Below, piece by piece: positions 1-34,878 of a stretch of 34,878 bases of DNA. A program made the translations under genes and the position numbers. Source of the stretch: Syntrophorhabdales bacterium (lineage in GTDB: Bacteria > Desulfobacterota > Syntrophorhabdia > Syntrophorhabdales > WCHB1-27); contig DATKNH010000096.1 of assembly GCA_035541455.1 (NCBI GenBank), positions 1-34,878 on the forward strand, written 5' to 3'. The first letter of the stretch is position 1. Every line of letters starts with the position of its first letter. The notes beneath the pieces are model-generated. The model saw only the letters and a program-made list of their open reading frames with translations. It ran no database searches and was not told where the DNA came from.

Positions 1-434
1 AGCACAGGGCACTTCGCGCCCTTCAGGACGTTCCTTGCAATACTTCCGATAAGGTATTTCCGCAAACCGGTCTGCCCGAGTGAAGCTATCACGATGAGAT
101 CGATTCCCTTCTCTTCTTCTTCTTTCAGTATCTCTTCCGAAGGATGGCCTTTTCTGACATCGGCGGTCACTTCGACTTCTTTGGCGGCAGGAAACTTTTC
201 CAACTGCTTCTGCAGATTCTGCTTCGCAGAGGCCATCAGCTGTTCTTCGGCGCGTTGCACTTCAGCCGTCGGAAGGCAATAATCGTACACGCATTGTGTG
301 ATCTGTTCATGAATAACATGGAGTACGAAGACTTTGGCTTTGTACTGTGTAGCGATATCAAGAGCCTGCTTCAAAGCTTTGTCCGAGTATTCGGAGAAAT
401 CAGTAGGAACAAGAATCTTTGTTGGTCTGAGCAT
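1..434 (-). CDS. Universal stress protein (UspA family), 3' end cut by window edge
   Basis: Reading the minus strand from the ATG at 432-434, a frame stays open to the left edge of the window, giving about 144 residues without a stop. It starts MLRPTKILVPTDFSEYSDKA, the usual UspA first strand with an ATP-binding Asp, and ends with IDLIVIASLGQTGLRKYLIG followed by a stretch ending KCPVL, the family's C-terminal GxxGx9G(S/T) nucleotide-binding region. Only the last few residues should be missing. UspA proteins are small cytoplasmic stress-response nucleotide binders; no specific partner can be named. A G-rich run upstream of the ATG could serve as ribosome binding site. It is divergent from the TRAP block, so the 435-697 gap should hold promoters for both. 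Identification is firm; the physiological role is not. Confidence 0.88.
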   Translation of the reverse strand, partial: MLRPTKILVPTDFSEYSDKALKQALDIATQYKAKVFVLHVIHEQITQCVYDYCLPTAEVQRAEEQLMASAKQNLQKQLEKFPAAKEVEVTADVRKGHPSEEILKEEEEKGIDLIVIASLGQTGLRKYLIGSIARNVLKGAKCPV

Positions 435-599
435 CGCACACCCCCGGGTTCAATATTTGCCTGATGATCTTCGCCGTTTGATGCAGGCCTTTACGGAAAT
501 ATATGACGCAATTTCCAGTTGTCAATCGAACATGCCCTTCCTGGAAAATCCAATTCAGGAAGGCCGCCTGTAGAGGGTGTCTCCAGGACCAAAAATGCG

Positions 600-628
600 T
601 TGACACATTCTTATTCCGACGTTATCAT
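600..628 (+). promoter_or_regulatory. Sigma70-type promoter for the TRAP/Mo-hydroxylase block
   Basis: A perfect -35 hexamer TTGACA (600-605) and a near-perfect -10 hexamer TATCAT (623-628) are separated by exactly 17 bases. The predicted start would be near 635, leaving a leader of about 60 nt before the ATG at 698. The rest of the 435-697 gap shows no gene that I can support. Confidence 0.7.
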
Positions 629-697
629 GTGGTGTCATAATGCCAACCGAGTGCCGGTTCCCCACAAACGGTAATGAAGAACTAGGAGGAGAGAAGC

Positions 698-1741
698 ATG
701 GACAATGCAAAAGCATCTAAGGACAGGAAGCGTACACCCGTTATGCTCGCATGTTTGGTTCTGATTGTCGCCGTGACGCTCGCGGGGACAGCAACTGCCC
801 AACAGGCCCCCCCGAAAACGGAAACGGTCACGCTCAACTGGTCTTCTTTTCTGCCGGGCTCTCATCCTGAGATGATAGCCTTTAACAAAGGATTTGTGGC
901 CAAGGCAGTCGAGTTGTCCAAGGGCAGGCTTGCGTTCAAGTTCCGCGGCGGTCCGGAAACTATCGCGCTCATGGATCTGCCAAAGGCAACGCAGAGCGGT
1001 ATAGTCGATTTCTCGATCATACTCGCCGGAGTCGTTGAGTCCGTGGCGCCGGGAGTCGGGGCAACGATCCTGAGCAGGATCTCGGTAGACGAAGAAAGAA
1101 AGAACGGCACGTACGCTTACATGGATCAGCTTTGCAACAAGGGAGCGCTCCACTACATGGGGAGGCATTCCCCGGCCAATGACCTGCAGTTCTTTAACCT
1201 GTTTCTGAACAAGAAGGTCGAGAAGCCTGAAGACTTCAAAAAGCTGAGAATAGGTACGGCAACAGCGGCCCGAGCCCTCACTGAAGGATGGGGCGCTGCG
1301 GCAGTCAACCTGCAGCTGACCGACTACTATACGGCCATGGAGCGCAATACCGTAGACGGGGTGTCCAGCTCAACAGCCTCTAACTGGGTAAGTTCGGGTT
1401 GTCAGGCAGTAACTAAGTTCATGCCTCTGCCAGGGTACCTGCAGAGTTCGCCGATGATCGTCATGAATCTGAATGTCTGGAACAAGCTGCCCAAGGAGCT
1501 GCAGCAGGCGGTTACAGACGCCATGATTTTTTCGGAGAAGACGAGTGGACAGGCATGGACTGAAGACAAGGTCAAAGCCCTCCAGAAGATCAAAGAGGCA
1601 AAAGTAGAAGTCTACAACTTATCACCCGACACAGCCAAATGGCTTGTAGATACGGCCTACGAATCCACATGGGCGTATCAGCAGAAACGGTTCCCCGATG
1701 TGACGCCCAGATTAAAAGTGCTGTTGTCCGGGGGCAAGTAG
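698..1741 (+). CDS. TRAP transporter periplasmic solute-binding protein (DctP family)
   Basis: A 347-residue protein with a signal peptide: a basic N-terminus (KASKDRKR), a hydrophobic core around residues 14-33, and a likely cleavage near TATAQQA. The mature part follows the DctP pattern: LNWSSFLPGSHP at the start, a central KKVEKPEDFKKLRIGT segment, and TDYYTAMERNTVDGVSS, which matches the conserved DctP region that reads 'Y.al..G.vDG'. It would capture an organic acid in the periplasm and hand it to the DctQ/DctM membrane subunits encoded next. A good ribosome binding site (AGGAGGAG) lies just before the ATG. The substrate cannot be read from sequence; with a molybdenum hydroxylase downstream, an aromatic or heterocyclic carboxylate is one possibility. 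A 241-bp gap separates it from dctQ, often the sign of processing that keeps binding-protein mRNA abundant. Confidence 0.93.
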   Translation: MDNAKASKDRKRTPVMLACLVLIVAVTLAGTATAQQAPPKTETVTLNWSSFLPGSHPEMIAFNKGFVAKAVELSKGRLAFKFRGGPETIALMDLPKATQSGIVDFSIILAGVVESVAPGVGATILSRISVDEERKNGTYAYMDQLCNKGALHYMGRHSPANDLQFFNLFLNKKVEKPEDFKKLRIGTATAARALTEGWGAAAVNLQLTDYYTAMERNTVDGVSSSTASNWVSSGCQAVTKFMPLPGYLQSSPMIVMNLNVWNKLPKELQQAVTDAMIFSEKTSGQAWTEDKVKALQKIKEAKVEVYNLSPDTAKWLVDTAYESTWAYQQKRFPDVTPRLKVLLSGGK

Positions 1742-1794
1742 TACCGGGCCACGGGCATACGCCGCTGAAAGAACCGACAAGACAGCAAGAAAAG

Positions 1795-1821
1795 CGTCGC
1801 GACGAGCGTGACTCGGAAGAC
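1795..1821. repeat. Hairpin-type dispersed repeat copy between dctP and dctQ
   Basis: The 1742-1982 gap has no convincing gene. It holds a 10-nt palindrome CGTCGCGACG (1795-1804) followed directly by AGCGTGACTCGGAAGAC (1805-1821). The same 17 bases occur in inverted orientation at 21513-21529 inside a hairpin array. The identical word in two unrelated gaps 20 kb apart indicates a dispersed intergenic repeat family. Confidence 0.55.
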
Positions 1822-1982
1822 TGCGCTCTGTGTTCAGAGGATGGAAGGTAGATACTACATGGCCGGATGGAGATCGCTCAGTCAAACAGACTGAACAGCC
1901 AGAGAGATAGAGAAAGTGAGAGCAACCGCAATAGACCACCGGTAATTGACCTGAAAGACGTTGAACGGGGGAGAAAAGACTG

Positions 1983-2489
1983 ATGAAATTTTTCATAGGA
2001 CTCGGCAGGGTTTTCGATTACTTGAACTTAGTAATGGTAGTGATCAGCGCCATTCTGCTTCTGGGCCTTACTTTTATTGTCGGTGCAGATATCACACTCC
2101 GGTACCTTTTCAACAGGCCTATGGGATGGGTGAAGGAAGTGAGCGAGTACACCCTCGTGGGCATGGGATTTCTGGTTGCAGCCTGGATACTGAGGGATGA
2201 TGGTCATGTCAAGATGGATCTCGTGCTGAACAAGCTGAAACCCAGGGCGCAAACTTTGCTGAACATCATCACGTCAATAATCAGCACGATTGTAGTTCTC
2301 ATCATCACATGGTTCACCCTGAGAGTCATTCTTGAATTCTACCGTACCAAGCTTGTCATACCAACAGTTCTGGAGCCCCCGAGATGGATTCTCCTGACAC
2401 CTATTCTCGTAGGCAGCTTCCTGCTTGCAATACAGTTCATACGAAGAACCTACAGCTATATCGGCAAGTGGAAGGGCCTGACTAAGTAA
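1983..2489 (+). CDS. TRAP transporter small membrane subunit (DctQ family)
   Basis: A 168-residue integral membrane protein with four predicted helices, near residues 16-38, 53-72, 90-112 and 131-150. DctQ signatures are visible: GADITLRYLFNRPMGW after helix 1 and EVSEYTLVGMGFLVAAW in helix 2, then the cytoplasmic DDGHVKMDLV loop. It forms the TRAP membrane complex with DctM, using an ion gradient to import the solute delivered by DctP. The ATG at 1983 follows a GGGGGAGA Shine-Dalgarno sequence and was preferred to an ATG at 1961 in another frame. The dctM start follows 28 nt after the stop, so the two are surely co-transcribed. Confidence 0.93.
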   Translation: MKFFIGLGRVFDYLNLVMVVISAILLLGLTFIVGADITLRYLFNRPMGWVKEVSEYTLVGMGFLVAAWILRDDGHVKMDLVLNKLKPRAQTLLNIITSIISTIVVLIITWFTLRVILEFYRTKLVIPTVLEPPRWILLTPILVGSFLLAIQFIRRTYSYIGKWKGLTK

Positions 2490-2517
2490 ACATATCCCAT
2501 TACGAAAGGGTTATTTC

Positions 2518-3825
2518 ATGGAATGGCAAGTTGCGGTCCTGATCGTATTCTCCAGCCTGATCGTGCTCATGATGACGGGCATGCCTATTGCGATCTGCTT
2601 CATGTTCATCAACGTCATCGGAGCAGTGCTCGTGCTCGGGTATCCATCGGGCCTGGACTATATCGTCCAGAGCATGTGGAGCTCGCTCGCAACCTTCACG
2701 ATTGCGCCCGTTCCTTTGTTTGTCATCATGGGCGAACTGATGTTTCATTCAGGGCTTGGGGGCGATGTCGTTAAGATCGTTGACCAGTGGTTGGGGCGCC
2801 TGCCGGGGAGAGGAAGCCTCATTGCAATCGGGTCAGGTGTCATCCTTGCTGCGCTCACCGGCGTCAGTATCGCGAGTGTCTCTATTCTTGGCTCGGTCCT
2901 TTTGCCCCAGATGGAGAAGGAGGGCTATCACAAGTCGATGATCTTTGGCCCCATCCTGGGTGGAGGCGGGTTGGCGGTTCTGATCCCACCCAGCGGCCTG
3001 GCTGTGCTGCTCGCGGCCATAGGCGAAATTTCGGTGGGCAAGATCTTGCTCGCCATCATCGGTCCCGGACTTCTTCTTGCCGCACTCTATTCGGCCTACA
3101 TCATTATCCGGTGCGCGCTGAATCCGGCTCTTGCCCCGGTACGTGAGATGCAGAGAGTGTCCCTGAAGGAGAAGATTTCAAACTTGGCGTACAACATAGT
3201 ACCGGTGGCTGCGATCATCTTCTCCGTTATAGGGTTCATGGTGCTGGGCATTGCGACACCGGAAGAAGCTGCTGCCAGCGGGGCCATTGCCACCTTGATT
3301 GTAGCCATTGCGCAGAAGCGCATGAATTGGCTTGTTCTCAAGAAGACGATCATCGGCTCGCTGAAGGTAACAGGCATGATCTTCCTCATCATCGCAGGAG
3401 CACGCGGTTTCAGCCAGGTGCTGGCCTATGTCGGCGCCACGCAGGCCATGGCCCAGTTCGTATTGTCTCTGCCTGTTCACCCTCTCATTATCATGGGCAT
3501 CATGCAGGTGGTGCTGCTGATCCTGGGGTGTTTCATGGATTCTGCGGCTATCATTCTGCTGACCATGCCTATTTTCGTGCCCGCCATCATCTCTCTGGGA
3601 TTCGACCCTGTCTGGTTCGGTGCAATTTCCGTTTTGAATATAGAAGTCGGACTGATTACACCGCCTTTTGGTGTGGCCCTGTACACGATGAAAGCGGTGG
3701 CTCCCCCGCAGTATACGATGACCGATGTAATTCAATCTGCTGTGCCGTTCATGTTCCTGCAAGTGCTTGCTATAGGTCTTTGCATGATCTTCCCATCAAT
3801 ACCGCTCTGGCTGCCAGGGCATTAG
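2518..3825 (+). CDS. TRAP transporter large permease subunit (DctM family)
   Basis: A 435-residue, very hydrophobic protein of the usual DctM length (about 425-440), with roughly 12 membrane segments. Family features include the N-terminal LMMTGMPIAICFMFINVIGAVL, APVPLFVIMGELMFHSGLG, the GRGSLIAIGSGVILAALTGVSIASVSILGSVLLPQM region with its conserved small-residue helix, and GCFMDSAAIILLTMPIFVPA near the C-terminus. This is the ion-coupled channel subunit that moves the substrate across the inner membrane. It starts at an ATG 28 nt after dctQ. The Mo-hydroxylase small subunit begins 33 nt after its stop, which places import and first chemical attack in the same transcription unit. Confidence 0.94.
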   Translation: MEWQVAVLIVFSSLIVLMMTGMPIAICFMFINVIGAVLVLGYPSGLDYIVQSMWSSLATFTIAPVPLFVIMGELMFHSGLGGDVVKIVDQWLGRLPGRGSLIAIGSGVILAALTGVSIASVSILGSVLLPQMEKEGYHKSMIFGPILGGGGLAVLIPPSGLAVLLAAIGEISVGKILLAIIGPGLLLAALYSAYIIIRCALNPALAPVREMQRVSLKEKISNLAYNIVPVAAIIFSVIGFMVLGIATPEEAAASGAIATLIVAIAQKRMNWLVLKKTIIGSLKVTGMIFLIIAGARGFSQVLAYVGATQAMAQFVLSLPVHPLIIMGIMQVVLLILGCFMDSAAIILLTMPIFVPAIISLGFDPVWFGAISVLNIEVGLITPPFGVALYTMKAVAPPQYTMTDVIQSAVPFMFLQVLAIGLCMIFPSIPLWLPGH

Positions 3826-3858
3826 TAAAGGCTTCTTGTAGGGAGGTACGAGAGGAGT

Positions 3859-4380
3859 ATGAATATGGGCCAAGCAGAGGGCTCGCGTGAAAACAGGAAA
3901 CATGTCACGATGACCGTTAATGAAAAGAGGGTTGAAGCTGACATCAATCACTACATGACCCTTGCTGAGTTTCTCAGGGAAGAACTCGATCTTACCGGCA
4001 CGAAAGTCGGCTGCAACCGGGGCGAATGCGGAAGCTGCACGGTCATACTTGATGGCGAGGCTGTCTACTCGTGCACAACGCTCGCGGTAGAGGCGGACGG
4101 TAGAGAAGTTCTAACAATAGAGGGAATGCCTGTGAAGGGAAAGCTTCATCCGCTCCAGCAGGCGTTCATCGACCACGACGCGCTTCAGTGCGGGTATTGC
4201 ACGCCCGGCATGATACTCTCTGCCAAGGCCCTGCTGGATAAGAATGCCCATCCCACCGAGCATGATGTGCGTATTGCTATTGACGGAAACCTCTGCCGGT
4301 GCGGTTCTACTCCGAATGTCATCGAAGCCGTTCTGGAGGTTGCCGGAAGGTTGACAGAAAAGAGAGGGGACGGGCAATGA
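3859..4380 (+). CDS. Molybdenum hydroxylase 2Fe-2S subunit (xanthine dehydrogenase family, CoxS-like)
   Basis: A 173-residue protein carrying both 2Fe-2S sites of the family. The plant-ferredoxin-type site has Cys52, Cys57, Cys60 and Cys72 (CNRGECGSC then C); the helical site has Cys111, Cys114, Cys146 and Cys148 (CGYCTPG and CRCG). It moves electrons between the molybdenum centre and the FAD subunit. The first ATG (3859) sits only three bases after GAGGAG, so translation may begin at the second ATG (3865), which has better spacing; this changes only two residues. The stop codon overlaps the start of the large subunit gene (ATGA, 4377-4380), indicating translational coupling. Order small-large-medium is a common arrangement. 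No export signal is seen, so it should be cytoplasmic. Confidence 0.94.
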   Translation: MNMGQAEGSRENRKHVTMTVNEKRVEADINHYMTLAEFLREELDLTGTKVGCNRGECGSCTVILDGEAVYSCTTLAVEADGREVLTIEGMPVKGKLHPLQQAFIDHDALQCGYCTPGMILSAKALLDKNAHPTEHDVRIAIDGNLCRCGSTPNVIEAVLEVAGRLTEKRGDGQ

Positions 4381-6740
4381 GCGAAAGCAAGCTGCTCGTC
4401 AAAGGTACTGTGCCTCCCCCGTTAGACAGAGAATTGACTGTCGTGGGCAAACCGCTCAACCGATATGATGCTCTTGAGAAGGTCACAGGAGAGGCGAAAT
4501 ACGCAGGAGACATCAAACTGCCTGGCATGCTCTATGGAAAAACGCTTCACTGCCCCCATCCGCGCGCGAGGATCCTGAAGATCGATACAAGCAAGGCAGA
4601 GGCTTTACCAGGGGTCATGGCCATCCTGAACAAGGAAAACACGAAGGGTTGGAGGACGTGCTGGTACGAGGTGCCCGAGATCGCCTTTCCCGAAACTATC
4701 ACCCATGAAGGCACTGAAGTAGCGGCAGTGGCGGCGGTCGACGTTGTTACTGCAAGAAAAGCCCTTGAACTGATAGAGGTGGAATACGAGGTACTCACCC
4801 CAATGCCGCCCGCGGAGGAGGCCTTGCAGAAACCGGTTCCTCCGCTCGTTGGGGACGAGGAATATCCTGGAAGGGAGATGTTTGACAGGAAGCCTTTCGT
4901 GATCCAGCGGGGTGATGTCGAGAAAGGCTTTGAGGAAGCCGAGGTAATCGTGGAGGACACCTACACCACGCAGGTTTCCCACCACGGGACAATTCAGACG
5001 CGCGCCTGCGTGGCCAGCTGGGATGGTCATGAACTTACGGTCTGGGATGCCGCACAGGGCGTGTGGAATTCCAAACGGGCACTCGCGAAGTCTCTCGGCC
5101 TCGATCCGGAGAATGTCAGGATAATTGTGCGTTACCTTGGCGGAGGTTTTGGTTCCAAGGCGTGGTCGCACAGGATAGTATATTATGCTGCCAAGCTTTC
5201 CATGGTAACGGGAAGGCCCGTGAGAATGGAACGCACCCGAAACGAAGAATTCGTGAATCATTCACGCAGATACGACACCACAATGTATCTCAAGATGGGA
5301 GCGAAGAAGGACGGCACGCTCACAGCTATTTTTCAAAAGGCCATTGTGGATATAGGAGCGGCGGCGACCGAGGAGAATTATTATTGCAGACAGATCATCT
5401 GGCACACGGCAAATCTTCACGCGTGCCCGAATGTCTACCTGGAGCAGACGGGCGTCAGTACGAACAAGCAAACAACAGGCCCCACCCGCTCTCCCATGAA
5501 CATGCAGGCCATATTCGCTCTGGAATCGCACATGGACCGGATGGCGGTGGAGCTTGGTATCGATCCTTTTGACTTCAGAATGAAGAACTACGCGACCTAT
5601 CAGTCTGTGGGCACGGCAGAGGCTCACATGATTAGTGATGGCACAACCACGTTTGCTGCAAAGATTCCTTACTCGAGCAAGATACTGGACGAATGCATGA
5701 AACTCGCTGTCGACGCGATCGGCTGGGAGAGGAGAAGAGCGCCGGTCAGCGACAACAAGGGCCCACTGAAGCGCGGTATGGGCATGGCCTCCTACCTGGT
5801 GCTCCAGGGCGTCGGTCTTTACCCGTACGTGGCCGAAGCTAAAGTGGTGATCAACCCGGATGGCACCGTCAATCTCTTCGTGGGTGTTGTTGATATAGGG
5901 GGCGGACAAAAGACCATACTGGGGATGATAGCTGCCGAGGAGTTGGGGGTGAGAGCGGGTGACGTGACAGTCTTCATCGGCGACACCAAGGATACCCTCT
6001 ATGCCCCTTCATGTCACGCGTCACGCTGTACGCCTGAGATGGGGCCGGCGGTTCTGCAGGCAGCTGCAGAGGCACGGCAGCGCGTTTTTGAGCACGCAGC
6101 CTTCCTGCTGGATACCGATGCCGGGAGGCTACGATCAAAGGACGGGATGATCTATGTACAATCAGACCCTTCGCGATCGGTTTCATTCAGGAAGGCGTGC
6201 CGGAACATGGCGCCGGACGAAACGATCGTTGGCATAGGCAGCAGGGCACCAAATCCGGCCGAACCCATGATGGCCACATTCGGGGCGCAGACCGTGGAGC
6301 TTGAGGTGGATACCGAGACCGGCCGTGTGAACATCCTGAAATGCGTGGCTGCCCAGGATTTCGGCAAACCGATAAATCCAAAGCTGTGCACATCCCAGGT
6401 ATATGGCGGCATCGAGTTCGGCGTAGGCTTTGCGTTAACAGAGGAAGGCCTCTATGATCCAAGAACAGGAAAGCTCCTGACGGGCAATTTATCCGATTAC
6501 AGGATGCCGACTTCGCTCGATTTCCCGCCTGTCGAGGTATTTCTCCCCGAATGCGAGGATCCTTATTTTGCCTACTCAGCCAAGGGGGCAGGCGAGAATA
6601 CCAATGCCCCCACGCCGGCAGCGATACGTAACGCCCTGTACAACGCCACAGGTATCTGGTTTAACGACCTTCCCATCACGCCTGATAAGATCATCAGGGC
6701 AGCGCGGGCTGCACGCGGTCAGGCGAAAGGAGCGCGTTGA
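4377..6740 (+). CDS. Molybdenum hydroxylase molybdopterin-binding large subunit
   Basis: A 787-residue catalytic subunit of the xanthine dehydrogenase/aldehyde oxidase/hydroxybenzoyl-CoA reductase family. An N-terminal a/b-hammerhead domain (about residues 24-140) precedes the molybdopterin domains, which contain GGGFGSK (255-261) and, near the C-terminus, KGAGENTNAP with Glu740 in the position of the catalytic base. The usual KGxGEPP motif is thus altered after the Glu. The open frame extends upstream to 4299, but the ATG at 4377 overlaps the small-subunit stop and fits the family N-terminus, so I chose it. The enzyme adds a water-derived hydroxyl to, or reductively removes one from, an aldehyde, heteroaromatic or aromatic thioester. 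Substrate is undetermined; the TRAP importer and lyase-family neighbour imply uptake and breakdown of one compound. Confidence 0.92.
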   Translation: MSESKLLVKGTVPPPLDRELTVVGKPLNRYDALEKVTGEAKYAGDIKLPGMLYGKTLHCPHPRARILKIDTSKAEALPGVMAILNKENTKGWRTCWYEVPEIAFPETITHEGTEVAAVAAVDVVTARKALELIEVEYEVLTPMPPAEEALQKPVPPLVGDEEYPGREMFDRKPFVIQRGDVEKGFEEAEVIVEDTYTTQVSHHGTIQTRACVASWDGHELTVWDAAQGVWNSKRALAKSLGLDPENVRIIVRYLGGGFGSKAWSHRIVYYAAKLSMVTGRPVRMERTRNEEFVNHSRRYDTTMYLKMGAKKDGTLTAIFQKAIVDIGAAATEENYYCRQIIWHTANLHACPNVYLEQTGVSTNKQTTGPTRSPMNMQAIFALESHMDRMAVELGIDPFDFRMKNYATYQSVGTAEAHMISDGTTTFAAKIPYSSKILDECMKLAVDAIGWERRRAPVSDNKGPLKRGMGMASYLVLQGVGLYPYVAEAKVVINPDGTVNLFVGVVDIGGGQKTILGMIAAEELGVRAGDVTVFIGDTKDTLYAPSCHASRCTPEMGPAVLQAAAEARQRVFEHAAFLLDTDAGRLRSKDGMIYVQSDPSRSVSFRKACRNMAPDETIVGIGSRAPNPAEPMMATFGAQTVELEVDTETGRVNILKCVAAQDFGKPINPKLCTSQVYGGIEFGVGFALTEEGLYDPRTGKLLTGNLSDYRMPTSLDFPPVEVFLPECEDPYFAYSAKGAGENTNAPTPAAIRNALYNATGIWFNDLPITPDKIIRAARAARGQAKGAR

Positions 6741-7757
6741 ATGTTGTTCGAACTGCCGGGCTTTGAGTATAAAAGTGTGACAGATGTGCAGGAAGCAGTT
6801 TCGTATCTCGCGCGCTATGGCGAGAAAGCCAAGGTGATAGCAGGTGCAACAGACCTGCTCAGCCTCATGAAAGACCGCATTGAGGGTCCGGCGCTCAAAA
6901 CCCCGGAGGTGCTCGTCAACATCAAGAAGATCCCGGGATTGAACGCAATAAGCTATAAAGAAGGAAATGGGTTGCGTATTGGGGCGACGGCGACACTGAA
7001 GCAGCTTGCCACCTCTGACATCATACGGGAGAAGTTCCCTGTAATCGCAGAGGCAGCCCTTCACGTGGGCACAACCCAGCTGAGAAACATGGGTACGCTG
7101 GGGGGCAATCTCTGTCAGAGGCCGAGATGTTCCTATTTCAGGCATCCACACTTTATCTGCTTTAAGAAGGGCGGCGACAGGTGTTATGCGATTTCCGGCG
7201 AACATCGCTTCTATCACGCTATCATGATGCACGGGAAATGCGTGGCCGCGCACCCTTCAGATCTGGCTCCCGCACTCATAGCGCTGCGAGGCAATGCTGT
7301 GATCGCCGGCCCACGGGGAGAACGGAGGGCACCACTCGATACGTTCTTTACGGGAGCCAACAGCCTGGGTGAGACGGCGCTAGAGCCGGATGAGCTTCTT
7401 ACGGGAGTCGTGGTTCCTGACCAGCCCGGCTCGGGTCAGGTTTTTCTAAAAGAACGGATACGTCACGCTGCGGATTTTGCTCTTGCCAGCGTGGCTCTCT
7501 CGGTGCGGATGCCGGCGCGGGTCTGTGAAAAGGCGAGGATAGTGCTTGGCAGCGTAGCCCCGGCGCCGTACGTTGCAGCAGCGGTAGAGGATATGATCAC
7601 CGGAAGAAAGCTTGACAGAAGACTCATCGCAACGGCGGCAGAGGCTTCGGTTACGGAAGCAAGGCCTCTGCGGATGAACGGCTACAAGATGGACCTCGCC
7701 AAAGTGCTGGTGGAACGTGCACTGACGCGTGTTGTGAAAGATCTCGAAGGACGGTAG
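6741..7757 (+). CDS. Molybdenum hydroxylase FAD-binding medium subunit with extra Fe-S insert
   Basis: A 338-residue FAD subunit of the CoxM/XdhB class. FAD-binding motifs are AGATDLL (35-41) and TLGGNL (119-124). Directly after the second motif comes an insert of about 45 residues with Cys125, Cys130, Cys140, Cys148 and Cys167, ending in AAHPSDLAPAL. Inserts here bind a 4Fe-4S cluster in 4-hydroxybenzoyl-CoA reductase and in the E. coli periplasmic aldehyde oxidase PaoB, so an additional cluster is expected. The ATG follows the large-subunit stop with no gap and has AAAGGAG eight bases upstream. The C-terminal CO dehydrogenase flavoprotein-like domain is complete. The insert is known from both reductive (HcrB) and oxidative (PaoB) enzymes, so it does not settle reaction direction. 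Confidence 0.92.
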   Translation: MLFELPGFEYKSVTDVQEAVSYLARYGEKAKVIAGATDLLSLMKDRIEGPALKTPEVLVNIKKIPGLNAISYKEGNGLRIGATATLKQLATSDIIREKFPVIAEAALHVGTTQLRNMGTLGGNLCQRPRCSYFRHPHFICFKKGGDRCYAISGEHRFYHAIMMHGKCVAAHPSDLAPALIALRGNAVIAGPRGERRAPLDTFFTGANSLGETALEPDELLTGVVVPDQPGSGQVFLKERIRHAADFALASVALSVRMPARVCEKARIVLGSVAPAPYVAAAVEDMITGRKLDRRLIATAAEASVTEARPLRMNGYKMDLAKVLVERALTRVVKDLEGR

Positions 7758-7827
7758 AATACTGTGGCGAGCCCCCGGAGATGACAGGCGACTGAGGATT
7801 TCGCAGATGAATGTGTTGTTAACGCGG

Positions 7828-7858
7828 CTTCTCCCTCTTTCTTTGTGCGACGGAGAAG
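7828..7858 (+). other. Hairpin in the gap before the lyase-family gene
   Basis: CTTCTCC (7828-7834) and GGAGAAG (7852-7858) can pair in the 158-bp gap between the FAD subunit and the next gene. There is no T-run after it, so it is not a clear terminator; it may be an mRNA processing or stability element. A weak -10-like TAGAAT follows near 7880 without a good -35. Confidence 0.3.
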
Positions 7859-7915
7859 GTTGTTGCGGGCTTAGTGCATTGGATAGAATACTCTTAATGA
7901 TCGAGGAGGCAAGGA

Positions 7916-8929
7916 ATGGCCAAGAATAGCGGTACAAAATGGGATCGTATTTTCACTGCTGTAGTTGTTCCTTATAAGCGGGGGACATTCGAGATCGATT
8001 ACGGTGCGTACCGGAAGCTGCTGCGTTATTTTCTGCAACCGAAATTTGTTGATGCAGGGGGAGCTATTATCGTCAATCCCGAGGCCGGAGAAATTTTCTA
8101 TCTGAGCTATGAGGAGAAGAAGAAGATTGTTGAGATCGCCGTAGAAGAAGTTGCAGGCAAAGTGCCGCTCTTTGCAGGCGCCATAGATGCGACAACCGAG
8201 GGGATAGTCCGCGATGCAGTGACGGCGAAGAAAGCGGGTGTGGACGGGATCTTTTTTATTCCCCCCATGGGATCAGGGGATATCACCTATGCATGGAACC
8301 CTGAAAAATATCCCGAGGTGTGGATCGACATAGCAAGGGCTATCGATAAAGCCGTCAACCTGCCGATCATTGTACACCCAACATCGGGAGTGAATCCCAT
8401 GTATGGTGTAGGTCTACCGGTCGGCCCTACACTCAAGATGTGCAATGCGGTGCGCAACATAGTGGGCTGGAAGATGACGTACAATTATCCGGGATGGAAA
8501 AGTGTGGGTGAAGGGCTCAGGTCGCTCGACCACCACGTCGCCATCCTGGGTGCACCCTCTGATTTGTGGCACGTCTTCCTGATGCTGGAGATGTTTGACG
8601 GAACCGTCAACGGAGGGCTGAACTATGGCATGGAACCGATGATCGACCACATTCAGGCGTGGAAGAGAAACGATCTCATGGAAGCACGCAGAATCTGGAA
8701 TGCAGGGTTAGGAAAGTTAAATGATTTTGTGTACGCGGATTACGCCAGGTTGCACGTGCGCTACAAAATAGGTGCGTGGCTGCGCGGATTCCTTGCGCAT
8801 CCTTTTATGCGGCCGCCGCAGCCCCAGGCGAAAAAAGAAGAGATTAAACAGATGGCCGCGCTCTTGAAAGGCACCGGTCTGAAAATTGTTGACGAAAGTG
8901 AGATCAAACAGATCCTTTCCAAACTCTGA
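7916..8929 (+). CDS. Dihydrodipicolinate synthase/N-acetylneuraminate lyase family protein, atypical active site
   Basis: A 337-residue TIM-barrel class I aldolase-family protein, longer than DapA (about 290). Lys186 in NIVGWKMTYN sits where the Schiff-base lysine is expected. The family's GTTGE segment is replaced by NPEAGE (54-59), and the usual Tyr in the 'YN(I/V)P' strand is replaced by His154 in IIVHPTSG. True dihydrodipicolinate synthase is therefore unlikely; a pyruvate- or 2-oxoacid-dependent lyase, hydratase or dehydratase on another substrate fits better. A strong GAGGAGG ribosome binding site precedes the ATG. It is the last gene of the TRAP and Mo-hydroxylase block and precedes a strong terminator, so it probably acts on the product of the hydroxylase. 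The family call is firm; the specific function is unknown. Confidence 0.85.
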   Translation: MAKNSGTKWDRIFTAVVVPYKRGTFEIDYGAYRKLLRYFLQPKFVDAGGAIIVNPEAGEIFYLSYEEKKKIVEIAVEEVAGKVPLFAGAIDATTEGIVRDAVTAKKAGVDGIFFIPPMGSGDITYAWNPEKYPEVWIDIARAIDKAVNLPIIVHPTSGVNPMYGVGLPVGPTLKMCNAVRNIVGWKMTYNYPGWKSVGEGLRSLDHHVAILGAPSDLWHVFLMLEMFDGTVNGGLNYGMEPMIDHIQAWKRNDLMEARRIWNAGLGKLNDFVYADYARLHVRYKIGAWLRGFLAHPFMRPPQPQAKKEEIKQMAALLKGTGLKIVDESEIKQILSKL

Positions 8930-8949
8930 GACAGATCGTCCTCAGATGC

Positions 8950-8983
8950 AAAGGCCATCTGCGTCTCTTTGCGGATGGCCTTT
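8950..8983. terminator. Bidirectional rho-independent terminator
   Basis: AAAGGCCATC (8950-8959) pairs perfectly with GATGGCCTTT (8974-8983), and three more pairs including one G-T wobble extend the stem inward. The stem's own A-run and T-run give a U-tract on either strand. It lies between the converging lyase-family gene and fdhA, and should end both transcripts. Confidence 0.85.
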
Positions 8984-9016
8984 CAGTTTCCTGCCACAGT
9001 GATTGCTCTTACGGGG

Positions 9017-11746
9017 TTACGCTTTCTCGACGCAGACTGAACAGACTTTCAGCTCCGGAATCTTCGCAACCGGATCGAGTGCATCGTTCGTCAGCCGATT
9101 AATCGGCGCCTCACTGAAGTGAAACGTGGAAAAGACCACACCGGGCGCAACCTTTCCAGGCACCTTTGCGCGTATCTGGATGTTACCGCGGCGGGACGTC
9201 ACCGTAACGAGGTCGCCATCGCGAATTTTCAATTTTGCTGCATCATCCGGATGCATTTCAAGAAGAGCCTCGGGCGCGAGCATGCTCAAGCTGCGGCAGC
9301 GGCGCGTCATGGTCCCTGTATGATAATGGTACTGTATACGCCCGGTTGTGAGCACGAGCGGATAGTTCTCGTCCGCCACCTCCGCCGGCGGCTCATAGTC
9401 TATAGGGGTCAGGAGCCCCTTGCCGCGAGGGAATCTTCCCTGGTGGAGAAAAGGCGTCCCCGGATGATCAACACTCGGGCACGGCCACTGAATACCTCCC
9501 TCACGATCAAGCCGTGAATAGGTGATTCCAGCGTACGAGGGCGTCAGGCGCCGGATCTCCTCGAAGATCTCCTCCGGTGAGGAGAAGCGGGCCTTGATAC
9601 CCATGTTTCTCGTGATCTGCTGGACGATCATCCAGTCAGGGACGCTGTTTCCCACAGGCTGAATGGCAGCCCTCACGCGCTGTACTCGTCGCTCGGTGTT
9701 TGTAAATGTCCCGTCCTTTTCTGCCCACGTGACGCCGGGGAGAACAACGTCGGCGAGTTGCGCCGTCTCCGTCATAAAGATATCCTGGACCACCAGGAAT
9801 TCCAATTTCTGCAACGCTTCCTGGATATGGGCTGAATTGGGGTCTGAAACTACCGGGTTTTCTCCCATCACGTAGAGAGCACGGAGCGTCCCCGCCAGCG
9901 CCGAAGGGATCATTTCCGTAAGTGTTAATCCGGGCTCATCCGGCATGTATGTAGCCCCCCACACACGCGCAACTTGTTTTCTGATATCAGGGTCAGAGAC
10001 AGACTGATAGCCGGTGAAGACATTGGGTAAGGCCCCCATGTCGCATGCGCCCTGCACGTTGTTCTGGCCGCGCAGCGGGTTCACGCCGGTAGAGGGACGG
10101 CCAAGGTTCCCCGTGATCATGGCGAGATTTGCGATGGACTTTACGTTTGCTGTCCCTGTCGTATGCTGCGTGATACCCATCGCATAGAGGAAGGTCGCAT
10201 TGCCTGCCCGGCCGATCAATTCTGCTGCCGCCTTCAGATCGGATGCCGGAATTCCTGTAATCTCTTCCACATGTACAGGCGTATACTTCTCGAGCACAGC
10301 AGCCAGTTCCTCGAAGCCTTCGCAGCGCTCCTCAATAAATTTCTTGTTGTGCAGGTTATTCTTGATGATCCAGTGCATCATGCCGTTGAGCCACGCCACG
10401 TCAGTGCCGGGTCTCGGGCGCAGCCAATAATTCGCCTGGTCCACGAGGTCGATGCGTCTCGGGTCGACCACGATCAGCTTTGCCGCGTTGCGCTCTACCG
10501 CGCGCTTTATTGAGTGGGCGATGATCGCGTGGTTTTCAGTCGTGTTCGTCCCCGTCACCACGATCACGTCAGCTTTTACTATTTCCTCGATCGAATTCGT
10601 CATTGCACCGCTTCCGAATACGGAGGCCAGACCGGCCACGGTGGTGGAGTGTCAGAGCCGCGCGCAGTGGTCCACATTGTTGGTACGGAACGCCTGCCGC
10701 ACCATCCTTTGGAACAGGTAGTTCTCTTCGTTGGTGCATCTGGCACTGGACAGGCCGCCCAGAGCCTGCGGACCGTGTTTATCGCGTATACGGCCGAACT
10801 CGCGGGCCACGCGGGTCAAAGCAGCCGACCACGAGGTTTCTTTGAGCTCTCCCCTCTGGTTGCGGACCAGGGGTTGTGTCAGCCGGTCCGGGCTGTGAAT
10901 AAAGGCGTAGCCGAATCTGCCTTTCACGCAGAGCCTGCCGCGGTTGATGCCAATGTCATCGCGTGTCGTCACCCCCACGACGCGGCCGTTCACCACATTC
11001 AGATCGAGCTGACAGCCGACACCGCAGTACGTGCAGGTCGTCTGCACCTTTGTGGTCTCCCAGGGTTTGCCTTGCTGGTGTACCAGTCGCTCGTCGATTG
11101 CGTTCACCGGACAGACCCGCATGCATTCCCCGCAGGAAATGCAGCGGGACGGAGTACCCGGATCTGACATTACAGGCCGGATTACCGTTTGCGCACCGGC
11201 ACCGCTCAGGGTGATTGCGCCCAGACCGCGTATCTCCGCACAGATCCTGACGCATCTCCCGCACAGGATGCATCTGCGGGGATGGTAGTCCAGAATGGGC
11301 GTCGCGTAAGGCTTCCACGGGAATTCTTCCGTGGCGATGACGTATCGGGCAAAATCGAAGGTGGTGAGATCATACTCGTACGCCATATCCTGGAGGCGGC
11401 ACTGACCATTCTTAGGACACGGTGCGCAATTGAGCGGGTGATGTGCGATGATCATTTTCATGACTTCCCGCCTGAGATGGAATAGCTGCTCCGAGCGGGT
11501 TACCACACGCATGCCTTCGAGAGCCTGCGTGTTGCAGGCCGTAGCGGGCCGGTCAGTTCCCTCGATGGTGACAAGACAGACCCGGCATGAGCCTATGGGT
11601 TGAAGTTCCGGGAGAAAACAAAGCGTCGGAATACGCGCGCCGGCTTTCCGTGCCGCGTCAAGAATCGTTGCGCCTTCAGGCACGCTCACTGCTGTGCCGT
11701 CGATATACAGGGTGATCCGCTTGTTGATTTTCTCTGGGGTCTTCAT
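9017..11746 (-). CDS. fdhA: Formate dehydrogenase catalytic subunit, selenocysteine-containing, NuoG-like N-terminus
   Basis: Reading through one in-frame TGA (10652-10654) gives 909 residues. N-terminal electron-transfer domains come first: a 2Fe-2S site (Cys43, 54, 57, 71), a His/Cys3 4Fe-4S site (His103, Cys107, 110, 116) and two ferredoxin clusters (Cys159/162/165/169 and Cys202/205/208/212). The molybdenum domain opens with its own 4Fe-4S site (Cys238, 241, 245, 273). The TGA is codon 365 in VDHCARL-Sec-HSTTVAGL, the position of active-site Sec in E. coli FdhF, followed by the conserved His. It oxidises formate to CO2 or the reverse, using Mo or W bis-MGD. No Tat signal is present, so it is cytoplasmic. 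The gene lies 10 nt after the flavoprotein gene, forming a two-gene operon. Without recoding it would look like two fragments, which is an annotation hazard. Confidence 0.95.
10620..10654 (-). promoter_or_regulatory. fdhA Sec codon (TGA) and bacterial SECIS hairpin
   Basis: After the TGA (10652-10654, minus strand) the mRNA can form a GGCC/GGCC stem (10634-10637 with 10625-10628) closing the loop GGUCU. The loop G lies 19-20 nt after the UGA, within the range known for SelB-dependent bacterial SECIS elements, and the GGUCU loop matches that of E. coli fdhF as I remember it. Confidence 0.8.
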
Positions 11747-11756
11747 CGTTGGTTGA

Positions 11757-13721
11757 TTATTCCTCCGTTACGAACATGGCCAGACGGTAGCAGCGCAAAC
11801 AACGCTCTGCTTCCGCAATTGCTTCCTTCGGCGAATAGCCTGCTTCAACCTCATTGAAATCGCCGGTGCGTTCGTTGACCGGCCGCATCTCAGGATGGCT
11901 TCGCGGCTTGTTGCCTGTTCTGTTGACAGGAGACTGGGGCAGGTTCATCGACTTGAGCATCTCGAACATTCGTTGCCCTTCGGGCGCGCACATCTTTTCA
12001 CCCTTGAGATAGAGGTCAATTGAATGGGCTGCATGCAATCCCTGCCGCATAGCGTCAATCAAGGCTTTGGGGCCCGAGACGCAATCACCACCGGAGAAAA
12101 CCCCTTCCTGGCTGGTCATGAGCGTCTCCTCATCGACTTCCACTGTACCCCATTTGGTTGTCTTCACCAGGAAGTCGCCCCCGAACATCGAGAAGTCGGT
12201 TCCCTGGCCTATGGCCGGGATAACTACATCACATTCCAGAAAAAAATCAGAACCTTTTACTTCAACCGGCCGTTGGCGCCCGGATGCATCCGGTTCGCCC
12301 AGTTCCATGCGCACACACGTCAATCCCGTCACCCTGTTGCTTGCCGATTCAAGCCTGATAGGGTGGGTCAGGAAGTGAAACTCAATGCCTTCATCCCTTG
12401 CGTCCCGGATTTCCTCGGCATCCGCAGGCATTTCATGCTCGGTCCGCCGGTAAACCACTCTTACCGTGCTGTAGCCGAGGCGGCGGGCACTGCGGGCACA
12501 ATCCATCGCAACATTTCCCCCGCCGATCACTACCACGCTTGTGCCCTCCGGCGGCACAAACTCGTTTTTCGGCAGGAGAAGATTCACGTTCTTCAGAAAG
12601 GTCACGCCGGAAACCAGGCCCAGAGGCTTGCTCTCCTCTCCGGTGATACCCACCTTCTTGCCTCCGTGCGCGCCGATTGCGATCAGAAGGGCACCGAATT
12701 CGGCGCGAAGCTCCTTCATCGTTTTATCCCGTCCGACCTGTACGCCATAATGGAATTGCACGCCTGTCTCAGCGATGCGGCTTACCTCAGCCGCGATGAT
12801 GGAGCGGGGAAGACGGTAGTCGGGAATTCCTACGGCGCTCATTCCGCCGGGCTCAGGCAATTGCTCGAATACGTCGACGGGGTATCCTTTCTGTCTCAGG
12901 AAAAACGCCGCCGTCAGGCCGCAGGGACCGGAGCCTATGATTGCAACCTTTTTGTCCGAAGTTAACGGCGCCGGCTCCATTTTTTTTGACCGTGTCGCTG
13001 CGTAGGATTGAATCTGATCCGTAACGAAGCGTTTCAGGTATTTTATGGAAATCGGGTCATCCAGTTCCTCTCGACGGCAGGCGAATTCGCAGGGTCGGAC
13101 ACAGACGCGGCCGCAAATGCCGGGAAGGGGGTTCTTTTGCCCTATGATGGCAAGGCTTTCGTTATAGTTGCCGCTGCGTATCGCATCGACATAATAGGGA
13201 ATGTCCAGATGTGCCGGGCATGCCTCAATACACGGTGCGGTAAGGATAGAATGGTAAGCGCCCCTCGGCACCGGGCGGCGCTCCCGCACGGCTTCTTCGA
13301 AGGCCTCTGGCATGAGTTCCATAATCTTCAGAAGCGCGTTCATGGACGTGTGACCAAGCTCACACATGGACGCGTCCCTGATCACTTCTGCCAGCTGCCG
13401 TATATCGCTGATGTCCTGCTCGCGACCGAAGCCCGCGGCAATTGAGCTTAGTTTGTCGCCCACTATCTTGGTACCCACGCGGCAAGGTGTGCAGTAGCCG
13501 CAACTCTCCTTCTGTATCCTCTGCACATAGTGCCTTATCATATCGACCACGGGTGCCTCACGATCGAAGATGAAGAAACCATCCCATCCGATAAAGGCTC
13601 GGTGCCGGTTCCCTTCCTCAAAATCCTCAAACCCGGGGAAGGTTTCTTGGATCACCCTCTTTGGTACTGCGCGGTTGTCGATTACGGTGTCCTTCCAGTA
13701 CCCTAAAATCACCCTTGCCAT
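11757..13721 (-). CDS. Formate dehydrogenase-linked Fe-S flavoprotein: NuoF C-terminal-like plus GltD-like fusion
   Basis: A 654-residue fusion. Residues 1-150 resemble only the C-terminal 4Fe-4S part of NuoF/HydB (SCGYCTPCRVGTKI, Cys74, 77, 80, then Cys120); the FMN/NADH-binding part of NuoF is missing. Residues 155-640 are a glutamate synthase small-subunit (GltD) type module: Fe-S cysteines 164, 168, 203, 207, 211 and 215, an FAD Rossmann motif IIGSGPCGLTAA (261-272), a second nucleotide site VVIGGGNVAMDCARSARR, and the C-terminal FAD segment GVFSGGDCVSGP. Electrons probably pass between NAD(P)H, FAD, the Fe-S chain and the Sec formate dehydrogenase encoded 10 nt downstream. GltD-type modules usually prefer NADPH, so an NADP-linked formate dehydrogenase is the likely outcome. 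A GAGGGAGG ribosome binding site precedes the ATG. Confidence 0.9.
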   Translation of the reverse strand: MARVILGYWKDTVIDNRAVPKRVIQETFPGFEDFEEGNRHRAFIGWDGFFIFDREAPVVDMIRHYVQRIQKESCGYCTPCRVGTKIVGDKLSSIAAGFGREQDISDIRQLAEVIRDASMCELGHTSMNALLKIMELMPEAFEEAVRERRPVPRGAYHSILTAPCIEACPAHLDIPYYVDAIRSGNYNESLAIIGQKNPLPGICGRVCVRPCEFACRREELDDPISIKYLKRFVTDQIQSYAATRSKKMEPAPLTSDKKVAIIGSGPCGLTAAFFLRQKGYPVDVFEQLPEPGGMSAVGIPDYRLPRSIIAAEVSRIAETGVQFHYGVQVGRDKTMKELRAEFGALLIAIGAHGGKKVGITGEESKPLGLVSGVTFLKNVNLLLPKNEFVPPEGTSVVVIGGGNVAMDCARSARRLGYSTVRVVYRRTEHEMPADAEEIRDARDEGIEFHFLTHPIRLESASNRVTGLTCVRMELGEPDASGRQRPVEVKGSDFFLECDVVIPAIGQGTDFSMFGGDFLVKTTKWGTVEVDEETLMTSQEGVFSGGDCVSGPKALIDAMRQGLHAAHSIDLYLKGEKMCAPEGQRMFEMLKSMNLPQSPVNRTGNKPRSHPEMRPVNERTGDFNEVEAGYSPKEAIAEAERCLRCYRLAMFVTEE

Positions 13722-13921
13722 GGAACTTCCTCCCTCACGTGCGCATCCAAATAGTAAAGGTTATAACACGCTGCTCCTGTTTCCCCGCGTGAGTTGGCCA
13801 GTACTTCAATCGATAGTGGAGCCCAAGCCTACCTGATGCCCGCCGAAGCTAAATTCGGTGTTTTAAAACGGGGAAGGGCCGGTGCGGTACGGTATACTAT
13901 AACACAAAAGCAGATCTGCGT

Positions 13922-14914
13922 TTACTCTATACTCAGGACCTTGTGCGAGGAGCCTAGGAAGCGACCCATGCCGACTTTGCGGAAGAAGGCTGCCATGGGG
14001 CTCAGAGTTACGAGCCCTCCGGGGGAGAAGATGCCAACGGATGCCAGGATGAGCCCCAGCATCGTCAGGTGCAAAGATTTGATCCATACCGGAAGCCACG
14101 TTGATGTCCACAAAAACTCTTCGATGATCAGCATGAAAACAGCGCCGAATATGGGGCCGAGAAAAGTTCCGGTTCCTCCAAGCATGACCATGGTTACGGG
14201 AAGCAGCGCCTTATCCGTACCAAAGACGACTTCCGGATCGATGTACGCCGAGTACCAGGCATAACCCGCACCCAGCAGGGCAGGGAAGGCCGAGCTCAGA
14301 ATATAGGCAGCCATCTTTCGTCTGTTCACATTGATGCCAAAGGCTTCGGCAACTTCTTCATCTTCACGTATGCTGAAAAGAGCGAGGCCGAATTTCGATT
14401 TTGGAATCCAGTAGCAGACGATGACTGTCAGCAGAGCCACTGCCAGGAACATGTAATAGGTCTGGTACGGCCTGTATCCCGGTGTCAGGGAGATTCCTTG
14501 CGTGCCTCCTGTGAAGTCGCGGAGGCTTCCGGCGACGAGTTCAAACAGTTTAATCAGTCCAAAGTTAGCGAGCGCAAAATACCCGCCCTTGAGCCGCAGA
14601 AAAGGATAACTGATCAACGTTGCGAAGATGAGGGTTACGACAACGCCTGTAGCCATGCAGATAACAAAGGGAACTCCCTTGGCGTAGAGAATGGCGAAAC
14701 CGTAGGCGCTGATGCCGAAAAACGCGTAGTGGCCGAGGTTGACATACCCGAGATAGCCTGCGGTGATGTTAAAGCTTGAACCGATACCTATGTACATGAA
14801 GAGAAGGAGAAGGAAAACAACCCAGTATGGGTCTACAAATTTGGGGACGAACAGAAGACCGATCAATGCAATGAGCCAGAAACCGTTGGATGGTGTGAGG
14901 AATTTTTTAAACAT
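13922..14914 (-). CDS. livM: Branched-chain amino acid-type ABC transporter permease (LivM family)
   Basis: A 330-residue permease with about nine or ten membrane segments. It shows LivM hallmarks: FNITAGYLGYVNLGHYAFFGISAYG near residues 49-72, the cytoplasmic EDEEVAEAFGINVNRRKMAAY loop that contacts the ATPases, and GGTGTFLGPIFGAVFMLIIEE. It forms the inner-membrane channel with LivH. Its ATG overlaps the livH stop by eight bases. It is the last gene of the ABC block, followed by a 200-bp gap before the formate dehydrogenase operon. That gap contains a 10-nt palindrome (GCAGATCTGC, 13911-13920) and AT-rich stretches but no promoter I would defend. Liv-type systems often carry aromatic acids rather than amino acids in aromatic degraders, so substrate is open. 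Confidence 0.93.
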   Translation of the reverse strand: MFKKFLTPSNGFWLIALIGLLFVPKFVDPYWVVFLLLLFMYIGIGSSFNITAGYLGYVNLGHYAFFGISAYGFAILYAKGVPFVICMATGVVVTLIFATLISYPFLRLKGGYFALANFGLIKLFELVAGSLRDFTGGTQGISLTPGYRPYQTYYMFLAVALLTVIVCYWIPKSKFGLALFSIREDEEVAEAFGINVNRRKMAAYILSSAFPALLGAGYAWYSAYIDPEVVFGTDKALLPVTMVMLGGTGTFLGPIFGAVFMLIIEEFLWTSTWLPVWIKSLHLTMLGLILASVGIFSPGGLVTLSPMAAFFRKVGMGRFLGSSHKVLSIE

Positions 14915-15782
14915 GCTTGAACAACCCCTGGGGTCTGAGGAGCAAGACGAGGACCAACGTAAAAAACGCGACTGTAAGCGACCAGTGGGAACCTATAAAG
15001 AAACCCGCAAATGTCTCGGCCACTCCCAGGATCAGCCCTCCGACCAACGACCCGATCAAGCTGCCGGAGCCACCCAGCATAACAATAGCGATGTAGCGAA
15101 TAGTCAGAGGAAGACCGATGAATGGTCCGATGGTAAACTGCAAAACATAGAAAACCCCGGCAACCGCAGCGAGCGAGATTGCAATGCCGAAGACAAACGT
15201 AACCACTTTAGGAACATTAATGCCGATGACGGTTGCACCCTCACGGTTCTGAAGGATCGCGCGTATTGCCTTTCCCATGAATGACTTCTTCAGATAGAAA
15301 TGGAGAAAAAGAGTCAGCGCGATAATCGACAGCAGGATGGTCAGGCGCAGCGAGGAGATAACGATGCCGCCAGCCATTATTGCAGGCATGGAAAAGGAAA
15401 CGCCTTTTACCGTGGGTCCCCAGATGAATGAGGTGGTATCCTCAATAGCGGTCGCAATACCGACGGTGACGACAATGGAAGAGAAGAGCAGTTGCCGCGG
15501 GGGACGGTTCAAAATGGGCTTGATGAACGTCCTTTGGTAGATGAAACCCACGCACACAAAAAGAGGGATGACGATGAGCAGAATCAAGAAGGGATTCCAG
15601 CCGGTGGCGCCAAAGATGATGTACGTGACCAGCCCGCCCAGCATGAGAAATTCCCCGTGGGTGATGTTGAGCACGTCTGCAATGCAGAAGATGAGAGAGA
15701 GCCCGAAGGCGGCAAGCGCATAGGTGCCGCCCTGGAGCACTCCGGCGAGAATCAGTTGGATTAGGATCTGCACGTTCAGCAC
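14907..15782 (-). CDS. livH: Branched-chain amino acid-type ABC transporter permease (LivH family)
   Basis: A 291-residue permease with about eight membrane helices. LivH marks include GGTYALAAFGLSLIFCIADVLNITHGEFLMLGG at residues 19-51 and the C-terminal VMLGGSGSLIGSLVGGLILG. The cytoplasmic coupling loop reads KAIRAILQNREGATVIGINV. It pairs with LivM to form the transmembrane pore. The start is GTG at 15780-15782, six bases after AGGAG. A 214-bp repeat-containing gap separates it from livK upstream, which is unusual inside a Liv operon; the order G-F-K-H-M also differs from the common K-H-M-G-F. Confidence 0.93.
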   Translation of the reverse strand: MLNVQILIQLILAGVLQGGTYALAAFGLSLIFCIADVLNITHGEFLMLGGLVTYIIFGATGWNPFLILLIVIPLFVCVGFIYQRTFIKPILNRPPRQLLFSSIVVTVGIATAIEDTTSFIWGPTVKGVSFSMPAIMAGGIVISSLRLTILLSIIALTLFLHFYLKKSFMGKAIRAILQNREGATVIGINVPKVVTFVFGIAISLAAVAGVFYVLQFTIGPFIGLPLTIRYIAIVMLGGSGSLIGSLVGGLILGVAETFAGFFIGSHWSLTVAFFTLVLVLLLRPQGLFKHV

Positions 15783-15806
15783 TTGATGCTCCTGACATTT
15801 CCCCTA

Positions 15807-15989
15807 GTGAGCAGTAAGCAGTACGCAGTACGCAGTAAGAGTCCGAAACCGTGCGTCATGGTCTTTGGTATACCTGGAGCTACTCTTGCCAAGGTTGCTT
15901 ACTACTCCTTACTTTACTCCGTGATCGTTTACTTCCAAGCGTGCACCTCATCATTCGTCGTTGACTGCTCACCGCTCGCTGTTCACTGT
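15807..15989. repeat. Word-type inverted repeat in the livK-livH gap
   Basis: The left side (15807-15839) is GTGAGCAGT followed by a string of GCAGTA-type words. The right side (15896-15989) carries related complementary words, including ACTGCTCAC at 15964-15972, an exact inverted copy of 15807-15815. This is non-coding repetitive DNA of a kind that also fills other gaps in the window. Confidence 0.5.
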
Positions 15990-15996
15990 ATTTGCG

Positions 15997-17190
15997 TTAC
16001 GGTGCCGGATTCGGGTACACGTGCCTATGCGTTGCGATCTTCTTCGGACCGATGATGTAATACTTCCCGTCGATGTACTGGATCGCCAGCTGTTTGAACG
16101 CAGAGTGGCCCTTGGTCGGTTCAAAATACATGGGCCCGATCACAGACTCGAAGTTGACTGCTTTGATCGCTTTCATCAGATCGTCCGGTTTCAGAGAATC
16201 TGCCTTGGGCACAGCCACTTCCACAACTTCCAGGGGTGTGTAGTGCAGAGAAGTATCCATGTACTCCTCGGGATCGATCTTGGCTTCTTTCAGTATTTCG
16301 TGGAATTTTTTTAAATCCCCGTAGGGCATTCCGGTAAGCCAGTTATATTCTGTGGTAACGTAATTGGCATCCTTTCCTAATGCATCGGAGAAGGATTTAT
16401 CAGCATGCGTAAAGTGCCATTCCCGGGGCTTTAATCCGAATTCCTTCGCCTGCTTCTTGAACGTGACTGCAAACGGTGTGAATGCCGATACGTAGATCAC
16501 GTCCGGGTCAGCAGCCTTCAACTTCACGAGAATAGACGTGAAGTCTGTCGTTCCTGCAGGTGCAACATCTTTGAACACTGTTTTGAAGCCCCGCTTCTCG
16601 GCATTGGGTATCGCCCCTTCATACACCTCGCGCGTGTGTGGCGTATCTTCTGCAACGTAGCCGATGGTCTTGGCCTGCTTCTCCTCACCGAGCAGTTCAA
16701 AGTAAGAATCTGACCACGCGGTGGACAGGTTGTTAACGCCCACGATCCATTTGAAGCCGCGTTCAAAAATTTGCGGGGTATTGGCAGTAGCCAGTATCAT
16801 GGGGATGTGATACTTTTCGGCCACGGCCGTAACCGGGAACGTAATGGGGCTTGATTTGGGTCCGATCAGGATATCGCATTTATCCACTGTCACAAGCCGC
16901 TCGTAGAATTTCACGGCTGTTGCCTGGTCGCTCTTGTCATCATAGATGATCGTCCTGACAGGAAGCTTTTTCTTATAAGCCTTGACGTAGATACCGCCCT
17001 CTTTCTTATTTACATAGTTCTCCCAAGCCTTCACCATTTTGTCGAAGGGGCCTACGTCAACAGCGTATCTTCCGGTAAGGCAAAGAGTCATGCCTATCAC
17101 AATTTCCTTCTTCTCCTGGGCCGAAGCAGGTAACAACAATCCGATAACGAGCACCGTTGCCAGAACAAAAATCAAACATCCTTTTCTCAT
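15997..17190 (-). CDS. Liv-type ABC transporter periplasmic substrate-binding protein
   Basis: A 397-residue type I periplasmic binding protein with a clear signal peptide: MRKGCLIFVLATVLVIGLLL, then PASAQ as the probable cleavage site. The mature part begins KEIVIGMTLCLTGRYAVDVGP, the standard LivK-like first strand, and the second lobe has the family's DVIYVSAFTPFAVTFKKQAKEFG segment. It delivers solute to LivH and LivM. Distant LivK relatives bind amino acids, amides or aromatic acids, and nothing in the sequence decides between these. The gene follows livF by 51 nt with a ribosome binding site (AGGAGG) before the ATG. Confidence 0.92.
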   Translation of the reverse strand: MRKGCLIFVLATVLVIGLLLPASAQEKKEIVIGMTLCLTGRYAVDVGPFDKMVKAWENYVNKKEGGIYVKAYKKKLPVRTIIYDDKSDQATAVKFYERLVTVDKCDILIGPKSSPITFPVTAVAEKYHIPMILATANTPQIFERGFKWIVGVNNLSTAWSDSYFELLGEEKQAKTIGYVAEDTPHTREVYEGAIPNAEKRGFKTVFKDVAPAGTTDFTSILVKLKAADPDVIYVSAFTPFAVTFKKQAKEFGLKPREWHFTHADKSFSDALGKDANYVTTEYNWLTGMPYGDLKKFHEILKEAKIDPEEYMDTSLHYTPLEVVEVAVPKADSLKPDDLMKAIKAVNFESVIGPMYFEPTKGHSAFKQLAIQYIDGKYYIIGPKKIATHRHVYPNPAP

Positions 17191-17241
17191 AACTCAATAA
17201 CCTCCTGTTGCTCCGTCACTAAAATGTTAAACAGGGCTCCT

Positions 17242-17946
17242 TCACAGCCCCAGATAAGCCTTCCTGATGTTATCATCCTTCAGCAGGTCTTTACTCTTCC
17301 CTTCGCGCACGATCCGGCCATTCTCCAATACGTAGGTCCGATCGGAAATCTCCATGGCCTGACGAGCATTCTGTTCCACGAGAAAAACCGTCATCCCCTC
17401 ATCGTTAATCTTGCGTATCGTGCGAAACAGCTCGGCGACCACGATCGGCGCCAGCCCCATGGATGGTTCGTCAATGAGAAGGAGTTGCGGCAATGACATG
17501 AGCCCGCGCCCGACCGTCACCATCTGCTGCTCGCCACCGCTCAGCGTTCCCGCCAACTGAGTCTTTCTCTCCTGCAATCTCGGGAAGAGTTCAAATACCC
17601 AGCGGAGCGTCTCGGAAATTTTCTTCCTCGCGTTCGGAAAGTAGGCTCCGAGTTCAAGATTCTCCACGACGGTCATCTCCGGGAAAAGCTTTCTTCCTTC
17701 CGGAATCAGGCTGATCCCCCTCTCCACAATCTTATGCGGTGGCAACTGGTGTATCGGTGTACCGAGAAACTCTATGCGGCCGGAAGCCGGATGCATCATG
17801 CCCATGATGGTGTTTATCAGCGTTGTCTTGCCTGATCCGTTCGAACCGACCATGGTCACCATCTCTTTTGAGGAAATCTCAAGAGATGCGTCCCACAGGA
17901 TTTTAATGTCTCCATACTGGGCTGAGATTGATTCGATCTTAAGCAT
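17242..17946 (-). CDS. livF: Liv-type ABC transporter ATPase (LivF family)
   Basis: A 234-residue ATPase of normal LivF length. The Walker A motif is GSNGSGKT (34-41); the signature LSGGEQQMVTVGRGLM and Walker B LLLIDEPSMGL follow, then the switch His region FLVEQNARQAM typical of LivF. Together with LivG it powers the LivHM permease from the cytoplasmic side. The start lies 10 nt after the livG stop. All catalytic motifs are intact. Confidence 0.95.
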   Translation of the reverse strand: MLKIESISAQYGDIKILWDASLEISSKEMVTMVGSNGSGKTTLINTIMGMMHPASGRIEFLGTPIHQLPPHKIVERGISLIPEGRKLFPEMTVVENLELGAYFPNARKKISETLRWVFELFPRLQERKTQLAGTLSGGEQQMVTVGRGLMSLPQLLLIDEPSMGLAPIVVAELFRTIRKINDEGMTVFLVEQNARQAMEISDRTYVLENGRIVREGKSKDLLKDDNIRKAYLGL

Positions 17947-17956
17947 CTAACGACCT

Positions 17957-18700
17957 TTAAGCCTCTGCGACATTTCCTTCTGTTCCAAGATATGCTTCAA
18001 TGACAGCGCTGTTCTTTGTGATCTGATCTGGTGTGCCTTGGGCTATTAACTCTCCAAAATTGAGTACAAGAATGCGGTCGGAAAGTCCCATCACCGCTTT
18101 CATGATATGCTCGATCATAAAGACAGTGGTTCCGCGATCTCTGATCTGGCGGATGAGATTCATCACTGTTTCAGTTTCTGCCGGATTTAGTCCTGAAATT
18201 GCCTCATCGAGCAGCAAAACCTTGGGATGGGTTGCGAGCGCCCTTGCTATTTCCAGTTGCTTCCTTGCCACCAGCGTCAAATTCTTTGCCGGAGTATTAG
18301 CCTTCTGGAGCAGCCCCGTCAACGCCAGCAACTCCATGCCTTCCTCTTCGACTGAACGCGCTTTCTGTTGTTTTTCTCTATTTCCAAAATAACTGCCCAC
18401 CAGCACGTTCTCATAGACCGTGAGGCTTGAAAAAGGGCGGACAAGCTGGTACGTCCTCGAGATACCCCCGTGACATATCACACGCGCTCCCTTCGAGGTG
18501 ATATCCTCGCGATCGAGCATGACCGATCCCGAAGTGGGAGGGAAGGTGCCGGCGATGATATTGAAAAGCGTCGTTTTACCCGCTCCATTAGGGCCGATCA
18601 GGCCGAGAATTTCTCCTTGCTCGAGACTGAAGGAAATGTCATAGAGCGCCCTCAGACCACCGAAAAATTTTGTGATCTTGCTAACCTCGAGAAGGCTCAT
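17957..18700 (-). CDS. livG: Liv-type ABC transporter ATPase (LivG family)
   Basis: A 247-residue ATPase with the LivG-type GPNGAGKTTLFNIIAG (36-51), Walker B VLLLDEAISGLNPAE and the switch region VFMIEHIMKAVM. The segment where most LivG proteins have a signature like 'LSYGQQRRLEIARAL' reads LTLVARKQLEIARAL, so the conserved Gly-Gln of the ABC signature is absent although the rest of the helix is kept. It pairs with LivF. Its ATG overlaps the stop of the bicupin gene (18697-18700, ATGA), so the bicupin and the transporter are translated from one message. This is an uncommon and informative linkage. Confidence 0.94.
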   Translation of the reverse strand: MSLLEVSKITKFFGGLRALYDISFSLEQGEILGLIGPNGAGKTTLFNIIAGTFPPTSGSVMLDREDITSKGARVICHGGISRTYQLVRPFSSLTVYENVLVGSYFGNREKQQKARSVEEEGMELLALTGLLQKANTPAKNLTLVARKQLEIARALATHPKVLLLDEAISGLNPAETETVMNLIRQIRDRGTTVFMIEHIMKAVMGLSDRILVLNFGELIAQGTPDQITKNSAVIEAYLGTEGNVAEA

Positions 18701-19689
18701 TCACCAACATCGCCCCTAGCAATCGGGAAGTCAGTGAATTTTCCTTCTTTCAAATAGCCCGCCTGCTCGTAGAGATCGAACTGGGGCGGTGAAGCGCAGC
18801 CTGCTGCGTGCATCATCTTGGGCTGATCCTTGCGGCATCCGGTGCCATGTCTGACGGTTGCCGGGGCGTAAATGATATCTCCCTCGGAAACTTCAATCCA
18901 GCGGCTTTCGAGATAGCCCATACCCGCGCCGTCCCAGATCAGAATAGCGTCTTCTGAGATCGGGTGCACGTGCGGCTTGAACGCCACGCCCGGTTTATGA
19001 TGTGCATGATGGAGTCCGCAATTCTTTGCGCCGACGCCCGGCCATATAATGAACTTCATGAGACCACCGTAGCCTCTGAAGGGCGCGCCGCGGTACATGT
19101 TGAATACGCCTCCGCTCTTGGCAACTTCCGCGTAGCCTTTTACCTCGGCTCGCTCGGCTTCCCCAAGCTCATTCTCCTTCATGACGCATTTTGTCGGGAT
19201 ATTATCGGTCAGGCTATTGAGCATGAGGAGATCGATCTGGTTCGTGTTGAACTCCCCTTTCACCATCAGCCCCATTTCCTGGTACCACTCCAGGGGCGAG
19301 GGGCAGACGTAAGAGAGAATGACAAAGTCCTCCTTGGAATCGGGATCATTGCGTGTTGCGTGGACACAGCCGATGGGTGCAAATATCAGATTGCCTGCCT
19401 CAATCTTGACCCATCCCGAGCCGAAGTTCACTTCACCTTTGCCGCGAATGCACGTGACGCTCTCCTCTGAGATCGGATGGCTATGCATGGCATAAGCGCC
19501 TCCTGGCTTGTGGATCAACAGGTGAAAGGAGACCATGCGCGTGCCTACTCCCGGCCATCCTATGAGTCTCGTTACGCAGCCGTTCCCGTTGTCGATGTCG
19601 ATTCCCTCGTTGATGTTGAATATTGCTCCCCGGGTGCGGATTTCCTCTCGTGTCCTGTTGTACCAGTGCGCGGGATCATGTTTGTCCAT
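18697..19689 (-). CDS. Two-domain cupin (bicupin), function unknown
   Basis: A 330-residue protein with two cupin barrels. Domain 1 has HSHPISEE near residue 71 and a second His in APIGCVHA; domain 2 has HVHPISED and APATVRHG. Each keeps the His-x-His, acidic residue and distal His that hold a metal, so both sites could be active. Bicupins of this layout include gentisate-type dioxygenases, oxalate decarboxylases, isomerases and sugar or keto-acid enzymes; a dioxygenase would be odd in an anaerobe. The frame opens at 19707, but the ATG at 19689 has AGGAGG seven bases upstream and is preferred. Overlap with livG suggests it works on the substrate carried by the Liv transporter. Confidence 0.75.
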   Translation of the reverse strand: MDKHDPAHWYNRTREEIRTRGAIFNINEGIDIDNGNGCVTRLIGWPGVGTRMVSFHLLIHKPGGAYAMHSHPISEESVTCIRGKGEVNFGSGWVKIEAGNLIFAPIGCVHATRNDPDSKEDFVILSYVCPSPLEWYQEMGLMVKGEFNTNQIDLLMLNSLTDNIPTKCVMKENELGEAERAEVKGYAEVAKSGGVFNMYRGAPFRGYGGLMKFIIWPGVGAKNCGLHHAHHKPGVAFKPHVHPISEDAILIWDGAGMGYLESRWIEVSEGDIIYAPATVRHGTGCRKDQPKMMHAAGCASPPQFDLYEQAGYLKEGKFTDFPIARGDVGE

Positions 19690-19753
19690 CACAGTTCCTC
19701 CTTGCATACTAAATTATGACAGCGATTAGCCTTCAAGCGCATTTGAGCAAGTT

Positions 19754-20731
19754 CTACTTCATTGCCCCGATCTCTTTGAGATACTTTACGGCCCCCGGGT
19801 GAAAGGGTATGGGAATGCCTTTTGTCACGTCTTCGAGCGACATATCTTTGGCTGACGCATGAATCGCGTAATAGTCTGCTTTGTGTTCGAAGAGATTCTT
19901 CATGATCTTGTAGACAAAGTCGCTGCTCATGCCTTCGTGGGCATAAATGGCCGTGGTGAACCCGAGCACCGGCGTATCCTGTTCCAGACCCTTATAGGAT
20001 TTTGCTTTTATGACGGTTCGATAGTAATAGGGGTGGTCTGTTGTTACCTTCTTCATAATTTTTTCATCCACCGGAACAATCCGGACAGCACGCTGAGTTG
20101 CGAGTTCAGAGTAAGCCGCGACAGGATAGCCCCCCACGAGGATGCCGCCGTCAAGGCTGTCATTCTGAATGCCTTCCACAGTTTCCCTGTAGACAAAATA
20201 GTAAGGCTTGAAATCTTTTTTGGCGATCCCGTATTCCTCAAGAAGATAGAGGGCGGTGTTTGCGGATGTGCTTCCCGGGCCGCCAATACCTATTCGCTTA
20301 CCCCTGACATCAGCCCATGACTTGATAGGAGAATTGGCAGGCACCACGAGATAGACATCCGTGCCGAGCACATACGTGAGCGCTCTTATGCCGGCGAAAG
20401 GCTTTCCTGCGTACTCGTTTTTCCCGTACATCGCGTTCCATGCGTCAACAGTACCAAATAGCCCAAAGCAATCCTTCTTCTGTGCCTCGCGCTGCATCAT
20501 CCGCCGCACTATTTCCATTGATCCCGTCGTGCTTTCGTGTACCATCTTCACATCGGGCAGAAACTTGTTGGTAACAGTAACGACTCCGGCGCCAAGGATG
20601 TAGCCTGTACCACCCACGGCAGGTGTATAAAACGGAACCAGCTCAGTCGCAGCCGTTGCCGCGGGCACAGAGAGCGAGCAGAACACGCATACCGAAAAAA
20701 GAAAAAGCATCACCAGCCGTACCAGTTTCAT
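19754..20731 (-). CDS. TAXI-family TRAP transporter solute-binding protein, without nearby permease
   Basis: A 325-residue exported protein. The signal peptide is MKLVRLVMLFLFSVCVFCSL with a cleavage near PAATA; the mature part opens with FYTPAVGGTGYILGAGVVTV and contains GKRIGIGGPGSTSANTALYLLEEYGI, both typical of TAXI binding proteins. The ATG at 20731 follows GGAGG and was chosen over an in-frame upstream start at 20767. TAXI proteins deliver solutes such as dicarboxylates to a fused DctQM permease, but no such permease is present here; the only DctQ/DctM pair is 17 kb away with its own DctP. It may serve a distant permease, or act as a sensor. A promoter lies just upstream at 20783-20811. 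Confidence 0.88.
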   Translation of the reverse strand: MKLVRLVMLFLFSVCVFCSLSVPAATAATELVPFYTPAVGGTGYILGAGVVTVTNKFLPDVKMVHESTTGSMEIVRRMMQREAQKKDCFGLFGTVDAWNAMYGKNEYAGKPFAGIRALTYVLGTDVYLVVPANSPIKSWADVRGKRIGIGGPGSTSANTALYLLEEYGIAKKDFKPYYFVYRETVEGIQNDSLDGGILVGGYPVAAYSELATQRAVRIVPVDEKIMKKVTTDHPYYYRTVIKAKSYKGLEQDTPVLGFTTAIYAHEGMSSDFVYKIMKNLFEHKADYYAIHASAKDMSLEDVTKGIPIPFHPGAVKYLKEIGAMK

Positions 20732-20782
20732 ACCGACCTCCATTCTCTTTGTGCGATGAGTAGGCACGATACAGATGCGTTA

Positions 20783-20811
20783 ATTAACACCGGGGTAGTG
20801 TGCTTTGTCAA
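20783..20811 (-). promoter_or_regulatory. Probable promoter for the TAXI-bicupin-Liv operon
   Basis: On the minus strand a perfect TTGACA (20806-20811) is followed after 17 bases by GTTAAT (20783-20788; 4 of 6 match). It lies between the OsmC selenoprotein gene and the TAXI gene and would give a leader of about 45 nt. Confidence 0.5.
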
Positions 20812-20830
20812 CGATTATCGATACTTTGTG

Positions 20831-21304
20831 TCATCCTGCGTTTGTATCATGCACCCGTAAATCGTCGCGGATGCGGATACAGCCCAACACGCTCTGAGCC
20901 GCGGGGCACCTTGTGAGGTACGCGGAAAAGGCGTCCTGAGCGTCAGCGGCCTTCTCCGGGTCCAGTTTCAGATGATAGGTGACACGTATTTCGGTAATTT
21001 TTGGTATGTCGTTCACCTTTTCGATGTCTCCTTCGACATCCGCGCTATAAAGGTCTTCGGTCGTGTGTATGCCTTTTCCGGCCAGCAACGTGGCCAGTGT
21101 TCCCATCATTCACCCTGCTGTGGCTGCGACCATATGGTCCAGCGTGGCAGGGTATTCTCGTTCAGTCTCAACGTTGTAGAATCGTTTGATACCTCCGTGC
21201 ACGCCATAGTAGATCGGCTCGTCGAATCCCTCGACTATGGCCTTGCGCGTCGGGCCCTTGACCCGTACGATTTTGATGCGCGAAGTATGAAGTATTTCAC
21301 CCAT
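20831..21304 (-). CDS. OsmC-family protein with selenocysteine at the peroxidatic position
   Basis: Two abutting open frames in the same phase, split by a single TGA at 21110-21112, form one 157-residue OsmC-like protein. The TGA is codon 65 in LDHMVAATAG-Sec-MMGTLATLL, exactly where OsmC/Ohr relatives have their reactive Cys at the start of the central helix. The second conserved Cys is kept (Cys133 in YLTRCPAAQS), with another at 142. OsmC proteins reduce organic or lipid hydroperoxides or handle other thiol chemistry in the cytoplasm; Sec would raise reactivity. A SECIS-like hairpin follows the TGA. The start at 21304 has AGGAG upstream. Sec-containing OsmC-like proteins have been reported from selenoproteome surveys, so the class is known but rarely annotated correctly. 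A pseudogene is the alternative, made unlikely by the exact position. Confidence 0.9.
21078..21112 (-). promoter_or_regulatory. osmC Sec codon (TGA) and SECIS-like hairpin
   Basis: Downstream of the TGA (21110-21112) the mRNA can fold CUGGCCA (21091-21097) onto UGGCCGG (21078-21084), seven pairs including one G-U, around the 6-nt loop CGUUGC. The loop G is the second loop base and lies 21 nt after the UGA, as expected for a bacterial SECIS element read by SelB. Confidence 0.72.
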
Positions 21305-21442
21305 GCTGAACTCCTGACCGCTCCGTTACGAAAAGATGGACGGAAGAGGGAAGACCGCTCACTGCGTTCGCTAGCCAGCACTTGAATCCTAAAACCTCTT
21401 CTTCCGTCTTCTATCTTCTATCTCCTTACTTCTATCTTGCTA

Positions 21443-21537
21443 GTGACGCTTGCGTCACGATCTTTCCCCCCTTCGGGGACTTCGCGTCTTCCTAGTCGCA
21501 CCGTGTGCGACGGTCTTCCGAGTCACGCTTGCGTGGC
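21443..21537. repeat. Array of four short hairpins with a shared linker
   Basis: The 21305-21567 gap first holds a purine/pyrimidine word-type inverted repeat (GGAAGAGGGAAGA near 21341 against TCTTCTTCCGTCTTC near 21398). Then come four consecutive hairpins with different stems: GTGACGC/GCGTCAC (21443-21458), CCCC/GGGG (21468-21478), GTCGCA/TGCGAC (21495-21511) and GTCACGC/GCGTGGC (21522-21537). The spacers are variants of GGTCTTCC. The 17 bases at 21513-21529 recur inverted at 1805-1821. Confidence 0.6.
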
Positions 21538-21567
21538 GGTCGTCCCAGCGCAGCGGTCTGAGTTGTA

Positions 21568-22191
21568 TCACTCGACCAGGTATGGCGATGTGTCTTGACA
21601 CGCGAGGCAAAACTCACCGTCGCTGACCGGGTAACTCTCCTTGCAGCGGGGGCAGACGGCAAAGCCTGCCCTGTGCCGTTTTTCAAGCATGTGACCTGCA
21701 ACACGCACCTGTTGGACGCTGCAAAAGCTTGCTCCCGCTTCCTTGATCTGTCGCAGCAAGAGCTGATCGTCCTGCTCTTTCTTTGGCTTCAGCTTGAAGA
21801 ACCAATTTTTGATCTCTGGCCAGGACTCAAGTTTAACCGGATCGACAAAAACGCGTATTCCCTCGCCACTCCGCTTATCATAAAAAGTCACGGCATAACG
21901 TCCCAGATTGAGCACGGTAAGCCAGCTGTTTCCAACTGTACACGGCGTGAGAAGCTGGACCGCGTCAGGCAAACACTTGGGCGTTTCAACAACTGCGTCA
22001 AAGAGCGCGTCTTCCGGCAGGTGCCGATAGGCGAGGTCCACCATAAAACCTCCTATGAGCACACCCGGCGCCGGATAAGAGTGAAAGGTCCGAACCCGGT
22101 CAACAAATTCCTCAAACGTGTATGAGCGGATAGTAGCCACAGCCTTATCCGGTTGCTTCGGTTTGTGTGATCTATCTTCTTGTCCCTTCAT
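21568..22191 (-). CDS. FmdE-family protein with C-terminal zinc ribbon
   Basis: A 207-residue protein. Residues 20-130 fit the FmdE family (formylmethanofuran dehydrogenase subunit E-like): SYPAPGVLIGGFMVDLAYRH, then VVETPKCLPDAVQLLTPCTVGN and the following LGRYAVTFYDKRSGEGIRVF. The family's first-motif HGH...C is reduced here to FHSYPAPG. The C-terminus is a zinc ribbon, CPRCKESYPVSDGEFCLAC (about 179-197). FmdE proteins accompany molybdenum and tungsten enzymes in many anaerobes, but their exact role is not established. Here the gene lies downstream of the small subunit of a transhydroxylase-type molybdenum enzyme in the same direction, which suggests a role in its cofactor or metal supply. 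The ATG has AAGGAAG upstream. Identification good, function uncertain. Confidence 0.8.
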   Translation of the reverse strand: MKGQEDRSHKPKQPDKAVATIRSYTFEEFVDRVRTFHSYPAPGVLIGGFMVDLAYRHLPEDALFDAVVETPKCLPDAVQLLTPCTVGNSWLTVLNLGRYAVTFYDKRSGEGIRVFVDPVKLESWPEIKNWFFKLKPKKEQDDQLLLRQIKEAGASFCSVQQVRVAGHMLEKRHRAGFAVCPRCKESYPVSDGEFCLACQDTSPYLVE

Positions 22192-22268
22192 CTTCCTTCT
22201 CTTAGCTTATTAATTTTTTTGTTTCAATGAGTTTCGCTGTAATTTCACTTTTCTCGTCCATTGTCCGA

Positions 22269-22316
22269 GCGCATCGCGCGGCCATCCTAGCCCGCTAGGC
22301 ACCCGCAAGGGCGGAG
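22269..22316. repeat. Small hairpin cluster in the gap before the FmdE-like gene
   Basis: The 22192-22365 gap is free of genes and contains several short inverted repeats, for example GCGC-atc-GCGC, CCTAGC-cc-GCTAGG (22286-22299) and CCC-gcaa-GGG (about 22302-22311). Their style matches the array at 21443-21537, with different stem sequences. Confidence 0.4.
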
Positions 22317-22365
22317 GCGAACGTTCTACGTGATTGCGTGACGCGTGCCCTTGACCCCTCGGACC

Positions 22366-23208
22366 CTACAAAAAAATGGTTCCCACATAAACGCTCTGCG
22401 CCAACTCAACGGTGACGCTCTTTGTTTTATGACCATTGTGGACTATACGGAGCGTGTATGTACCGCTGTTTTCTTCGAGGTTGTCAAATTTAAAGTCGCC
22501 GAAGTGATCAGTCGTACACTCGCCTATTTTCTCATTGCCGCTATTCAGGAGCGTTACAGAAGCCCCCTCTGCGCACTCCTCTTTGTCACCGACGCGCAAC
22601 GCCACACTTCCGCCTATGAAGCAGCGCATAAAGCGGTAGAGGTTCTTGTGGAAGGCATGAGGGCTTGTGTTACGCTCAGGCAGATAGGTCTCCAGGTTTT
22701 CTGACTGGATCATCTCATTCACTTCGGTATCGTCTGCGTGACGGAGACTCAATGCTCCCGTGGGGCAGGCCTGTACGCAGCGCGTTTTCTTCCAACCCTC
22801 ATCCAGAAGATGGGCGCAGAGCGTGCATTTCTGCGGTACGTTGAGGACATCGTTCCATTGGATGGCATCGTAAGGGCAGGCTTTCACCACCTGCTTCTGC
22901 CCCTGTGCTTTAGCCGGATCGATGATGACAATGCCGTCTGGTCTCCTTGTGATTGCGTCATCCTTTGCTGCTTTCATACACGGTGCATCCTCACAATGCA
23001 TGCAGGGAACCGGCAGGTAGGCCACGTCGATAAAAGGAAATTCCCCCCGCTCCTTCCGCTCGATGCGTATCCAGCTTGAACCCTGCCCCGGCATGGGTGC
23101 TGCATAGCCGGGCCATTCATTGTCAACGTGCTCGTCTTTGCAGGCGAGAAAGCAGTTGTTACAGTTCTCGCATTTCTCCACGTCAACGACTAGATACCAG
23201 TTCTTCAT
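22366..23208 (-). CDS. Transhydroxylase/resorcinol hydroxylase-type Fe-S small subunit
   Basis: A 280-residue protein close in length and layout to the small subunit of Pelobacter acidigallici pyrogallol-phloroglucinol transhydroxylase (about 274). It has exactly twelve ferredoxin-type cysteines for three 4Fe-4S clusters: 13, 16, 19, 23; 69, 72, 77; 111; and 128, 131, 144, 148. Related DmsB/NrfC subunits have sixteen; here Ala replaces a cysteine after 77 and the fourth cluster is lost. After residue 198 comes an all-beta domain (SVALRVGDKEECAEGASVTL, then FGDFKFDNLEENSGTYTLRI) like the transthyretin-like third domain of that enzyme. It partners the large subunit encoded upstream, 188 bp away. 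No signal peptide, so cytoplasmic. Resorcinol hydroxylase RhS is the nearest alternative. Confidence 0.88.
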   Translation of the reverse strand: MKNWYLVVDVEKCENCNNCFLACKDEHVDNEWPGYAAPMPGQGSSWIRIERKERGEFPFIDVAYLPVPCMHCEDAPCMKAAKDDAITRRPDGIVIIDPAKAQGQKQVVKACPYDAIQWNDVLNVPQKCTLCAHLLDEGWKKTRCVQACPTGALSLRHADDTEVNEMIQSENLETYLPERNTSPHAFHKNLYRFMRCFIGGSVALRVGDKEECAEGASVTLLNSGNEKIGECTTDHFGDFKFDNLEENSGTYTLRIVHNGHKTKSVTVELAQSVYVGTIFL

Positions 23209-23254
23209 TTCGCACCTCGCACATCAGCCCACATTAGCGGGGCTCACGTCGCCC

Positions 23255-23315
23255 CCTCCCAGTGGCAAAGCCACTTGGAGCCTCCCCTCCACCCTTCAGC
23301 CGCTCCGAGCGGCTG
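23255..23315. repeat. Two strong hairpins between the large and small subunit genes
   Basis: The 23209-23396 gap contains AGTGGC-aaa-GCCACT (23261-23275), which extends outward with one mismatch, and CAGCCGCTC-c-GAGCGGCTG (23297-23315). Such stems between co-transcribed subunit genes could affect mRNA stability or attenuate the small subunit. They also resemble the hairpin arrays elsewhere in the window. Confidence 0.5.
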
Positions 23316-23396
23316 TGGGTACCCGGGAGCCGTGCTCGCTAGTGAAGAGTGTCTGTCCTCACTCACCATGTCCCCGGTTGTCATAAGACGTTAACA

Positions 23397-26384
23397 CTAT
23401 TTCATCCATCGCTCGATCTCCACGAGGCATGAGTTTGCCGCTATGCTGTGCGATTTTTCGATGATTGATCGGCTAGGCGTCAAGATGTTCATGCAGCCCC
23501 CGCGGTCTGGAGACGATCCGGGTTCTCCGATCGGGTCGTAATTTGACGAGCCCTCGTACGAGTGAACCGTGCCCGGACCTACCCGCTCTGTGATCTCTGC
23601 TGCGCAGATGACCGAGCCCCGATCGTTGAATACTCTCACCAGGTTGTTCTCTTTGATGCCACGTGCTTCGGCATCCTGAGAGTTGATACGCACGATCCAG
23701 TAATAATAGCCGTCAATCAACACACGATGATCTTTTATGTCATTGATCCAGCTATGTTTCCCGTCTCCCATGGTGTGAAAGCTGTACCTGGGGTGAGGAG
23801 TAATCATCTGCAAGGGGTATTTCTTGTAAAGCTCGGCGGTATGATGACCTTCCCAGGCAGGGATGTATTTGGTCATCACCGGTCTCTCCGGGTCATTCGG
23901 GTCGAAGCGCTGCAGACTCGAACAGACGAACTCTATTTTCCCCGTTTGGGTCTGAAGGCCCCTGAAGACCTGTTCGGAGTAATCTGCCGGCAATGGGGCA
24001 ATCTCGGGCGTATCCTTCAGCCGGTCTTCAGCAAAAGCCCTGAAAGAAACTGGTGCGCGCAACTCCTCCTTGGGCGCGGGAATCACGTAATAGCCTTTCT
24101 CGAGAAAGGTTTTCCACGAGATCGCTTTAGGCAGGTCAGTTGCTTCGAAGAGGCGCTTGCACCAGTCGAACTCAGTAACTCCTTCCGAGAAGAGCGCTGC
24201 AAACCCCAGCCGTTTCGCTATCTCGAGGAATATCTGGAAATCTGATTTGGACTCGCCGAGGGGCTCGATACACTTATGTTGCAGAATTGCCACCCGGTGG
24301 TTGCACTGGTTGAAGCTGTGCTGAATGTAGCCTCCGCAGTTGGCGAACTCACTGATGTCCCACCGCTCAAAGTTTGTGCAGGCAGGCAGTATGACGTCTG
24401 CAAACTTTGCTTCTCCTTCGAACCATATTGACTGGTTGACCACAAATTCGAGTTTGTCGGACCGGTACATTTTTGCGTAGCGGTTTGTTTCGCACATGGT
24501 GCCCAAGTGAGAGCCGCCGTACTTGTAGTACATCTTTACCGGTGAATGACCCGGCGCGGGATAGTCGTACCGGAGAAACTGGCCGTGAATGGTCATGGAG
24601 TCGGTCGGATAGCCGTACGTATGGCCGTCGAGGATTGCCTCTGGAATGCGTAACCGGGGCACCCGCTGGTAAACTGTGTTTACGGTCGGCAGCTGCGGAA
24701 AGCGTGAGTAAAGCGCCACGGCGAGAGCCGTGCCGCCGAGATCACCTGAGAGGCCTCCCTCAGCATAGCCAGGGAAATAGAAGCTCGTGTCTATGGGTGT
24801 GCCCTGCTGCATGCCGCCCATATTGATGCCTGGCTTGCCGAGACCCTGCATGGCCATGAGACAGACCATGGAGCGGGCCCATTCATTTCCTGTAGCGTCG
24901 CGGCAGGCGCTGCCAAAACCCGAGAGCCCGCCTGCTGCAAGATACGTCTTTCTCGTACCCCATAACCTGGCCAGCGCCCTTACTTCTCTCGCGGGTATTC
25001 CTGCCTCTCCCTCTTGCCATTCGGGAGTTTTCGGGATACCGTCTTCTTTGCCCAGCACATACTCCTTCCACTGATCGAACCCGTGGGTGCGCGAGGCCAC
25101 GTATGCCTTATCGTAAAGACCTTCTGTTATCCACACGTACGCGACGGCCAGTGCAAGGGAGTTACCTGTTGCGGGTCGAGGCGCGAGCCACTTGCCGCCG
25201 AGAAGAGCTGCCGTGTGGTTGTAAAACGGATCAATATGCACCATCTTGATACCCAGCTCTTTCAGCCACTGGCGGCGGACAGTGCCCTCGAATGCACCGT
25301 ACACCCCACTTGTCGCTTCCGGGTCGCTCGACCAGAAGACGACCATTTCACATTCCTTGAGGCAATCTTCTACTGTGCCGTAGCTTTCGGGCGCACCAAG
25401 GTGCATGCTCTGTCCCCAGTGGTGCGTTGCGCCCCAGTACCAGCCTTCCCAGCTGTCTGGATTATGCGCCACCGGTGTCCATCCAATGTTGTTGAAGAAT
25501 CTGAGTCGCGCGCTCAACCAATAGCCGAGGATTCCCCACAGATGATGCGAGCCGCTCCCGTTCAGGATGGCTCCCGGACCATGCGTCTTCTTCACGCGCT
25601 TTATTTCATTTGCAACAATATCGAGCGCTTCATCCCAGCTGATGCGGACGTATTCCGACGTGCCCCGGTTCTGGCAGTTGCGATTACCATTGGGATCGAA
25701 ATCAACCCGCTTCATCGGGTAGAGAATCCTTTCAGGCGAGTAGATCATTGATTTGAAGACGAGTGTGTGGGGAGAAATGGTTGTCCGGCGAGGAGGAGTG
25801 AATGTCTTTCCTCTCGCTCTGATTGTCCATGGCTGTGCATCCTTGTCGTCAAAATCGATGGGCGTGATCCTCAGGATCTTCCCGTCCTTCACGTAGACGA
25901 ACACAGGACCGCCGTTGCTGTTACTTGTGTATCTCGTGACGCCTTTGCCCATGTCGGTGCCGTATTTCGTTCCCGCATTGAGCATCAGGCTCAGCGTTTC
26001 CATCCACCAGCTGCTCATCTCATCCGGGCCTTCGAGCCCCAGGCGGAAACTCTTCATGGCGTTGATCGTGGCCAGCTGATCGCGGGGGGGGACGAGCATA
26101 TCGAGCGCCACGCGTGCGTCGCCGAAGGTCACGGTGACGTCAGGGGAGGCATGAATACCGCTTCCCGATATAACCTCGCCGTTCCTGATGGTGAAGTATC
26201 TGCCACGAGAATTGTCCTTCAGTTTCAATTGGGCTGTGAGCGTCCTCTCGCCAAGGCGCTTCTTGAAAAACGGGAATTTTCTTGCCGTGGAGTCGAGACG
26301 CATTTTCATGGCAAGGAGAACGAGTGAAAAAATAAAATTCGCAAGCGCGTCAGATTTAGCCAGTAATTTGACTATCGATTTCAC
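23397..26384 (-). CDS. Pyrogallol-phloroglucinol transhydroxylase/resorcinol hydroxylase-type Mo subunit with SCP2-like N-terminal domain
   Basis: A 995-residue DMSO reductase-family molybdoenzyme. The Mo-bisMGD part starts near residue 150 and, like the transhydroxylase large subunit (about 875 residues), lacks the usual N-terminal 4Fe-4S cysteine motif. Expected active-site segments are GATHHWG (His321/His322) and VVFWSSDPE (350s), whose Ser is the likely Mo ligand. The first 130 residues are extra: [38 protein letters not shown] and a Trp-rich helix resemble an SCP2 sterol-carrier domain. No Tat motif, so cytoplasmic. With the small subunit it should move or add a hydroxyl on a phenol ring without O2. 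The start is GTG at 26382-26384 with AGGGG upstream. Family identification is strong; pyrogallol versus resorcinol as substrate is open. Confidence 0.87.
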
Positions 26385-26702
26385 CAGGCACCCCTATGGC
26401 TATTTGTCTTCAAGCGTATACCTTCGTTGTCCCTGCGTCGCTTATCCTCCTGCGACCCGTCGTTCAATTGCTCGTGCCCGCTGGCAAGAAGGCTGCCCAC
26501 GGGTGCCCCGCTAATACAATCCTCGCTGCCGCGCCGGGTACCCGGCCGAAGGCTGGGCCCATCTTGAATACAAACGCCATTCCTGGAACGTCCTGGAGCA
26601 CGATGCGGCTCATGTTGGCATGGCTCTATTGTTGTTTATATTAACACGGTTGTCAAATATATTGGAAAGCTGGTTGCTTTAGAGAGTGAGGCCTGATGAG
26701 GG
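26385..26702. other. 318-bp intergenic leader upstream of the Mo subunit gene
   Basis: No gene here is convincing. The minus strand has a promoter (26628-26656) and then about 240 nt of GC-rich leader with short self-complementary stretches such as CGGGTACCCG. A 49-codon frame beginning MSRIVLQDVPGMAFVFKMG is present on the minus strand with no clear ribosome binding site; I treat it as unproven. Confidence 0.45.
26628..26656 (-). promoter_or_regulatory. Probable promoter for the transhydroxylase operon
   Basis: A perfect TTGACA on the minus strand (26651-26656) is followed after 17 bases by AACAAT (26628-26633; 4 of 6 match to TATAAT) in an AT-rich patch. The implied leader of about 240 nt is long enough to carry regulation. 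Confidence 0.5.
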
Positions 26703-27263
26703 TCAGGGCTGCATCCCGCCCTGAATCCATCCCTTTAGCTTTTGCAGATTGCCCTCGTTCCATGGCCCGTCGCAAGGCATTTCCTTGGCGGCAAGCCGGG
26801 CATATATATCCTCAGCGTGTTTTTTCGCGTTCTCATAAGAAGTGAGATCGATTCCGTTCGGCTTCATGCCGTTTATGTCCTTGTCGCGAAAGAGAGGCCG
26901 AATATCGGCAGCAAAGCTGAGAGCATCCATGGCATTCTCCTTTCTTAATTCAGATGCCTTGCCGGGAAGATTCAGAACAGTACTCGCCTTGCTCCCCGCT
27001 CTGTAACGAAACCGGTTGAAGAAGAGCATGATTCCCAGAATTGCCTGCAGGGCAGTGGCAGCCCCCAGAGCCACCCGATAGATACTCCCTAACGGATTCC
27101 AACCGGCGTGGATAGAATAGAGCACATTATAGATGAAGGAAGTATCGAAAGATGCCAGCCTCCCTCCACTCATTAACATGCCGGCGATAGCCTGGATGCT
27201 CAAGAAAAAAGCAACCGCCATTCCCAGACGGCGATGGACAATGCGCGCCTTAGCCGCGTTCAT
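26703..27263 (-). CDS. Small membrane protein with PepSY-TM-like helices and a soluble C-terminal domain
   Basis: A 186-residue protein with two parts. The N-terminal half has two membrane helices, HRRLGMAVAFFLSIQAIAGM and, after SIHAGWNPLGSIYRV, a second one ending in MLFF; the spaced His residues recall PepSY-associated membrane proteins. The C-terminal part (from about residue 115) reads SFAADIRPLFRDKDINGM, then DLTSYENAKKHAEDIYARL and MPCDGPWNEGNLQKLKGWIQ. It resembles a short c-type cytochrome-like domain but has no CxxCH haem site. The ATG at 27263 was chosen; a TTG at 27278 is possible. A good ribosome binding site (AAAGGAG) sits inside the gene before an ATG at the domain junction, so the soluble domain may also be made alone. 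It follows the CuA-type cupredoxin and may be its membrane partner. Confidence 0.65.
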   Translation of the reverse strand: MNAAKARIVHRRLGMAVAFFLSIQAIAGMLMSGGRLASFDTSFIYNVLYSIHAGWNPLGSIYRVALGAATALQAILGIMLFFNRFRYRAGSKASTVLNLPGKASELRKENAMDALSFAADIRPLFRDKDINGMKPNGIDLTSYENAKKHAEDIYARLAAKEMPCDGPWNEGNLQKLKGWIQGGMQP

Positions 27264-27295
27264 CTCAGGTCGGCACAATATAATGGATTAGAACC

Positions 27296-27664
27296 CTACT
27301 CAGTGACTGTAATAGTTCCCCGCATTCCCTCATGACCGGTTCCACAGAAGTTGTCACAGTGAAAAGGAAACGTTCCTGTCTTATCAGCGGTAAACTGGAG
27401 CCTGTTGACTTTTCCGGGCTGAATATCCGTGCGAATTCCCAGACCCGGGCAGTTGAACCCGTGCAATCTATCGAGCGATGTGAACTCCAGCACCACCGGC
27501 ACGCCTTTCTTCACTGTGATATCCTTGGGCGAATATTCAAACCGTTTAGCTGTTACCTGGATCACCTGCTCTTTCTCAGCTGCGATCAGGCGTCCATACG
27601 TGGCGACTAGAATAAGCGCCGCAATTACGCCGCAGAGTAGGAACCAGGACTTCATTGATTTCAT
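27296..27664 (-). CDS. CuA-type cupredoxin (cytochrome c oxidase subunit II-like), membrane anchored or exported
   Basis: A 122-residue protein with an N-terminal hydrophobic segment (SWFLLCGVIAALILVATYG) and a cupredoxin fold. Copper ligands follow the binuclear CuA pattern of cytochrome oxidase subunit II and nitrous oxide reductase: an upstream His in RLHGFNCPG and then HCDNFCGTGHEGM, i.e. C-x3-C-x3-H-x2-M. No oxidase catalytic subunit is nearby, so it is not part of an ordinary terminal oxidase; an electron carrier or copper-handling role outside the membrane is more likely. Its ATG overlaps the metallophosphoesterase stop (ATGA, 27661-27664), and the membrane protein gene follows within about 35 nt, making a tight three-gene unit. 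The copper site is well supported; the role is not known. Confidence 0.85.
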   Translation of the reverse strand: MKSMKSWFLLCGVIAALILVATYGRLIAAEKEQVIQVTAKRFEYSPKDITVKKGVPVVLEFTSLDRLHGFNCPGLGIRTDIQPGKVNRLQFTADKTGTFPFHCDNFCGTGHEGMRGTITVTE

Positions 27665-28563
27665 AGTTTTTCTCCTTTCACGCCGAATTCGGATATGGTG
27701 TAGCGGGCCTCTCCCGTCTTCGCCTGTACCTCGCGGAATCCCAGCCCCTTATAGGGTTGGCTCGCATCCCATGGAATGGGATTCTTCACTGGAACCGAAC
27801 CAGGGGCAGGCAAGGGGAACATCAATCCCTTGGCCGCATGGTGGGCAATCTGCCCCGTGTTGTTGTGGTGTTCCTGGTGGATATGCCCGTAAAAGACTGT
27901 AACATTTGCAAAGGGCTTGAGCAGTTCTATGGCCTTGGCCCCATCCCGCGTATACCAGTCCCAATCCGGATACAGATCGAACAGCGGACGGTGGGTAAAG
28001 ACCACGATTCGTGCATCGTTGCCCAGCTGTTTCAGATCAGCACCCAACCACGTCAACTGCTCATCCCCGATTTGCGATGTCGGATTCGACACATTATCCA
28101 GGACAATGAAATGAACCCCCTTGTGGTCAAATGTATAGTGTGTTTTTCCAAAGAACTCTTTGAAAACCGCCCCCTCATCCAGCCCGGCATCGTGTTCTCC
28201 AGGCATAAATCTGATCTCCTTCACTTTCAGGTCTTTGATGATATCGCGGAACCCGGTCATGCGTGTTCTGCGCTCTTTGTCATCATCGGTGACATGCGTG
28301 AGATCACCCGTGAACATGATGAAATCGGGCTGAACTTTGAGATCGTTGACTGCTGTGACAGCCTTCTTGAGAGTGCCTGAGAAATCCGGGTTTACCGCGG
28401 GTGCGTTGAAGCCCCAGTGTGTATCGGACATCTGGACGAAAAAGAAGTCATCCTCTGCAGCCAGGGCCTTGCCAGTCATCTTATCAAGTCCGCAGAGTTC
28501 AGACACAAATACCACACTGCCGAGGCCTGCCAGTTTCAGAAACTCTCTTCGGTCAATATTCAT
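27661..28563 (-). CDS. Tat-exported metallophosphoesterase (calcineurin-like)
   Basis: A 300-residue protein starting with a twin-arginine signal, DRREFLKLAGLGSVVFVSEL, so it is exported folded. The binuclear metal motifs of calcineurin-like phosphoesterases are present in order: DTHWG (Asp47, His49), GDLTH, GEHD in place of the usual GNHD, FTHRPLF and GHIHQEHH. The Asn-to-Glu change in GEHD alters one residue that normally binds metal and substrate. Icc/CpdA-type and related enzymes cleave phosphodiesters or monoesters; the substrate is unknown. It is the first gene of a three-gene unit with a CuA-type cupredoxin and a small membrane protein, all acting outside the cytoplasm. The 134-bp gap to the upstream flavoprotein gene shows no clear promoter. 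Confidence 0.87.
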   Translation of the reverse strand: MNIDRREFLKLAGLGSVVFVSELCGLDKMTGKALAAEDDFFFVQMSDTHWGFNAPAVNPDFSGTLKKAVTAVNDLKVQPDFIMFTGDLTHVTDDDKERRTRMTGFRDIIKDLKVKEIRFMPGEHDAGLDEGAVFKEFFGKTHYTFDHKGVHFIVLDNVSNPTSQIGDEQLTWLGADLKQLGNDARIVVFTHRPLFDLYPDWDWYTRDGAKAIELLKPFANVTVFYGHIHQEHHNNTGQIAHHAAKGLMFPLPAPGSVPVKNPIPWDASQPYKGLGFREVQAKTGEARYTISEFGVKGEKL

Positions 28564-28697
28564 AGACCCTCTTCGAGCCGGGATGTGCTCTTACTCCTGC
28601 CTATTCTGGCTTTCTGGAATTACCTGAACGAATATAGGCACGGGATCGCTGGACTTCAAGCCGCTCGATCAGATCTGTGCCTTGAGGCGAGAGGTTA

Positions 28698-29354
28698 CTA
28701 TTTCTCTGCTGGTCGCAGACTGAGGCGGGCTCCCATTTCAAAGGCTCTCTGGCAATCCTTCGGAAAGACTTCAGCCCTTCTCCTTGCCTTTTTCTCGGGA
28801 TCAAAGCGATCCGCAACTACTTTCGAGTAATCATCGAACTGGTAGGTGTCGAAACTGAAGAGCGTTTCTGTGGCACCGAAAATCCTTGCCAGCGTCTCTT
28901 CAGTTATTGCGATCTGCCGGTCGAAGCCCCGTTCCTTCATCAGCTCTTCGGTGACGTTCATGGTGTAAATAAAGGCAGTGCGTATCTTTCTCGGGTAGAG
29001 GGAGCCCGGCGGGTCGGTGTAGGTGGAATAAGGAAAGAACAACCGTTCCATAAACGAACGTATGTGCCCCGTGGCCGTTCCGTAATAGATCGGAGAGCCG
29101 AAGACGAGACCGTCAGCTTCTCCTGCCTTGACGAGCACCGGTGTCAGCTCATCGTTGACCGCACATCTGCCGTAACTCTTGCCGCCTCTGGTCTTGCAGG
29201 AGAAGCAGCTGATGCAGCCCTTGTAATTCAAGTCGTACAGATGGATCAGCTCTGTTTCTGCGCCTTCCGATGAGGCTCCTTCGAGGGCTTTCTCAAGCAG
29301 TGTCGCCGTATTCCAACTCTTTCTCGGACTCCCGTTGAACCCTATGATCTTCAC
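28698..29354 (-). CDS. Iron-sulfur flavoprotein/NADPH-dependent FMN reductase family
   Basis: A 218-residue flavodoxin-fold protein. It starts KIIGFNGSPRKSWNTATLLE, the phosphate-binding loop for FMN, and has a second FMN region at GLVFGSPIYYGTATGHIRSF. Between them lie Cys47, Cys50, Cys53 and Cys64 (CISCFSCK then C), like the compact cluster motif of archaeal and bacterial iron-sulfur flavoproteins, although the last spacing is longer than usual. It would be a cytoplasmic electron-transfer flavoprotein. It begins 23 nt after the acetoacetyl-CoA synthetase gene, at the end of the ring-cleavage operon, and could supply electrons for a reductive step. Substrate unknown. Confidence 0.87.
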   Translation of the reverse strand: MKIIGFNGSPRKSWNTATLLEKALEGASSEGAETELIHLYDLNYKGCISCFSCKTRGGKSYGRCAVNDELTPVLVKAGEADGLVFGSPIYYGTATGHIRSFMERLFFPYSTYTDPPGSLYPRKIRTAFIYTMNVTEELMKERGFDRQIAITEETLARIFGATETLFSFDTYQFDDYSKVVADRFDPEKKARRRAEVFPKDCQRAFEMGARLSLRPAEK

Positions 29355-29377
29355 GGCCCCTCCCTAATTTTTGCACG

Positions 29378-31330
29378 TCATTTTTGTACGTCAGGTAATA
29401 TCTTTTCGAAATAGTCCAGAGACTCGGGGTTGATGAGCGCGTCCCTGTTGGTGACCGGTCTGCCGTTGATGATGTTCGTAACAGCGCTTTCCACCTTCTT
29501 CGAACTGAATGTGTACGGTATATCAGGTACGTCAACTATCAGAGACGGTACATGGCGCGGAGAGGCTTTATCACGCAGGGCATTCTTGATTCTCTTCTGC
29601 AGATCATCGGTGAGGGTGGCGCCCGGAGCAAGCTTCACAAAAAGGAGCACGCGTTGGTCGCCTTCCCAGTTCTGGCCTATGGCGACACTGTCGGCCACTT
29701 CCTCGAATTTGTCCACGATGTTGTAGACCTCAGCCGTGCCTATGCGAACGCCGGAGGGCTTCAGTATGGCGTCCGAACGGCCGAAGAAGGTGATACCGCG
29801 GGTGTCGCTGTAGAACGTCACATAATCCCCATGGCGCCATATGTTCGGGTAAACGGTAAAATAAGCGTCCCTGTAACGAGAGTAGTCGGGGTCGTTCCAG
29901 AAATAGAGAGGCATGGACGGGGCAGGGGCTTCACAGACAAGCTCTGCCTGTCTGTCATGCACGACATTTCCCTTTTCATCGTATGCCTTCACCTTCATGG
30001 CAAGGCCTGGGGCCTGCAGTTGGCCGGCGTAAACCGGTAATGTCGGAGAGCCGATTGCGAAGCAGCCGTTAATGTCCGTGCCGCCTGCAAGGGAATTGAA
30101 GTGCACGTCTGTCTTGATGGCATCGTAGACAAATTGGAAGCCTTCCGCGGAAAGGGGCGAGCCTGTCTGGCCGATTGCTTTCAGGGAGTCGAGCTTGAAG
30201 CGCTCATTCGGTCTGAATCCCTGGCTCTTGAGGAGATTGATATACGTCGCACTTGTTCCAAAGAAGGTTATCTTTTCATCGTCCACGAGCTGCCACATGG
30301 TGCCGAGATCAGGATAGCCCGGGTTGCCGTCGAACAGCACAATCTTTGAACCCACACCGAGCGCTGCCACCAGCCAGTTCCACATCATCCAGCTGGGTGC
30401 AGTCATATAGGTGATTGTGTCGTCCCGTTTGAGATCCGAGTGGAGAACAAGCTCCTTCAGCTGGTTGAGCAGTATGCCGCCGACACTCTGGACCATGCAC
30501 TTGGGCTTGCCTGTGGTGCCCGATGAAAACATGATGTAGAGAGGATGGTTTGCGGGTACCTGCTCGAAGAGAATCTCCTTATCGTTGGAGAGGAAATCGT
30601 GGTAGAGCACGCCATTGCGTACGCTGCCCGGATCAGGATGTTCGTTCACGTAGGGGACAATCACGACTTTTTCAATGGAGGGGACAGCCTCAACCACGGC
30701 TTTGACATCGGCGAGCATGGGGAAGGGCTTATTCTTGTACAGGTAGCCGTCAACGGCAAAGAGCACCTTGGGTTCGATCTGGCTGAAGCGGTCAATGACC
30801 GCCTGCATACCCAGCTCGGATCCGCAGGATGCCCACGTCGCTCCTATGCTGGTGGTTGCAAGCATGGCGATTGCCGTTTCAGTCATGTTGGGCATATAGG
30901 CTACGACCCGATCTTTTTTTGTGACTCCTTGCGCACGCAACGATGCTGCAAGGCGGGCAACGATTGTATAAAGCTCTTCGTAGGTGATGCTCTTCGACGG
31001 CTTTGTCTCGCACTTGAAGACAAAGGCTGTCTTTTTGTCCCTGTACCTGAGGAGGTTCTCAGCAAAGTTTAATTCCGCGCCCACAAACCACTGTGCACCC
31101 GGAAATTTCTTGAGGTCATCAACGATCTTGTCATATTTTTTCGAAGCCTTGATTTCGAGAAAATCCCACACGCTTGCCCACAAATCCGGAATATTGGCGA
31201 TCGACCAGTCGTAGAGTTCGAAATACCCCTTGAACTGTTTGTTGTGACGCTTGTTGACGAACTCTATGAATTTCGTCATATTCGCGTTTTTGATTCTCTC
31301 TATAGACGGGTTCCAAAGTGGCTTTGCCAT
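29378..31330 (-). CDS. Acetoacetyl-CoA synthetase (acetoacetate-CoA ligase)
   Basis: A 650-residue adenylate-forming enzyme of the length and layout of AacS: N-terminal WNPSIERIKNANMTKFIEFV, AMP-binding loop FSSGTTGKPK (268-277), a central GGTDINGCFAIGSPTLPVYAGQLQ region characteristic of acetoacetyl-CoA synthetases, and a C-terminal DIPYTFSSKKVESAV with the adenylation lysine. It converts acetoacetate, ATP and CoA to acetoacetyl-CoA, AMP and PPi in the cytoplasm. In this operon it could activate acetoacetate, or a close homologue such as 3,5-dioxohexanoate, released by ring cleavage. A GGAGGAA ribosome binding site precedes the ATG. The upstream gap (31331-31515) holds only an inverted repeat. 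Confidence 0.9.
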   Translation of the reverse strand: MAKPLWNPSIERIKNANMTKFIEFVNKRHNKQFKGYFELYDWSIANIPDLWASVWDFLEIKASKKYDKIVDDLKKFPGAQWFVGAELNFAENLLRYRDKKTAFVFKCETKPSKSITYEELYTIVARLAASLRAQGVTKKDRVVAYMPNMTETAIAMLATTSIGATWASCGSELGMQAVIDRFSQIEPKVLFAVDGYLYKNKPFPMLADVKAVVEAVPSIEKVVIVPYVNEHPDPGSVRNGVLYHDFLSNDKEILFEQVPANHPLYIMFSSGTTGKPKCMVQSVGGILLNQLKELVLHSDLKRDDTITYMTAPSWMMWNWLVAALGVGSKIVLFDGNPGYPDLGTMWQLVDDEKITFFGTSATYINLLKSQGFRPNERFKLDSLKAIGQTGSPLSAEGFQFVYDAIKTDVHFNSLAGGTDINGCFAIGSPTLPVYAGQLQAPGLAMKVKAYDEKGNVVHDRQAELVCEAPAPSMPLYFWNDPDYSRYRDAYFTVYPNIWRHGDYVTFYSDTRGITFFGRSDAILKPSGVRIGTAEVYNIVDKFEEVADSVAIGQNWEGDQRVLLFVKLAPGATLTDDLQKRIKNALRDKASPRHVPSLIVDVPDIPYTFSSKKVESAVTNIINGRPVTNRDALINPESLDYFEKILPDVQK

Positions 31331-31414
31331 GGATGTTCCTCCTCAATACCTGGTTCTACGCAAAGTCCTAGTATGGGTTGCTTTGATCTGGTTCAAATCC
31401 GAATATCGAATGTG

Positions 31415-31511
31415 TAAATCCTAAACAAGTTCAAATATCAAATTTTCTAAAGGAGAGCCGAGATTTCGTGGCTATTTGTAATTTTGGTCATTTGATATTA
31501 TTTAGGATTTA
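31415..31511. repeat. AT-rich word-type inverted repeat
   Basis: TAAATCCTAAA (31415-31425) is repeated inverted at 31501-31511. The flanks (31394-31440 and 31480-31515) share further words such as CAAAT, ATATC and ATCAAA in opposite orientation. It fills the gap between two catabolic genes and could form a long imperfect stem in the mRNA. Confidence 0.5.
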
Positions 31512-31515
31512 GATA

Positions 31516-32475
31516 TTAGGGCTTAGAATTTGTCTCCTTATGTTCCCTGTTCCACTTAATCAGATACTCAAGCAGTTGGGTCTTGCTCTTCTGCATTTTT
31601 TCCTGATCCCATTCCTGGAATCCGCGGCCGGTCTTAAAACCCAGTTCACCTTTCTCCACCTTCTGCTTCAAGATTGGTGCGGGCTCTGTGGACCTGTCGA
31701 TATACTTGAGGATGTAATTGTGAATCTGCAGTGTCAGGTCAAGCCCTACCATGTCTGCTGTTTCCAGCGGGGCCAGCACGGGAAGTCTGAGACCGAAGCT
31801 GTTTCTTATCACCTCGTCAACTGTCGCCGCGTCTGCAATCCCCTGGTCAACGATGGCGACCGCTTCACGCCAGAGCGCATGCTGCAGCCGGTTGCCTACG
31901 AACCCGGGCACGTCCTTCTTTACCTTGACTGCTTTCTTTCCTACGGCTTTCAGTAGATCATATGTTTGATCGACTGTCTGGAGAGATGTCTCGTCACCCG
32001 GCACCACCTCGACGAGTGGAATGAGATAGGGAGGATTCCAGAAATGAGTGCCGACGATCCGTTTCTTTCCTTTGGCTTTGGCCGCAATCTCCGTTATGCT
32101 GATCACCGACGTGTTGGTAGCGAGAATTGCATCTTGCGGGCAAAGCTCATCCATTTCTTTAAAGAGCTTCTGCTTAAGCTCCAGCTGCTCTGCCACTGCC
32201 TCAACCACAAAGTGCGCGCCTGAAACAGCCGTCTTCAGGTCCTGGGTCGTTGTTATCCTCCTGACGGCGCCTTCGATCTCTTCCCTTTTTCCGATGCCAT
32301 TGTTTGCAAGGAGGGTAAGATTCGTCCTGACATTCTCAATCGCCTTTGCCAGCACCTCATCATTCACGTCAAGCAGGGAGACGGGATGGCCGTGCAGCGC
32401 AAAAATCTGCGCTATGCCGTGTCCCATCAAGCCAGCGCCGATAACGGCAATATGCTCTTTTTCTGTTGTTGTCAT
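31516..32475 (-). CDS. 3-hydroxyacyl-CoA dehydrogenase family protein
   Basis: A 319-residue protein of the usual length for single-function 3-hydroxyacyl/3-hydroxybutyryl-CoA dehydrogenases. NAD-binding motif AVIGAGLMGHGIAQIF (10-25); conserved NTS (121-123); catalytic His144 and Asn147 in GTHFWNPPYLIPLVEV; C-terminal helical domain with GFVGNRLQ. The open frame reaches 32508, but the ATG at 32475, seven bases after the SDR stop, removes overlap and gives a family-like N-terminus. It oxidises a 3-hydroxy group on an acid or its CoA ester. In the proposed phloroglucinol route the matching step is 3-hydroxy-5-oxohexanoate to 3,5-dioxohexanoate. GTHFWNPP and strong C-terminal divergence resemble members acting on unusual substrates, but this is inference. 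Confidence 0.9.
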   Translation of the reverse strand: MTTTEKEHIAVIGAGLMGHGIAQIFALHGHPVSLLDVNDEVLAKAIENVRTNLTLLANNGIGKREEIEGAVRRITTTQDLKTAVSGAHFVVEAVAEQLELKQKLFKEMDELCPQDAILATNTSVISITEIAAKAKGKKRIVGTHFWNPPYLIPLVEVVPGDETSLQTVDQTYDLLKAVGKKAVKVKKDVPGFVGNRLQHALWREAVAIVDQGIADAATVDEVIRNSFGLRLPVLAPLETADMVGLDLTLQIHNYILKYIDRSTEPAPILKQKVEKGELGFKTGRGFQEWDQEKMQKSKTQLLEYLIKWNREHKETNSKP

Positions 32476-32482
32476 AAGTAGG

Positions 32483-33262
32483 TTACCCTGCAGTGTAACC
32501 GCCATCAACGTAGACGATTGAGCCGGTCATGAAGTCGGATGCCTTTGATGACAGGAATATCACGGTTCCTATAAAATCTTCCGGCTCCCCCAATCTGCCT
32601 ATGGGAATGCGGGCGAGAAAGGTTTTGTAGGCTGCCTGGTCATCGAACATCCACTGGGTCAGTTCCGTCCGGAATACTGTCGGCGCAATCGCATTTACGT
32701 TGATCTTGTGTGGACCCCATTCACAGCCAAGGGATTTGGTTATCAGGTTGACCGCGGCCTTAGACGGGCTGTAGGCCGCATAGCGGGCCATGCCCAGCAT
32801 ACCTCTGGTGGAAGAGACGAGCACTGCTTTGCCGCCTCTACCCTGCTCAATCATTACACGGCCTGCCTCCTTACAGAAGAGCCACGTGCCTTTCACGTTC
32901 ACGTCCATGATCTCCTGCCACTGTTCAACCGGCTGATCCACGATTGTGTTGACCTTGTTTACTCCTGCTGCCGTGATCAGTATGTCTATGCCGCCGAATG
33001 TCTTGACCGTGTCTGCGACCACACGCTGTACATCGGCATGCTTGACGGGATCGCCTGCCGAGAAGGCTGCCTGTCCGCCCCCATCGCGAATCTCTTTGGC
33101 GATCTCTTCCAGTTTCGGGACGTTTCTGCCCGTCAACATCACCTTGGCGCCTGCCGCAGCGAGGCCTTTTGATGCTGCCTTGCCGAAGCCGCCGGTGGCC
33201 CCGGTGATGAGTGCAACTTTTCCGCTTACGTCGAATAGCTCCTGAATGTTTTGTCTGTTCAT
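32483..33262 (-). CDS. Short-chain dehydrogenase/reductase; candidate phloroglucinol reductase
   Basis: A 259-residue classical SDR. Cofactor motif TGATGGFG (20-27), the 'NNAG' position as TAAG, catalytic Ser150/151 in LVSSTRGM, Tyr164 and Lys168 in YSPSK, and the C-terminal YVDGGYTAG typical of the family. TGRN after the second strand (44-47) suggests preference for NADPH. The start was moved from 33346 to the ATG at 33262, which has GAGGAG eight bases upstream and a normal SDR N-terminus. The neighbour hydrolase and dehydrogenase make reduction of phloroglucinol to dihydrophloroglucinol a reasonable guess; FabG-like ketoreductase is the plain alternative. Family certain, substrate inferred. 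Confidence 0.9.
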   Translation of the reverse strand: MNRQNIQELFDVSGKVALITGATGGFGKAASKGLAAAGAKVMLTGRNVPKLEEIAKEIRDGGGQAAFSAGDPVKHADVQRVVADTVKTFGGIDILITAAGVNKVNTIVDQPVEQWQEIMDVNVKGTWLFCKEAGRVMIEQGRGGKAVLVSSTRGMLGMARYAAYSPSKAAVNLITKSLGCEWGPHKINVNAIAPTVFRTELTQWMFDDQAAYKTFLARIPIGRLGEPEDFIGTVIFLSSKASDFMTGSIVYVDGGYTAG

Positions 33263-33292
33263 TGGTTGTCTCCTCATTAAGGAAGTGAACGC

Positions 33293-33380
33293 GATGAAGC
33301 GATGAAGCGTGGAAGCGGGAAAAACCAGAGAGCCAAGAAACGGCACTTCATGTTTGGTAGTTCCGCATCATCGCTTCATC
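33293..33380. repeat. Word-type inverted repeat between cupin and SDR genes
   Basis: GATGAAGCGATGA (33293-33305) is matched exactly in inverted orientation by 33368-33380. The left arm itself is a tandem of the word GATGAAGC. The repeat ends three bases from the cupin stop codon. Confidence 0.6.
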
Positions 33381-33382
33381 GG

Positions 33383-33718
33383 TCACGGATAATTAATAAC
33401 AACCAGCATACTTGCCGGCTTGTTGGTCTTGTTTATGATCGCACGCTGTTCATTCGGGCCGATGAAGATTGAATCCCACGGTTTAAGCGTGATCTCTTCC
33501 TTCGGAGTCTGAACCGTTACTTCGCCTTCCAGTACAAAATATATCTTTTCAGTTGGCGTCGCATCCATTTCGGCCCCGCCTCCCGGAAGGAAATGGGAAA
33601 GGCCCATCCAAAACTTTTGAGCGCCTGATTCTTCTTTTCCGTGGAGTCTCATCGCAGTCATGCCGAAGTGCCCCGCCGCGCTGTACTGCTTCACGTCCTT
33701 CAATTCGACTTTCTTCAT
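33383..33718 (-). CDS. Single-domain cupin lacking the usual metal histidines
   Basis: A 111-residue one-barrel cupin. The central motif reads GGGAEMDATPTEKIYFVLEGEVTV and the second DSIFIGPNEQRAIINKT. In ordinary cupins the first has His-x-His and the second a His; here all three are absent, so it is unlikely to bind metal in the standard way. It may be a binding or regulatory protein or a metal-free isomerase. The gene is preceded on its own strand by a strong hairpin and a GGGAGGTG ribosome binding site, and lies between the cyclase-family hydrolase and the SDR, all in one direction. Nothing more specific can be said about its role. Confidence 0.8.
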   Translation of the reverse strand: MKKVELKDVKQYSAAGHFGMTAMRLHGKEESGAQKFWMGLSHFLPGGGAEMDATPTEKIYFVLEGEVTVQTPKEEITLKPWDSIFIGPNEQRAIINKTNKPASMLVVINYP

Positions 33719-33731
33719 TCTGCACCTCCCT

Positions 33732-33852
33732 GGCGTTGCTTCCGGGCAACGCCGTGTTTAGTGTTACGCGTTACGTGTTGAGAACAGCCTGTTGCGAGTT
33801 ACGAGTTGAAGAAAGCACGCTGGCAACAAGCTTGTAACTCGCAACTCGCAAC
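33732..33852. repeat. Hairpin plus word-type inverted repeat upstream of the small cupin
   Basis: A perfect 8-bp hairpin, GGCGTTGC (33732-33739) with GCAACGCC (33746-33753), sits next to the cupin ribosome binding site. Beyond it GTTGCGAGTTACGAGTT (33791-33807) is repeated inverted, with one difference, at about 33836-33852. The 154-bp gap therefore consists mainly of repeats. Confidence 0.55.
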
Positions 33853-33872
33853 GGTACGTTGCCTGCCGCTTC

Positions 33873-34625
33873 TTACTTGTCCACTATTGCCACGAGCCGG
33901 ACTATGGAGCCGTCGCCTTTTACCCATCTTATAGGAAAGCCGGCAATGGTCACACGCTTGCCCGTAACGAGGTCAATATCACCGCCAACGTTTTCCCACC
34001 CCATGATGCCGTTACCGAGAAGCAGCCTGTGGCAGGGTTCCCAGTGCGGAAAATCTTTAATGACGTCATGTCCCTTTTCTCTCTTGTACTCCGCGACGAC
34101 ATCTGGACGGAGAGGTCCGGGGCCATGCGGTCCTATGGCAGTTGCAAGCGGATGATCCAACGCCTGCTGATCAACGCCCACTGCTTTCACACCGCGTTCC
34201 ACGAACCATTCGCCCGCCTCTTTGTAAAGACCGGGACTGTAGCAGAAATACTGCGTGCTGTCGCCCCAGTATTTGTGCCATCCGGTATTGATAATGACGA
34301 TGTCATCCTTCTCGATTTTGGGCCGTGCTTTCTCGAGGTCCTTCGGTGTGATTACTTCCCACTTGCCTTTTGGAATGGAGACGACAACGCCGGTTCCGTA
34401 ATACTTCTCGAGGGGAATCTCATCCGTATAGGCCAGCCCCTCGATCACATGGGCAGGAGAATCAGCGTGCGTCGAGCAGTGCATGACGGTGGTAATCTTC
34501 TGGGAGAGGACTCCCGATTTGGCGTGATAGTGGACGCGTTCGATCTTTACATCCTCGAAATACGGCCACAGCGGCACATTGTGTCCGAAAGGCTGGCTTA
34601 AATCATACAGCTTTGTCTTTGCCAT
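33873..34625 (-). CDS. Cyclase-family metal hydrolase; candidate dihydrophloroglucinol cyclohydrolase
   Basis: A 250-residue protein of the cyclase/kynurenine formamidase-like family. The signature HxGTHxDxPxH appears as HCSTHADSPAH (49-59), with Ser for Gly; its His and Asp residues bind the divalent metal. Further family residues are the VIINTGWHKYWG segment and GVDQQALDHP. Family members open cyclic amides or ketones (kynurenine formamidase, isatin hydrolase). As I recall, the characterised dihydrophloroglucinol ring-opening enzyme of Clostridium scatologenes is of this type, and the SDR and 3-hydroxyacid dehydrogenase downstream fit its neighbours. It has AACCTCC (complement GGAGGTT) as ribosome binding site and a promoter at 34719-34748. 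Family assignment is strong; substrate is inference. Confidence 0.88.
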   Translation of the reverse strand: MAKTKLYDLSQPFGHNVPLWPYFEDVKIERVHYHAKSGVLSQKITTVMHCSTHADSPAHVIEGLAYTDEIPLEKYYGTGVVVSIPKGKWEVITPKDLEKARPKIEKDDIVIINTGWHKYWGDSTQYFCYSPGLYKEAGEWFVERGVKAVGVDQQALDHPLATAIGPHGPGPLRPDVVAEYKREKGHDVIKDFPHWEPCHRLLLGNGIMGWENVGGDIDLVTGKRVTIAGFPIRWVKGDGSIVRLVAIVDK

Positions 34626-34718
34626 CGTACAACCTCCAAAGTTTTTTAGTATGGACGAACCCTGTCTCTGTAGACGTGAGTGCTTTTCGTCTCATCCAAT
34701 TTTTCGGCTACGGGTCCC

Positions 34719-34748
34719 ATTATGCCACCCTTTGGTCATGCTTTTCAA
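34719..34748 (-). promoter_or_regulatory. Probable promoter for the ring-cleavage operon
   Basis: On the minus strand TTGAAA (34743-34748) and CATAAT (34719-34724) are separated by 18 bases, each one mismatch from consensus. Transcription would begin about 85 nt before the cyclase-family gene. Confidence 0.5.
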
Positions 34749-34781
34749 GCACTTTAGGGGCTCACGGCAAATCAATATTCG

Positions 34782-34878
34782 TCACAGCTTAAAAAGCCTC
34801 TCCGCATTCAGATGGTAGATTTTCTCTTTATCCTCTGTACTTATTGGTGTCCTCTCGACAAGCTCTACGGATTCTTTC
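34782..34878 (-). CDS. Amidohydrolase-2 family protein, C-terminal fragment cut by window edge
   Basis: The last 31 codons of a minus-strand gene enter from the right edge and stop at TGA (34782-34784). The end reads EKIYHLNAERLFKL, the usual C-terminus of amidohydrolase-2 (PF04909-type) proteins, which close with 'NAxRLfgL'. This family includes metal-dependent hydrolases and non-oxidative aromatic acid decarboxylases such as gamma-resorcylate decarboxylase, which would suit this neighbourhood by making resorcinol or pyrogallol from the matching benzoic acids. With only the tail visible, the choice between hydrolase and decarboxylase cannot be made. The promoter at 34719-34748 lies after its stop. 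Confidence 0.6.
   Translation of the reverse strand, partial: KESVELVERTPISTEDKEKIYHLNAERLFKL

Follow-up and report, generated by a model that had tools for sequence, protein, structure and literature searches.

Proteins of the Ohr/OsmC family are known as two-cysteine thiol peroxidases with lipoyl systems as reductant, and their YhfA-type relatives, which are without the Arg and Glu, have no established role (PMC8945050). OsmC-like selenoproteins carrying the motif UxxT were described from marine metagenomes in 2005 and 2008 (PMC1088965, PMC2398784), and a single OsmC-like selenoprotein family, with UxxT, is listed in a 2026 review (PMC13188914). The model that NCBI provides for OsmC-related (seleno)proteins is NCBIfam NF041052. 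Here we describe an OsmC-family gene with an in-frame TGA found in a window of 34,878 nucleotides (the whole stretch of DNA that was analysed, from contig DATKNH010000096.1 of a Syntrophorhabdales bacterium). Multiple features of this gene and its relatives indicate, with a probability that we put at about 0.95, that selenocysteine (Sec) is inserted at its codon 65.

The interrupted gene, its relatives and the decoding machinery

The gene occupies 20831..21304 of the minus strand, with its ATG at 21304-21302, its terminal TGA at 20833-20831 and, as judged by sequence, an RBS-like AGGAG at 21311..21315 (minus strand), 6 nt upstream of the ATG. Read through the internal TGA at 21110..21112 (minus strand), it encodes a product of 157 aa with Sec65 (MGEILHTSR...DHMVAATAGU(65)MMGTLATLLAGKG...TRCPAAQSVLGCIRIRDDLRVHDTNAG, followed by the TGA stop), and this read-through protein matches the Pfam OsmC domain (PF02566) with an E-value of 2.5e-10 and 41.1 bits, against a gathering cut-off of 27.5.

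The TGA is a stable property of the gene. A scan of contigs retrieved four relatives of 68–84% identity, all four with TGA at the same codon, and when 395 genomes of the phylum were searched with a profile, they yielded 34 full-length copies, that of the window included, together with one copy split over contig ends (G047), so that carriers account for about 9% of the sampled genomes (35/395). Every copy from the profile search contains exactly one internal stop, and it is a TGA. These copies and those from the other scans were combined into an alignment of 37 distinct full-length sequences, window included, with 54–83% identity to the window's protein. In this set 18 families of the phylum are represented, and two additional genomes contributed as well, including a Candidatus Abyssobacteria MAG. 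The window shares its genus with the MAG Syntrophobacterales bacterium Chersky.21_67 (G422), which corresponds to L001 in both contig and sequence. Codon 65 is TGA in all 37, none of which has a second internal TGA, the protein is conserved on both sides of it, and Cys occupies the Sec65 site in none of these relatives. Searches of plasmid and viral collections returned no relatives.

That the TGA is a pseudogene lesion or a sequencing error in a Cys codon would demand a difference of only one base, and the assembly, at 173 contigs, is of draft quality; we nevertheless rejected this explanation, whose probability is negligible, on the grounds that independently assembled genomes share the TGA across 37 distinct genes, in which the frame is open and conserved both before and after it. 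With the TGA kept in all full-length relatives, standard gene-finders can be expected to split the gene wherever it occurs.

Fragments of the gene in three genomes (G057, G386 and G192) look like decayed copies. In G192 there are three N-terminal fragments (L064, about 3960-4100 and 5080-5210; L063) and no full copy, and two of the three sit within nearly identical repeats separated by about 1.1 kb; gene decay, perhaps tied to a duplication, may account for this arrangement.

With respect to the decoding machinery, selA (579 bits), selB, selD and tRNA-Sec were all found in the window's genome, the tRNA being called by both Rfam and ARAGORN with the anticodon UCA. The selD gene (L022:1501-2415, minus strand) has an in-frame TGA of its own (...KAAGUAAK...), and its U falls at what we take to be the usual Sec/Cys site of SelD; the in-frame TGA suggests that SelD itself is probably a selenoprotein. 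Two full-length selB genes are present (L005, G000:C116; L006, G000:C102), one of them on a 5.2-kb contig, and they could be either paralogues or the product of a binned second strain. Across the carriers, selB was detected in 36 of the 38 genomes tested, the two without it (G093 and G344) being fragmented MAGs. Since selB is also common among non-carrier genomes of the phylum, this co-occurrence is weak evidence and serves as a consistency check rather than as proof.

The same machinery bears on a genome-wide code change in which TGA would be read as some other amino acid. Such a change would open the frame equally well, but it is hard to reconcile with the presence of tRNA-Sec(UCA), SelA, SelB and SelD, with the Sec-type TGA codons also seen in SelD and in the formate dehydrogenase alpha subunit (FdhA) of the window, with the use of TGA as the terminator of the gene itself, and with the Cys that other OsmC proteins have in this column; we regard it as extremely improbable.

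Thus far, the preliminary description of this locus is borne out. It had placed a TGA at 21110-21112 between two in-phase halves of one OsmC protein, at the position of the reactive cysteine, and both the read-through translation and the alignment to Ohr/OsmC proteins agree; its coordinates are correct, and the strand, which it left unstated, is the minus strand. It had observed that standard gene calling yields two ORFs, and the gene is indeed cut in two by such callers. The sequencing error that it named as a possible source of the TGA is ruled out by the conservation in 37 of 37 sequences, and the selA, selB, selC and selD genes that it proposed to look for have their counterparts here in selA, selB, selD and tRNA-Sec(UCA).

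The hairpin downstream of the TGA

A stem-loop that we identify as the predicted SECIS element lies at 21078..21097 on the minus strand, with its 5' arm at 21097-21091, its loop at 21090-21085 and its 3' arm at 21084-21078. It has seven pairs, begins 13 nt after the TGA and closes on a 6-nt loop, CGUUGC, with G as its second base and a spacing of 19 nt from the UGA; the 48-nt stretch counted from the UGA has an MFE of -12.7 kcal/mol. The bSECIS model specifies an upper stem of 4-16 bp, a loop of 3-9 nt with a G among its first two bases, a distance of 16-37 nt between loop and UGA, and an MFE of at most -7.5 kcal/mol (PMC13188914), and the hairpin falls within every one of these limits. The seven-pair hairpin of the preliminary description, with its G in the second loop position and its start 13 nt past the TGA, was exact. 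Rfam returned no matches on the window, a result that counts little against a bacterial SECIS, because these elements have little sequence in common (PMC13188914).

If the hairpin is a SECIS, its codons should withstand synonymous change. Across the 37 genes, the third positions of the four conserved codons of the stem, Leu70, Ala71, Leu74 and Ala75, have entropies of 0.00, 0.36, 0.00 and 0.48 bits, respectively, compared with about 1.3-1.9 bits at four-fold sites elsewhere. When codons were resampled with the amino acids held fixed (2000 trials, 37 genes), the mean number of stem pairs was 5.47±0.13 out of 7, compared with the observed 6.81, and at least six of the seven pairs formed in 19.3±2.7 genes, with a maximum of 28, compared with all 37 in the actual sequences. 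Hence the pairing is conserved beyond the constraint imposed by the protein, more than chance would produce. In five of the 37 genes the outer pair has become T-A instead of C-G, and 31 of them have G as the second base of the loop.

These observations also weigh on the proposal that the TGA is a true stop, after which translation restarts to produce a split OsmC of two chains. In the window's gene an ATG ATG directly abuts the TGA on its 3' side, Met66 is invariant in the 37 sequences, and an ORF finder calls a C-terminal ORF of 92 residues, all of which would suit reinitiation. Yet reinitiation has no need of a SECIS-like stem, whereas the stem codons are frozen and their pairing exceeds the protein constraint; moreover, neither TAA nor TAG takes the place of the TGA in any of the relatives, the residue after the TGA is Leu rather than Met in the distant relative L061, and the break between the chains would land exactly on the reactive residue. 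We therefore consider two separate polypeptides highly unlikely, and favor decoding of the UGA as Sec.

Active site, genomic setting and predicted chemistry

Sec65 aligns with the first and Cys133 with the second redox Cys of Ohr (with a weak E-value, though with matching motifs), and the same two residues align with the two redox Cys of other OsmC proteins; the comparison with Cys homologues that had been suggested for this gene thus places Sec65 on the reactive Cys of Ohr/OsmC. Both residues are invariant in the alignment of 37, Cys133 (codon at 20906..20908, minus strand; motif CPAAQS) as part of an invariant Cys133-Pro134 pair. The column ten residues upstream of the reactive residue, presumably that of the catalytic Glu in canonical Ohr/OsmC, is an invariant Leu55 in the subfamily, with an invariant Asp one residue later. 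Given this Leu, plain reduction of organic hydroperoxides is uncertain and the classical mechanism may not apply. OsmC/Ohr peroxidases also have a catalytic Arg in the N-terminal region, where R14 and R20 of the subfamily are invariant, but this part can be aligned to canonical OsmC only unreliably.

That the two redox sites are equivalent is read from sequence, as are the conserved Sec codon, the constraint on the hairpin and the decoding machinery. On this reading the gene is intact: UGA codon 65 is most probably decoded as Sec by SelB and tRNA-Sec(UCA) under the direction of the downstream hairpin, and Sec65 stands in for the reactive Cys, with Cys133 as the presumed resolving residue. The chemistry, substrate and reductant that we infer would take the following form. 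The Sec65 selenolate would reduce a peroxide-like or other electrophilic substrate, a Se-S bond would then form between Sec65 and Cys133, and this bond would be re-reduced by a dithiol donor, the role that lipoyl proteins have in known Ohr/OsmC. We favor Se-S redox chemistry on the OsmC fold, with peroxide only a likely substrate; peroxidase-type chemistry as such appears more probable than not.

The gene's surroundings are of little help in this respect. In the window it is located between a gene for an FmdE-domain protein and one for an NMT1-like binding protein. The preliminary description took the setting between molybdoenzymes and transporters to suggest a specific redox duty rather than general peroxide defense. 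This argument does not hold: comparison of the ORFs at 34 loci, up to a distance of about 8 kb on either side, detected no conserved neighbors, and any family that recurs close by does so in a few genomes at most. Nothing on function can therefore be drawn from the molybdoenzymes and transporters in the vicinity.

Two other loci of the window deserve mention in their own right. The FdhA gene is a second selenoprotein gene of the window, at 9017-11746 (minus strand) with its TGA at 10654-10652; its product has Sec365 (ARLUHSTTVAGL) and scores 865 bits against TIGR01591, and ORF calling splits it into 364 and 540 aa. A large molybdopterin enzyme whose first domain resembles that of pyrogallol hydroxytransferase is encoded at 23397-26384 (minus strand), with a 4Fe-4S partner at 22366-23208; a long in-frame extension upstream of the former leaves its start position unclear.

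An alternative that concerns the chemistry only, and leaves Sec insertion untouched, is that the selenoprotein is no peroxidase and carries out, for example, selenenyl or persulfide transfer or the detoxification of another electrophile. It would fit the Leu in the catalytic-Glu column, the lack of Arg and Glu in YhfA-type relatives that have no established role (PMC8945050), and the separate Cys-containing OsmC-family proteins of several carriers (e.g., G363, G271, G326, G226 and G299), which suggest a separate duty and imply that the Sec protein is not simply the sole OsmC of these organisms. Against it, the 34 loci offer no conserved gene neighbors that would hint at another substrate. We regard this alternative as a real, if lesser, possibility. 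For the window's own genome, a PF02566 search gave no matches and missed even the Sec-OsmC gene, so that it is no proof that other OsmC proteins are lacking there.

For a selenoprotein, it is unusual that not one of the 37 sequences is a Cys version. Tentatively, the subfamily might be Sec-exclusive, with selenium obligatory and the gene lost sooner than switched to Cys, an idea that is suggestive only, as the sequences that reveal no Cys form are mainly those of a single phylum and other genomes were covered by a pattern-limited scan. If true, it would imply chemistry beyond the reach of Cys, possibly other than peroxide reduction. Why selenium is retained is a directly testable question that can be put to the Sec and Cys forms of one protein.

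Comparison with described OsmC proteins

The present group is a separate Sec-bearing OsmC subfamily, distinct by profile score only, as the tree is poorly resolved, with weak inner branches for the most part and very long branches to the outgroup. It falls below the cut-off of every NCBIfam model and is halved by standard gene calling, and its recognition adds a distinct subfamily of selenoproteins. What stands of the initial proposal is the Sec at the reactive-Cys site of an OsmC protein; the argument from molybdoenzymes and transporters does not, and Sec in OsmC-like proteins has been known since 2005 (PMC1088965).

With the marine OsmC-like selenoproteins and NF041052 the subfamily shares Sec at the reactive-Cys position and a downstream SECIS. 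Against the NF041052 cut-off of 95, however, the window's protein scores 14.1 bits and L060 15.1, and L037 is absent from the matches listed. The known motif is UxxT, whereas that of the present subfamily is UxxG (UMMG), accompanied by CPxxQS around the second Cys; the two Sec-bearing NF041052 members in this phylum have ULLT (L072) and UMFS (L073). Furthermore, an EPxYYGVHGGI (GVHG) segment is extra relative to the NF041052 members compared, and, unlike in those groups, no Cys form was seen among the 37 sequences.

The OsmC/Ohr thiol peroxidases (TIGR03562, PF02566) have the OsmC domain and the two aligned redox positions in common with the subfamily, which differs in Sec for the first Cys and Leu in the catalytic-Glu column; its score against TIGR03562 is 19 bits, with a cut-off of 85.8. 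The YhfA-type OsmC proteins (COG1765), likened here by description, also combine two redox positions with the lack of the canonical catalytic Glu, and have Cys where the present subfamily has Sec. Another relative is the L061 protein (G025, L061:6044-6499), a Sec-containing OsmC that has a single in-frame TGA and shares the GVHG segment; it scores 106 bits against the profile of the 37-sequence alignment. It is far diverged, with Leu after Sec (ULTG, CPVYRS), and probably represents a sister lineage, which may amount to a second sister subfamily not covered by NF041052.
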